Shown piece after piece: positions 1 through 49,283 of a DNA stretch of 49,283 nucleotides. Where the stretch lies: NCBI GenBank assembly GCA_005116955.1, contig SWDI01000001.1, forward strand, positions 103,081 through 152,363. Reading direction: 5' to 3'. The position numbers and the translations under genes are program-made. The stretch's first letter is position 1, and each line of letters opens with the position of its first letter. This stretch comes from Nitrospira sp. (GTDB lineage Bacteria; Nitrospirota; Nitrospiria; Nitrospirales; Nitrospiraceae). The notes under the pieces were generated by a model, which worked only from the letters and a program-made list of their open reading frames with translations, did not search any database and had not been told where the DNA came from.

Positions 1-208
1 ACACTGGGGATTGTATCTTTATAGCGGAGTTGGGATCTGTGAAAAGCTTGTGGAGAGCGAATTAGTAATGATTGTATCTACTTTATATAACTCGACATGT
101 CCTGCTGTGACGTGGTATTCAGCGTCGCTTTTTGTCTATTCTAAAGACAAGTAGATGGTAGTTATCCACAAGTGTGAATAATCCTGTGTATAGTGGTTTT
201 AACGAGTT
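1..208. promoter_or_regulatory. dnaA upstream region, possible part of oriC
   Basis: This AT-rich stretch precedes dnaA and carries two DnaA-box-like nonamers facing each other: TTATCCACA at 162-170 and TGTGAATAA at 173-181 (reverse complement TTATTCACA), separated by two bases. A weaker relative, TGTGTATAG, lies at 186-194. Two good boxes are enough for dnaA autoregulation but few for a full origin, so more of the origin may lie upstream of the window (the other end of a circular chromosome). No gene is supported here. Confidence 0.55.
162..181. promoter_or_regulatory. Inverted pair of DnaA boxes
   Basis: TTATCCACA (162-170) matches the consensus DnaA box exactly. The facing copy (173-181) matches TTATNCACA on the other strand. 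The pair sits about 30 bp before the dnaA start codon, a usual place for DnaA autoregulation. Binding is inferred from the motif only. Confidence 0.7.
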
Positions 209-1552
209 ATGAGTATTGACACTGTTTGGCAAGAAGCATTGCAGTATATCCAGGCGAAAGTTCCTAAGCAGGTGTATGACACATGGTTTATACCGGTTCA
301 TCTCGACCGGATAGAAGACTCGACGGCGCATATTGGGGTTCCGAATAAGTTTTTTGGAGAATGGCTGAATGCTCATTATGGACCGCTATTAGCGGAAGCC
401 ATGGCCACGGCTCGTGGTGGGGGGCTGATGGGTGTTGCATTCACAGTCCGCCCAAAGAGCACTGTGCAGGAGGTTGAACCACAGAATGTTGTGACTGCGC
501 CGAGAGGTGTCACCCAGCCAAAGCCGCGGCGGGGCATCCAACTCAACCCAAAATATATATTTAAGAACTTCGTAGTCGGTGCCGGCAACCAATTTGCTCA
601 TGCGGCCTGTATGGCCGTAGCGGAACAGCCAGGACAGACTTATAACCCGCTCTTTATTTATGGAGGGGTGGGACTAGGGAAGACCCACCTCTTAAACGCC
701 ATTGGAAATCATGTCGCCGAAAAGAGTGATCTAAGAATCGCCTATCTGACGACAGAGCAATTTACTAATGAGGTTATCAACTCCATTCGATATGACAAAA
801 TGATGGATTTACGGAAACGATATCGACATATCGATATGTTGATGATCGACGATATCCAGTTTCTGGTCGGGAAGGAACGCACACAGGAAGAATTCTTCCA
901 TACCTTCAATGCCCTATATGAGGGACATAAGCAGATTGTTCTCTCAAGTGATCGGTTTCCTAAGGATATGCCGGATATCGAAGAGCGTCTACGATCTCGG
1001 TTCGAATGGGGATTGATTGCAGACTTGCAGCCGCCGGATGTGGAGACCCGCATTGCCATCCTGAGAAAAAAATCAGAAGATGACGGCCTTAAACTGCCGG
1101 AAGACGTCATCCAGTTCCTATCGATCACGATGAAGAACAATATCCGTGAATTGGAAGGCAGCCTGGTTCGACTAGGTGCTTATGCCTCGCTGACTGGGCA
1201 GGTGATAAGCCTTGATCTTGCCAAGACTGTCTTGCGTGATGTCATTGGGGATAAGAAAAAGATCGTTGCGATGGATGATATTCAAGAGGCGGTCTGTACA
1301 CAATTCCATGTGAAGATGACGGAGCTGAAATCTCGCCGCAGGAGTAAGACGCTCGTACATCCTCGACAGATCGCAATGTATTTATGTCGAGAGCTGACTG
1401 ATTCATCGTACCCCGAAATCGGGCGCCAATTTGGCGGTAAAGATCATACGACCATCATTCACGCCTGTCGCCAGGTCACAAAGGCCAAGGAAACCAACAC
1501 GGTGTTGCAGGCAACGCTTGAAACATTGAAAGAGCAAATTCTTCGTAGTTAA
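209..1552 (+). CDS. dnaA: Chromosomal replication initiator protein DnaA
   Basis: DnaA is the AAA+ ATPase that binds DnaA boxes and opens the replication origin. The 447-residue protein has the family layout: an N-terminal DnaB/DiaA-interaction domain (about 1-75), a linker, an AAA+ module with Walker A GGVGLGKT at 152-159 and Walker B MIDDIQF near 212-218, and a C-terminal DNA-binding domain with the signature around GGKDHTTIIHACR. Length is normal. The ATG follows only a weak Shine-Dalgarno sequence. dnaN follows after 23 bp, the usual bacterial order. Facing DnaA boxes just upstream suggest autoregulation. Confidence 0.98.
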   Translation: MSIDTVWQEALQYIQAKVPKQVYDTWFIPVHLDRIEDSTAHIGVPNKFFGEWLNAHYGPLLAEAMATARGGGLMGVAFTVRPKSTVQEVEPQNVVTAPRGVTQPKPRRGIQLNPKYIFKNFVVGAGNQFAHAACMAVAEQPGQTYNPLFIYGGVGLGKTHLLNAIGNHVAEKSDLRIAYLTTEQFTNEVINSIRYDKMMDLRKRYRHIDMLMIDDIQFLVGKERTQEEFFHTFNALYEGHKQIVLSSDRFPKDMPDIEERLRSRFEWGLIADLQPPDVETRIAILRKKSEDDGLKLPEDVIQFLSITMKNNIRELEGSLVRLGAYASLTGQVISLDLAKTVLRDVIGDKKKIVAMDDIQEAVCTQFHVKMTELKSRRRSKTLVHPRQIAMYLCRELTDSSYPEIGRQFGGKDHTTIIHACRQVTKAKETNTVLQATLETLKEQILRS

Positions 1553-1575
1553 GAGCTTCCCAGGGAGAATTCTCT

Positions 1576-2703
1576 ATGAAAATACGTATTGGGCGAGATG
1601 AATTATTGACGGGACTTCAGCGGGTCCAAGGTGTCGTGGAGAAACGAAATACGATGCCGATTCTGTCCAATATCTTGTTGGAAGCCAAGCAGGATGGGGT
1701 GGAAATTGTCGCAACCGACCTCGAAATTGGATTACGAGGTCAGTACAAGGGAACCGTTCTCTCGACTGGTGGTGTCACCATCTCAGCCAGAAAATTATAT
1801 GAGATCGTCAAAGAGTTACCCCCTGGCGACATCGAACTGACGTCGACGGATAACAACTGGACGACTATCCAAGCCGGGAAGAGCCAATTCAAAGTCGTCG
1901 GCCTTCCCAGTAGCGAGTATCCTGCACTGCCTACCATTGAGCGCGAGGGATTGACACCGCTCTCAGGAGAGGGCCTTCTGGAATTGATCCGGAAGACACT
2001 CTTTGCCGCCGGGGATAACGATGCTCGATATATCTTGAACGGCCTCTTGGTCACTCTCGTTGCGACCGACAAGAAAACCTCGCTGCGATTAGTCGGCACA
2101 GATGGCCATCGTTTGGCAGTGGCGGAGCAAGAAGTTAGCAAAGCCGGTAATAAAGGTGTGCCACAGGAAATGAAAGCCATCATACCGAAGAAGGCGGCGC
2201 ATGAAATCCGCCGTCTCTTGGAGGAGGGCGTAGATGCCGAACCGCTCATCGGTTTCTCGAAAAACCTCATGATCTTCCGAAAGAGCGGGTTGTTGTTGAC
2301 CTCTCGGCTGATGGAAGGCAACTACCCGAACTACCAACAAGTCATCCCAAAAGAAAGCGGCAAGAAGATCAGCGTCAGTCGAAGTGAATTGGAGAGCGCG
2401 CTGCGTCGGGTGTCAGTACTGGCCAAGGATAAAGCCAGCGCGGTAAAGGTTTCTTTCGCATCCGATAAGATGACCTTGTTTTCCAGCAGTCCAGATTACG
2501 GGGAAGCCACGGAAGAGTTGCCAGCCCACTATGAAGGAGAGGCCATCCAGACGGGATTCAATGCCCGTTACCTGTTGGATGTCTTCAGCGTGATGGATGG
2601 GGAAACCCTTTCGCTTCAGATGGACACTCCGCTCAGTCCCTGTCTGATTCAAGAGCCGGAAAGCCCGGGGTTCAAATGTGTGGTCATGCCCATTAAGATT
2701 TAG
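1576..2703 (+). CDS. dnaN: DNA polymerase III beta subunit (sliding clamp)
   Basis: The 375-residue product forms the ring-shaped clamp that tethers DNA polymerase III to DNA. It shows the three-domain clamp layout, an N terminus with the family-typical start KIRIGRDELLTGLQRVQGVVEKR-type helix and strand pattern, and ends in the conserved VVMPIKI tail that contributes to the partner-binding pocket. A good ribosome binding site (GGGAGAA) lies 8 bases before the ATG. It sits between dnaA and gyrB, probably co-transcribed with dnaA. Confidence 0.97.
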   Translation: MKIRIGRDELLTGLQRVQGVVEKRNTMPILSNILLEAKQDGVEIVATDLEIGLRGQYKGTVLSTGGVTISARKLYEIVKELPPGDIELTSTDNNWTTIQAGKSQFKVVGLPSSEYPALPTIEREGLTPLSGEGLLELIRKTLFAAGDNDARYILNGLLVTLVATDKKTSLRLVGTDGHRLAVAEQEVSKAGNKGVPQEMKAIIPKKAAHEIRRLLEEGVDAEPLIGFSKNLMIFRKSGLLLTSRLMEGNYPNYQQVIPKESGKKISVSRSELESALRRVSVLAKDKASAVKVSFASDKMTLFSSSPDYGEATEELPAHYEGEAIQTGFNARYLLDVFSVMDGETLSLQMDTPLSPCLIQEPESPGFKCVVMPIKI

Positions 2704-5340
<2,637 letters not shown>

Positions 5341-5352
5341 TAATGAGGAAAT

Positions 5353-7839
5353 ATGCCCCCTGATGAGCGCTTAGGCCACATCGCGATTGAAGACGAGATG
5401 AAGTCGTCATACCTCGATTATGCGATGAGCGTCATCGTAGGACGCGCATTGCCCGACGTCCGCGATGGGCTCAAGCCGGTCCATCGCCGCATCCTGTTCG
5501 GTATGAACGAAATGGGCCTCGCCTCCAATCGGACCTACCGCAAGTCAGCCAAGATCGTGGGTGAGATCATGGGCAACTATCATCCCCACGGTGATACGGC
5601 CATTTACGATACCCTCGTGCGAATGGCGCAGAACTTCAACATGCGTTATCCCCTCGTCGACGGCCAAGGTAACTATGGATCAATGGACGGCGATTCAGCG
5701 GCCGCGATGCGCTACACCGAAGCGCGCATGACCAAACTCGCCGAAGAGATGCTGGCCGACATCGACAAGGAAACGGTCGACTTCGGTCCGAACTACGACG
5801 AATCGAGACAGGAGCCACTGGTGTTGCCGAGCAGGGTGCCGAATCTCCTCATTAACGGAGCGGGCGGCATCGCGGTCGGCTATGCCACGAATATCCCAAC
5901 ACACAACATCGCTGAGATCATCGATGGATTGCTTCTGCTGTTGGATAATCAAGACGTCACGATCGCTCAGTTGATGAAGAAGATCCCGGGGCCGGATTTT
6001 CCAACGGCCGGGTTCATCTACGGCATGAGCGGGATCAAGGCAGCGTACGAGACCGGTCGGGGTCTCTTGAAGTTGCGGGCAAAAGTCGTGGTAGAGATCG
6101 ATGAACGCACCGAGCGCGAACGGCTCCTTGTGACGGAGATTCCGTATCAAGTCAACAAGGTATCGTTGATCAAAAAAATTGCCGAGCTGGTTCAGGAAGA
6201 CCGGATCAAAGGCATCTCCGATTTGCGAGATGAGTCATCGGACCGTGAGGGGGTCCGGGTGGTCATCGAGCTCAAGCGAGGTGAAATCCCGCTGGTCGTG
6301 TTGAATAATCTGTACAAACACACCCCTCTTGAAACCACCTTCGGCGTCATCATGCTGGCGCTGGTCAACAATCGTCCGGAAGTCCTGAATCTCAAACAAA
6401 TTCTGCATCATTTCCTCGATCACCGACGGGAAGTCGTCGTCCGCCGCACCGCCTACGAGCTGCGCAAGGCGGAAGAACGGGCGCATATCCTCGAAGGGCT
6501 CAAGATCGCACTCGACAATCTCGATGCCGTGATCGCTCTCATACGCCGGTCGCAATCGCCGGACGAAGCCCGGGCCGGGTTGATGCGCCAGTTTGGCCTT
6601 ACTGAGATCCAAGCTAGCGCGATCCTTGACATGCGGCTCCAGCGCTTAACGCAGCTTGAGCGGACGAAACTCGTCGAAGAGTACCAAGACGTGCTGAAGC
6701 AGATCGAGTATTTGAAGTCCATCCTCGCCAACCGGGAACTGGTCCAGACGATTATTAAGGATGAGCTGACCGAAATTCGGGAAGCGTATAAGGACGAGCG
6801 GCGGACGCAGATCGTCAAGGAAGAGGCGGAAATCACTCTGGAAGATCTGATTGCAGCAGAAGAAGTGATCGTCACGATCTCTCATGCCGGATACATCAAA
6901 CGAAATGCCGTGTCGCTCTATCGTGCCCAGCGTCGGGGAGGAAAAGGCAAGATCGGCATGGGGATCAAGGAGGAAGATTTCGTCGTGAATCTCTTCACGG
7001 CCTCCACGCATGATTCACTGCTCTTTTTCACGGATGCCGGCAAGGTGTATTGGTTAAAGGTCCACGAAATTCCTGAGGCCAGCCGTGCCGCAAAGGGCAA
7101 AGCGCTTGTCAATCTGCTCGCGCTGTCGAGTAATGAAAAGGTCACGGCCACATTGCCGGTGAAAGAGTTCAGGGATGACCGATATATCGTGATGGGCACC
7201 AAGAAGGGCATCATCAAAAAAACGGAACTGTCCGCGTTCAGCAATCCACGGCAAGGCGGGATCATTGCCTTGGGTCTTGAGAGTGGCGATAAGCTGATCG
7301 GTGTTCAACTAACTGATGGACAGCGGGAAATTCTTCTCGGGACACGGCAGGGCCTCACCATTCGATTCAAAGAAGAAGAGGTGAGATCCATGGGCCGGAC
7401 GGCGTATGGGGTGAAAGGGATCACCCTCGAAGAGGGAAACGAAGTTATCGGCATGGAAACCATCACCCCTGATTCCACGACATCCATTTTGACCGTCACG
7501 GAAGGTGGCTACGGCAAGCGAACACCTGTGGGTGAATACCGTATCCAGGGTCGTGGCGGCAAAGGCATCATCAGCGTCAAGACGACGGAGCGAAACGGTC
7601 TGGCGGTTGGATTTCTTCAAGTACGAGATGACGACCAAATCATGTTGATGGCGGCGCAAGGGAAGGTACTCCGTTGCAAAGTTGACGATATCCGCGAGAT
7701 TGGCCGGAATACTCAAGGTGTCCGCATCCTCGACCTCGACGGTGAAGGAGACCGAGTGGTGGGCGTCGCCAGATTGGCGGAAGTGGTCGAAGTGGTCGAA
7801 CGAGAGGACGCGGGTTCGGAAGACACCCCCGAAGCCTAG
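5353..7839 (+). CDS. gyrA: DNA gyrase subunit A
   Basis: GyrA carries the DNA cleavage-religation site and the DNA-wrapping domain of gyrase. The 828-residue protein has the catalytic tyrosine at about Y121 (AAMRYTEARM), the quinolone-determining region HPHGDTAIYD with T82 and D86 at the positions of E. coli S83 and D87, and the GyrA-box QRRGGKG near 520 that marks true gyrase rather than topoisomerase IV. Six beta-pinwheel blades follow, ending in an acidic tail. The ribosome binding site is TGAGGA. The stop lies 25 bases before the next gene's first ATG. Confidence 0.97.
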   Translation: MPPDERLGHIAIEDEMKSSYLDYAMSVIVGRALPDVRDGLKPVHRRILFGMNEMGLASNRTYRKSAKIVGEIMGNYHPHGDTAIYDTLVRMAQNFNMRYPLVDGQGNYGSMDGDSAAAMRYTEARMTKLAEEMLADIDKETVDFGPNYDESRQEPLVLPSRVPNLLINGAGGIAVGYATNIPTHNIAEIIDGLLLLLDNQDVTIAQLMKKIPGPDFPTAGFIYGMSGIKAAYETGRGLLKLRAKVVVEIDERTERERLLVTEIPYQVNKVSLIKKIAELVQEDRIKGISDLRDESSDREGVRVVIELKRGEIPLVVLNNLYKHTPLETTFGVIMLALVNNRPEVLNLKQILHHFLDHRREVVVRRTAYELRKAEERAHILEGLKIALDNLDAVIALIRRSQSPDEARAGLMRQFGLTEIQASAILDMRLQRLTQLERTKLVEEYQDVLKQIEYLKSILANRELVQTIIKDELTEIREAYKDERRTQIVKEEAEITLEDLIAAEEVIVTISHAGYIKRNAVSLYRAQRRGGKGKIGMGIKEEDFVVNLFTASTHDSLLFFTDAGKVYWLKVHEIPEASRAAKGKALVNLLALSSNEKVTATLPVKEFRDDRYIVMGTKKGIIKKTELSAFSNPRQGGIIALGLESGDKLIGVQLTDGQREILLGTRQGLTIRFKEEEVRSMGRTAYGVKGITLEEGNEVIGMETITPDSTTSILTVTEGGYGKRTPVGEYRIQGRGGKGIISVKTTERNGLAVGFLQVRDDDQIMLMAAQGKVLRCKVDDIREIGRNTQGVRILDLDGEGDRVVGVARLAEVVEVVEREDAGSEDTPEA

Positions 7840-7864
7840 TCCGACCGAGCCGCGTCGTTGTTCC

Positions 7865-8482
7865 ATGCACGAGGAAGCGACTTTTCCTATGTCTCCGTCT
7901 TCCTCCGGTCCCACAACCAAGAAGCCGCTGGATATCGTCGTCAAGGTCGCACTGAGCGTGTTTGTGGGATCTTTCGCCTTGATCTGGGGGGGTATGTACC
8001 TCAGTCGCCCCGATCGATCGATTCCTCCCTATACGGTCGGTGCACAATCAAGACAGATCGTCACCACGGACGTTCCCCGCGGAACCACCGATGAGGAGAT
8101 CGAATCGCTGGTGAAGCGTTTTCGAAAGGTCGGCCACCAAACGCACGATTTCGCTCCCATGAAGATCCACCCCACCACTCCAGGCGATCCCAGTGGTTGG
8201 TATAGACAGATCACGATTTACGTGTTCGACGAGCACGGATGGACCGATCCAGAGGTACTGGCGAAGTATCTGGCTGGGGATGCGACTGTCATCAACGACT
8301 ATGAACGGCACATGCGCGGGTACTATCGATTGCAGGATCAGGAAGAAGAAGGAGGCGTGGGACCTATCCCTAAGAATGGCCACATCTCCAGCGACACTCG
8401 GATTCTCTTTAAGGGACGCGTGACGGACTCTTTACCGGTGGAGGCGGAGCCTGCACAAGGTAAGCCGATATCACCTTTCTAA
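7865..8482 (+). CDS. Membrane-anchored hypothetical protein
   Basis: The 205-residue product (from the ATG at 7865; a second possible ATG is at 7889) is not a family I recognise. One hydrophobic segment near residues 29-50 (VVKVALSVFVGSFALIWGGMY) should anchor it in the inner membrane, leaving a soluble part of about 150 residues outside. That part is rich in charged residues and has no clear catalytic motif. It starts 25 bp after gyrA and is probably translated from the gyrA message. Its 3' end overlaps the convergent DciA-like gene by 74 bp, which is unusual for two real genes, although both have good coding character. Confidence 0.75.
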   Translation: MHEEATFPMSPSSSGPTTKKPLDIVVKVALSVFVGSFALIWGGMYLSRPDRSIPPYTVGAQSRQIVTTDVPRGTTDEEIESLVKRFRKVGHQTHDFAPMKIHPTTPGDPSGWYRQITIYVFDEHGWTDPEVLAKYLAGDATVINDYERHMRGYYRLQDQEEEGGVGPIPKNGHISSDTRILFKGRVTDSLPVEAEPAQGKPISPF

Positions 8483-8912
8483 AGTGCTCACGGAGCGCGG
8501 GATCTTGAATGACGGTGGTATGCGAGCACACCTCAGCTGAAGACTCCCCTGGCTGCGGTGATCCGAGGTCGGTGGTGAGAGGTGCGGAAGACGCCTCCGA
8601 CGCGGGGGGAATCTCTCCGACCCGACCCGCAATGTCGGTCACACACTCGGTCCCGAACTCTGCCTGCAGCTTCGTTAAGAGCGCCGGCTTGAGGAACGTC
8701 AACTGTTGGAGCCAGACGGAATTTCTGACGACGAGGTAGAGCTTCTTGAAGCGAATCTGAGTCGGCCAGGTATGAGACGCCATGGGCTCGCCCACGAGCT
8801 CATGCCAACGACGCTGCAAGCGAAGTTCCAGTAGTCGTGATTCAAGACCAAGCCGCTTGGAAAGACCGGAGAGGATGCTCCCAAAGGAATCGAGTGTGCG
8901 AGGGCCAGCCAT
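8409..8912 (-). CDS. DUF721/DciA-like protein
   Basis: The 167-residue protein carries a DUF721 (DciA-type) domain in its first 95 residues: an N-terminal helix, the pattern LQRRWHELVGEPMASHTWP and the hydrophobic strand LYLVVRNSVWLQQLTFLKPALL. DciA is the helicase loader found in bacteria without DnaC/DnaI, and its location near dnaA and gyrA fits a replication role. The C-terminal 65 residues are low-complexity, Pro- and Ser-rich. The gene converges on its neighbour, with a 74-bp overlap, and is divergent from smpB with a 52-bp gap. Confidence 0.8.
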   Translation of the reverse strand: MAGPRTLDSFGSILSGLSKRLGLESRLLELRLQRRWHELVGEPMASHTWPTQIRFKKLYLVVRNSVWLQQLTFLKPALLTKLQAEFGTECVTDIAGRVGEIPPASEASSAPLTTDLGSPQPGESSAEVCSHTTVIQDPALREHFRKVISAYLVQAPPPPVKSPSRVP

Positions 8913-8964
8913 ATGGCATCATAGGCGGTAGCAGAGAAATAGATCAAGGCGTCGGTGTCGAGTT

Positions 8965-9438
8965 ATGGCTAAAGAGACAGAAGATCAGGGGAAGGTCGTG
9001 GCTACCAATCGGAAGGCCTACCACGATTATTTTATCGAAGAAAAGTTCGAGGCCGGGATTGTGCTCAAGGGCACCGAGGTGAAATCACTTCGGGACAGGC
9101 GTGTGAACTTACAAGACAGTTATGCGGACGTCAAAGAGGGCGAGGTTTTTCTCCATCATTGCCATATCAGTCCCTATAGTCACGGCAACATGATGAACCA
9201 CGACCCGATCAGGACCCGCAAATTGCTCCTGCATCGAAAGGAGATCAACAAGCTCCTGGGGAAAACCCAGCAGAAGGGCCTTACGCTGATCCCGCTCCGC
9301 ATCTATTTTTCTGAGCGGGGCCAGGTCAAGGTCGAACTGGGGTTAGCCAAAGGGAAGAAACAGCATGATCGTCGAGAATCGATCAAAGCTCGGGAAGCCG
9401 GCAGAGAAGTGGAACGAGCGATCAAAGAACGAAAGTAG
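8965..9438 (+). CDS. smpB: SsrA-binding protein SmpB
   Basis: SmpB binds tmRNA and brings it to stalled ribosomes for trans-translation. The 157-residue length, the N-terminal core [31 protein letters not shown]-type beta-barrel start, the central [21 protein letters not shown] segment and the basic C-terminal tail are diagnostic. No tmRNA (ssrA) gene is visible directly downstream. Confidence 0.97.
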
Positions 9439-9631
9439 GGTGGAAGTTCCCTCTTCGGTCAACGCGCGTTGACGATCAAGAATCCCCTCCGCTTTCACCT
9501 TAGCGAACTCGGCTGACACAACTTGGAAATCGTACCACACCCAGCCCATGGGTGGCGGATGCCAAGCAGGGCGTGGGCAGCTGTGTCGGCACGCGTGGAT
9601 ACTCGGTGTCCTACCCCGAAGGAACAACGGC

Positions 9632-9657
9632 CTCCTCTTCTCTAGTCGAGAGAGGAG
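9632..9657. terminator. Hairpin between smpB and the small peptide gene
   Basis: A stem of CTCCTCTTCTC (9632-9642) with GAGAGAGGAG (9648-9657), one bulged base and a 5-base loop. It lies between the 3' ends of smpB (plus) and the small minus-strand peptide gene, so it could end both transcripts. No long T-tract follows on either strand, so termination is uncertain. Confidence 0.35.
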
Positions 9658-9671
9658 ACGGTTCTCCTTAA

Positions 9672-9755
9672 CTATTCACGGTCAAGGTACACGGCTTTAT
9701 ACATCACTCCAAGAACAGCAGTCAGGGCGAGCAACGCAAAGAATATCGTCATCAT
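9672..9755 (-). CDS. Small single-pass membrane peptide (27 aa), copy 1
   Basis: A 27-residue reading frame: MMTIFF at the start, a hydrophobic run of about 17 residues (positions 3-18), then a charged tail KAVYLDRE, typical of a single membrane span with its C terminus in the cytoplasm. A very strong ribosome binding site (AAGGAGGTG) lies 8 bases before the first ATG. An extended -10 (TATACT, 9786-9791 on the minus strand) and a palindromic block (9811-9843) lie upstream. Copy 2 at 10204-10284 has the same size, shares the residues GV-x-Y after the core, and has the same promoter layout. Function is unknown. It follows the same orientation as the two-component operon upstream. Confidence 0.7.
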   Translation of the reverse strand: MMTIFFALLALTAVLGVMYKAVYLDRE

Positions 9756-9785
9756 AGATCTTTCACCTCCTTTCACCTGATGAAA

Positions 9786-9843
9786 AGTATAGCTCTCGAC
9801 TATGAAGGGTCTGTGATGAAATCATGAAGAAGTCTTCATGATT
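9786..9843 (-). promoter_or_regulatory. Putative regulated promoter and palindromic operator, copy 1
   Basis: The block at 9811-9843 holds a perfect inverted repeat: 11-base arms AATCATGAAGA (9820-9830) and TCTTCATGATT (9833-9843) around AG. On the minus strand a TATACT -10 element lies at 9786-9791 but no good -35 is present, as expected for an activator-dependent promoter. The block is 27/33 identical to 10342-10374 and sits at the same distance (19 bp between block and -10) as there. The adjacent OmpR-type regulator is the obvious candidate to bind it; that link is inference. Confidence 0.65.
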
Positions 9844-10111
9844 CGGCGACCGAACCACGTGCCAGCTGATCGGCGAGTGACACCAGCAAGTGATGGATAT
9901 CGTGGAACTCTTCGATGACGAACTGCCCAAATAATGAGGCTGTGTCTAGAAAGCCGTAGTTCTCAGGTAGAGACTGAAATGTAGGATGATGGGGGCAGTT
10001 ACCAGACTGCATGACCAGTCTGATCGGGATCTGCGAACTAACAATGGTCCAGAGCGACACCGAACCAGAAACCTGTGATGTTGCGGGTCTGACTAACCGA
10101 GATCGCAGCAC
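9836..10111 (-). CDS. Doubtful hypothetical protein (91 aa)
   Basis: An open frame of 91 codons starting at GTG (10111), placed between the two small peptide genes and in the same orientation. The C-terminal half (FHDIHHLLVSLADQLARG) looks like an amphipathic helix and has plausible codon use, but there is no clear ribosome binding site, and the stop codon falls inside the operator palindrome of peptide copy 1. It may be a decayed or spurious frame. If it is not a gene, the 360 bp from 9844 to 10203 hold nothing I can identify. Confidence 0.25.
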   Translation of the reverse strand: MLRSRLVRPATSQVSGSVSLWTIVSSQIPIRLVMQSGNCPHHPTFQSLPENYGFLDTASLFGQFVIEEFHDIHHLLVSLADQLARGSVAES

Positions 10112-10203
10112 GAGTCACAAGTGCGTATGTGACTGGCAAGCATGACCCTCTCTGCTCAGCCCCCGTCTCCAGCAGGTCGCTCCACAGCATCGTCCGAGTC
10201 GGG

Positions 10204-10284
10204 TCACCTGCTCGCAAGCTGCAACATCGCGTATAACACTCCGAATATGGCGGCCAATAAGAACACTTCGATAAAGGAAATCAT
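10204..10284 (-). CDS. Small single-pass membrane peptide (26 aa), copy 2
   Basis: A 26-residue reading frame that begins MISFIEVFLLAAIFGVLY and ends QLASR: one predicted membrane span with a short polar tail. A GGGGGTG ribosome binding site lies about 9 bases before the ATG (10284). The upstream -10 (TATATA, 10317-10322) and operator block (10342-10374) repeat the layout of copy 1. The two peptides align over their whole length with identical F, L, A, GV, Y and L positions, suggesting paralogues. Function is unknown; small peptides of this kind often modulate a membrane enzyme, transporter or sensor kinase. Confidence 0.7.
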   Translation of the reverse strand: MISFIEVFLLAAIFGVLYAMLQLASR

Positions 10285-10316
10285 GATTGTTGTTCACCCC
10301 CTTCTGCTTTTCTACC

Positions 10317-10374
10317 TATATACGCCACCAAGATGAACCCTCCATGATGAGACCGTGAAGAATTCTTCATGATG
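10317..10374 (-). promoter_or_regulatory. Putative regulated promoter and palindromic operator, copy 2
   Basis: The block at 10342-10374 contains the 14-base palindrome TGAAGAATTCTTCA (10356-10369). A TATATA -10 lies at 10317-10322 on the minus strand. The palindrome centre is 40.5 bp from the upstream edge of the -10, the same value as in copy 1, and a further shared TCATCA word follows at the promoter-proximal side in both. Matching sequence and spacing argue strongly for a functional regulator site. Confidence 0.65.
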
Positions 10375-10512
10375 TGTGCCCCCTTCTACGCTGGTGATGA
10401 GGGTCAGTTCACCACAACACGACCCACGGCGAACGACCTAGAGCTTGTGGAATCTATCAACTCAGATTGTAGCGAGGGGGCCAGGACTCTAAAAGGCTTA
10501 GGCGAGAACTTT

Positions 10513-11919
10513 TTACTGGGCGAGGGCCGGGAGACGCAGGGTAAAGACAGAGCCTTTGTTGACCTCGCTTGTAACGGAAATGCTCCCGCCGTGAGCATCC
10601 ATGATTTCTTTCACGATGGGCAGTCCAAGCCCGGTGCCAGCGGAATCTTTCGCACGAGCCCAATCGGTGCGGTAGAATCGCTCGAACAGATGGGGAATAT
10701 TCTCGGGTTCGATTCCGTGGCCTGTGTCCTCAACCGCCACTGCCACATCGTGACCAACGGCTTGCAGGCGGATGGTCACGGCTCCACCGGATGGAGTGTA
10801 CCGCAGCGCATTGTCGAGTAAATTTATCAATGCTTGTTTGAGCCACTGAGCATCGCCGAGTACGACGGAAACCGGTTGGGATTCAAATCGCAATGTGATC
10901 TGACAGTCATCCGCCAAGAGCATCAGCTCATCCACGAGCTCTTGAATCAGAGGTTCCACGGCGAGCGGGACGAGATTGACTGGAGGTTTACTACTGGTGA
11001 ATTTCGCGAGCGTCAAGAGTGGACGGGTCAAGGCGATGAGCCGATCCACTTGCTGGAGATTGTTGAGTAACACTTCATGATATTCTTCTGGGGTCCTCGC
11101 TTTCATAAGCGCCACTTCCAGGTTTCCCTGCAGGATGGTCAGAGGGGTCTTCATCTCATGGGCGGCGATCTCGCAGAAGTTCCGTTGGACCTCGCTACTG
11201 CGTTGGAACTGATCCAAGACGGAGTTGACCGCCTGGGTGAGTCGCCGAAATTCTCGATAGGGTGAATCCATCGCCAGACGCTTCCCCAGATCGGTTTCCG
11301 ACATCGTTTCGGCGCCCGTGCACAACGCGTCGATTGGGGCCAACACCTTCTTTGCCAACCAGAGGCTGCCGACCCAGGCGACAAGCAGCGTCGCTCCGGA
11401 CCCGAGGGCGAGCAGAAACACAAGGCCATTCAGAGTTTCCCGGTAATGAAGCAGCGAGGTTTGTGCCTGCAGAACATACCGCAGTTGGCCGTCTTGTACG
11501 GTAGACAGAAACACGTGTCGAGCCGGGATACTAGCCGAGTCAACCGTTTCGAACACCGTGTGGTCACGCTCGACTCGTTGAAGCACGTCAGCTGGAATTG
11601 AAGGTGGCGTTGCTGTGTCGGAACTTGTCCAGATGAGCCGGCCGTCAGGAGAAAACACTTGAAGAGAATGCGGCACTTCCGGAAGCTCATAGGAACGCCG
11701 CACGTCGGCGGCAAGTGCGCCGCCCTGAGCCCTTCGCGTGAGCATTTCGGGGTGCCGCTCCACGATCTTGGCAAGCGTCTCCGCCAACGCGAAGAGTTGT
11801 CCATCCACAAAACGATGCAGCAGAACCTCGCTCACCGCGTACACGAGCGCGGAAAACAAGATGAGCCCTGCCATCAAGACGAAGGCGGACCAACTGATCA
11901 AACTGCGTAGAGATTTCAT
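10513..11919 (-). CDS. Membrane sensor histidine kinase
   Basis: The 468-residue protein is an inner-membrane sensor kinase partner of the OmpR-type regulator upstream (4-bp ATGA overlap, so translationally coupled). It has two membrane spans (about 9-31 and 163-188) enclosing a periplasmic sensor of about 130 residues, a HAMP domain (to about 240), an H-box with phospho-acceptor His254 (AAHEMKTPL), an N-box (NLLDNALRYTP), G1 (EDTGHGI) and G2 (GTGLGLPIV). The architecture resembles heavy-metal and envelope-stress sensors, but the ligand cannot be told from sequence. The two small membrane peptides lie directly downstream. Confidence 0.93.
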   Translation of the reverse strand: MKSLRSLISWSAFVLMAGLILFSALVYAVSEVLLHRFVDGQLFALAETLAKIVERHPEMLTRRAQGGALAADVRRSYELPEVPHSLQVFSPDGRLIWTSSDTATPPSIPADVLQRVERDHTVFETVDSASIPARHVFLSTVQDGQLRYVLQAQTSLLHYRETLNGLVFLLALGSGATLLVAWVGSLWLAKKVLAPIDALCTGAETMSETDLGKRLAMDSPYREFRRLTQAVNSVLDQFQRSSEVQRNFCEIAAHEMKTPLTILQGNLEVALMKARTPEEYHEVLLNNLQQVDRLIALTRPLLTLAKFTSSKPPVNLVPLAVEPLIQELVDELMLLADDCQITLRFESQPVSVVLGDAQWLKQALINLLDNALRYTPSGGAVTIRLQAVGHDVAVAVEDTGHGIEPENIPHLFERFYRTDWARAKDSAGTGLGLPIVKEIMDAHGGSISVTSEVNKGSVFTLRLPALAQ

Positions 11920-12599
11920 GCCGATGAGTCTGGCTCCTCGAGCATGTACCCTGCACCGCGGACTGTTGCGATCAAAGGCGGAGAAAAATCCCGGTCGATC
12001 TTCGCGCGCAAGGCTCGAATATGGGCGTCGACGATGTTCGTCATGGGGTCATAGCTGATATCCCAGACATGTTCAATGATCGCGGTTCGCGTAAGCACAC
12101 GGTTCTTGTTTCGCAAGAGAAACTCGAGCAAGGCGTACTCTTTATTTGTCAGAGCGATTTCTTGTCCTGCCCGCCAGACACGATGAGAAGCCGGATCCAG
12201 CTTCAGATCTGCCGCTTGGAGATGAACCAGTGGTTGCTGACTTCCTCGGCGCAAGAGGGCCCGGATTTGAGCCAGCAGTTCCACAAAAGCGAACGGTTTC
12301 GGCAGAAATTGGTCTGCGCCGGTATCAAACCCCGACACCTTGTCCTCCACCGTGTTGCGCGCGGTCAGAAGCAACACCGGAGTCATGAATCCCTTGTCTC
12401 GAACACGGCGGCAGAGGGTGAGGCCATCAAGCTTGGGGAGCATAATGTCCAAGATCAACAGATCGTAAGCGTTGCCCAACGCCAATGCCAAGCCTTCTTC
12501 ACCGTCGGCGGCCACGTCCACCACATAGTGCTCCTCTTTTAATCCTTTTCTGATGAATTGAGCCAGATCGGCGTCGTCTTCAACGAGCAGAATTCTCAT
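11916..12599 (-). CDS. OmpR/PhoB-family response regulator
   Basis: The 227-residue protein has a receiver domain (phospho-acceptor Asp51 in LLILDIMLP, acidic pair ED-D near 8-10, KPF lysine near 103) and a C-terminal winged-helix DNA-binding domain (from about 130, with LLEFLLRNKNRVLTR and VDAHIRALRAKID). It is the cognate partner of the kinase that overlaps its stop codon. It probably binds the paired palindromic blocks at 9811-9843 and 10342-10374. The gene begins 52 bp after the secreted-protein gene and probably shares its transcript. Confidence 0.94.
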   Translation of the reverse strand: MRILLVEDDADLAQFIRKGLKEEHYVVDVAADGEEGLALALGNAYDLLILDIMLPKLDGLTLCRRVRDKGFMTPVLLLTARNTVEDKVSGFDTGADQFLPKPFAFVELLAQIRALLRRGSQQPLVHLQAADLKLDPASHRVWRAGQEIALTNKEYALLEFLLRNKNRVLTRTAIIEHVWDISYDPMTNIVDAHIRALRAKIDRDFSPPLIATVRGAGYMLEEPDSSA

Positions 12600-12651
12600 G
12601 GCCTATCCTCATGACTGGACCACACGGACCGGCAGCGGAGGAAGCGGTGGG

Positions 12652-13269
12652 TCAACAGAGAACGCTTTTGCAGTCCGTGACCACCAGGTTGGTTGCTTTT
12701 TCGTCAACATCAAGGTCGATGGTCAGCCAGGCGATTCCGACCGCTCGTTCATCCTGGTGGGCTCCACCGCTTCCCTCAAGAAGGCTGACGACATAATAGC
12801 GGCCGGCAGGAACTTTCGTGAACCAAAAATGACCGGTTGGATTGGCTCTCGTCGTGCGAAGATAGGGAATCAGTTTCTTATCGGTCAGCAGTTGGGCCAT
12901 CACCTCACGAAGGCATTCCACAGGCGACCCATAAGGTACAGGGCTTTCTGGGGATGATGCTCCGTTCTTTGATGGGCACGAGTTCTCTCGCACATGTTTG
13001 TCGAACCAATAGCGAGTAGAGGAAGCCATTGGAATCAGGTAGATCGAGGCCCCTGCCTGAGTCACGGCTTTTCCAGAGGATGCACGCAAGAATACCTGTC
13101 CGGCGGCACTTCCCCGGCCTTTTGCCCTGTAGGCGAAAAGCTCTTTCTCGTTGAAGGTCGGTGGGTTCGATGAGCCCGACACCACTGCCTGTGCTGGTGC
13201 CACGTGGACGCTGCAGATCAGCAATAGACAGATGAACCAACATGTGAGTCGTCTGTCACGCCAGGTCAT
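12652..13269 (-). CDS. Secreted protein with carboxypeptidase-regulatory-like fold
   Basis: The 205-residue product starts with a Sec signal peptide (basic MTWRDRRLTC, hydrophobic core, cleavage after APAQA near residue 28). The C-terminal part contains TGHFWFTKVPAGRYYVVSL, the usual signature of a CarboxypepD_reg/CNA-B-type beta-sandwich. Three cysteines in the middle (one pair about 20 residues apart) could form a disulfide. Its ATG overlaps the stop of the FTR-like gene by 4 bp and the response regulator follows, so it may be an exported component of the same stress response. No enzymatic motif is seen. Confidence 0.8.
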   Translation of the reverse strand: MTWRDRRLTCWFICLLLICSVHVAPAQAVVSGSSNPPTFNEKELFAYRAKGRGSAAGQVFLRASSGKAVTQAGASIYLIPMASSTRYWFDKHVRENSCPSKNGASSPESPVPYGSPVECLREVMAQLLTDKKLIPYLRTTRANPTGHFWFTKVPAGRYYVVSLLEGSGGAHQDERAVGIAWLTIDLDVDEKATNLVVTDCKSVLC

Positions 13270-13706
13270 GTCGAGAGAGCTGAGGCTGTGGCGGATTCGT
13301 CTGGTTCGGTTGGAGTCTGGACGGCTTTGTGCTTGAGGGCGCGACCCTTGTCAGGGGTCGGATCAATGACCAGACCATACACTTCTCGGCCTTCATGGCC
13401 TTCCGGTAGATATTCTGTAATGGGCATCCCGTCTTCGCGAACGAACAGGAGGCAGTGACAGTACTTATAGATTTGCATCTCATCGCACGCGCAGATCCAC
13501 CGTCTGAGCTTGGCTTCAGCTTCTTTGTCCTTATAAAAGTTACAGGGGCAGAGCGGTTTCCCGAGTTCGTCGATATGAGACGCTAATCCCTTCACCACCG
13601 CCTCCGTCACGGCAGGGTTGGGATGCATCATGGTTCCGCTTTTCTCGGCAAACCCTTGTATGAACTTTCGTATCTTCTCGAGACTTTCCTGTGTCGGCTC
13701 AGCCAT
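13266..13706 (-). CDS. Ferredoxin:thioredoxin reductase catalytic-chain-like protein
   Basis: The 146-residue protein carries the three Cys pairs of the FTR catalytic chain: C53-P-C55, C72-A-C74 and C83-H-C85. Their spacing equals that of the cyanobacterial enzyme (55/57, 74/76, 85/87). In the known family four Cys hold a 4Fe-4S cluster and two (here probably C55 and C85) form the redox disulfide that reduces thioredoxin-like partners with electrons from ferredoxin. The second pair is CAC rather than CPC. The C-terminal 30 residues are polar and low-complexity. No variable chain is encoded next to it. It heads a minus-strand operon with a secreted protein and a two-component system. Confidence 0.85.
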   Translation of the reverse strand: MAEPTQESLEKIRKFIQGFAEKSGTMMHPNPAVTEAVVKGLASHIDELGKPLCPCNFYKDKEAEAKLRRWICACDEMQIYKYCHCLLFVREDGMPITEYLPEGHEGREVYGLVIDPTPDKGRALKHKAVQTPTEPDESATASALST

Positions 13707-13805
13707 GGACCTTCTCCTCTCGAGCGACGATGGGAAGAACCGCTAGTTTACAAGGGTAATTCACTGCTTTACAATCCGTCCCTTCAGCTGATTTCATACC
13801 AAGTC

Positions 13806-16805
13806 ATGACAGATATGTCGAGTCAACAGATCTTGCTGCAGCGGTTGGTCCGCGAATTGAGTCTGGCGGTTGCAGAGCCGCTGGTGACCCGTTTGCCACA
13901 GGCCACTGGTAAACCGGATGCCGCGGCACAGGCGCTCACCTTGCTCGATGAACTCCAAGAGTTGTCTGAGAAATCTGCCACTGCGGCACTAGCCGCATTG
14001 CCTGAGCTTGACCAGCGGGCTGGTCTCGCGCACACGCTACTCTGGCTCGATCTGGGTGTTGTCCTGACACAATCCTCAGGCGCATCTGCCCTCAAATATT
14101 TCAAGGATAGTCCCATGGTTCTCGGGCTGATTGAACCAGTCGATGCACGCACCGAGGTTCTGACAATCGGTCTGGAAATCGCTGAGCAGGATGCCAATGT
14201 CGCGCTTGAATACATTCGATGTGCCCCGCAGATTCTAAGCACCGTCGCCCCGAACCAATTGCGCTCATGGCTCGATATCGGTATTGAACTGACCGAGATC
14301 AATGTCGTCGTTGGGCTTGAGTTCATCCGACAGATCTCCAAGCTGGCCCCTGTGCTGCCTTTGGAAAGCGTGAGGGATTGGGCAACGTTGGGCATGAAAC
14401 TGATTATACCGAATAGCCTCGGGAAGCCAGACTACGTGGCGACCATGGAGTATCTCAGAACCAGCCCGGCCATTCTTCGAAATATCGAACACCCAGCCAT
14501 TCGGGAAAAGGTCGTGTCCCTGTGCCTCGTGTTAGCTGAACATTCTCCCGAGTCGAGCATGACGTGGCTCGCAGAGTCACCCGATCTCTTAGAGACGTTG
14601 CCGTCACTGGAATGGCGCATCCGGCTCTTGCAGTACGGCGCGTTGCTTGCTGAAAGGCATGCTGACGTGACACTCGAGTACCTGCGTCGTGCCCCCGAAC
14701 TTGTCCAACTCATCGGACATGGGCCCGACGCGTTCACGAGATTTGAGAATTGGTTTAAGGCTGGGATGGAAGTCACGGCCTACAGCCCAGACGGCGCACG
14801 TGCCTATTTTTCGATGGAGTCCAGAAAGGCACTGGTTTCGGTCGAACTCGCCTTGAGGGGGGTGCCGTTTCGGCAGGTCGCGCGACGAGTGAAACTGTTC
14901 GTCCAGGGACTCTGTGGAACCGATGTCGCCGTGACGGCGATTCCTGATTCTGTGACGTCCTCAGCCCGTGCGACGGTCAGCGGAGACGGGAGTACCATTT
15001 CGTTGCCGGCGCTACTCCGTCGGTATCCGACGGCTGCGGAAAACGAGCGTCTCTATCTCGTGATGGCGGCTCATGAAGCTGGGCACTTGGAATTCGGCAC
15101 GTATCGACTCAGGCTCGAATCCCTGGCTGATTTGGTTGAAACCGTGCCACAGCGTTATGGTCGAACCAATGCAGTGCGACCCGATACGCTGGCTGCTCTG
15201 TTTCAGCTCTATCCGAACCCCGCCCTGGTGCGAGATCTCTGGATCGTGCTGGAAGATATGCGGATCGAATTCTTGCTGCAAACCGAGTACCCAGGACTTC
15301 GGTGTGATCTCGCTCGATTGGCAGAGGAATCCATTACCCCACGTGATCCGGCTCAGGGGTTGACGGTACAGGAGCTGGTTGTTGACGGTCTCTTGAGACT
15401 CTCCACCGGTGAATCGGCGGATTCTGCGGTTCCCAAGTCCGTCAAAGAAGAAGTGACGCTCCTTTGGAGCATGTGCGACTCCATTCTCAAAACCACATCG
15501 ACAGCTGAGGAAGTAGTTCGTGTCGTCGATGCGGTCTACCTTCGTATGGAAGAGCTGCTGGCGGCTCGCGGTGAGATGATACTGGCAGAGAAACGCGAGG
15601 AGGAGCCGAAAGATGCGGAAGCGGGACAGGCAAAACCGGAGCAGCCAGGCGACCAATACCGCGCAGTGACTGATGTGGCCTATCGTGGCGAGATGAATCC
15701 GGAGTTCATCACGTGGAGTCAGGAACAGTTGGACGAGCAACACAAGCCTCCAACAGAATCGGACCGTTCGCTGGAAGAAAAGATGCGGAACGGGGACCAC
15801 GAATCCGGAAGCCAAGACATGTTACGCGAAGGGCGATCGTTGCCGTCGGTTGTTGAAGAATGCGTGACCCTTGAGGTCGATGCCCAACAGATGCAGGAAG
15901 CAATGGCTCATGGCGAACGAGCCATTCTCTACCCTGAATGGGACTATCGGATTGAGGATTACCGGATGAATTGGTGTCGTGTGGTGGAACGGCCAGCGGA
16001 CTCCGGGTCCGACGACTTCGTCACGGAGACGTTGGTTTCCCGGCAGAGTACCGTCAAGTCGCTGCGCCGATTTTTTGAAGGCTTGCGTCCTCCAGCCTTC
16101 CGCCGCATGGCGGGGCAACCTGATGGGGAAGAGGTGGATCTCGATGCCGTGGTCCGACGAGCAGGGGAACAGCGGGCAGGCATGGAAGGCGACGATCGGC
16201 TCTACATCCGACGGGAAAAGCGAGAGCGCGACGTAGCAGTAGTGTTCCTCATTGATATCAGTGGATCAACCAGCCGAGACCTCGGAACCGGTCGGCGGGT
16301 GATCGACATTGAGAAGGAAGGTCTGGTACTCCTGTGTGAAGCGCTGGATGCCGTTGGTGATCAGTATGGACTTTATGCCTACTCGGGCCAAGGACGAGGG
16401 AGGGTCGAGTTTCTCACGATCAAAGACTTCGACGACCGACTCGGGGCGGCAACGGCTCATCGGCTTGGTGGCTTGGCTCCTCGTCATCAGAATCGAGACG
16501 GGGCGGCGATCCGGCACGCCACGGCGAAGCTGGTGGCGCGGGAAGCGAAGAACCGCGTCCTCGTGCTGTTGAGCGACGGAAGACCATTGGATGATCAGTA
16601 CAAGGATGAATACTCGTTGGAAGATACGAAAGCGGCACTCCGGGAGGCACGACAACGGGGAGTCGAGACCTTTTGCGTCACGATCGACCGGGAAGCGGAG
16701 ACCTATCTGCATCGCATGTATGCAGAGGCGCGGTACTGCGTCATTCATAGTGTCGAAGCCCTTCCAACCAAGCTGCCGCTCATTTACAGGAAATTGACAG
16801 CCTAA
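13806..16805 (+). CDS. NorD/CbbO-like VWA-domain protein
   Basis: The 999-residue protein (ATG at 13806; the frame is open further upstream without a convincing start) ends in a von Willebrand A domain with a complete MIDAS motif DISGS at residue 817 and a later LLSDGRPLD. Such NorD/CbbO proteins work with MoxR-type AAA+ ATPases to activate metalloenzymes such as nitric oxide reductase or Rubisco. The N-terminal 370 residues hold about five degenerate repeats built on LEYIR-x-APxIL. The middle contains HEAGH at 423-427 and EDMRIE at 483-488, an arrangement resembling a gluzincin zinc site. An acidic, Glu-rich linker (about 600-680) follows. No MoxR gene is adjacent. Confidence 0.85.
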   Translation: MTDMSSQQILLQRLVRELSLAVAEPLVTRLPQATGKPDAAAQALTLLDELQELSEKSATAALAALPELDQRAGLAHTLLWLDLGVVLTQSSGASALKYFKDSPMVLGLIEPVDARTEVLTIGLEIAEQDANVALEYIRCAPQILSTVAPNQLRSWLDIGIELTEINVVVGLEFIRQISKLAPVLPLESVRDWATLGMKLIIPNSLGKPDYVATMEYLRTSPAILRNIEHPAIREKVVSLCLVLAEHSPESSMTWLAESPDLLETLPSLEWRIRLLQYGALLAERHADVTLEYLRRAPELVQLIGHGPDAFTRFENWFKAGMEVTAYSPDGARAYFSMESRKALVSVELALRGVPFRQVARRVKLFVQGLCGTDVAVTAIPDSVTSSARATVSGDGSTISLPALLRRYPTAAENERLYLVMAAHEAGHLEFGTYRLRLESLADLVETVPQRYGRTNAVRPDTLAALFQLYPNPALVRDLWIVLEDMRIEFLLQTEYPGLRCDLARLAEESITPRDPAQGLTVQELVVDGLLRLSTGESADSAVPKSVKEEVTLLWSMCDSILKTTSTAEEVVRVVDAVYLRMEELLAARGEMILAEKREEEPKDAEAGQAKPEQPGDQYRAVTDVAYRGEMNPEFITWSQEQLDEQHKPPTESDRSLEEKMRNGDHESGSQDMLREGRSLPSVVEECVTLEVDAQQMQEAMAHGERAILYPEWDYRIEDYRMNWCRVVERPADSGSDDFVTETLVSRQSTVKSLRRFFEGLRPPAFRRMAGQPDGEEVDLDAVVRRAGEQRAGMEGDDRLYIRREKRERDVAVVFLIDISGSTSRDLGTGRRVIDIEKEGLVLLCEALDAVGDQYGLYAYSGQGRGRVEFLTIKDFDDRLGAATAHRLGGLAPRHQNRDGAAIRHATAKLVAREAKNRVLVLLSDGRPLDDQYKDEYSLEDTKAALREARQRGVETFCVTIDREAETYLHRMYAEARYCVIHSVEALPTKLPLIYRKLTA

Positions 16806-16818
16806 CTCCATCAAGCGT

Positions 16819-17223
16819 ATGACCAACTCGACAGAAAAGCCGACAGTTCCCCCCTGGGTGTATAAGCTCTTCACGGGGCATCAGTATCCCTATGTCCGTC
16901 GCTTAGCCAAGTTTGGACAGGTGGTGAAGCCCGGCGAAGATCGTGCGGAGCCGACGAAGGAGATGATCGAAGCCAAGTTCTGGGACGTCTATCCTCGTTG
17001 CCGGGTGAAGGTGTTGCAGGAAGTCAAGGAAGGGATGATCGTGGTCTTTCATGACTTGGCTGAGTATCCTCCGGGTGGCTTTCAGGCACTGGTCGACAAT
17101 CCGGAAGAGTTTCTGGCAACAACATTCGGCAAGAAGAAGATCAAGGTCAATTTCTATGACGAAGATAATTTCGTCTGCACGATCAACTTTAAGGTTGCGG
17201 GCTGGACGGAGCATGGACATTAG
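16819..17223 (+). CDS. Conserved hypothetical protein (134 aa)
   Basis: A soluble protein of 134 residues starting 13 bp after the NorD-like gene and so probably co-transcribed and co-functional with it. It begins with a short polar leader, then VPPWVYKLFTGHQYPYVRRLAKFGQ, and has a mixed alpha/beta pattern with a C-terminal NFYDEDNFVCTINFKVAGW strand pair. There are two isolated Cys residues and no membrane segment or catalytic motif that I recognise. Coding character is good and the length is plausible, but function is unknown. Confidence 0.85.
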   Translation: MTNSTEKPTVPPWVYKLFTGHQYPYVRRLAKFGQVVKPGEDRAEPTKEMIEAKFWDVYPRCRVKVLQEVKEGMIVVFHDLAEYPPGGFQALVDNPEEFLATTFGKKKIKVNFYDEDNFVCTINFKVAGWTEHGH

Positions 17224-17224
17224 G

Positions 17225-17299
17225 CTAGGACTGAGGACGAAGTGCTGAGGGCTGAGATGCCGAACTCAAACGGCTTAGTCCTCGGCCCTCAGTCCTCGA
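17225..17299 (+). repeat. Intergenic inverted repeat (CTGAGGGC/GCCCTCAG)
   Basis: This spacer before the malate dehydrogenase gene can fold into a long stem: GAGGA (17233-17237) with TCCTC (17293-17297), CTGAGGGC (17245-17252) with GCCCTCAG (17285-17292), and GCCG (17259-17262) with CGGC (17271-17274). A similar element lies at 47335-47379 and a related word at about 46834-46858. These look like members of an extragenic palindromic repeat family. The stem also sits where it could end the upstream transcript. Confidence 0.55.
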
Positions 17300-17318
17300 T
17301 ACTTGATGTGAGGTGATG

Positions 17319-18257
17319 ATGGAACGGACGAAAGTGACGGTAGTTGGTGCGGGGAACGTCGGGGGGACGACGGCGCAGCGATTGGCTGAGAAGAATCTCT
17401 ACGACGTGGTCTTGGTCGATATTGCCCAAGGGGTTCCACAGGGCAAGGCGCTCGATATTTCACAAGCGGGGCCAGTCTGTGGGTACAGCACGCAGGTGCT
17501 CGGCACCAATGCGTATACGGAAACCGCGGGATCATCGATCGCCGTGATCACGTCCGGCATGCCGAGAAAGCCGGGCATGAGTCGCGACGAGTTGTTGGCA
17601 ACGAATGCGAAAATCGTCAAATCTGTCGTCTCGGAATTAGTCTCCCGCTCTCCGGATATTATCCTGATCCTTGTGACCAACCCCTTGGACGCCATGGTCC
17701 ATGTGGCGCGTTCCGTCAGTGGTTTGCCGAAATCGAGAATCATCGGCATGGCGGGTGTGTTGGACTCGGCAAGAATGCGGACCTTCATTGCTGCTGAACT
17801 CAACGTACCGGCTACGGAGGTGCAGGCCATGGTGTTGGGCGGACACGGCGATACGATGGTGCCGCTGCCGCGCTATACCACTGTGAGGGGCAGGCCGGTG
17901 TCGGAACTGATGTCGAAAGAGAAACTCGACGCCATCGTCAAACGGACACGGGATGGTGGAGCCGAAATCGTCGGTCTCTTGAAAACGGGAAGTGCCTTCT
18001 ATGCTCCATCCGCTTCGGCGGTGGCGATGGTTGAATCGATCCAGAAAGACGAGAAGCAGGTCATGCCTTGCGCGGTCTTGTGTGATGGGGAGTACGGACT
18101 GAAGGACGTCGTCGTCGGTGTGCCAGTGAAGATCGGCCGGGGCGGGGCCGAGCAGATTCTGGAGTATGAACTGACGAGTGATGAGCGGGCGGCGTTGGAA
18201 ACGTCGGCCAACGCGGTGCGGGAACTCTGTCGCACCGTGGATCGGCTGATGGCCTAA
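17319..18257 (+). CDS. mdh: Malate dehydrogenase (NAD-dependent)
   Basis: The enzyme interconverts malate and oxaloacetate in the (oxidative or reductive) TCA cycle. The roughly 312-residue protein has the Rossmann motif VVGAGNVGG near residue 8, the arginine-bearing loop [13 protein letters not shown] that binds the substrate carboxylate, catalytic Asp in [10 protein letters not shown] and catalytic His in [10 protein letters not shown]. It belongs to the LDH-like MDH group. Three in-frame starts lie at 17313 (GTG), 17316 and 17319 (ATG); GAGG at 17310-17313 favours the ATGs. It follows a palindromic repeat and probably has its own promoter. Confidence 0.95.
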
Positions 18258-18329
18258 GGAACCTCCTTTACCATCATCTCACGTGCCTCTGGGCGGCCGG
18301 CGTCGTGCCGACGAAGGTCATTCGTGCGC

Positions 18330-18359
18330 TTGACATTCGAAGAAACACTGCAGTACAGA
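18330..18359 (+). promoter_or_regulatory. Possible sigma-70 promoter
   Basis: TTGACA at 18330-18335 matches the -35 consensus. An 18-bp spacer leads to TACAGA (18354-18359), a fair -10. The PuuD-like gene starts 39 bp further on with the good ribosome binding site AGAGGAGAG. Confidence 0.4.
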
Positions 18360-18397
18360 CAATAGGTTAGACAGTTAACCGTTCAGAGGAGAGAGCA

Positions 18398-18985
18398 ATG
18401 AAATTTCTTGAAAGTCCGATGCAGACGATGGGAGTGGGATTTGTTCTCACCATCGTATTGGTAGGGATATATTTGGGTTTAACCGGCATTAGTGCGGGTG
18501 AAGGCGACTGGGGCCAGATGATCCTTCGCTGGGTGCACTTCCTGGCTGGGATTACCTGGATCGGGCTCTTGTATTTCTTCAACTTGATCAATGCCTCGTT
18601 CTTGAAAGGCCTAGATGGGCCGACTAAGAATGTCGTGATTCCGAAGCTGATGCCGGCTGCCCTCAATTGGTTCCGGCATGGAGCCACTGTCACCGTGGTG
18701 GCAGGGGTGTTGCTGTATGGTCACATGTACCATAAGGGCGGGACCGGTGCCGTGGCCCTGGCAATCGGTGGGTTGCTCGGTATCATCATGATGGGAAACG
18801 TCCACGGCATTATCTGGCCAAACCAGAAAAAGATCATTGCCGCCGTCACCGCGGCCGCGCAGGGGACTCCCGCGCCACCTGAGATGGCGCAATGGGGACG
18901 GACCGCCTTGCTAGCTTCTCGCGTGAATTTCATGCTCTCGATTCCCATGTTGTTTTTCATGGGAGCCGGCAGCCATTTCAGATAG
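18398..18985 (+). CDS. PuuD-like (urate oxidase N-terminal) membrane protein
   Basis: The 195-residue inner-membrane protein has about five hydrophobic segments (roughly 10-32, 38-62, 85-105, 110-135 and 170-192). The patterns RWVHFLAGITWIGLLYFFNLINA and GIIMMGNVHGIIWPNQKKII match the membrane domain of PuuD-type urate hydroxylases (Urate_ox_N family), in which conserved His residues may bind haem. PuuD itself carries a C-terminal cytochrome c domain, absent here, and no purine-catabolism gene is nearby. A role in membrane electron transfer rather than urate oxidation is inference. Confidence 0.8.
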   Translation: MKFLESPMQTMGVGFVLTIVLVGIYLGLTGISAGEGDWGQMILRWVHFLAGITWIGLLYFFNLINASFLKGLDGPTKNVVIPKLMPAALNWFRHGATVTVVAGVLLYGHMYHKGGTGAVALAIGGLLGIIMMGNVHGIIWPNQKKIIAAVTAAAQGTPAPPEMAQWGRTALLASRVNFMLSIPMLFFMGAGSHFR

Positions 18986-19134
18986 CACTCGTACTTTTCT
19001 TTGGCCGGTGGGGATTTCCCTACCGGTCAGGTTTTGCATCACGGCCTTATTTCTCCTGCCCCTCTATACCCAGCCTCTGAGTAGGTCTCCTAGTCCTAAC
19101 TGATTGAGATTCAGGCCCATTTCGGTTCGTCGCC

Positions 19135-19164
19135 TTGACGGATGAAGAGGTGGAGCCGTATAGT
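19135..19164 (+). promoter_or_regulatory. Predicted sigma-70 promoter of the nuoF-like gene
   Basis: TTGACG (19135-19140) and TATAGT (19159-19164) with an 18-bp spacer. The implied transcript would start near 19171, giving a 30-base leader to the ATG at 19201. Confidence 0.5.
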
Positions 19165-19200
19165 ACAGCCTCAACCTTTAAGAGTCACTGACGCATAGTT

Positions 19201-20505
19201 ATGCCTACGTTCGCAGAACCACGCCTTGTTCAACAGATGGAAGGGACCCCTTGGGAAATTGAGGGGTATCTCAAAGTCGGTGGCTATGAGGCCTGGAAAC
19301 GCTGTGTCAAAGAGTTGAAGGCCACTCAAGTCATTGACGAGCTCAAAAAAGCCGGTCTGCGGGGGCGAGGCGGTGCAGGATTTCCCACGGGAATCAAATG
19401 GGACAAGGTGTTGAACCATCGAGTCCCTGAACGCTATTTCGTGTGTAATGCTGGGGAGCACGAGCCGGGTACGTTCAAAGATCGCCACTTATTGAAAACG
19501 CTTCCGCATCAGTTGATCGAAGGCTGTCTGATCGCATCCCACACGGTCAATGCGAAGGCGTCCTTCATCTATATCAATCATGAATATCACGAAGAACAGC
19601 AGAATCTGAAGAAGGCCATCGCCCAAGCACGAGAGCGTGGGTTTATCGGGAAGAATGTGCTTGGCAGCGGGATCGACATTGAGCTGGAGATTTTTGACGG
19701 CCATGGAAGCTACGTCGCCGGCGAAGAGACGGCTATGCTCGAGTCAATGCAGGGTCGTCCGGCAATGCCGCGACAGAAGCCCCCATTCTATCCGACCGAT
19801 TTCGGCCTCTATGGCAAGCCGACTCTGGTCAATAACGTGGAGACGCTCTGCAACATCCCTCGTATTCTCCATAAGGGTGCCTCGTGGTTTACGCAGGTCG
19901 GGACGGAGAAATGTCCAGGGACCATGATGTTCTCGCTGAGTGGGTCGATCAATCGACCCGGTGTGTACGAGATGCCGATGGGCGTGACGATTCGAGATCT
20001 GATTGAACAATGCGGTGGTGGAGTACCTAACGGCCGCAAGATCAAAGCCGTGTTTCCAGGTGGCCCGGCGTTTTCCATGGTGACTGCGGATCAGCTCGAT
20101 CTGCCTATGGATTTCGATTCGTTGAAAAAGGCTGGCACGGGGTTAGGATCGGCGGGTGTCATTGTTGTCGATGATGCGACCTGCATGGTGGCTAAGACGC
20201 TGCACTTTTCAAATTTTTTCAAGAACGAGAGTTGTGGCCAATGTCCTCCCTGTCGGATGGGAACCATAAACTTAGCCACGCTGATGACGAAAATTGAAGC
20301 AGGGCAGGGTACGCAAAAGGATCTCGATAGTATGTTGCAGCTCTGTGGCTTTGTGAAAGGGACTGGGTACTGCACGCTCGTGACCGGAGCCTCCGTCTTG
20401 GTGCAAAGTAGTTTGAAGCTCTTCCGTCACGAGTATGAAGAGCATATTCGGTTGCAACGGTGTCCCTATCAAGAAGTACCAGCCGGGATTGCTGTGCATT
20501 CCTAG
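19201..20505 (+). CDS. nuoF: NADH dehydrogenase subunit F-like flavoprotein (NuoF)
   Basis: NuoF binds NADH, FMN and a 4Fe-4S cluster and is the electron entry point of complex I and related NAD-reducing complexes. The 434 residues show the FMN/NADH region GRGGAGFPTGIKWDKV, the segment YVAGEETAMLESMQGRP, a SLBB segment, and the cluster motif ESCGQCPPCRMG with a further Cys about 40 residues later (GYC). The gene stands apart from any nuoE, nuoG or membrane-arm genes, followed directly (8 bp) by a 2Fe-2S ferredoxin gene. The pair may form a soluble NADH:ferredoxin module, or supply a dispersed complex I. Confidence 0.92.
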   Translation: MPTFAEPRLVQQMEGTPWEIEGYLKVGGYEAWKRCVKELKATQVIDELKKAGLRGRGGAGFPTGIKWDKVLNHRVPERYFVCNAGEHEPGTFKDRHLLKTLPHQLIEGCLIASHTVNAKASFIYINHEYHEEQQNLKKAIAQARERGFIGKNVLGSGIDIELEIFDGHGSYVAGEETAMLESMQGRPAMPRQKPPFYPTDFGLYGKPTLVNNVETLCNIPRILHKGASWFTQVGTEKCPGTMMFSLSGSINRPGVYEMPMGVTIRDLIEQCGGGVPNGRKIKAVFPGGPAFSMVTADQLDLPMDFDSLKKAGTGLGSAGVIVVDDATCMVAKTLHFSNFFKNESCGQCPPCRMGTINLATLMTKIEAGQGTQKDLDSMLQLCGFVKGTGYCTLVTGASVLVQSSLKLFRHEYEEHIRLQRCPYQEVPAGIAVHS

Positions 20506-20513
20506 GAGGGGTC

Positions 20514-20849
20514 ATGCCGCGGGTGACGTTTCTTCATTCAGACGGACGAAGCGGAGATGTAGAAGAGAACATTTCACTTCTCCAGGCCGCGAAAGAAGTG
20601 GGATTTCGATTGAGCTACGACTGTGGAGGAAATGCCTCCTGCACAACCTGCCGAGTGGAGGTCCAGATGGGGCAGGAGCATCTCTCAGAGATCGATTTCG
20701 ACGAGCAGGACCTACTGGATCGTGAAGCGTTGACGCAGCCATGGCATCGCCTGGCGTGCCAAGCACGTGTCTTGGGGGATGTTGTGGTGCGTGTGCCGGA
20801 AGCCAAATGGGAGAATCCAAGAATAGCCACGTCCGAAGCATGGGGTTGA
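20514..20849 (+). CDS. 2Fe-2S ferredoxin (adrenodoxin-type spacing)
   Basis: The 111-residue protein has C37-x5-C43-x2-C46 and a fourth Cys in RLACQARV near 82, the cluster ligands of a 2Fe-2S ferredoxin. The five-residue first gap is typical of the adrenodoxin/Isc type rather than the plant type. The start ATG at 20514 follows AGGAGGGG perfectly, 8 bp after the nuoF-like stop. Co-transcription suggests it exchanges electrons with that flavoprotein; the FTR-like protein at 13266-13706 is a possible consumer (inference). Confidence 0.93.
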   Translation: MPRVTFLHSDGRSGDVEENISLLQAAKEVGFRLSYDCGGNASCTTCRVEVQMGQEHLSEIDFDEQDLLDREALTQPWHRLACQARVLGDVVVRVPEAKWENPRIATSEAWG

Positions 20850-20873
20850 TATTCGAGCAAGAGGTGTTAGACT
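20846..20873 (+). promoter_or_regulatory. Possible promoter of the erpA-like gene
   Basis: TTGATA (20846-20851), 16-bp spacer, TAGACT (20868-20873). It overlaps the stop codon of the ferredoxin gene. The gene that follows has a strong AGAGGAGGA ribosome binding site. Confidence 0.4.
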
Positions 20874-20925
20874 ATCACACTAGTTCACGGTGGTGAGCTA
20901 GATCGATCTATAGAGGAGGAAGCCA

Positions 20926-21246
20926 ATGGTTACGATTACAAAGATTGCGGAACAGAAGATACGGGAGCTGATGACCGAAGAGAAGGACGTCGTTGGACTG
21001 CGGGTGTATGTCCGTGGTGGTGGGTGCAATGGCTACCAGTACGGCATGGCTTTCGAGTCCAAAATGGCTGAGGATGACACCGTCATCGAGATGGGTGATG
21101 TGAAGGTCATTATGGATTCTCAGAGCGCGCCGATGCTTCAAGGTGCGGAAGTGGACTATGTGGACAGCGTGCAGGGTTCTGGCTTTTCGATCAAGAATCC
21201 TCAGGCCAAGACGACGTGCGGCTGCGGTAGCTCGTTTAGCGCATAA
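20926..21246 (+). CDS. erpA: Iron-sulfur cluster insertion protein (ErpA/IscA family)
   Basis: A-type carrier proteins receive Fe-S clusters and hand them to target enzymes. The 106-residue protein has the three conserved cysteines: C34 in GGGCNGYQYG and C98, C100 in the C-terminal TTCGCGSSF. The GYQYG context and acidic DDTVIEMGDVKV segment favour ErpA over IscA. Placement next to a ferredoxin and a NuoF-like Fe-S protein fits cluster supply to them. A strong hairpin follows the gene. Confidence 0.93.
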   Translation: MVTITKIAEQKIRELMTEEKDVVGLRVYVRGGGCNGYQYGMAFESKMAEDDTVIEMGDVKVIMDSQSAPMLQGAEVDYVDSVQGSGFSIKNPQAKTTCGCGSSFSA

Positions 21247-21284
21247 ACGTCCTCGTGAGAATGCCGAGCATTGGACCTTTCAGC

Positions 21285-21313
21285 AAGGACCGCTCGTACC
21301 CCGAGCGGTCCTT
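21285..21313 (+). terminator. Strong hairpin after the erpA-like gene
   Basis: A perfect 12-bp stem, AAGGACCGCTCG (21285-21296) with CGAGCGGTCCTT (21302-21313), and a 5-base loop. The following GCTATTTATG has only a short T run. It most likely ends the erpA transcript, 36 bp before the start of the pterin synthase gene. Confidence 0.75.
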
Positions 21314-21348
21314 GCTATTTATGCCGTTCACCAGAGACACATGCTGAA

Positions 21349-21753
21349 ATGTCGCAGGTACAGGTAACGAGGCGCTATCGATTTTGCGCCGCCCACAGGC
21401 TTCACACTGATCAGCTCTCGCATGAGGAGAATTGGGCTGCGTTCGGAAAGTGCAATAATCCGAATGGTCATGGGCACAATTACATCGTGCTGGTTACGAT
21501 CAAAACCGGAGGAGCACAAGAGAGGTGGGACCTAAACGACCTTGACCAGCTGGTTAACGAGAGGATTGTTGATCGGTTCGATCATCGCGACCTCAATAGC
21601 GACCCGGCGCTGGCAGGACTCACGACTACCGGGGAGAATATCGTCAAATTGATCTGGGACATTTTGGCGCCCCAATTGCCTGCGGGATGTCTGCATAAAG
21701 TAGGTGTCATCGAGACGAGAGACAACTACTTCGAGTATGCGGGCGTCGCCTGA
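21349..21753 (+). CDS. 6-pyruvoyl-tetrahydropterin synthase-like protein (PTPS/QueD family)
   Basis: The family converts dihydroneopterin triphosphate to 6-pyruvoyltetrahydropterin (PTPS) or 6-carboxytetrahydropterin (QueD). The 134-residue protein (ATG at 21349) has the zinc histidines in FCAAHRL and GHGHNY, and the catalytic Cys in [13 protein letters not shown]. That Cys-x5-His-Gly-His spacing is the PTPS form; classical QueD has Cys-x3-His-Gly-His. ETRDNYFEY supplies the substrate-binding Glu. GTP cyclohydrolase I, which makes its substrate, starts 17 bp downstream. The likely product is therefore a tetrahydropterin rather than the queuosine precursor, though queuosine synthesis cannot be excluded. 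Confidence 0.85.
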
Positions 21754-21770
21754 AACGACGAGGGAACGGA

Positions 21771-22418
21771 GTGAGGAAACAACGGAAGAGAGACAAAGGA
21801 CGAGAACCCGTTGAGGATACCAGTGGGAGCGGGAAGCCGGCGGACCTACCGGTACTCCAGTCGCTGGTCACCGAAATGCTGCTCGCCCTGGGGGAAAGGC
21901 CAGGACGCAACGGTTTGCTGAAAACGCCCGAACGCGTGGCCAAAGCACTGGCGTTTATGACACAGGGCTATCAGCGTGACATTGACCATCTGTTGAACGG
22001 TGCATTATTTCCGATTGAATACGACGAGATGGTCATCGTCAAGGACATCGATTTCTTCAGTATGTGCGAGCATCACTTACTGCCATTTTTTGGACGAGTC
22101 CATGTTGGGTACCTGCCCAATAAGAAAGTCGTGGGTTTGAGCAAGATTCCACGGATTGTCGATACCTTCGCGAGGCGTCTGCAAGTTCAAGAACGGTTGA
22201 CCGTGCAGATCGCTGAAACCATCAGCACCAAGCTAAACGCTCATGGGGTCGGAGTCGTTGTCGAAGCACGGCACCTCTGCATGATGATGCGTGGGGTGGA
22301 AAAACAGAACACGCTCGCCGTCACCAGCTCCATGTTAGGAGTATTTCGTAGTCAAGCACAGACTCGCGTGGAATTTCTGAAATTGATTCGCCGCGGCAGC
22401 GTCGGTGATCCGGACTGA
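21771..22418 (+). CDS. folE: GTP cyclohydrolase I
   Basis: FolE converts GTP to dihydroneopterin triphosphate, the first step of folate and tetrahydropterin synthesis. The 215-residue protein shows the zinc Cys-His pair in [19 protein letters not shown], the second Cys in [11 protein letters not shown] and the C-terminal SSMLGVFR. I chose the GTG at 21771, preceded by GAGGGAACGGA; the first 35 residues are basic and poorly conserved, so an internal ATG is possible. Close spacing to the PTPS-like gene suggests a shared pterin operon. Confidence 0.94.
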
Positions 22419-22454
22419 TCCCAGGATATACGCCTCCCTCATTGCCGACCGCAG

Positions 22455-23282
22455 TTATCTCGTCTCATTTCCAATAAACTCGCGTACAGTATTGTTGAAG
22501 ATGTCCGGCTTTTCTAGGTTCGAAAGATGGGCAGCGGCCGGAATGATGGTCAAGCGGGCATTGGGAATCTGATCTGCCATGAGTTTGGCGTCGGAAGGTG
22601 GAGTGGGAAGGTCCAGGTCACCGACGATGATCTGGGTAGGACACGTGATGTGTTTCAAGAGTGTGATGGAATCAGGCCGTTCAGCCATTGCCATCAAGTC
22701 TCCCGCGATGCCGCTGATCTGATTGCCTTCGATCATGGCACGTACGTGTCGGACGAGCTTCGGCTTCGTCTGGACCGTCGCGGGGCTCAGTAATTTTTGG
22801 ATCATGATGTCGGCAATGGCCGATGGTCCTTTCTGATAGGCCGTCTGTGCCATCTGAAACCGCGCTTGTTTCCCTTCTGCCGTATCAGCCTGCGCTCTTG
22901 TGTCAGCAAGTACCAAGCCTTTTACGCGATCCGCATACCTTCGATAGAGAGCAAATAGGATGTAGCCGCCCATGGACAGTCCGACGAAAACCGCCTCCCG
23001 GATCGAGAGGTGATCAAGCAGCCCGATCACATCATCGGCGGCTTGGTCCAGTGTATATCGCCAGAGCGGCGCGTCGGATTCTCCATGCCCACGCAAGTCA
23101 ATCGTCACGACTCGAAACTGTGACGAAAACGCTTTCTCCTGCTCTGCCCACATCGTTCGGTTAAGCGGAAAGGCATGGCAAAAGACGATGGGAAGGCCAG
23201 AGCCCCGATCGTTATAGGCAAGGGTAATACCGTTGACCTGGGTGTGCACGGTGCGCTCCGTAAGTTGCGGTGTTCGTACCAT
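22455..23282 (-). CDS. Alpha/beta-hydrolase
   Basis: The 275-residue protein has the alpha/beta-hydrolase catalytic layout: oxyanion-hole strand VFCHAFPLN (about 34-41), nucleophile Ser103 in GLSMGGY, acid Asp in VGDLDLPTP and His in PAAHLSNLEKPD near the C terminus. Overall it resembles 3-oxoadipate enol-lactonases and related esterases, but no aromatic-degradation genes are nearby, so the substrate is unknown. No signal peptide. It converges with folE and is divergent from rarA. Confidence 0.88.
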   Translation of the reverse strand: MVRTPQLTERTVHTQVNGITLAYNDRGSGLPIVFCHAFPLNRTMWAEQEKAFSSQFRVVTIDLRGHGESDAPLWRYTLDQAADDVIGLLDHLSIREAVFVGLSMGGYILFALYRRYADRVKGLVLADTRAQADTAEGKQARFQMAQTAYQKGPSAIADIMIQKLLSPATVQTKPKLVRHVRAMIEGNQISGIAGDLMAMAERPDSITLLKHITCPTQIIVGDLDLPTPPSDAKLMADQIPNARLTIIPAAAHLSNLEKPDIFNNTVREFIGNETR

Positions 23283-23309
23283 CGGCTGTCTGCATGGTCA
23301 AGAGGCCAT

Positions 23310-23338
23310 TTGCGATCATCCAGCACGGCGTATACAAT
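23310..23338 (+). promoter_or_regulatory. Predicted promoter of rarA
   Basis: TTGCGA (23310-23315), 17-bp spacer, TACAAT (23333-23338). A TGAGGAGG ribosome binding site and the ATG at 23363 follow within 25 bp. Confidence 0.5.
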
Positions 23339-23362
23339 TCCTACTTTTTACTGAGGAGGAAT

Positions 23363-24658
23363 ATGACTCGTTCTCGTGATCCGGCTCCTGATTTATTCAC
23401 GCCTCCAGATCGTGAAGACACCGTCGAGGCTCCGCTTGCCGAGCGGCTGCGGCCACGTGTGTTTGCGGATTTCGTGGGACAAGACGACATCACGGCCCCA
23501 GATCGGCCGCTTCGGCGGGCCATCGAGGCAGACCAGCTCTCGTCCGTAATTTTCTGGGGGCCGCCCGGTTCTGGGAAGACAACGCTGGCCCATCTGATTG
23601 CCCGCCATACAAAGGCGCAGTTTATTCCCTTTTCGGCCGTGACCAGCGGCGTGCCGGAGTTGCGCACGATCATCAAGGCAGCTGACCAACGCCGAGCGTT
23701 CAATGGGCAGCGGACCATCTTATTCGTCGATGAAATTCACCGCTTCAACAAGGCACAGCAAGACGCATTTCTTCCGCATGTCGAGCGAGGCACCATCATT
23801 CTCGTCGGCGCAACCACGGAGAATCCTTCCTTCGAAGTTATCAGCCCACTCTTGTCCCGTTCGCTGGTCGTCGTGCTCAAACCGCTTACCGAGGACGCGT
23901 TAGGTCAGATTCTTGATCGTGCGCTTGCCGATCTTGAACTCGGGCTGGGGAAATGGGAAGCGCGCTTCTTACCGGAGGCACGCCAACGAATGATTTTGTT
24001 TGGCAATGGCGATGCGAGGGCGCTGCTCACATCGTTGGAATTTGTGGTGACGCAAGCGACGGCAGGACCAGATGGCGCGCGCGTGATTGATGACACGATA
24101 TTGGAAGCGGCACTGGGCACCAAGGCCCTGCGCTACGATAAGTCAGGCGAGGAACACTACAACGTCATTTCGGCCTACATTAAAAGTCTGCGAGACTCCG
24201 ATCCAAATGGGGCGCTTTACTGGCTGGCCAGGATGCTGGATGCTGGCGAAGATCCAAAATTCATCGCTCGACGTATGGTGATCTTTGCCTCGGAGGATAT
24301 CGGCAATGCTGATCCCCTCGCCCTTCTCATTGCCACATCGGTGGCACAAGCTGTCCAGTTCGTAGGGCTTCCCGAGGCGCAGATCAACCTGGCACAAGGG
24401 ACCACCTACTTGGCTTCGCGGTCCAAAGACAATGCGTCCTACGTCGGTCTATTGGAAGCGCTCAAGGATGCCAAAGCCTACGGCAATCTGGGGGTCCCGC
24501 TCCATCTCCGGAACGCGGTAACCTCTCTGATGAGAGACCTAGGCTATGGAGCCGACTACCGCTATGTACACGACGACCCGTCAGCGCAAACGGAACAAAG
24601 CCACCTCCCACTACCACTCAAAGGTCGACGGTACTACCGCCCAAAGCCTCTGCAATAG
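23363..24658 (+). CDS. rarA: Replication-associated recombination protein RarA (MgsA)
   Basis: RarA is a clamp-loader-related AAA+ ATPase acting at stalled replication forks. The 431-residue protein (ATG at 23363 after GAGGAGG) has [14 protein letters not shown], Walker [12 protein letters not shown], Walker [12 protein letters not shown], sensor 1 [12 protein letters not shown], and the C-terminal tetramerisation region with [17 protein letters not shown]-like and [11 protein letters not shown] segments. Length and motifs are typical of the family. It is divergent from the hydrolase gene. Confidence 0.95.
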
Positions 24659-24673
24659 GGCCGATTGTCCCGG

Positions 24674-24701
24674 TTTACATTCTTGTCTAATCGGTTATAC
24701 T
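24674..24701 (+). promoter_or_regulatory. Promoter of the PilZ-domain gene, possibly giving a leaderless mRNA
   Basis: TTTACA (24674-24679) and TATACT (24696-24701) with a 16-bp spacer. The expected transcription start, 7 or 8 bases beyond the -10, coincides with the ATG at 24709, and no ribosome binding site is visible before it. Confidence 0.55.
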
Positions 24702-24708
24702 TAGAAAA

Positions 24709-25101
24709 ATGAAGCGAGGGGAAGGAAAACCATCGGCCACCGTGGTTGCACTGAGTGAGCGGAGGAAACTTGTCCGAGCCACTTTGGTCGGCTCTGCCTT
24801 GGTATCGCCGAAGAAAGGCGGGCGTGCCTGTACCGCAGTCCTGGATAATGTCAACAAGATCGGGGCTGGACTTCACATCAAAGATCGATTCCCATCAAAC
24901 GAGAGAGTGACGGTCTCGCTCGCCTTCCTCGATTCTGATCGAGTTGAACAACAGGAAAAACTCGATGGGACTGTCGCCTGGGTCAGGCCCTGGGAAAAGA
25001 AAGGATTCTTGATTGGCGTCGTCTGGGATGAATTGGTGACGAAAGAGAAGAATCGCTGGTTGTACTACTATCTAGAAGAAACCCTCAAAGCCTCTGTCTA
25101 A
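24709..25101 (+). CDS. PilZ-domain protein
   Basis: The 130-residue protein has the pattern of a PilZ domain, a c-di-GMP-binding beta-barrel: the N-terminal ERRKLVRA segment (basic residues of the RxxxR type), then VNKIGAGLHIK in place of the D/NxSxxG motif, and DGTVAWVRPWEKKGFLIGVVWD. The second motif is degenerate, so ligand binding is not assured. It stands alone between rarA and the ABC-F gene and seems to be expressed from its own promoter as a leaderless transcript. Confidence 0.75.
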   Translation: MKRGEGKPSATVVALSERRKLVRATLVGSALVSPKKGGRACTAVLDNVNKIGAGLHIKDRFPSNERVTVSLAFLDSDRVEQQEKLDGTVAWVRPWEKKGFLIGVVWDELVTKEKNRWLYYYLEETLKASV

Positions 25102-25146
25102 AACACTCGCTGATTCGTTCATATACGAACTCCAAAAGGAATAGAA

Positions 25147-26988
25147 CTAGCCCAGCGAAACTAGCTGTTGCTTGACATTTTCTAATTCAGCCGACAGTGA
25201 TTCCCACCGGGCCGTCAGTCGCTCAAGATCGCCCTTCCACTCCTTCTGCTCGTGCTGCAGAAGGTTCCACCTATCGAACTGTTCGTAGAGCTTCGGGTCA
25301 GCTAATTCTGCCTCACGGATTCTGATCTTCTCTTCGGCCTCACTAATCTCCGTTTCGGCGCGTGATACCTGTTTCTCCAATCGCGCCTGCGTCTTGGTGA
25401 GGTCACGGCGCTCTCCACCGCGCCCTTTGGGCTGTACTTGCTGTTCCATTGCCCGAGTAGGGCCTGATGAGGAGCGAGGCGATGCTCGTTCGAGCTCGTC
25501 GCTCGTTCCTTTAATCGACTCAAACTCTTGGGCCTTCTTCCACAAATAATACTCGTAGTCACCGATGAAGTTCCGCGCCTGTCCCTCTTCAATCTCAACG
25601 ACCCGGGTGGCGATGCGTGCCAGAAATGTTGGGTCATGGGAAATGAAGATGATGGTCCCGGGGAATTGAGCCAATGCGTCTGTGAGCATATCCACAGAGG
25701 CTGGGTCCAAATGGTTCGTCGGCTCATCAAGCAGTAAGGTATTGGCGGGCTCGACCAGCATGCGGGCTAAGGCCACTCGGTTTCGCTCACCACCGCTCAA
25801 TGCCTTGATCAGTTTTTTCTGATCGTCGCCGGAAAACAAGAAGGCGCCAGCGATGCCGCGCAGGAAATTCATTTCAGCATGGCTGGTGACTTCTTCCAGC
25901 GACTCGAGAATCGAGTGCTCAGGGTTCAAGGTTTCCGCCTGATGCTGGGCGAAGTAGTGCACTGTCACGCCGTGTCCAACGGTTCTGGTACCGGTATCGG
26001 AAGGGAGAACGCCAGCGAGCATCTTCAAGAGGGTACTCTTTCCGGCTCCGTTCTCACCGACCAGGGCGATACGTTGGCCACGCTCAACGGAAAAGTCGAG
26101 GGTTTTGTAGACGACCTTTTCACCGTAGCGCTTACTGGCTCCAGCGAGGTCCAATACCTGGCGTCCGCTGCTTGACGGAAGCGGAAACCGGAACTTCACG
26201 CGCTTCGGATCTCGCTGTATTTCGATCCGTTTGACCTTATCGAGCTGCTTGATGCGTGATTGGACTTGGCTGGCCTTGTTGGCCTGATACCGGAAGCGAT
26301 CAACAAATTGTTGAACCCGAGCGACCTCTTTGGATTGGCGAGCCGCAGAGGCCTGGAGTTGAGCATCCTTTTCGGCTTTCAGTTTGCAGAAGAGCGAATA
26401 GTTGCCACGGTACTCCTCGATCTTATGGTGCCGGAGTTCCCAGACGTGCGTGACGACGCGATCTAAAAACGCCGTGTCGTGGCTAATGATCAGCAGCGTC
26501 ATGCCGGACTGCAACAAAAACTGCTCGAACCAGCGCTGAGTCGGCTTGTCCAAATGGTTGGTGGGTTCGTCCAGCATGAGCACGTCGGGATTGGACAAGA
26601 GCAGATGTCCCAACGCGACACGCATCCGATAGCCTCCAGACAGTTTCTCGACGGGGCGATGAAAATCAACCTCCGTAAACCCCAAGCCCATTAGGATGCG
26701 CTCTGCCTCGTGCTCAGGGTACTCATCGCGATGTGTGGCATCGAGGACCGTCTTACCCGTAATCGTTTCCAGTTCCTGAGGGAGGTAGCCGATCCGAAGG
26801 CGAGGCCGCTTGCGGACCGAGCCTTCGTCCGGTGACTCTTCACCAAGGACCATGCGAAAGAGCGTCGTTTTCCCAGCGCCGTTCGGTCCGACCAAGCCAA
26901 CTCGTGAACTTGGGCGAAGATGTGCGGAGGCTTCAGCGAGCAGCACTTTGGTAGAGTATTGTTTGCTGACGGATTCAATTTGAAGCAT
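25147..26988 (-). CDS. ABC-F family ATPase (Uup/YheS type)
   Basis: ABC-F proteins have two ATPase domains and no membrane part; they act on ribosomes. The 613-residue protein shows Walker A GPNGAGKTTLF and GENGAGKSTLL, signatures LSGGYRMRVALG and LSGGERNRVALA, and two copies of LLDEPTNHLD. The linker between domains carries the basic coiled coil, and the last 130 residues form a second long coiled coil as in Uup. The ATG at 26988 has GGAAGG 9 bases upstream and is preferred to the GTG at 26994. Confidence 0.92.
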   Translation of the reverse strand: MLQIESVSKQYSTKVLLAEASAHLRPSSRVGLVGPNGAGKTTLFRMVLGEESPDEGSVRKRPRLRIGYLPQELETITGKTVLDATHRDEYPEHEAERILMGLGFTEVDFHRPVEKLSGGYRMRVALGHLLLSNPDVLMLDEPTNHLDKPTQRWFEQFLLQSGMTLLIISHDTAFLDRVVTHVWELRHHKIEEYRGNYSLFCKLKAEKDAQLQASAARQSKEVARVQQFVDRFRYQANKASQVQSRIKQLDKVKRIEIQRDPKRVKFRFPLPSSSGRQVLDLAGASKRYGEKVVYKTLDFSVERGQRIALVGENGAGKSTLLKMLAGVLPSDTGTRTVGHGVTVHYFAQHQAETLNPEHSILESLEEVTSHAEMNFLRGIAGAFLFSGDDQKKLIKALSGGERNRVALARMLVEPANTLLLDEPTNHLDPASVDMLTDALAQFPGTIIFISHDPTFLARIATRVVEIEEGQARNFIGDYEYYLWKKAQEFESIKGTSDELERASPRSSSGPTRAMEQQVQPKGRGGERRDLTKTQARLEKQVSRAETEISEAEEKIRIREAELADPKLYEQFDRWNLLQHEQKEWKGDLERLTARWESLSAELENVKQQLVSLG

Positions 26989-27183
26989 GGGCACAAACCT
27001 TCCGTGTGAACATAAATGGATGGATCAGTTAGACCGACCGTGTTGACGTGAGCAGCTAGGAGGTTGGAAGACGAGAGAGCTTGAAGTTGATGAACTGCAG
27101 CGACGGTCTCAGCAAGCTCGATAGTCGAGTGGTAGTAAGCATAGTGTGGAGATCACGACCACCGGCGCATGGGCAGTGATGTT

Positions 27184-27259
27184 TGGTGGAGCTGGCCGGG
27201 ATTGAACCGGCGACCTCGTGAATGCCATTCACGCGCGCTCCCAACTGCGCTACAGCCCC
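27184..27259 (-). tRNA. tRNA-Ala (GGC)
   Basis: On the minus strand the 76 bases fold as a complete cloverleaf: acceptor GGGGCTG/CAGCTCC, D-arm GCGC-AGTTGGGA-GCGC, anticodon stem CGTGA/TCACG with loop ATGGCAT (anticodon GGC), T-arm GCCGG-TTCAATC-CCGGC, discriminator A and encoded CCA. Confidence 0.97.
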
Positions 27260-27284
27260 ACTCTGGGAGATTTAGAGATCGAAA

Positions 27285-27313
27285 TTACTATGGAAATTGA
27301 GGCGTTGAAACAA
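27285..27313 (-). promoter_or_regulatory. Possible promoter of tRNA-Ala
   Basis: Read on the minus strand: TTGTTT (27308-27313), 17-bp spacer, TAGTAA (27285-27290). The tRNA 5' end follows 25 bp further. Confidence 0.4.
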
Positions 27314-27422
27314 TTCTTGGTATGCTAACACGCAGCTTAGAGCCAGTCAACCGACCAGTGGTTGCATCACCGTGTCATGATCTTGTAAAAAGGTTTGAAT
27401 GCAAAGTATCGCAACGACCATC

Positions 27423-27451
27423 TTGACAAAAGAATAGGCTGCACCTACCAT
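27423..27451 (+). promoter_or_regulatory. Predicted promoter of purA
   Basis: TTGACA (27423-27428), 17-bp spacer, TACCAT (27446-27451): a strong -35 with a fair -10. The transcript should start near 27458, just before a terminator-like hairpin. Confidence 0.6.
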
Positions 27452-27461
27452 GAGGCCCCTT

Positions 27462-28846
<1,385 letters not shown>

Positions 28847-28963
28847 AAATTAGTCAATGGTCATCGGTCATCCAGGAATGTTAGGATGGGCCAGCGTTGG
28901 TCGGTCGCAGTGTTAGAGCGAATGAATAAACGACGTTAGTGCCAGTTTCCATATCCCTCTTGT

Positions 28964-29039
28964 GAGCCGGTAGCTCAGTCGGTAGAGCATCGCCCTTTTA
29001 AGGCGAGGGCCCTGGGTTCGAGTCCCAGCCGGCTCACCA
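28964..29039 (+). tRNA. tRNA-Lys (TTT)
   Basis: A complete 76-base cloverleaf: acceptor GAGCCGG/CCGGCTC, D-arm GCTC-AGTCGGTA-GAGC, anticodon stem TCGCC/GGCGA with loop CTTTTAA (anticodon TTT), T-arm CTGGG-TTCGAGT-CCCAG, discriminator A and encoded CCA. The following 2 kb look like accessory DNA. Confidence 0.97.
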
Positions 29040-29057
29040 CTTTTCAATAGGTTAGGA

Positions 29058-29183
29058 TCACCCACCTCGACCGCAGTCCTTATCATAGGACAATCCATAG
29101 GACATTTTGAAGGCTGCATCGAGGATGGCCACCGCCTCACGCAGCTTTTTATCCCACGCAGGGTGGTTTAGAGAGTAGCATCT
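29058..29183 (-). pseudogene. Possible gene remnant (41 codons)
   Basis: An open frame bounded by stops translates to a charged, helix-like segment (KKLREAVAILDAAFK) ending at a TGA. There is no start codon at its N-terminal side. The composition looks like coding DNA, so it may be the tail of a lost gene. Family unknown. Confidence 0.3.
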
Positions 29184-29261
29184 TCATCGCCACGACTGTC
29201 ATCCTCGGTCGGCTGTTGCTGAGGTGGGAGTCAGCCTGGACGAGACACCTGTTCAGTCACC

Positions 29262-29441
29262 CTATGCGACTGTAGTACGGAGCATGCCGCCGACACGGGT
29301 AATCCGGCCATCACGAAAGCAGACGATGCTCTGCTCCTCCTGAGTCAACCCCTCTAACAAAGCTTGCACCGTCTGATCCTCGACTCCCCACTTTAGAAGT
29401 ACTTCCTTCGGATCTGGCTCAAATCGCCATGCCTGATAGGG
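29262..29441 (-). pseudogene. Possible gene remnant (59 codons)
   Basis: The frame is open from a TAA to a TAG and reads like real protein: YQAWRFEPDPKEVLLKWGV followed by TVQALLEGLTQEEQS and FRDGRITRVGG. No ATG, and no GTG or TTG with a ribosome binding site at its beginning, so it is probably the C-terminal end of a truncated gene. The neighbouring Cys-rich gene begins 40 bp away on the other strand, as if its arrival interrupted this one. Family unknown. Confidence 0.4.
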
Positions 29442-29481
29442 TTAACTCAGTCACGACGCGATTACCAAAGGGAGGGCTGTG

Positions 29482-29724
29482 ATGAGCTGTACACGCTGTC
29501 AGGGATTGATGCTGGAAGAGCCGATGATCGACATGGAAGGGGCGTATGGCGAGATGTGGAGCTGCAGCTCGCGCTGTGTCAATTGTGGCCATCGGGATGA
29601 CGCCGTCCTGCGGCACCACCGTCAGGCCCATGCCAGGTCGATCGTCGTCAGCCACCAGGCTGTGCCGCAAGAGACGGTTGAGGTGTCCTGGGAGGCGGAG
29701 TTCGCTGAACCGCTGGCAGCCTAG
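29482..29724 (+). CDS. Small Cys-rich (zinc-ribbon-like) protein
   Basis: The 80-residue protein (ATG at 29482; a GTG lies just before) has CTRC at residues 3-6 and CVNCGH near 32-37, the two knuckles of a small zinc ribbon, plus another Cys in between. The C-terminal half is polar. A GGGAGGG ribosome binding site precedes it. The response-regulator gene follows 52 bp later. Function unknown; possible DNA or protein contacts through the zinc ribbon are inference. Confidence 0.7.
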   Translation: MSCTRCQGLMLEEPMIDMEGAYGEMWSCSSRCVNCGHRDDAVLRHHRQAHARSIVVSHQAVPQETVEVSWEAEFAEPLAA

Positions 29725-29776
29725 CTGTGTGGTTAAGCCTGAGTGGGAGCTCCAGAGCAAAAGGGACACGAGGACC

Positions 29777-30136
29777 ATGGCATCTACCATCCTAGTGATT
29801 GAGGATCACGCGTCTGTGCGCACGCTGCTGGCCCAGGTGCTGAAAGATGCCGGGTATCAGGTCTGCGAGGCTGCTACGGGCCGAGAGGGACTCGAACAGT
29901 TCCGCGAGCAGCCCATGGATCTCGTCATTACGGATCTGGAGATGCCAGAGATGACTGGCTTGGAAGTGATCTTGGCATTGACCCGTACGTTCTTAGACGT
30001 GAAGGTCATTGCGATGAGCGGACACTCCGCAGACGAACTCCAGAAGGCCAGACTCATGGGGGCTCGGCAGACCTTTGCGAAACCTCTGGATCTTCCTGCC
30101 TTACTCAACGCGGTTCAATACGAGTTGCAGCACTAG
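29777..30136 (+). CDS. Single-domain response regulator
   Basis: The 119-residue protein is a CheY-like receiver with no output domain: acidic residues E9-D10, phospho-acceptor Asp at about 53 (LVITDLEMP), Thr/Ser in IAMSGHS and Lys in FAKPLD. The ATG at 29777 follows GAGGACC. No kinase gene is adjacent; the nearest is the PAS kinase 2.5 kb downstream. Such stand-alone receivers act by protein contact or in phosphorelays. Confidence 0.9.
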   Translation: MASTILVIEDHASVRTLLAQVLKDAGYQVCEAATGREGLEQFREQPMDLVITDLEMPEMTGLEVILALTRTFLDVKVIAMSGHSADELQKARLMGARQTFAKPLDLPALLNAVQYELQH

Positions 30137-30225
30137 CGGAGACCTCAACGCTGGTGGTGGAGGCCACAACCGGCTCTACCCGTGCCAGCTCTCACAGATG
30201 ACAGAGTGACATGAAGGAGATATTG

Positions 30226-30534
30226 ATGAACAGTCCTACAGGTGCAATTGATCCGATGAAACTTCAGACCATACAAGCATGTCTCGACACGCAATTCAGA
30301 AACGTGACGTTCGATCAGAAGATCAGACCGACATTTACCTATCACCATGGCGACCACAAGCTGTCTTGGCTCCTGGTTATACATGAGGAGTTCTTTGCCG
30401 ATCAGATGTCTCTTGAGGAGTTGTGGCAATTCATCGACGCAAAAGTGATCAAGAAGATCCTTCAGAATCCCGGCAAGCGCATTCAAGTGTCGAAGTATTG
30501 GGACGTCACCGTCGAAGAGAGAATTCATTCGTAA
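30226..30534 (+). CDS. Hypothetical protein (102 aa)
   Basis: The ATG at 30226 follows AAGGAG at good spacing. The soluble 102-residue protein has a first part IDPMKLQTIQACLDTQF, a beta-rich centre (RPTFTYHHGDHKLSWLLVIHEEFF) and a C-terminal helix-strand pattern. No membrane segment and no motif that I recognise. It lies 89 bp after the receiver gene in the same direction, so it may belong with it. Confidence 0.75.
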   Translation: MNSPTGAIDPMKLQTIQACLDTQFRNVTFDQKIRPTFTYHHGDHKLSWLLVIHEEFFADQMSLEELWQFIDAKVIKKILQNPGKRIQVSKYWDVTVEERIHS

Positions 30535-31184
30535 CGTTCTGGCAGCGGAATAGACGTGTTCTCTCGCGTGGAGCCCATGGCCATATAACACATCTACCGC
30601 ATTGACCACGCGAAGTCTCGGACACACTCGTGGTTTGTGACCGTGCAACGGCGAGGTCGGATCTACCATCGGCACTTTGCAGACTTGGTCTGAAGACGCG
30701 CATGGCTGTGACAGTTAGGAGTGCGATACCATCACGTCTCCAACGCCGGGATAGGAGAACGGAACCTTGGGTTGGACGCCGTGCTTCCGTATGCCGGGGT
30801 ATCTTGGATGTTGTCGCACTAAGGATCCCGAAATCACGTGACGCGCTGCGGTTGACTGGGCTAGCGGTGCGTATGGATGACAGCACCATGGACTACCAAG
30901 AACCTGGCGGGTTCATATTCCATCATGCTGCTCACCAAAACGATCTCCATCTCCTCAACTTGAACTGATCCAGAATTTATTCGAGGTTGGAGTCTCCGTC
31001 GGTTCATCCAGTTGCTCTCATCGCTCCGTCACTCGTCCTCCTCCTTTGTGGTCCTGCCTTTGCACACCTACTGGTTCGACGCACCAAACAGAGACAAACT
31101 GATGCATAATGCGCCAGGCAGTCTGGTTCGCTGTCGCATTTTGGGGCAGGCGAAGCCTTGTACCTTGCTTAAGGGGAGAATGTC
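30535..31184. other. 650-bp stretch without a convincing gene
   Basis: A 112-codon plus-strand frame (30630-30968) and a 127-codon minus-strand frame (30506-30889) overlap each other; both are Arg-rich with poor codon character and no ribosome binding site. A hydrophobic frame near 31015-31105 (VALIAPSLVLLLCGPAFAHLL) has no start codon and may be a remnant of a membrane protein. I see no repeat or RNA gene. The end of the stretch must carry the promoter of the sigma-54 regulator gene. Confidence 0.5.
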
Positions 31185-32564
31185 ATGACCGAAGAATGGG
31201 GCGCGATCCTCGTCGTCGATGATGATGCAGATATGCGGGAATTGGCCTATGACATGCTGAAAGATCGGGGTCATCAGGTCACGATGGCTGGAAGCGGAGA
31301 GGAAGCTCTGAAACGATTGACCGAAGAAGACCATGCGGTCGTCCTCACGGATCTTCGCATGAAAGGGATGCAGGGGCTTGAATTGCTGACCCAGATCAAA
31401 CGAGATCATCCGGAGATCAACGTGATTCTCATGACCGCCTTTGGATCGGTGGAGACGGCGGTCGAAGCCATGAAACACGGGGCGAGCGATTACCTCACCA
31501 AGCCGGTCAAGAAGGACGAGCTGATCCGCGTCGTCGAACGGGTCATTCGAGAAGCGGCCCTGAGGCGGGAAGTCAGCCGGCTCAGAAAAGAAGTCCATAA
31601 GGAATACAGTTTTCATCACATCTTAGGTAAGAGCAAGGCGATCCAGGCGGTGTTCGATTTGATTCGCCGGGTGGCTGATAGTCCGACCAACGTCCTGATT
31701 ACGGGAGAAAGTGGGACGGGCAAAGAGTTGGTTGCCAAAGCGATTCACTACAATAGTGACAGAAAGGATGCTCCTTTTATTCCAGTGAACTGTGCGGCGA
31801 TTCCGGAGCAACTCTTGGAGAGCGAACTGTTCGGGCATATGCGAGGCGCCTTTACCGATGCGAAGATGGATAAGCGGGGGCTGTTTGAAGAAGCACAGAA
31901 AGGCACGCTGTTTCTCGACGAGATCAGTGAGCTGCCGCTCATGCTTCAGGCCAAAATTCTTCGCGCGATTCAGGAAAAGGAAATCCGGCGGGTGGGAGCG
32001 AATAAGCCGATCTCGGTGGATGTGCGCATCATCGCAGCCACTAATCTGAACCTCACTGAGGAGGTTAAAAATAAGCGCTTTCGAGAAGATTTGTACTACC
32101 GACTTAACGTCATTGAGCTGAAGTTACCGCCGCTCCGGGAACGGCGCGAAGATATTCCGCTCCTGGTCGAGGCCTTTCTCAAGAAGTGCGGCGAGGCTCG
32201 AGGGAAGGAAGTCAAGGGTGTCAGTGAGGCCACGTTGGCGATGTTGATGGATTATGTCTGGCCCGGGAATGTGCGTGAACTGGAGAATGTCATCGAACGG
32301 GCTGTGACCCTCAGCCGGGGGGAGAAGATCTTGCCCGATGATCTGCCCGCGCCGGTGCAAGGAGCACGCGGCGACCGGCGTGTCCTGGACGAAGCGGCTG
32401 AGCAGGCGTTGCCCCTGCATGAGCTTGAAAAAGAGTACATTAAGAAGATCCTCGAAAAGACCGGCGGCAACAAGTATCAGGCCGCTCATGCCCTTGGCAT
32501 CGATCGCAAGACCCTGTATCGTAAGCTCGCCGAAATCGAAGGTAAGCCTCATCCTGAGGAATGA
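31185..32564 (+). CDS. Sigma-54-dependent response regulator (NtrC family) with GAFTDA loop
   Basis: The 459-residue protein has a receiver domain (DDDAD near 13-17, phospho-Asp in VVLTDLRMKG near 57, KPVKKDEL), a sigma-54-interacting AAA+ domain (Walker A GESGTGKE near 174, Walker B TLFLDEISELP, PGNVREL) and a Fis-type helix-turn-helix at the C terminus (NKYQAAHALGIDRKTLYRKL). The sigma-54 contact loop reads GAFTDA instead of GAFTGA. Natural variants of this loop exist but can weaken sigma-54 remodelling. The kinase gene follows after 67 bp, so they probably form a two-component pair. Ribosome binding site AAGGGGAG. Confidence 0.94.
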   Translation: MTEEWGAILVVDDDADMRELAYDMLKDRGHQVTMAGSGEEALKRLTEEDHAVVLTDLRMKGMQGLELLTQIKRDHPEINVILMTAFGSVETAVEAMKHGASDYLTKPVKKDELIRVVERVIREAALRREVSRLRKEVHKEYSFHHILGKSKAIQAVFDLIRRVADSPTNVLITGESGTGKELVAKAIHYNSDRKDAPFIPVNCAAIPEQLLESELFGHMRGAFTDAKMDKRGLFEEAQKGTLFLDEISELPLMLQAKILRAIQEKEIRRVGANKPISVDVRIIAATNLNLTEEVKNKRFREDLYYRLNVIELKLPPLRERREDIPLLVEAFLKKCGEARGKEVKGVSEATLAMLMDYVWPGNVRELENVIERAVTLSRGEKILPDDLPAPVQGARGDRRVLDEAAEQALPLHELEKEYIKKILEKTGGNKYQAAHALGIDRKTLYRKLAEIEGKPHPEE

Positions 32565-32631
32565 CCATCTTTTTCTGATCGTCGAACTGGGATTGCGGTG
32601 ACGCAGTCCCGTCCAGGCCGGGATCGATCGC

Positions 32632-34923
32632 ATGACGGATATCTCCAAGATTGCTATGCGCACTGCGCCTTGGGCGGTCCCACTTCTTACGATAGGCATT
32701 TTTGTCTTAGACCTGTTGACTCCGGTCGGCGTGGCGGTGTCGATTTTGTATCTCATTCCACTGCTGCTGACGTATCCGTCTCCCCGCACCAGGGATCCGC
32801 TCTACTTCGCTGCTGTAGCCACGGTGTTCATCTGGGCGGACGTTCTGCTGAAACCGGCCGGCCTTCCGATTCCCTACGCATTGTTCAACCGTACTTTAGG
32901 TATGCTGGTCATCTGGGCCATCGCGATAGGGCTGATTCGGTATAAAGAGACTCAGCGCGAGTTGAAATCCGCACTGGTTGAACAGGCCCATGCCGAAGGT
33001 CTGATGATGGAGGCGCAAGAGGCCCGCGACCATGCGGATAGGGAGGCGGTGCGTGCCGCAGTCGGCCGTGAAGCGGCTGAAGAGCAGCTCCTGGTCAGCC
33101 GGCTTAGGCTGGAAAGCATCATTGAATCCACGATGGATGCGATCATCACCGTGGATGAGGATCAGAGAGTCGTGTTGTTCAACCGCGCGGCCGAGCAGAT
33201 GTTCGGCTGCTCCGTTCGAGACGCCACTGGGCAGGCGCTTGATCGATTCTTGCCCACGCAATTCCGGGAAGCCCACCGTTACCATATTCGTACATTCGGG
33301 CAATCCGGTGTCACGAGCCGGAAGATGGGCAAACTCGGCACCGTGATGGGGCTCCGCTCCAACGGAGAAGCATTCCCGATCGAAGCCGCGATCTCGCATA
33401 TTGCTGTGGAGAGGAAGACCTACTATACCGTCATTCTCCGGGACATCACCGAACGAAAACGGGCTGAAGATTCCCACCAAGAGAGTCAGCGGCAACTCGC
33501 TACCTTGATCGGCAATCTTCCGGGCTTTGTGTATCGGTCGAAAAATGATCGCGACTGGACAATGGAGTATGTGAGTGAGGGAATATCTGATTTGACAGGG
33601 TATACCGCCGATGAATATCTCGTTCAATGCAGCATCTCATACGGCGAGAATGCGCATCCCGATGACCGCGCGCGTGTGTGGCAGGAGGTTCAGGCTGCTT
33701 TGGAGCAACGCCGTCCCTTCGAGCTGACCTACCGAATCCTAGTCAAATCGGGAGAGGTCAAATGGGTTTGGGAGCGGGGCGAAGGGATTTATGCACCGGA
33801 CGGTACCCTCAGCTACTTGGAAGGGTTCGTCACCGACATCACCGAACGTAAGCGAGCCGAACACTTGCTACGGCAAAGTGAAGAGCGCTACCGGCGCCTG
33901 ATCACCATTTCGCCCTATGCGATCTTAGTGCATCGAGGCGACCATCTCATCTTTGCCAATGATCAAGCCATCAAGCTGTTCGGAGCGGTGAAGGCCGAGG
34001 AGATCCTCCAAAAGTCACCGATGGATCTGTTCCATCCTGACTATCACGTCGTCATTGGAGAGCGAATCCATGAACTGCTTGAAGGCAGAGCACAAGTGCC
34101 CATGCTCGAAGAACAAATCATGACGCTGGATGGGAGGGCGATTGACGTTGAGGTCAGTACGGCGCGGTTCGTGGATGAAGAAGGTCCGGCTATCTTGGCC
34201 ATGCTCCGAGACATCAGTGAACGGAAACGACTGCAGGAACAATTGCGTAAGACCGAGCGGATCGCCGAACTTGGTACGCTAGCCTCCGGCATGGCCCACG
34301 AGATCGGGACACCGATGAACGTCATTCTCGGCCGTGCCGAGTATCTGATGGACCGTGTCACGGAAGAACCGATCAAAAAAGGGCTTCAGACCATCGTGAC
34401 GCAAGTCGAGCGGATTACGAAGGTCATGAATCAGTTGCTGTCCTTCGCGCGGCGCAAGACGCCGGAGCGGTGCCCCCTGGACCTTCGAGGAACGATAGAA
34501 GCCGGCATGGAGTTGTTTCAGGAACGTCTTGCACGAAATCAGATCCAGGTGGAGCTGGCGTTGCCCGACAATTGTCCGAGGGCGCTGGCCGATCCGGATC
34601 AGATGAGCCAGGTCTTCATCAATCTCGTGATGAACGCCGTGCATGCCATGCCGGACGGCGGAATGCTACGAATCGGCCTGGCGCCGGAAAAACAAATGGT
34701 GAAACTCACGATAGCCGATACGGGCCACGGCATTCCCCGGGATGTGGTCGAGAAAGTCTTCGAGCCGTTCTTCACGACGAAAGAATTCGGTCAGGGGACA
34801 GGATTGGGACTGACCGTGGTCAAGGGCATCATCGAAGAACATCAGGGCTCCATCGTTGTTGAGAGTGAAGAAGGGAATGGCACGACGTTTACGATCTTGA
34901 TTCCGCAAACTGACAGCCAGTAG
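32632..34923 (+). CDS. Membrane-bound histidine kinase with three PAS domains
   Basis: The 763-residue protein starts with three or four membrane spans in about 105 residues (no large periplasmic sensor), then a coiled-coil linker, three PAS domains with ITERKRAE-type ends (about 150-280, 285-405, 415-535), and a transmitter: H-box MAHEIGTPMNVILGRAEYL, N-box INLVMNAVHAM, G1 ADTGHGIP, F-box FEPFFTTK, G2 GTGLGLTVVKG. The class resembles NtrB-type kinases. It is placed between the NtrC-type regulator and a receiver protein. The sensed signal is unknown. Confidence 0.94.
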   Translation: MTDISKIAMRTAPWAVPLLTIGIFVLDLLTPVGVAVSILYLIPLLLTYPSPRTRDPLYFAAVATVFIWADVLLKPAGLPIPYALFNRTLGMLVIWAIAIGLIRYKETQRELKSALVEQAHAEGLMMEAQEARDHADREAVRAAVGREAAEEQLLVSRLRLESIIESTMDAIITVDEDQRVVLFNRAAEQMFGCSVRDATGQALDRFLPTQFREAHRYHIRTFGQSGVTSRKMGKLGTVMGLRSNGEAFPIEAAISHIAVERKTYYTVILRDITERKRAEDSHQESQRQLATLIGNLPGFVYRSKNDRDWTMEYVSEGISDLTGYTADEYLVQCSISYGENAHPDDRARVWQEVQAALEQRRPFELTYRILVKSGEVKWVWERGEGIYAPDGTLSYLEGFVTDITERKRAEHLLRQSEERYRRLITISPYAILVHRGDHLIFANDQAIKLFGAVKAEEILQKSPMDLFHPDYHVVIGERIHELLEGRAQVPMLEEQIMTLDGRAIDVEVSTARFVDEEGPAILAMLRDISERKRLQEQLRKTERIAELGTLASGMAHEIGTPMNVILGRAEYLMDRVTEEPIKKGLQTIVTQVERITKVMNQLLSFARRKTPERCPLDLRGTIEAGMELFQERLARNQIQVELALPDNCPRALADPDQMSQVFINLVMNAVHAMPDGGMLRIGLAPEKQMVKLTIADTGHGIPRDVVEKVFEPFFTTKEFGQGTGLGLTVVKGIIEEHQGSIVVESEEGNGTTFTILIPQTDSQ

Positions 34924-35111
34924 CCTGTAGCATCTCGCAACAGCTGATCCTCCATTGACTGTGGTTTTTCACACCAGGCGAAGCACCTGTATTCCCCATC
35001 AGGGCTTGATTTCCACGGAATTAGCCATCCTTCTGTTCCCCTGCTCATGGCATGCCCCTTGCCAGTTATCCAACCTAAGAGCTTGCGAAGACCGGATGGG
35101 GGCCGGAGAGG

Positions 35112-35510
35112 ATGTCGCGTATGACGAAGGGAAAAGCCGCTGTGTTGCTGATCGTCGAGGATGACCGTGAAATGCGCAGTCTGCTATGCGATGAATTTTG
35201 CGGAATAGGATATCAGCTGCGTGAAGCAAGGGATGGGGACGAAGCATTTCTGGCCGTGCTGCAGTCCGTGCCGGATCTGATTTTGACGGATCTACGGATG
35301 CCGGCAGGAGGAGATGACTACATCAGCCGGCTGAGGACTGTGGCACCCAGGTGTCCCATCGTCGTCATCACGGGATTCGGCGATCCGACATTGAAAGCGC
35401 AGGTACTGAAAGCGGGGGCGAACGCGTACTTTGACAAACCCGTCCGTGTTGCTGACCTCAAGCATTGTGTGCAACAATTACTTGATCACGAACCCAGAGC
35501 TGATGGCTGA
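35112..35510 (+). CDS. Single-domain response regulator
   Basis: A 132-residue receiver: acidic pocket EDD near 16-18, phospho-Asp in LILTDLRMP near 60, Thr in VVITGFGDP, Lys in YFDKPVRV. No output domain. Its 3' end overlaps the next gene (ATG at 35503) by 8 bp, so the two are probably coupled. It may pass phosphate from the PAS kinase to, or regulate, the downstream sigma-54 activator. Confidence 0.9.
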
Positions 35511-36933
35511 CGGCATATGCCTTATGCTCTTCATCCCGAGAAATGAGCCCGCTTTGTGTGATGCAGAACGCCTTGACGGGCCGCCACCGGCGGATCCCAT
35601 CATTGCCGCGCGAATCGAAGCCATCAAGCAGTTAGCAGAGGGACTCTCGGACCGCGTGGCGGTGATGGACCCCGCATTCAATGTCGTCTACGCGAACGAG
35701 GCAGCCTGGGCTGTCGACCAGACTCAAACACCTCGCCGATCTCATGCCAAATGCTATGAAGCATTTGCGCATCGGACCGACCCTTGCGAGACCTGTCCGG
35801 CTATAAGGGTATTTAAGGCACCCGAGGTCCAGTGCGTATCTTGTTCCGGCGGAGGAGACGGCACGGCCTGCGGGATGCAACAAGCCTTTCCCTTAGCGGA
35901 TGCGCAGGGAACGGTGGCCTCCATGCTGGTGCTCTTTAATCCGACACCGAAGTCGCATGGTCGAGCAACGCCAGAGGACGCCACCGGCCAGGCGGGAGGC
36001 GATGGTCTGGGGGATTTGATCGGTCGAAGTCCGGCCATGCGGCAGCTGTTCGACATGACTCGTCTTGTGGCGGACAGTTCGGCGACCGTCCTCATACAAG
36101 GGGAGAGCGGAACGGGTAAGGAAATCCTGGCGAGAACGATTCATGCGCTCAGCAGCCGGAAAGATCGGCCGTTCGTCGTCGTCGATTGCGGATCCCTGCC
36201 AGAAACACTGCTCGAAAGTGAACTGTTCGGGCACGTGAAGGGTGCCTTCACCGGGGCGGTCACCAATAAGCGTGGGCTCTTCGAAGAGGCAGACGGCGGG
36301 ACCATCTTCCTCGACGAGATCGCCGATACCACGCCGACCTTTCAAGCGAAGCTACTCCGCGTTCTGCAAGAGGGCGAGATCAAGCCCGTTGGTGGAACCA
36401 GGTCGCTGAAGATCCATGCGCGGGTCCTCTCTGCCTCGAACAAAGATCTGGCCGAACTCGTGAAGGCCAAGACATTTCGGCAGGATCTGTACTATCGACT
36501 GGCCGTGTTGCCTCTCTATTTGCCGGCTCTCCAGGAACGGCGAGAAGACATCCCGCTGTTAGTCCAGCACTTCATCGCCGCTTCGTGCGCGCGACATCAT
36601 CAACCGGTTCGGCAGATCGCCGAGCGAACGATGAGGACGTTGCGCGATGCCCCGTGGCCCGGCAATGTCCGACAATTGCAGCATTACGTCGAACGGGCCG
36701 TGGTAACGACCGCCGGGCCGTGGCTCCGGTGTGATGATCTCCTAGACGTTGGCATCGCTGACGAGCACGAGAGTTTACGCTCAACGTCGCGAGGGGTGGT
36801 TGCCCAGGCCGAGCGCACACGGATCGTTGACGCGCTGGAGAAGACCGCAGGAAACCGATTGAAAGCCGCCAAGTTGCTCAAGATCAGCCGAGCGAGTCTC
36901 TATAACAAACTTCGTGCCTATAGCATCGAATAG
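35503..36933 (+). CDS. Sigma-54-dependent transcriptional activator with Cys-rich PAS domain
   Basis: The 476-residue protein (ATG at 35503; 35524 is an alternative) has an N-terminal PAS-like sensor (about 20-145) with a cluster of six Cys: CYEAF, PCETCPA, VQCVSC and ACGM. The AAA+ domain has GESGTGKE, a canonical GAFTGA loop, IFLDEIADT and WPGNVRQL, followed by a Fis-type helix-turn-helix at the C terminus ([20 protein letters not shown]). Such Cys sets can bind a metal or Fe-S/haem cofactor and sense redox state (inference). It has no receiver domain. A sigma-54 promoter lies 390 bp downstream and is its likely target. Confidence 0.92.
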
Positions 36934-37324
36934 CCTGTTCGTTGCCCCCGTCCAGCTCTTTCTTCAGGTCACTGCTCTCCAAGTATTTCGATAGTCTATT
37001 CCATTGAAACTCTGGATAACGGTCCAGATGCCTGCCGGAACCGTGTAGAACCTGCGCTTCAGCTCCTGGTATCCGGCTGGACTGAGCTGAATGTGAAGGT
37101 TGCCCCTCGTGTGTTCCTTTTCGCCCTTTATCTTGCGGCCGGACGTCTATGGCGATGGACAGCATAAGTGGATGATATCTGAACGATCGAGCGGGACATC
37201 CTTTGCGATTGTCCAAACTGATGGATTGCGTTGAGCACTCCAAAAAGACACTGATACTTGATGTGAAACTCCCATCGTCGCTCTTCACACGCGAATAACT
37301 CGTTGTAGAGATCACGAACAAGCA

Positions 37325-37340
37325 TGGCACGAACGTTGCG
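37325..37340 (+). promoter_or_regulatory. Sigma-54 promoter (-24/-12)
   Basis: TGGCACG-AACG-TTGC (37325-37339) matches the sigma-54 consensus TGGCACG-N4-TTGC at every fixed base. GG (37326-37327) and GC (37338-37339) have the required 10-bp interval. The transcript should start near 37351, leaving a 176-base leader before the ATG at 37527. It lies directly behind the gene for a sigma-54 activator with an intact GAFTGA loop. Confidence 0.85.
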
Positions 37341-37427
37341 CTCGACAGAAGCATAGATAGAGGTCCGGCTCTGTCGGAGTTAGCTAGTGATTCGCCCTGT
37401 CAGTAGTTAGCTCCATTCGCTCGGGAG

Positions 37428-37446
37428 CGAGCGGTTGTCTCGACCG
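37428..37446 (+). other. Leader hairpin upstream of the attenuator
   Basis: AGCGGT and ACCGCT enclose TGTCTCG. It lies in the leader of the transcript from the sigma-54 promoter, 14 bases before the terminator-like stem, and could compete with it or act as an upstream control stem. Confidence 0.35.
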
Positions 37447-37459
37447 CTACGTGCCAGCG

Positions 37460-37497
37460 ATGAGGGGGGCACAGGTGAGAGTGGCCCCCTCATTTTC
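37460..37497 (+). terminator. Terminator or attenuator in the leader of the secreted-protein gene
   Basis: ATGAGGGGGGCAC (37460-37472) pairs with GTGGCCCCCTCAT (37481-37493) with one mismatch and an 8-base loop, then TTTTCT. The stem is G+C-rich and ends 29 bp before the ATG at 37527. Nothing else between the sigma-54 promoter and this gene needs a terminator, so it may be an attenuator. Confidence 0.65.
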
Positions 37498-37526
37498 TAT
37501 ACGGGCAGGGTCAGAGTGGAGGGATC

Positions 37527-38522
37527 ATGTACGTTGTTCCGGTTGCCTTGTTGCTCGTACTGCACATGGCCGGTACGGCGTTCGCGGATGGCGCGCACGG
37601 CGGCCATCATACGCCGCAGCTTCTCAGTCAGCCGAACACGCAGCCGAACACGACGGTCACCTATGAAGGCAATCGTGTCACGGTGACGTTCGGTCCGGTG
37701 GATTTGCCGACCGGGCATGACGGCGAGCTCGCGGCCAGCATACCGAAACACCTCTTTACGTTGCCCGACGACATGACCATGGTCGGCTTCCATTCCGCCG
37801 TCTTTCAAAAAGACGGGACGCCGCTTCCCCGTCAGTATCTTCACCATATTTTGATGATCAACCAGAACAAAGACAGCGCCGCGTGCCCAGGTGAGCCGCT
37901 GTTCTTTGCCGGCGCCGGCATGGAGATGGCTGAGACGCGATTTCCCGCTGGGTATGGAGTCAAGCTCGCCAAGGGGCAAAAGCTTATGACCATCGTCGCG
38001 TTCTATCACGGGGTGCCACCCACGAAGGATGTGATGGCCAGTTTTACGATGGAGATGGCGCCGAAGGGCGCCCCGGTCCAGACGCTGGATGTCTACCAGG
38101 TCGGCGTCAACGTGGTCTGCTTCACCAAATTCGACAAGCGGCGGGCGGACGAGACCGACGAGGGCATCGAGATCCAGCGGGGCGTGCAAGTGGATCGCGC
38201 GCCGCTCAAATTCAAGATGGACGGCTGCGTGAAGTTTGCCTATCCGCATGGACACGATCAAGCGTTGCTGATTGCTCTGGAGAACAAGACGGCGCAGCGG
38301 ACGATGCTTCGGACGGTTCCCGACGTCGCGCCGGACGGCTCGTTCCTGTCGTTTTTACCGCATCAGATTTATCAGAGCCCACAGGGTTTCTCCGTGAACC
38401 AGCGCGACGAGTACGAAATGGTCATGGTGCATCACCGTCCCTTGCAGGAACCCCAGACGAATCATGGGATGGGGAACTATCTGCTCTACATGACGGCGGG
38501 AACATGTCCGGACACGAAGTAG
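37527..38522 (+). CDS. Secreted His-rich protein, copper monooxygenase-like
   Basis: The 331-residue protein starts with a Sec signal peptide (core VVPVALLLVLHMAGTAFA, cleavage near residue 20) followed by a His-rich segment HGGHH. H106-H107 in YLHHILMIN resemble the His pair at the start of the peptidylglycine monooxygenase (PHM)-like beta-sandwich; more His lie in VMVHHRP near the C terminus. This makes a copper-binding, two-beta-sandwich periplasmic protein likely, but catalysis is unproven. About six Cys are present, which suits disulfides in the periplasm. Ribosome binding site GGAGGG. It is first in an operon with a 2OG oxygenase. Confidence 0.75.
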   Translation: MYVVPVALLLVLHMAGTAFADGAHGGHHTPQLLSQPNTQPNTTVTYEGNRVTVTFGPVDLPTGHDGELAASIPKHLFTLPDDMTMVGFHSAVFQKDGTPLPRQYLHHILMINQNKDSAACPGEPLFFAGAGMEMAETRFPAGYGVKLAKGQKLMTIVAFYHGVPPTKDVMASFTMEMAPKGAPVQTLDVYQVGVNVVCFTKFDKRRADETDEGIEIQRGVQVDRAPLKFKMDGCVKFAYPHGHDQALLIALENKTAQRTMLRTVPDVAPDGSFLSFLPHQIYQSPQGFSVNQRDEYEMVMVHHRPLQEPQTNHGMGNYLLYMTAGTCPDTK

Positions 38523-38552
38523 TGACGTGATCCTCTGATGAAGGAGGGGCCC

Positions 38553-39413
38553 ATGTCGGAGCCCAAAGACATTGTAGCTGGGGTTGAGGACCGCCTCGGC
38601 GAGGCCATCGCGGAGCTGGATGAACAGGACATGCACCGAGTCTATTGGAACCAGAACGAGTTTGTCCTTTTCCCACGGTTCATCCCTCCTGCTCTGGTCG
38701 AGCCGTGCCTGACCGAGATTGAAGAGGTTGAGCCGGACATCAATCGGAATTACGTACCCGGCCACAAGCAGGGAGGCAGCGTCAGCTCCTACGTCATTCG
38801 TGAAAAAGCGCCGGCGATTCTGGCCTTATATCGGTCACCCGCGCTTCGGATGTTCCTCAGCCGGCTGGTCGATGCTCCCCTCATGCTCTGTCCCGAAGAC
38901 GATCCACATGCCTGTGCGTTGTATTACTACACGAAGCCCGGCGACCACATCGGTTTTCACTATGACACATCCTACTACAAAGGCGCCCGCTATACGGTTC
39001 TCATCGGCCTGATCGAGCAATCCGAGCATTGTCGCCTAGTGGCACGGGTGCATAAGGGGAAGACGCTCACTGAGATCAGCGAAACCCGTATTCCGATGGA
39101 ACCGGGAACGATGGTGGTGTTCAACGGCGACAAGCTCTGGCATGCCGTCACACCGCTTGGGGCTCACGAACGGCGGGTGATCTTGACGCTGCAATACGTG
39201 ACGGATCAGCGGATGGGGCCGCTCAAGAAACTGTTCTCCAACATGAAGGATGCGTTTGCCTACTTCGGGCCAGCCGCGCTGATGCATCGACCCAAGTCGA
39301 TGCAGACCTCGATCAACGACCGCGCGATGATCCGGGCCGACATGATGACCGATCATCCGACGCTGCAATTTCTCGTGGGAGCATGGAGTGCATCTCTCAA
39401 TCGCGATTCCTGA
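38553..39413 (+). CDS. 2OG-Fe(II) oxygenase-family protein
   Basis: The 286-residue protein (ATG at 38553 after AAGGAGGGG) has the iron-binding HxD at H136-Y-D138 (HIGFHYDTSYYKGARYT) and the distal His with a 2-oxoglutarate-binding Arg in LWHAVTPLGAHERRVIL. The C-terminal extension after about residue 210 is unusual and helical. Such enzymes hydroxylate proteins, lipids or small molecules; the substrate is unknown. It follows the secreted protein by 30 bp, so both are probably made from the sigma-54 promoter. Confidence 0.82.
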   Translation: MSEPKDIVAGVEDRLGEAIAELDEQDMHRVYWNQNEFVLFPRFIPPALVEPCLTEIEEVEPDINRNYVPGHKQGGSVSSYVIREKAPAILALYRSPALRMFLSRLVDAPLMLCPEDDPHACALYYYTKPGDHIGFHYDTSYYKGARYTVLIGLIEQSEHCRLVARVHKGKTLTEISETRIPMEPGTMVVFNGDKLWHAVTPLGAHERRVILTLQYVTDQRMGPLKKLFSNMKDAFAYFGPAALMHRPKSMQTSINDRAMIRADMMTDHPTLQFLVGAWSASLNRDS

Positions 39414-39894
39414 GGCGCAGGTGGTTGAAGCCCCGGCCTTGCTGCGGATAGTCCGAATGGCGCCGGCCTGCGATGTAGAGGCCGATGAACAGGGGGCGTC
39501 GTATGTCGCGCTCTTCGATGATTTCCCCAAATCGGTCGAAATCGTCGTACGACTGATCGAGGAGGCGTGGGACCTACGCGATGTCCACATCACACTCGAA
39601 GGCAGACCCGTCGTGAGCCGGATAAACTTCTATGCCGCCCTCCGCTGCTATCACGAGAGTCTTGGTGCGCCGGATGCGGAAGCCTACTGTCTTCAGCAAG
39701 CGGCGAATGTGAACAATGAAGCAGGGTGCCCTGATCGAGCGTGTCTGTCCCCTTGTCAGTTTATGTGTTCACGATGCGTGGGACTGTCGCGCCATCAGAG
39801 TGCGCCTCCGATTTCAATTCAACTCTTGGAACTGGCGCGCCGGGCGGAAGTGGACTGGTGTCCGAACCTGCGCATCGCGAAGGTAGATGCGTGA
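39388..39894 (+). CDS. Cys-rich hypothetical protein (168 aa)
   Basis: The gene starts at a GTG (39388) inside the end of the oxygenase gene (26-bp overlap), which implies coupled translation. The N-terminal 100 residues are alpha/beta with no recognised motif. A second part has a Cys cluster, CPDRAC-LSPC-QFMC-SRC, then a helix. The cluster suggests a metal or Fe-S site. The overlap and shared direction place it in the same operon as the secreted protein and 2OG oxygenase. Function unknown. Confidence 0.7.
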   Translation: MHLSIAIPEAQVVEAPALLRIVRMAPACDVEADEQGASYVALFDDFPKSVEIVVRLIEEAWDLRDVHITLEGRPVVSRINFYAALRCYHESLGAPDAEAYCLQQAANVNNEAGCPDRACLSPCQFMCSRCVGLSRHQSAPPISIQLLELARRAEVDWCPNLRIAKVDA

Positions 39895-40028
39895 ACTGTC
39901 ACGTGAGGGTGAAGCGAAGCCAAGATCAGGCGTTCGCCTTTCTTGTGTCTTTTGATCGGTAAGGACGTGCGGAATTACTTATTCACCAAGCTGATGCCTC
40001 GGGCCGGGGGTGTCTGTCAGCTGATCGC

Positions 40029-40052
40029 TCGAGGAGGGGCCGTGCTCCTCGA
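40029..40052 (+). other. Hairpin before the SmbP-barrel gene
   Basis: A perfect 8-bp stem, TCGAGGAG (40029-40036) with CTCCTCGA (40045-40052), loop of 8. It lies 24 bp before the start codon and could end the upstream message or modulate translation, since the stem contains a GAGGAG ribosome-binding-like word. Confidence 0.4.
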
Positions 40053-40075
40053 TGCGTAACTAGGGAGGGGGTATC

Positions 40076-41020
40076 ATGCAGGTTCAGAAGAGCAGGAGGA
40101 ACATCGGGTTGTGGTCTGTTGCGGTGTCACTCGCCGCAGTGTTCGCTCTTGGAGCACCGGTGCTGAGCAGCTCAGCGCTTGCCGCCGTCAATCCACACGT
40201 GAGCGAAGCAGTCGAGCATGCGAAAGGTGCCGCGTCACATGGGAAGCAGGGACATGCCGACGCCTGTGTTCAGCGCGCGGAGGAAGCGCTTAAGCATGCA
40301 CAAGCGGCTGGAGTGAAAAACCCGCATGTGGATATGGGCGTCATACATCTGATGGAGGCGGTGCAACACGGCAAGGCCGGGCATGCGGATGCGTGCACCG
40401 AACATGCCGAGGGTGCGTCCACGCATTTGGCTGAAGTCTTAGCTGAAGGTACGACGTCAACTGGGAACCGCGTGTTCTTTCGCGGGGGCTATGGCGAGAT
40501 GCTGAGCGATCGCGCCGGAGAGTTTATCACCGACGTCCATACCAAGGGGAATACCGGGACCGGCGGCTATTACATCGGCGGTGGAGCGGAACTCATGGTC
40601 ACCAAGGACCTGTGGGGTATGATGCCAGGCGTTGCGCTCGTGGGCGAGATCGGATTGGAATTCAAAAGATGGAGTTCCAGCAGCGTCGTGAATGGGGAGG
40701 CCCTGGTTGGGAATACGGCTCCGGCCAAGGTGCAGATGACCATGTTGACGGCGAGTGTGGCCCCCAAGATCAAGTTCAGGCAGGGGACCGATTTCCAGCC
40801 CTGGATCATTCCGGCCGGGTTGGATTTCCACGTCATCAGCCCGACATCCAGTCAGGTGAATTATTTGGACATCGGGGTTCAGTTCGGTGGGGGCGCGGAG
40901 TTTCGCGTGTGGAAAGAGTTGTGGCTTGGGCTCGACAGTCGATTCCACCTGGCGTCCAATCAAACCAACACGGTGAATAATTTCTGGACCACCGGCATCT
41001 ATGGGGCCATTGGATTCTAA
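40076..41020 (+). CDS. SmbP-like metal-binding domain fused to an outer-membrane beta-barrel
   Basis: The 314-residue protein has a signal peptide (residues 1-37, ALA cut site), then two copies of a His-rich helical repeat (about 38-80 and 83-125): NPHVSEAVEHAKGAASHGKQ and NPHVDMGVIHLMEAVQHGKA, each followed by GHADAC. This is the A-x2-H-x3-A pattern of SmbP, a small metal-binding protein of ammonia oxidisers. From residue about 130 the sequence alternates in short polar/hydrophobic strands ending in F (GAIGF), typical of an outer-membrane barrel. The joining of these two parts is unusual. Ribosome binding site GGGAGGGGG. Confidence 0.8.
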   Translation: MQVQKSRRNIGLWSVAVSLAAVFALGAPVLSSSALAAVNPHVSEAVEHAKGAASHGKQGHADACVQRAEEALKHAQAAGVKNPHVDMGVIHLMEAVQHGKAGHADACTEHAEGASTHLAEVLAEGTTSTGNRVFFRGGYGEMLSDRAGEFITDVHTKGNTGTGGYYIGGGAELMVTKDLWGMMPGVALVGEIGLEFKRWSSSSVVNGEALVGNTAPAKVQMTMLTASVAPKIKFRQGTDFQPWIIPAGLDFHVISPTSSQVNYLDIGVQFGGGAEFRVWKELWLGLDSRFHLASNQTNTVNNFWTTGIYGAIGF

Positions 41021-41082
41021 CCGACGTGATGGTGCAGGAAGTGCTGCCGCTTTATCCCTAAGCCGCAGAAATCTGTTCGCAG

Positions 41083-41157
41083 GAAGCGTATTTCGTGAAG
41101 CGTGAAGCGCAGGACGGAAGGGGAAGATATCTCCTCCTTGTTTGCGCGATACGCTTC
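41083..41157. repeat. Inverted repeat between the SmbP-barrel and Cld-like genes
   Basis: GAAGCGTAT (41083-41091) pairs with ATACGCTTC (41149-41157). The left side continues as TTTCGTGAAGCGTGAAGCG, which resembles the reverse complement of the gyrB-gyrA spacer element. Probably a dispersed extragenic repeat. Confidence 0.45.
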
Positions 41158-41274
41158 GCGAGATATGAGCGACGAAGATCGGAACAAAACTAAGTGAAGG
41201 CAAGACAAAGGTTGCGGCTACTGATGAACGAATAGGTAAGTGGTCCTCTCCGGAAGTACTACAAAGGAGTTGCA

Positions 41275-41997
41275 ATGTCCATCCCTGAACAAGCCCCAGC
41301 GCCTCAGGCATCCACACGCCAGTATGTCAATTTTGTGTTTTATAAAGTCGACCCAGCCTGGCGGCGTTTGCCGGAGGATATGCGCACCCAGGGTAAACAG
41401 GAGTTCCTCCGGGCCGTGGAGGACTACAACGGCAAGGTCCTGGTGGTGCCGTATTCCACCATCGGTATCCGAGGAGATTGCGACTTTATGCTCTGGCGTA
41501 TCAGCTATGACCTGGACCTCTTCCAAGACATGAGCGCCAAGCTCCTCGCCTCCGGCCTGGGGCAATACCTCACGACCCCGTATTCCTATCTGGCGATGAC
41601 CAAACGGTCGATCTACGTGGACCACCACACCCACGCGGGGCAGGAAGGGAAACGACTGACGGTGGTGCCGGGAAAGAGTAAATATAACTTCGTGTATCCG
41701 TTCCTGAAAACGCGCGAGTGGTTCCTGCTCACGAAGGCGGCGCGACAGGGCATGATGGATGAGCATATCGAAGTGGGCCATCGGTTTCCTTCGGTGAAGC
41801 TGAACACGGCCTATTCATTTGGGTTGGACGATCAGGAATGGGTGGTGGCGTTTGAGAGCGATAAGCCGGAAGACTTTCTGGAACTCGTGATGGCGCTGCG
41901 CGAAACCGAGGGCTCACGCTACACGCTGCGTGACACGCCGATTTTCACCTGCGTTCGCAAGAGTCTCAAAGAAACGCTCGATACACTCGGCGGCTGA
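41275..41997 (+). CDS. Chlorite dismutase-family haem protein
   Basis: The 240-residue protein has the family's dimeric alpha+beta-barrel pattern: QYVNFVFYKVDPAW, YNFVYPFLKTREWF, the proximal-His helix MMDEHIEVGH, and AYSFGLDDQEWVVAFE. By alignment from the conserved GLDD back to the proximal His, the position of the catalytic distal Arg of true chlorite dismutases (KRKLYHSTG in Dechloromonas) falls on Leu here (VKLNTAYSFG). A coproheme-decarboxylase-like, peroxidase-like or other role is therefore as likely as chlorite removal. Clear ribosome binding site (AAAGGAG). A Rieske oxygenase gene follows after 14 bp. Confidence 0.85.
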   Translation: MSIPEQAPAPQASTRQYVNFVFYKVDPAWRRLPEDMRTQGKQEFLRAVEDYNGKVLVVPYSTIGIRGDCDFMLWRISYDLDLFQDMSAKLLASGLGQYLTTPYSYLAMTKRSIYVDHHTHAGQEGKRLTVVPGKSKYNFVYPFLKTREWFLLTKAARQGMMDEHIEVGHRFPSVKLNTAYSFGLDDQEWVVAFESDKPEDFLELVMALRETEGSRYTLRDTPIFTCVRKSLKETLDTLGG

Positions 41998-42011
41998 CGC
42001 CAGAGAACTGC

Positions 42012-43052
42012 ATGCTCGAAGGTTTCTGGTACATTGCCGGGGAAAGTACCGCGATCAAGGTCGGCCGGTCCTTCGCATCGGTGCTCTGCAACCAGCCATT
42101 GGTGCTGTTTCGGGATGGGCAGGGTCGCGTGCATGCGCTGGAAGACCGCTGTCCCCACAAGGGCGTGCCACTCTCGTCGGCCCGGCAGGAAGGGGATTCT
42201 CTGCGTTGCCCTTTTCACGGGTGGCGCTTTATCTCTTCCGGTGAGTGTGTGGAAGTACCGGCCATCGGCAACGTAGCACATCCATCACTGGCCTCGGCCT
42301 GCGTGAAGACCTTTCCAGCCGAAGAGCAGGATGGCTGGGTGTGGGTCTACATTGGCAACGACCGGTGCCCGAAACCTTCGTCTCCACCACCGTCGTTGCC
42401 GGTTCCGGCCGATGGCAGTCCGATGATTTCCGTGCGCGAGTCCGCCGAGGCGAAAGTCCGGTGGGATTTCGCAGTGGATAGCCTGATGGATCCCGCCCAT
42501 GTCCCGTTCGTGCATAACAACTATTTCCGGCGGCGCGAGGCGGCGAGGAAAAAAGAAAAGGTGTTCACGCGGCTGCCGTTGGGGTTTCGCACGATCTCGC
42601 AGAATGTCTTGCTGCCGGACACTTTTATCTTTCGCGCCTTGTCTCCGAGGCTGGGCTCAGCCACGACCACGGTCGATTTCGTGCTGCCAGGCATCCATCT
42701 GGAACGATGGGAGATCGGCACACGGTTCGCGTCCGTCATGTTGGTGGCCACGCCGCTTACGGATGAACGAAGCCGGTTCGACATTTGCGTCGGGTGGAAC
42801 TTCTTGCACGGGCTACCTGTGGGATGGCTCGTCCGCCGGACTTTACGCACCATTCTTGGCCAGGACCGATACATCCTGGAATTGCAGGAACAGGGGTTCG
42901 GCCAGAAGGGAAGTATGTTATTGAACTTAGAATCGGACACATTGGCCGTGTGGTACCGTCGGCTGAAGAGATATCGTTTGGATCAATTGGCTGGTGTGCC
43001 TAACCTCCAACATCCGGTTCCGGAGAAGACCACGCTTAGCTGGATCACGTGA
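42012..43052 (+). CDS. Rieske non-haem iron oxygenase
   Basis: The 346-residue protein has an N-terminal Rieske 2Fe-2S domain (C47-P-H49 and C66-PF-H69) and a catalytic domain with the mononuclear-iron triad D160-PA-H163-VPFV-H168. The pattern resembles the pheophorbide a/choline-type oxygenase group rather than ring-hydroxylating dioxygenases. A reductase partner is not encoded here; the ferredoxin at 20514 might serve (inference). No signal peptide. The 14-bp gap after the Cld-family gene indicates one operon, so the substrate may be a tetrapyrrole. Confidence 0.87.
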   Translation: MLEGFWYIAGESTAIKVGRSFASVLCNQPLVLFRDGQGRVHALEDRCPHKGVPLSSARQEGDSLRCPFHGWRFISSGECVEVPAIGNVAHPSLASACVKTFPAEEQDGWVWVYIGNDRCPKPSSPPPSLPVPADGSPMISVRESAEAKVRWDFAVDSLMDPAHVPFVHNNYFRRREAARKKEKVFTRLPLGFRTISQNVLLPDTFIFRALSPRLGSATTTVDFVLPGIHLERWEIGTRFASVMLVATPLTDERSRFDICVGWNFLHGLPVGWLVRRTLRTILGQDRYILELQEQGFGQKGSMLLNLESDTLAVWYRRLKRYRLDQLAGVPNLQHPVPEKTTLSWIT

Positions 43053-43185
43053 TGCGAACGGTCCGATGCAGCCGGACATGCTGAAGAGCAAGACGGCGTA
43101 GAGGATTCAGCCTTGGCTGGCGTCGAATGTGTTCGATGTCTCGGACCGGTCCGTCCGACTGACGAAAGGTGAAGCCCCTCTGCCT

Positions 43186-43743
43186 ATGAGCACCCAACTC
43201 ACCATCTTGGATGAACTTCGGGGCGGCGATGGGCGCTCTATCGGTCGCACCAGTCAGGTGGTGGCGATCATACGCCGGCAGCCGGGGCTGTTTCCTGCCC
43301 TCATAGACGGTATGCATCATGACGACGAGGTGGTACGCATGCGTGCCGCCGATGCGCTAGAAAAACTCACCGTGACGAATCCTGAGTGGCTCCAGCCTTT
43401 CAGAGTTCAGCTCATAAAGTTAGCGGCAAAGGCAACACAGCAGGAGCTCAGATGGCATTTAGCCCAGGTGCTCCCACGCTTGGAGTTGTCGAGGAGGGAC
43501 CGCGTGATTGTTGTGGCGGTGTTTCGACGCTATCTTCAAGACCAAAGCCGAATCGTGAAGACCTTCGCGATGCAGGGCTTGACAGACTTGGCCATGCAGG
43601 AGCATCGGCTTCGGGCTCCAATCCGGCGACGGATCTTGTCTCTCATGAGAACAGGAAGTCCGTCCATGAAAAGTCGAGGACGCAAGCTGTTACTCCAACT
43701 TCGCGCTTTGACGGTGCCCCATCATGCCCCAATTTCTCGTTAG
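43186..43743 (+). CDS. HEAT-repeat-like protein
   Basis: The 185-residue protein (ATG at 43186) is made of helical pairs with a HEAT-like pattern: LFPALIDGMHHDDEVVRMRAADALEKL, then WHLAQVLPRLEL and RIVKTFAMQGLTDLAM. It is basic, with no signal peptide or membrane segment. HEAT arrays usually mediate protein-protein contacts. It follows the Rieske gene by 133 bp. A small palindrome, CTGTCTC-AA-GAGACAG (43747-43762), just after its stop may help end the message. Confidence 0.7.
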   Translation: MSTQLTILDELRGGDGRSIGRTSQVVAIIRRQPGLFPALIDGMHHDDEVVRMRAADALEKLTVTNPEWLQPFRVQLIKLAAKATQQELRWHLAQVLPRLELSRRDRVIVVAVFRRYLQDQSRIVKTFAMQGLTDLAMQEHRLRAPIRRRILSLMRTGSPSMKSRGRKLLLQLRALTVPHHAPISR

Positions 43744-43746
43744 AGA

Positions 43747-43762
43747 CTGTCTCAAGAGACAG
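43747..43762 (+). terminator. Small hairpin after the HEAT-like gene
   Basis: A 7-bp perfect stem with a 2-base loop, too tight for a stable hairpin as drawn and lacking a T-tract. It may still help to end transcription or bind a regulator. Confidence 0.3.
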
Positions 43763-43830
43763 CGCCATGTTTCGACCTTGTGAACAAGGTAGGACGATTT
43801 TTCTCACCGGATCGACTATGATGCGACGGC

Positions 43831-44307
43831 ATGTACTACACGCTCGTGATTCTCCATATTCTTGCCGCGGTGAGTTGGGTCGGTGGTATGATCTTTCTCT
43901 CCTTGGTCTTGGCCCCCTTGGTCAGGGGGCGGAAAGCTGCGCCTGAATTCATGGCGCTGTTTCGCTCTGCCGCGCTACGGTTTCGCCCCATCGTCTGGAT
44001 CACGATGGCGATCTTGTTGATGACCGGGCCGATGTTACTCTCACACCGTGGTCTCAGTGTCATGGCACCGGCTTCCTGGCCGGGAATCGTGACCGTGAAA
44101 CTGATGTTGGTCGCCTTGTTGTTGTTCCTGACACTCCTCCATGATCTTGTCTTTGGTCCTCAGATCAGTCGGGTCAGCGCGATCGCAGAATCTCAGCGAA
44201 CGATCGGAGAGCGGGTCATCTTCAAATCTGCTCGCTGGTTGCCACGTCTTTCATTGCTCATCGCGCTGGCCGTAGTCGTTGCGGCGGCGCTGCTGGCACG
44301 GTCATGA
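43831..44307 (+). CDS. CopD-family membrane protein
   Basis: The 158-residue inner-membrane protein has four hydrophobic spans (about 5-27, 50-70, 80-103, 132-156). The first contains ILHILAAVSWVGGMIFLSLVLAPLV, and the second WITMAILLMTGPMLL, as in the copper-resistance CopD/YcnJ-type domain; the conserved His and Trp of the first span are present. Function in the family is not firmly known (copper import or haem-linked). It lies with other haem and metal genes but is separated from the FGE-like gene by a convergent gap. Confidence 0.75.
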   Translation: MYYTLVILHILAAVSWVGGMIFLSLVLAPLVRGRKAAPEFMALFRSAALRFRPIVWITMAILLMTGPMLLSHRGLSVMAPASWPGIVTVKLMLVALLLFLTLLHDLVFGPQISRVSAIAESQRTIGERVIFKSARWLPRLSLLIALAVVVAAALLARS

Positions 44308-44527
44308 CGGGATTTGCAGCGAGCTATCTGATCGAGGGAGAGTTCTCTGTCCGTGAAAATGGGGGTAAGCGCAAGGTCCTACGAAGCAGGACAGGCCCCG
44401 CTCCTAGTCGATTGAGGACCACGCTTGTGAAGGCGTGGGAATGTATGCGTCGTCAGTTCAATACCGTCGTGTGAAGACTTGTGTGTCCGCACTACTCATC
44501 GTATGACATCGATCAAGCCAGTAAGGG

Positions 44528-45805
44528 TTATGCAGTCTTTGCGCAGCGAAACCCGTAGCCGAACTGCCGTCCGGATGGATCGGCATTGAAACGGAACGAA
44601 GAGCGCAAGAATTCCTGAACATACAGCCAGTTCCCACCTCGCACGACTTTCGATTTACCCGTTGTCGGCCCTTGAGGATTCTTCACCGGGCTCTTCTTGT
44701 AATAGTCATGGTCATACCAGTCGTTGACCCATTCCCAGGCATTGCCGGCCATGTCGTAGATACCGTAGGGACTCTTGCCCATTTCGAACATCCCCACCGG
44801 AACTAAGGCCATATGAGAAGCCCATTCCTTCTTGCCAAAATTCGCGTGGAGCCTGGTGGGAGCCTCGTTGCCCCAGGGGTAGAGGCGGCCATCCGTTCCC
44901 CGCGCCGATTTTTCCCACTCAGCTTCAGTCGGCAGACGCTTGCCGGCCCATTTGCAGTACGTGGCCGCATCCGACCAGCTGACGTTCACGACCGGACGTT
45001 TCTGATGGCGAGGTTCGTTCATGAACTCCCACTCCGGCGGCACTTCTGCGCCCGCCGCCTCCAGATACTTGGCATACTGCCCAACCGTCACGTGGTACTT
45101 GTCCATATAGAAAGCGCCAAGGTAGACGCGATGCACGGGCTTTTCGTCAGCTTTCAGCGTGCTCCCCATCGTGAATTCCCCTGCCGGCACCAGTGCCATT
45201 GGTATGTCACGGGGATCGGTCGGGAACGCTTCTCCTCCTGACCCATCTGGTTTGAGACTATGCGGCGAGGTGGTCGAACGTCGTCCAGGGAATTTCGCTT
45301 GTAACTGTTGATAGACGGCCTGTTGCTCATTATTGAGGCTCAACTCATGAGCGCCGTCCAGAGCCTCCTCCGCCTGCTTCATCTTGTCGGGCTGAGCCTG
45401 TCCACCGGCAAGCAGACCCTTTGCTTCCTCCAGCAAGCGCCACGCAGTCACTTCCTCCAGCGATTGCCACACCTTCATTTTGCTTAACCGTGGTTCCCTC
45501 GTCCCCGTGATCCTGGATTTCGCATCCAGATGTAACGCGGTCTCGTAATGTTCTTCCGCGCAGTCCCAGGCGGCTAATCCTCGACAGGCCTCAGCTAAGT
45601 TGAAATGAGCCTGCACATTCGATGAATTCTTGATGAGCCCTGCCTCCAACATCGCGCGCGCTTCGGCATATTGTTTGTGCTTTAAAAGACTCTCTCCTTT
45701 GGCAAAGTCCTGCTCGCCAGCATCGGCTGCCGGCGCCGCCATGGAGTTGGCGGTCATGTTCAGACATATGACAAAACCCAGCACCCCTAGTGTCTGTCTC
45801 ATCAA
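44528..45805 (-). CDS. Secreted TPR protein with formylglycine-generating-enzyme-like domain
   Basis: The 425-residue protein has a signal peptide (to about residue 23), a tetratricopeptide region (about 28-180: KGESLLKHKQYAEARAMLEAG and HFNLAEACRGLAAWDCAEEHYETAL) and an FGE-sulfatase-type domain (about 195-424) with PMALVPAGEFTMGS, RLPTEAEWEKSARG, YDMAGNAWEWVNDWYD and VVRGGNW. The two Cys of true formylglycine-generating enzymes are not evident (one Cys in TYCKWAG and one in FRCAKTA), so it is more likely a structural or binding member of the family. It is convergent with the CopD-like gene. Confidence 0.85.
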   Translation of the reverse strand: MMRQTLGVLGFVICLNMTANSMAAPAADAGEQDFAKGESLLKHKQYAEARAMLEAGLIKNSSNVQAHFNLAEACRGLAAWDCAEEHYETALHLDAKSRITGTREPRLSKMKVWQSLEEVTAWRLLEEAKGLLAGGQAQPDKMKQAEEALDGAHELSLNNEQQAVYQQLQAKFPGRRSTTSPHSLKPDGSGGEAFPTDPRDIPMALVPAGEFTMGSTLKADEKPVHRVYLGAFYMDKYHVTVGQYAKYLEAAGAEVPPEWEFMNEPRHQKRPVVNVSWSDAATYCKWAGKRLPTEAEWEKSARGTDGRLYPWGNEAPTRLHANFGKKEWASHMALVPVGMFEMGKSPYGIYDMAGNAWEWVNDWYDHDYYKKSPVKNPQGPTTGKSKVVRGGNWLYVQEFLRSSFRFNADPSGRQFGYGFRCAKTA

Positions 45806-46367
45806 CGCGTCCCTCCTACTTGTGACTGCCTTATGGCAGTGGGTCTTGCCTCCGGGTACAGAGCACCGGCCGCCGTCGTGAATACAGCCTTCATAGTTGG
45901 AAAGATAACATAACGTGACCTAAGCATAAAGAAGACTGAGCGAGCGACTACATTTTGGTGGTTGATGAATGTGGGTTTGCTATAGGTCTCCGGCGAGTAT
46001 AGGAGTCTCTCCCGGTTGGTCTGCAGCATGAAGGGGACCAATCACCCTGAGACGGAACACCATGCCGGCTATGAGAGCCTTATCTCTGGTCCTCATATCT
46101 GGCCTTCCTTCTCCAAGCTCAGACTGTCGCCTTCTGGGACAAAGGTTCGGTGGCTCCTGTCGCAAAGGGCGACTCTTGTCGATCATCGCTGGTATCGTAC
46201 TGCGGAACTGGTCAATTTCAAAGGCTGAATGTTAGGTGCTCTTGACCCATCCCACGGTTCCCTCCTTGCAATCTACACGGACTGACTGGTCGAAGAGCTG
46301 GCTTAACATTGTGTAGAGAGATGACGGGTATTGCTCCGACAAGGAGCAGAAAGGCAAAGCAACAGAC
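45806..46367. other. 560-bp stretch without a convincing gene
   Basis: The divergent gap between the FGE-like and cytochrome c'-like genes contains short overlapping frames (46016-46228 plus, 45980-46186 minus), neither with good coding character or a ribosome binding site. A hairpin TGCTCC-N5-GGAGCA lies at about 46331-46348, 20 bp before the cytochrome gene. The minus strand has an 11-base match (45984-45994) to the cobalamin-riboswitch box, not supported by other parts of the aptamer. Promoters for both neighbours must lie here; I cannot place them. Confidence 0.45.
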
Positions 46368-46835
46368 ATGAAATCTCGCTGGTGCATGATGGCCGTTGTT
46401 CTCTGGATCATGACCATCGCTGTTCTGGGATGGTTCTTTGTTAAGGGTTTGACGGCGAAGGGAAGCGACGGCCGCACGGAAATACTGCTGGCAGCCGCTG
46501 AACGCGATCACATCCTTGCGGAAATGCGACACCTTTTGAAAGCCGTGGACGCCGTCGTTAGGGAACTGGGAGAGCCGAATCCTGATCTGAAGCAGATGGA
46601 AGCAGCGGCCAGAGAGGTCGGGATGCACATGGCGGCGGATACTGAGCCAGTCATCATGGCTAAGCTGCCGCTGCCGTTTAAGCAGATGGGCATGTCGATC
46701 CACAAGGACATGGATGCTCTGGCCGATGCGATTGTACAGAACGAGACACCCCAACAGATCTTGCACCGGTTGTCGAGCATGACGGCCCGCTGCACGGCCT
46801 GTCATGACATGTACAGATTCAAAGCGAGCGAGTAG
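46368..46835 (+). CDS. Membrane-anchored cytochrome c'-like haem protein
   Basis: The 155-residue protein has one N-terminal membrane span (about 5-26, uncleaved or signal) and a periplasmic helical part ending in the haem motif C142-TAC-H146 near the C terminus. A C-terminal CxxCH with four amphipathic helices before it is the layout of cytochrome c' and the cytochrome c-556 family. Met residues in the helices (KQMGMSIHKDM) may serve as a sixth ligand, but that is guesswork. No partner gene is adjacent. Confidence 0.8.
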   Translation: MKSRWCMMAVVLWIMTIAVLGWFFVKGLTAKGSDGRTEILLAAAERDHILAEMRHLLKAVDAVVRELGEPNPDLKQMEAAAREVGMHMAADTEPVIMAKLPLPFKQMGMSIHKDMDALADAIVQNETPQQILHRLSSMTARCTACHDMYRFKASE

Positions 46836-47026
46836 CTGTCAGTGGTCAGCAATCAGCAGTAGGGCAGAAGAGAAGAAAGCGAAGCGAGAGTGAATCCATT
46901 TCCGATGTGGTGACTCACACCCAATGAGAGCTCCTGTCATGGCCGGAGGGCACAAGCCTCGAAAGGCGTGAAATCCGCCACAACCGAGAGCAATGGCGCT
47001 CCGGTAGCACAGTCAGGGAGGTCTTA

Positions 47027-47326
47027 ATGAAGTCCCAAGCCATCATACGTGTCACTCTAGCAGCAGCCATGCTGTCACCAGTCGGTTTCGTCACCATTGG
47101 GTCGGCGCAGGATCTTGATCGTGACCGTGATCAGCTCAAGACGCAGCAGCAACTACAAGATAAGGACAAGCTACAGACCAAAGATCAGCTAAAAGACAAG
47201 GACCAGCTGAAAGAGCAGGAACGGACACGCGAGCGTGAACGGGTGAGAGAACATATGCAAACAGAGCGTCCCGAGAGACCGCAGCATGAGCGGCCTGAGC
47301 GCGGTGGGGGAGGAGGACGGCACTAG
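47027..47326 (+). CDS. Secreted repetitive charged protein (DQLK repeats)
   Basis: The 99-residue product has a signal peptide (to about residue 27, SAQ), then repeats of the type QLK/DK-LQ-TKDQLKDKDQLKEQ with a run of Arg-Glu (RERERVREHMQ) and a tail PERPQHERPERGGGGGRH. It should form a long charged helix followed by a Gly-rich tail. The repetitive composition makes chance frames less likely given the signal peptide and a GGGAGG ribosome binding site. Function unknown; comparable small exported charged-repeat proteins are known but poorly studied. Confidence 0.75.
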   Translation: MKSQAIIRVTLAAAMLSPVGFVTIGSAQDLDRDRDQLKTQQQLQDKDKLQTKDQLKDKDQLKEQERTRERERVREHMQTERPERPQHERPERGGGGGRH

Positions 47327-47334
47327 GAAGACTC

Positions 47335-47379
47335 GAGTTCTGAGTGCTGGGTTGACATGTCGCTCGGCACTCAGGACTC
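47335..47379. repeat. Intergenic inverted repeat (second copy of CTGAG/CTCAG family)
   Basis: GAGTTCTGAGTGC (47335-47347) pairs with GCACTCAGGACTC (47367-47379) with a single G-T pair. The loop is 19 bases. It shares short words with the element at 17225-17299 and could end the upstream gene's transcript. Confidence 0.55.
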
Positions 47380-47403
47380 AGCACTTCGGATCGGAGGTGA
47401 GAG

Positions 47404-48642
47404 ATGGCACAAGTCGCGATCATCGGCGCATCGATCGGCGGCCTACCCGCCGCCTGTGAAGCACGGGCGCTGTTGGATAAGAAGCATACAGTGACCGTCA
47501 TTTCCAATGTGCGCTCGTTCCACTTTGTGCCGTCGAATCCCTGGGTCGCGGTCGGTTGGCGCACACGCAAAGACATCAGCTTTGAGCTGGGGCCTGTGTT
47601 GGCCAAGAAGGGAATCGAATTCGTTCATGCCACGGCGGATCGCATCGAACCAGAACAGAACCGCGTCATTACTGCGAAAGGCGAGGTGCCGTACGATTAT
47701 CTCATCATCGCCACGGGGCCGAAGCTCAACTTTGCCGCTGTGCCTGGGCTTGGCCCAAGCGGATATACGCAGTCAGTGTGCAACGTGGACCATGCCGAAC
47801 AGGCGTGGGGTGCCTATCAGAGCTTTCTGAAAGATCCAGGTCCCATCGTCATCGGCGCCGCGCAGGGCGCTTCCTGCTTTGGGCCGGCCTACGAGATGGC
47901 GTTCATCCTGGATGCGGATTTGCGGAAGAAAAAACTCCGCAAGAAAGTCCCGATCTATTTTGTTACGCCAGAACCCTACATCGGTCATATGGGACTCGCC
48001 GGTGTCGGAAAATCGCGTCGGCTGATGGAGGATGAGTTTGCCGAGCATTCGATCAAGCCGATCCACAATACGGCGATCAAGGAAGTCCAGCCCGGGAAAA
48101 TGCTCTTGGAGGACGGTCAGGAGATCCCGTTCCGTTACTCGATGATGATCCCGCCCTTTGCGGGCGTCGATGCGGTGGCTGGGACCCCAGGCCTCTGCAA
48201 TCCCAAAGGGTTCGTCAACATCGATGCCTATCAGGCCAATCCAAAGTACAGGAACATTTACTCGGTGGGGGTCTGTGTGGCCATCCCCCCGGTCGAGCAG
48301 ACGCCGATTCCAACCGGTGCGCCGAAGACCGGGTACATGATCGAATCCATGGTGTCGGCGGCCGTTCACAATATAAAGGCGGATATCGAAAACAATACAA
48401 AGAAGGAAACCGCGACGTGGAATGCGATCTGTCTGGCGGACATGGGCGATACAGGGATGGCGTTCGTGGCCCTGCCCCAAATGGCTCCCCGCAACGTCAC
48501 ATGGGCAAAGAAAGGCAAATGGGTCCACCTGGCCAAGATCGGGCTGGAAAAGTACTTTCTGATGAAAATGAAACGGGGCGTCAGCGAGCCCTTCTTCGAG
48601 AAGGCGATTCTCGATGCAATAGGCATCACCAAGCGAGAATAG
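47404..48642 (+). CDS. sqr: Sulfide:quinone oxidoreductase-like FAD flavoprotein
   Basis: SQR oxidises sulfide to polysulfide and passes electrons to the quinone pool. The 412-residue protein has the FAD motif [13 protein letters not shown] (about 8-20), the second DYLIIATGPKL, and Cys in SVCNVDHAEQ (about 128), GASCFGPAYEM (about 158) and VGVCVAIPPVEQTP (about 296-297), matching the family's catalytic Cys positions and the VEQTPIPTGAPKTGYMIE segment. The membrane-associated C-terminal helix region (WVHLAKIGLEKYFLMKM) is present. Preceded by GGAGGTGA. The DUF2892 protein follows 81 bp later. Confidence 0.88.
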   Translation: MAQVAIIGASIGGLPAACEARALLDKKHTVTVISNVRSFHFVPSNPWVAVGWRTRKDISFELGPVLAKKGIEFVHATADRIEPEQNRVITAKGEVPYDYLIIATGPKLNFAAVPGLGPSGYTQSVCNVDHAEQAWGAYQSFLKDPGPIVIGAAQGASCFGPAYEMAFILDADLRKKKLRKKVPIYFVTPEPYIGHMGLAGVGKSRRLMEDEFAEHSIKPIHNTAIKEVQPGKMLLEDGQEIPFRYSMMIPPFAGVDAVAGTPGLCNPKGFVNIDAYQANPKYRNIYSVGVCVAIPPVEQTPIPTGAPKTGYMIESMVSAAVHNIKADIENNTKKETATWNAICLADMGDTGMAFVALPQMAPRNVTWAKKGKWVHLAKIGLEKYFLMKMKRGVSEPFFEKAILDAIGITKRE

Positions 48643-48723
48643 AGCGGCCAACGTGACGGACTTTCTGCTCTGAATCCTTTGCTCCGTCCCTGCCTCACAT
48701 AGACAAGAGGAAAGGAGGGTGCT

Positions 48724-48912
48724 ATGAAACTCAATGAACGTTTGCGATTGATTGCCGGTGTCTTTGTGCTCGCCGCGGTGATCCTAGGCGCGACGGTCCA
48801 TCCGTACTGGAATTATTTCGCCGCGTTCGTAGCGGTGAATCTCATCCAATCGGCCTTTACAGGCTGGTGTCCGATGATGGCCTTCCTGCGAAAGCTCGGG
48901 GTACACGAGTAA
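48724..48912 (+). CDS. DUF2892 (YgaP-like) membrane protein
   Basis: The 62-residue protein has two hydrophobic spans with the pattern RLRLIAGVFVLAAVILG and YFAAFVAVNLIQSAFTGWCPMMAFLRKLG, the DUF2892 signature including the C-terminal GWCPM motif. Such proteins often accompany rhodanese or sulfur-metabolism genes, which fits its place after the SQR-like gene. Good ribosome binding site GGAAAGGAGGG. Confidence 0.88.
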   Translation: MKLNERLRLIAGVFVLAAVILGATVHPYWNYFAAFVAVNLIQSAFTGWCPMMAFLRKLGVHE

Positions 48913-48993
48913 CCAAGACTTGGCAGATGGGGTCATTTCCTCTAGGGTAAAGTCTGTGTCAATCTTGGGGCCTCGAAGGATTGGGAGAGTTGC

Positions 48994-49283
48994 ATGACCA
49001 TTTCTCTTGTTTTGGAGGACGCATTCACGAGCGAACAGGATCTGCGCGACATGATTGCCACGCGGAAGGTGTGCTTCGACCACGACCCTTTCTATGTCAA
49101 GGATGGATCGGACCGGATTGTCCAAATTGGATTTCAGCTCAACCTCTATGCCGCCTTTCAAGATCCTGCGCATCTACCGACCGGTGACGATTCCGAGTTG
49201 CGGGAGCTGGTGGGGGAACTCCGCCAACTCTGTCGCGTGTTTTTTCAATCGTTGGATCTTCTGAAACCTTGCCAATATCCCGA
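48994..49283 (+). CDS. Hypothetical protein, cut by the window edge
   Basis: An open frame from the ATG at 48994 to the last base (96 full codons). The start has GGGAGAG a few bases upstream. It begins MTISLVLEDAFTSEQDLRDMIATRKVCFDHD and continues with DRIVQIGFQLNLYAAFQDPAHL. Soluble alpha/beta pattern with three Cys. I do not recognise the family. The 3' end is outside the window. Confidence 0.65.
   Translation, partial: MTISLVLEDAFTSEQDLRDMIATRKVCFDHDPFYVKDGSDRIVQIGFQLNLYAAFQDPAHLPTGDDSELRELVGELRQLCRVFFQSLDLLKPCQYP

Follow-up and report, generated by a model that had tools for sequence, protein, structure and literature searches.

Promoters served by PhoB/OmpR-family activators carry repeats at a fixed distance to the -10 element, and these repeats stand in for a -35 element. 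Supernumerary helices have reportedly been seen in bacterial pMMO and AMO, and no paper on them was found in the open-licence literature. In archaeal AMO, the extra small membrane subunits AmoX, AmoY and AmoZ have been described (PMC10030591), and a link between PmoD/AmoD proteins and pMMO or AMO is on record (PMC6189053). The lone amoC3 of Nitrosomonas has been described as under sigma-32, and lone amoC genes are linked to stress there (PMC6311188). Small membrane proteins that inhibit a kinase and are controlled by its response regulator are established in the case of MgrB and PhoQ (PMC8404706, PMC10576120). In the open-licence papers searched, no account of how comammox Nitrospira regulate ammonia oxidation through a specific regulator was found.

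Here, we analyzed a 49,283-nucleotide stretch of a Nitrospira genome (the window), in which a sensor-regulator pair lies beside two very short membrane peptide frames, P1 and P2. By its gene content, the source genome is that of a comammox Nitrospira. We estimate a probability of about 0.5 that the pair heads a two-component regulon for ammonia oxidation in which P1 and P2 are accessory membrane subunits of AMO or of the AmoD system.

The sensor-regulator pair and its proposed operator

The response regulator (RR; 11916..12599, minus strand, 227 aa) is an OmpR/PhoB-type protein with Pfam Response_reg and Trans_reg_C domains and is our proposed activator. Its gene overlaps by 4 bp that of a membrane sensor histidine kinase (HK; 10513..11919, minus strand, 468 aa) with HisKA, HATPase_c and weak HAMP matches and a CusS-like catalytic core, and the pair sits directly upstream of the peptide frames. 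A receiver with Trans_reg_C next to a membrane kinase is the make-up of a PhoB/OmpR-type two-component system. The best NCBIfam model for RR was cztR_silR_copR, at 258 bits against a cut-off of 279.2, and the TIGR01386/TIGR01387 (CusRS/CopRS) cut-offs were not reached (247.1 vs. 292.55 and 258 vs. 279.2 bits). When HK sensor residues 28-165 were inspected for His, Met and Cys metal ligands, only H84 was near-invariant. Because HK fell below the heavy-metal cut-offs and its sensor domain has this single near-invariant histidine, copper sensing via CusS-like ligands is not supported. An AlphaFold model of HK (pLDDT 73, pTM 0.39) matched catalytic cores only and gave no clue to a ligand. Upstream of RR, the minus strand of the window (12652-13706) encodes a secreted protein of 205 aa as well as a protein of the ferredoxin-thioredoxin reductase catalytic type.

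Each peptide frame is preceded by a promoter of matched design. Operator/promoter 1 (9786..9841, minus strand) contains a perfect inverted repeat with 11-bp arms, as the original prediction held, and a -10 element TATACT at 9786-9791. Operator/promoter 2 (10317..10372, minus strand) consists of an inverted TGAA half-site, a TTCA-WTCA-TTCA series with an 11-bp period and a -10 element TATATA at 10317-10322. The two 33-bp blocks within these promoters lie where they had been placed (9811-9843 and 10342-10374), but a recount gives 26/33 identical positions rather than 27/33; both -10 elements do begin 20 bp from their block. A position matrix built from 64 related sites scored the two promoters at 65 and 73 (49.0 and 51.4 with its direct-repeat part), and the best of 872,813 positions of reversed sequence reached -19, so the view that this match is not due to chance held up.

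The operator had also been called palindromic. That description fits the inverted half in copy 1; the part that is invariant across promoters is a set of TTCAT/WTCA/TTCAT direct repeats with an 11-bp period and a -10 element 11 bp downstream, while amoC promoters lack the inverted half or have a degenerate one. The matrix consensus reads TGAAGA..TCTTCATGATCTCCTCATGG...CTTCAT, followed by eleven bases to TAnnnT. Direct repeats at about this period adjoining a -10 element are a feature of PhoB/OmpR-type regulons, and the operator is, on its sequence pattern, better read as a TTCAT-type direct-repeat array of this kind with an optional upstream inverted half-site.

A search of the source genome (3.65 Mb) for the operator, as had been suggested, found five matches at ≤2 mismatches and 0 in the control. 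These include the P1 and P2 sites, which lie in the window immediately 3' of HK, and a site before a lone amoC. A match before a 106-aa frame (C2:101333) and one whose -10 element is not at the right place (C3:137111) were left out of the regulon. Across the genus, the operator pattern was found in 52 of 79 genomes and the direct-repeat array pattern in 66 of 79, with zero matches for the control of the former and the reversed control pattern of the latter.

The position of the arrays points to the neighboring regulator. Among 80 loci fetched by RR, 65 had an array beside the RR/HK genes; it lay just after the HK gene on the same strand in 52 loci and just upstream of RR in 13, and 94 of the 99 arrays in these loci were on the RR/HK strand. 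PepSY-RR-HK operons, whose RR is more distant (64-68% identical), likewise have an array in front. Inside the window, none above background was present upstream of the RR operon. These placements support the earlier proposal of a small regulon under the neighboring RR, and we consider it very probable that RR binds the TTCAT arrays and likely that its effect is activation rather than repression. It could instead be that another regulator binds the operator and that the two-component system is its neighbor by coincidence, a reading to which the purely positional case for RR binding lends some weight. We regard it as very unlikely, given the same-strand proximity in 65/80 loci, the arrays before the RR gene itself and before the PepSY-RR-HK operons, and the fit of 11-bp direct repeats by a -10 element to this RR family.

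Two short coding frames behind the arrays

The two tiny minus-strand frames translate as originally claimed. P1 (9672..9755) encodes 27 aa, MMTIFFALLALTAVLGVMYKAVYLDRE, with a single hydrophobic span and a conserved G-x-x-Y-K motif, and P2 (10204..10284) encodes 26 aa, MISFIEVFLLAAIFGVLYAMLQLASR, also with a single hydrophobic span. The strong ribosome binding sites ascribed to them are visible in the sequence, at 9764..9771 for P1 (AGGAGGTG) and 10294..10303 for P2 (AAGGGGGTGA), both on the minus strand. That P1 and P2 are paralogues was only partly borne out: their profiles are similar (hhalign E 2e-5, probability 76%), but because the peptides are so short, common descent is plausible rather than proven.

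Conservation of the frames in related Nitrospira had been suggested as a check, and they are kept. Homologous frames of near-constant length stand behind arrays across the genus, with a median of 32 bp (IQR 30-33) from the end of the -10 element to the start codon. A small membrane frame follows within ≤120 bp of 91 of 188 distinct arrays, compared to 0.57% of random positions. Among genus homologues, P2 had a pN/pS of 0.31 and the P1 core group one of 0.29, which indicates that the frames are under purifying selection and genuinely coding. Short hydrophobic frames in tandem might also be type I toxin-like peptides or non-coding leaders. However, purifying selection at the protein level, constant length and termini and an activator-type promoter speak against this, as does frame-preserving conservation in the case of a leader, making it highly improbable.

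The peptides appear to be specific to their lineage. The P2 profile reached E 1.9e-17 in the source genome and gave strong matches in about 43 genus genomes, with best per-genome values of 1e-17 for P2 and 3e-16 for P1. The profile search of other genera gave no credible match, Pfam and NCBIfam assigned no family to P1 or P2, and searching PDB sequences with the single peptides and with profiles gave no match to any solved AMO/pMMO chain. A weak PDB match to ORM2 (E 0.14) was dismissed. Another type of membrane peptide, 27-33 aa long (MDTNWLIFGGTILGLVIAAVVVYKKGQQ), occurs behind arrays in L186/L181, L188 and L227 (genomes G065, G064, G063 and G001), and in L062 and L067 a different small membrane frame stands behind the array upstream of RR.

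Ammonia-oxidation genes, fusion and other genes behind arrays

The source genome encodes its sole amoA at G000:C1:838658-839365, away from the lone amoC. It also has AmoB-like and AmoC-like frames, three AmoD/E-like paralogues and CopC-/CopD-like frames, the last groups being named by sequence reading and context. The lone, non-operonal amoC (G000:C5:491241-492044) passes AmoC_BACT and is preceded by the array TCTTCATGAATTCCTCATCAGCTCTTCATAGCTCGAGGAGTATGCT, whose matched stretch starts 169 bp before the start codon. This array scored 15.8 with the full matrix and 18.7 with the direct-repeat matrix, compared to a control maximum of 11.0 over 2.4 million positions. In relatives (L116-L122), an array lies 200-310 bp before the lone amoC, and in L237, L238, L239 and L240 an array is followed by an AmoE-like gene and then amoC; the AmoE-like protein matches PmoD (PDB 6cpd, E 9e-9). 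No array above control level was found at the amoCAB cluster of the source genome, where the assembly has gaps. That region (G000:C1:832000-850000; L232) also holds a chimeric amoC/peptidase-like frame, which probably stems from a collapse of the several amoC copies.

The peptides and the spare amoC share a promoter design, and both are probably controlled by the RR/HK pair, so that this pair becomes a candidate for the regulation of ammonia oxidation. The original prediction had named the probable regulator, but the comammox setting, the arrays at amoC and nxrA and the tracking of amo genes by the peptides lay outside its scope.

Array targets differ among lineages. An array precedes nxrA near the RR/HK genes in L070 (8204-11224) and L090 (3305), and the L070 gene product matches NXR subunit A (PDB 7b04, E 4e-295), which suggests that in this lineage the same regulator may also reach nitrite oxidation. 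In the more distant Nitrospirales L083, L085 and L092 (9429/9335/4828), the array instead precedes a sugar-nucleotide transferase gene near RR/HK (PF00483 in L083), so that targets shift with lineage. Behind arrays at L040:8322-8558, L246, L245 and L152 is a protein of 75-87 aa, MANIITASMVCFPYVMVGLGQAII...CKVCFIPGC, whose C-terminal part carries a CxxC motif; it directly follows HK in several loci and has no Pfam or NCBIfam match. Genomes with large regulons have up to 13 array sites (G063/G064), and the genes behind arrays in such genomes include those for a multi-PAS histidine kinase and for Slp-family outer-membrane lipoproteins (L216, L221, L184, L214 and L211).

The occurrence of the peptides follows that of amo genes. 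P1 or P2 was present in 57 of 63 amo-positive genus genomes vs. 1 of 16 amo-negative ones (Fisher p 1.5e-10, a value that ignores kinship) in a set with many fragmented MAGs and several incomplete genomes; the lone amo-negative genome with a peptide, G025, is a 440-contig assembly. This is the distribution expected of an AMO accessory subunit within the genus, but amo-positive genomes of genus g17 are without P1 and P2. Canonical nitrite oxidizers that keep the regulator are without the peptides. In genus g14, arrays were found in 25 of 29 genomes, credible P1/P2 in none, and amoA was not found. Therefore, the regulator and operator appear to predate the peptides or to be spread more widely, whereas the peptides go with amo.

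A second line of evidence comes from fusions. In L238 and L240, the frame opening at the P1 start position continues into the AmoE-like protein (MTTIFLAILAVSIASGTIYA... and MMTIFIAIVTLSISTAFLYRR...), and in G074, G076 and G005 frames of this kind, 222 aa long and just upstream of amoC, are picked out independently by the P1 profile. In some genomes, then, a P1-type peptide is, from these reading frames, naturally fused to a PmoD/AmoD-type copper protein, and the cases may stem from one event. A K/R-rich stretch follows the P1-like helix in the fusion, and from this we predict that P1 and P2 probably have an N-out, C-in topology.

The main rival to an AMO-accessory role is feedback on the kinase, one of the roles first suggested, in which P1 and P2, like MgrB, would be controlled by RR, bind HK in its transmembrane region and turn its activity down or up, leaving only shared regulation as the link to amoC. 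In most loci the peptide genes do come immediately after HK, and MgrB and PhoQ provide the precedent. Small single-span frames occur behind RR-associated arrays, with control by RR predicted from that association. Still, peptide distribution tracks amo genes rather than the kinase, genera that keep RR/HK and arrays are without the peptides, the fusion partner is a PmoD-type protein and not a kinase, and several genomes have two to four P2-type copies. We therefore consider kinase feedback rather unlikely.

P1 and P2 might also be general envelope or membrane-stress peptides with no physical tie to AMO or the kinase, within an envelope-stress regulon to which Slp-type lipoproteins and a stress-type amoC would also belong. 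This would agree with the arrays before Slp-family lipoproteins, a PAS histidine kinase and other small membrane proteins, and with the stress link of lone amoC in Nitrosomonas (PMC6311188). A more specific partner is suggested, however, by the confinement of the peptides to genomes with amo genes and by the PmoD fusion, and we judge this explanation unlikely.

Proposed role and comparison with known systems

For an AMO-linked role of P1 and P2, we put the odds at about even. The peptide genes adjoin the kinase and lie outside the amoCAB cluster, which counts against such a role, and we do not file P1 and P2 as AMO subunit members because their profiles gave no sequence match to the solved small chains of AMO/pMMO. 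Under the accessory reading, HK would sense an envelope signal, and phosphorylated RR would bind the tandem TTCAT repeats overlapping the -35 region and activate promoters having only a -10 element. The regulon here would comprise P1, P2 and the lone amoC, produced together. As small inner-membrane peptides, P1 and P2 would serve ammonia monooxygenase or the AmoD-type copper system, acting as single-helix accessory subunits or as assembly or stability factors, and would be made when the two-component system turns on a replacement or stress form of the enzyme. Such an accessory-helix role is reasonable given the stress-linked lone amoC, the extra small subunits of archaeal AMO and the tie of PmoD/AmoD to pMMO/AMO.

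A bolder version, which we hold only tentatively and think is somewhat improbable, is that P1 and P2 are unrecognized micro-subunits of the comammox AMO/AmoD assembly. A dedicated two-component system would then swap in the lone amoC together with the helices and, in a related lineage, drive nxrA, placing ammonia and nitrite oxidation under one sensor. Should P1 and P2 prove to be AMO subunits, the three-subunit AmoABC description would be too simple for the bacterial enzyme. Regulation of comammox amo is now directly testable through a conserved operator, a named RR/HK pair and the candidate targets lone amoC, amoE-like/amoC operons, nxrA and the micropeptides.

The promoters resemble the tandem-repeat promoters of the PhoB/OmpR family (the pho box and those of CusR/CopR, PmrA and PhoB relatives) in having a winged-helix RR, 11-bp direct repeats in the -35 region and a fixed -10 element. 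They differ from pho box-type promoters in their TTCAT repeat, the extra inverted TGAA half-site and their targets, comammox peptides and amoC. As in MgrB-PhoQ, P1 and P2 are small single-span membrane proteins with an adjoining two-component system as predicted controller; by contrast, they have 26-27 aa, are not known to be related to MgrB in sequence and have a distribution that follows amo rather than the kinase. Like the extra AMO/pMMO subunits, they are small, membrane-spanning, lineage-restricted and putatively co-regulated with amo. They are, however, much shorter, are encoded beside a two-component system and gave no sequence match to solved chains. The PmoD/AmoD/AmoE copper proteins provide the fusion partner of P1 and a neighbor in the amoC operon under the same array, whereas P1 and P2 themselves have no copper domain. 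Finally, the lone amoC of the source genome is, like Nitrosomonas amoC3, non-operonal and apparently under its own control, but here that control would run through a two-component array common to small membrane peptides.

What the first reader, a model, noticed from the sequence alone, without database searches (positions are those of the whole stretch)
41275..43052. Chlorite dismutase-family protein apparently without the distal Arg, coupled to a Rieske oxygenase
Seen: proximal-His helix present; by my alignment to Dechloromonas Cld (KRKLYHSTG) the catalytic Arg position is Leu (VKLNTAYSFG). A Rieske non-haem iron oxygenase starts 14 bp downstream. Known: true chlorite dismutases need that Arg; decarboxylase-type family members lack it. 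Inference: the pair might act on haem or another tetrapyrrole instead of chlorite.
Basis: partly seen in the sequence, partly recalled or inferred. Interest (0 to 1): 0.65.

Follow-up and report, generated by a model that had tools for sequence, protein, structure and literature searches.

The report
Spare haem-making enzyme in Nitrospira
The "chlorite dismutase without its key arginine" is most likely a second copy of the enzyme that makes the last step of haem in an ammonia-oxidising Nitrospira, and its Rieske oxygenase neighbour is a frequent but dispensable companion, so the find is largely explained by known biology.

Summary
ORF 41275-41997 is a Pfam Chlor_dismutase protein with the proximal His (H164) and Leu (L176) where true chlorite dismutases have Arg; a Rieske oxygenase starts 14 bp downstream (42012-43052). 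The missing Arg is expected, because the protein has the signature of coprohaem decarboxylase (ChdC/HemQ): catalytic Tyr141, distal His118, no proximal Glu. The genome (a comammox Nitrospira) has three family members: this copy, a 91%-identical core copy, and a separate true Cld with the Arg. It has the hemE-hemH-hemY gene set. Across 79 genus genomes HemF is found in none and HemN passes its cut-off in none, which fits a coproporphyrin-dependent haem pathway that needs a ChdC. The window copy is an old duplicate under strong purifying selection, with no fixed active-site change. The Rieske pairing is real but not obligate: of 29 genomes with the Rieske, 13 have the intact pair, 8 keep a remnant of a deleted ChdC gene in front of the Rieske, and 4 show none (the other 4 cannot be scored). 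The copy sits in a gene cluster behind a sigma-54 activator and a conserved sigma-54 promoter motif. No evidence shows that the Rieske acts on a tetrapyrrole. No enzyme activity was tested.

The parts
41275..41997 (+). Coprohaem-decarboxylase-type (ChdC/HemQ) protein of the Chlor_dismutase family, 240 aa; cluster paralogue of the core copy
   Evidence: Pfam PF06778 192.7 bits; best PDB matches by E-value are coproheme decarboxylases, 4.1e-23; 91% identical to core copy L031
41626..41628 (+). codon of His118, aligned with the distal catalytic His of actinobacterial ChdC
   Evidence: His in 63 of 63 Nitrospira rows; role in CdChdC from PMC11761711
41695..41697 (+). codon of Tyr141, aligned with the catalytic Tyr of ChdC (Ile in true Clds)
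   Evidence: Tyr in 63 of 63 rows; PMC7611857 section 13
41764..41766 (+). codon of proximal His164
   Evidence: invariant in A2 and in 63 of 63 rows
41800..41802 (+). [quoted passage not shown]
   Evidence: Leu in 63 of 63 rows
41998..42011 (+). 14-bp gap between the two ORFs
   Evidence: the ChdC start to Rieske start distance is 737 in 9 of 12 other intact-pair loci; 758 in L035 and 1010 in L049 and L050 because the script took an earlier start
42012..43052 (+). Rieske non-haem iron oxygenase, 346 aa; CxH...CxxH cluster motif and DxxHxxxxH metal site
   Evidence: Pfam Rieske and VanA_C; C47, H49, C66, H69, D160, H163, H168 invariant in 32 sequences; AlphaFold pLDDT 85, dicamba monooxygenase Z 29.5
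35431..36933 (+). sigma-54-dependent activator at the head of the cluster
   Evidence: Pfam Sigma54_activat 228 bits; same gene before the cluster in 14 of 14 loci with the stretch visible
37325..37339 (+). sigma-54-type promoter motif TGGCAC-N5-TTGC
   Evidence: only exact match in the window, 0.12 expected; exact in 12 of 14 and one mismatch in 2 of 14 cluster loci, between activator and first gene
37527..38522 (+). conserved cluster protein of unknown family, 331 aa (called YHG here)
   Evidence: no Pfam match at E 1; no PDB match with a 6-sequence profile at E 1; orthologues in related clusters
38538..39413 (+). 2-oxoglutarate/Fe(II) oxygenase of the HalD type
   Evidence: Pfam HalD 47.4 bits, cut-off 26
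39388..39894 (+). 168-aa ORF overlapping the end of the HalD-type gene; gene status unproven
   Evidence: the ORF listing; no Pfam match
40076..41020 (+). small metal-binding protein (SMBP) domain protein, 314 aa, with a further C-terminal part
   Evidence: Pfam SMBP 79.3 bits, cut-off 29

Best explanation
The Cld-family protein is a coprohaem decarboxylase. It would oxidatively decarboxylate propionates 2 and 4 of coprohaem with peroxide, using H118 to activate H2O2, Y141 as the radical, and a haem iron bound by H164 without a Glu partner. A Leu in place of the distal Arg is normal for this branch. The genus makes haem by the coproporphyrin-dependent route (HemE, CgoX/HemY, CpfC/HemH, ChdC), with a core ChdC gene beside cinA. 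The window copy is an old duplicate that keeps the same active site. It lies in a gene cluster behind a sigma-54 activator and a sigma-54 promoter motif, together with a 2OG-Fe oxygenase, a metal-binding protein and a Rieske oxygenase. The likeliest purpose is extra haem synthesis under the signal that turns the cluster on. The Rieske enzyme is a separate mononuclear-iron oxygenase of the demethylase/monooxygenase kind; its substrate is unknown. Shown here: sequence signature, gene content, duplication, selection, cluster conservation, promoter motif. Inferred: enzyme activity, co-transcription, reason for the second copy.
For: Signature residues (conserved in 63 of 63 rows) against the criteria in PMC7611857 sections 12-13 and PMC11761711 passages. 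Top PDB matches are coproheme decarboxylases. hemE-hemH-hemY gene set in the same genome, each over an NCBIfam cut-off. In 79 genus genomes: HemY/CgoX over cut-off in 72, HemN in 0, HemF in 0; control genomes rang for HemN (3 of 14 over cut-off) and HemF (3 of 14). A match of at least 74% identity to this protein, fragments included, in 76 of 79. The genome has a separate Arg-bearing Cld with an N-terminal extension. Core and window copies: dN 0.050, dS 1.77. Cluster copies form one group on the tree (16 rows, 1 change, support 86/58, in 87% of bootstrap trees). Sigma-54 motif.
Against: No activity data. The protein scores below the cut-offs of both NCBIfam HemQ models (125.6 of 235 and 76.7 of 253 bits), so it lies outside the two characterised clades. 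Three residues that bind coprohaem propionates in C. diphtheriae ChdC are not kept (E113 to I113, N115 to V115, R208 to S214), although Ser at the last place matches the Firmicute HemQ in the alignment. Gly213 stands where ChdCs have Ala or Val. CgoX was below cut-off in 7 of 79 genomes, two of them 90% and 95% complete. AhbD and other decarboxylases were not searched. The structure model failed. dS is near saturation, so the omega values are rough.
Confidence: 0.8

Rival explanations
1. One reading: the duplicate has been recruited, with the Rieske oxygenase, to modify haem or another tetrapyrrole in a new way.
For: ChdC start to Rieske start distance constant at 737 in 9 of 12 other intact-pair loci, the 3 exceptions being a longer ORF start; 13 genomes keep the intact pair; the ChdC copy is retained under selection.
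Against: The Rieske persists without ChdC in 12 genomes, 8 of them with a ChdC remnant. Cluster ChdC without Rieske in G008 and G075. No fixed active-site difference between cluster and core copies; the only position with different majority residues above 70% in both groups is 203, Glu or Asp. Nearest structures of the Rieske are not tetrapyrrole enzymes.
Confidence: 0.1
2. A working chlorite dismutase that does without the Arg.
For: Family membership in PF06778. [quoted passage not shown]
Against: Arg, proximal Glu and the conserved Ile are all absent. The same genome has an ordinary Cld with all three.
Confidence: 0.03
3. A haem-binding or haem-handling protein of this family (carrier, peroxidase or sensor), with another enzyme doing the decarboxylation.
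For: Not all propionate-binding residues are kept; scores below the NCBIfam HemQ cut-offs; AhbD not searched.
Against: Catalytic Tyr and distal His strictly kept in 63 of 63 rows; near-universal in a genus that lacks HemF and scored no HemN over cut-off.
Confidence: 0.07

Closest known systems
Actinobacterial coprohaem decarboxylase (ChdC/HemQ; Corynebacterium diphtheriae ChdC, PDB 6XUB)
   Same: Proximal His, catalytic Tyr, distal His on the domain-linking loop, Trp, no proximal Glu, no distal Arg
   Different: Lys145 instead of Arg139; Leu instead of Ala at the Arg position; Gly at the Glu position; E113, N115 and R208 not kept; 27-28% identity to the two actinobacterial proteins aligned
Core ChdC-type copy of the same genome (G000:C3, L031)
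   Same: 91% identical, identical at all active-site positions checked
   Different: Lies beside a CinA-like gene, no Rieske or cluster genes nearby
Chlorite dismutase of Candidatus Nitrospira defluvii (NdCld, PDB 3NN1)
   Same: Fold family, proximal His, Lys, Trp
   Different: NdCld has Arg173, Glu210 and Ile at the Tyr position; the window genome has its own such protein (L032)
Dicamba monooxygenase, guaiacol O-demethylase (7QWT), NdmA, SxtT (for the Rieske protein)
   Same: Whole-length fold, Z 26-29.5, about 300 of 346 residues aligned
   Different: 18-25% identity; no reductase or ferredoxin gene recognised in the neighbouring genes examined; substrate unknown

Membership tests
Coprohaem decarboxylase (ChdC/HemQ) | Proximal His coordinating the iron | tested here: met
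   H164 aligned with the proximal His
Coprohaem decarboxylase (ChdC/HemQ) | Catalytic Tyr at the position that is Ile in Clds | tested here: met
   Y141; Ile in L032 and Ideonella Cld; criterion from PMC7611857
Coprohaem decarboxylase (ChdC/HemQ) | No Glu hydrogen-bonded to the proximal His (Ala or Val instead) | tested here: met
   No Glu; residue is Gly213, small but neither Ala nor Val; criterion
Coprohaem decarboxylase (ChdC/HemQ) | Distal His base (actinobacterial type) | tested here: met
   H118; criterion
Coprohaem decarboxylase (ChdC/HemQ) | Propionate-binding residues of C. diphtheriae ChdC (E113, N115, R139, W143, T205, R208) | tested here: inconclusive
   W149, T211 and conservative K145 kept; I113, V115, S214 differ. 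Loop alignment is uncertain; reported as specific contacts of one enzyme, not as universal
Coprohaem decarboxylase (ChdC/HemQ) | Host uses the coproporphyrin-dependent pathway | tested here: met
   hemE-hemH-hemY present; HemF 0 of 79, HemN over cut-off 0 of 79
Coprohaem decarboxylase (ChdC/HemQ) | Turns coprohaem into haem b | not testable with these tools
   needs an assay
NCBIfam HemQ_actino (NF042928) or PRK12276 (NF008913) | Score over the curated cut-off | tested here: not met
   125.6 of 235 and 76.7 of 253 bits; not filed under these two models
Chlorite dismutase (Cld) | Distal Arg | tested here: not met
   L176
Chlorite dismutase (Cld) | Proximal Glu | tested here: not met
   G213
Rieske non-haem iron oxygenase | CxH-CxxH Rieske ligands and 2-His mononuclear iron site | tested here: met
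   C47, H49, C66, H69, D160, H163, H168 invariant in 32 sequences; Pfam; fold
Tetrapyrrole-acting Rieske oxygenase (PaO/CAO type) | PaO-type C-terminal domain | tested here: inconclusive
   Pfam reports VanA_C and no PaO domain at E 0.001; a family not listed is not excluded. That PaO is the mark of such enzymes is recalled

The most novel reading that the evidence does not exclude
A sigma-54 switch in comammox Nitrospira turns on a second coprohaem decarboxylase together with a 2OG-Fe oxygenase, a metal-binding protein and a Rieske oxygenase, so that haem or a partly decarboxylated coprohaem is made and further oxidised into a haem-derived product not yet described.
Probability: 0.08. Interest if true: 0.7.

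Novelty: new member of a known kind. Interest (0 to 1): 0.33.

Why it matters
It corrects a likely misannotation ("chlorite dismutase") in a widespread nitrifier genus. It indicates that Nitrospira, which is diderm (recalled), makes haem by the coproporphyrin route that reviews describe as almost exclusively Gram-positive (PMC10427985, start of abstract in the listing). It also points to a regulated second haem-synthesis gene in comammox organisms, whose respiration depends heavily on haem (recalled). The sigma-54 cluster gives a testable regulon.

Tried and rejected
A scan of viral contigs for the protein found nothing. The unknown 331-aa cluster protein gave no PDB match with a profile and no Pfam match; a first thought of a PHM-like copper enzyme from its HH motifs is dropped as unsupported. 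Apparently split ChdC copies in G008, G012 and G017:C12 turned out to be runs of N in the assemblies, and G017's cluster copy is cut by a scaffold gap; neither is biology. A promoter scan of the sigma-70 type found no more than shuffles (3 against 3.0). With two mismatches the sigma-54 motif is only weakly enriched in the window (63 sites, 47.7 expected, reached by 1 of 100 shuffles), so only the exact, positionally conserved site is used. A repeat-like stretch in the SMBP-ChdC gap (about 41083-41160) was looked at and not pursued. PaO-type domains do not appear among the Pfam results; that absence excludes nothing.

Not found in print: no paper of the held library has chlorite dismutase, Rieske and HemQ together (0 papers). 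Searches listed papers on neighbouring words; none of those listings showed the pair, and most of these papers were not opened. Whether Nitrospira is already described as using the coproporphyrin route was sought; the passages read do not say so. The library lacks most subscription journals.

Full report
WHAT IS THERE. The first belongs to Pfam Chlor_dismutase, the second has a Rieske domain and a VanA_C domain. The genome is a comammox Nitrospira: the closest named hits are Nitrospira records and an ammonia monooxygenase gene (PF02461) is present in G000.

THE MISSING ARGININE. In an eight-protein alignment (residues read out) the stretch between invariant V174 and D186 has no gap, and the column that is Arg in the genome's own true Cld (L032) and in Ideonella Cld is Leu176 in the window protein. 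The column is Ala in two actinobacterial HemQ proteins, Gln in a Firmicute HemQ and Thr in Thermomicrobium. PMC9751292 (passages) says that non-Cld members of PF06778 are mostly HemQ and are often misannotated as Cld.

SIGNATURE OF A COPROHAEM DECARBOXYLASE. PMC7611857 sections 12 and 13 (read) give the distinguishing features: in ChdC a catalytic Tyr stands where Clds have a conserved Ile, the proximal His has no Glu partner, and actinobacterial ChdCs use a distal His. The window protein has Y141 (Ile in both true Clds), G213 (Glu in both true Clds) and H118. These are the same in core and cluster copies: Y141, H118, H164 and L176 in 63 of 63 rows, G213 in 62 and Ala in one. The best PDB matches are coproheme decarboxylases, E 4.1e-23, ahead of Cld entries at 2e-21. 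Against this: both NCBIfam HemQ models score below their cut-offs, and three propionate contacts of C. diphtheriae ChdC (passages of PMC11761711) are replaced (I113, V115, S214). I read this as a third branch of ChdC, not as one of the two described clades.

PATHWAY. In the same genome hemE, hemH and hemY lie together on contig C2, each over an NCBIfam cut-off (TIGR01464, TIGR00109, TIGR00562). In the 79 genomes of the genus HemY/CgoX is over cut-off in 72. HemF is found in 0 of 79, and HemN is over cut-off in 0 of 79; its best scores were 164.6 bits in the genus and 148.0 in the window genome, cut-off 325. Those sub-threshold HemN matches look HemW-like (recalled, not tested). A match of at least 74% identity to the window protein, fragments included, occurs in 76 of 79; G023, G056 and G057 are the exceptions. 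Without a coproporphyrinogen oxidase of the HemF or HemN kind, the route through coprohaem and a ChdC is the simplest. AhbD was not searched.

THREE FAMILY MEMBERS. G000 holds three PF06778 genes: the window copy; a core copy at C3 (L031), 91% identical and beside a CinA-like gene; and a true Cld with Arg, Glu, Ile and an N-terminal extension, next to purine-pathway-like genes (L032). A tree of 63 coding sequences (L028 and L021 dropped as second copies of the same place, L011 as partial) puts the 16 cluster copies on one side of a branch (support 86/58; 87% of 200 bootstrap trees), which suggests one duplication. Within-genome core/cluster pairs: 13 pairs, dN 0.045 to 0.078; dS 1.2 to 1.9 in the 10 pairs where it could be computed, with omega 0.028 to 0.043; the other 3 saturated. 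Median omega is 0.059 in cluster copies (119 of 120 pairs usable) and 0.029 in core copies (415 of 630 usable). The one position with different majority residues above 70% in both groups is 203 (Glu in 12 and Asp in 4 of 16 cluster rows; Asp in 36 of 36 core rows). The copy is old, constrained and unchanged at the active site.

HOW FIRM IS THE RIESKE COUPLING. Orthologues of this Rieske protein (84% or more) occur in 27 of 79 genomes, and two more genomes have one at about 60%. Of these 29: 13 have an intact ChdC gene directly upstream (G000, 004, 009, 013, 015, 016, 019, 034, 059, 064, 065, 072, 078); in G017 the pair is cut by a scaffold gap; 7 have a remnant of the ChdC 3' end directly before the Rieske start (8 loci; 52 to 59 identical bases of 62 to 72; alignment scores 50 to 68 against a highest shuffled score of 26 to 31); G033 has a 5' remnant; 4 (G018, G041, G022, G068) show no remnant; and 3 (G024, G027, G060) have no readable upstream end (G060 was not fetched). 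Two core-Rieske controls and a 65% relative gave no remnant. So the ChdC copy stood next to the Rieske in a common ancestor of many of these genomes and has since been deleted in some while the Rieske stayed. Conversely, the cluster ChdC copies of G008 and G075 have no Rieske within about 7 kb downstream. Ammonia monooxygenase was found in 12 of the 13 intact-pair genomes and in 49 of 79 overall; relatedness is not corrected for.

THE CLUSTER. Before the pair lie, on the same strand, a sigma-54 activator, a protein of unknown family, a HalD-type 2OG-Fe oxygenase and an SMBP-domain protein. In 14 cluster loci where the interval can be read, the motif TGGCAC-N5-TTGC lies between the activator and the first gene: exact in 12, one mismatch in 2. 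In the window it is the only exact match, 0.12 expected. The motif is also present in L109, a Cld-less cluster, so it belongs to the cluster, not to ChdC. The gap of 254 bp before ChdC and, unless the 168-aa ORF is real, 662 bp before SMBP mean that one transcript is not shown.

THE RIESKE PROTEIN. A good AlphaFold model (pLDDT 85, 32 sequences) matches dicamba monooxygenase (Z 29.5), a guaiacol O-demethylase, NdmA and SxtT. The Rieske ligands and the DxxHxxxxH iron site are invariant in the alignment. A paralogue of about 32-36% identity occurs widely in the genus and similar proteins are found in Acidobacteria. This says nothing of the substrate and gives no support for a tetrapyrrole.

VERDICT. 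Observation confirmed; decarboxylase-type reading supported; pair-on-tetrapyrrole reading not supported. The thing is a second, probably regulated ChdC of a known kind. What remains open is why these organisms keep a second copy and what turns the cluster on.

Noticed in passing
L032:7994-8788 (G000:C3): The genome's true chlorite dismutase (Arg, Glu, Ile, N-terminal extension) lies between genes that look like purine-pathway genes.
   Followed up: partly
window 35048-35062: A second sigma-54-like site (TGGCAT-N5-TTGC) about 380 bp before the activator gene; a similar site at the same place in several related clusters, perhaps autoregulation.
   Followed up: partly
window 37527-38522: Conserved 331-aa protein with no Pfam or PDB profile match, found in many clusters of this kind; its place in the cluster varies between loci.
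   Followed up: partly
L094:9543-10634 (G000:C3): Widely conserved 32-36% paralogue of the Rieske protein in the genus, with relatives in Acidobacteria; function unknown.
   Followed up: partly
L095, L096, L097, L098, L099, L100, L101, L109, upstream of the Rieske gene: Remnants of the last ~65 bp of a deleted ChdC gene retained just before the Rieske start codon, perhaps because they hold its translation start region.
   Followed up: yes
L036 and L037 (G040): Two almost identical ChdC-type copies at different places in one genome, outside the Rieske cluster.
   Followed up: no
L199, L200, L201, L202, L102: Runs of N or scaffold gaps inside or beside ChdC-type genes; near-identical duplicates seem to break assemblies of this genus.
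   Followed up: partly
window 43831-44307 and 44528-45805: CopD-like membrane protein and an FGE-sulfatase-type protein follow the cluster and are conserved near it in several genomes.
   Followed up: no
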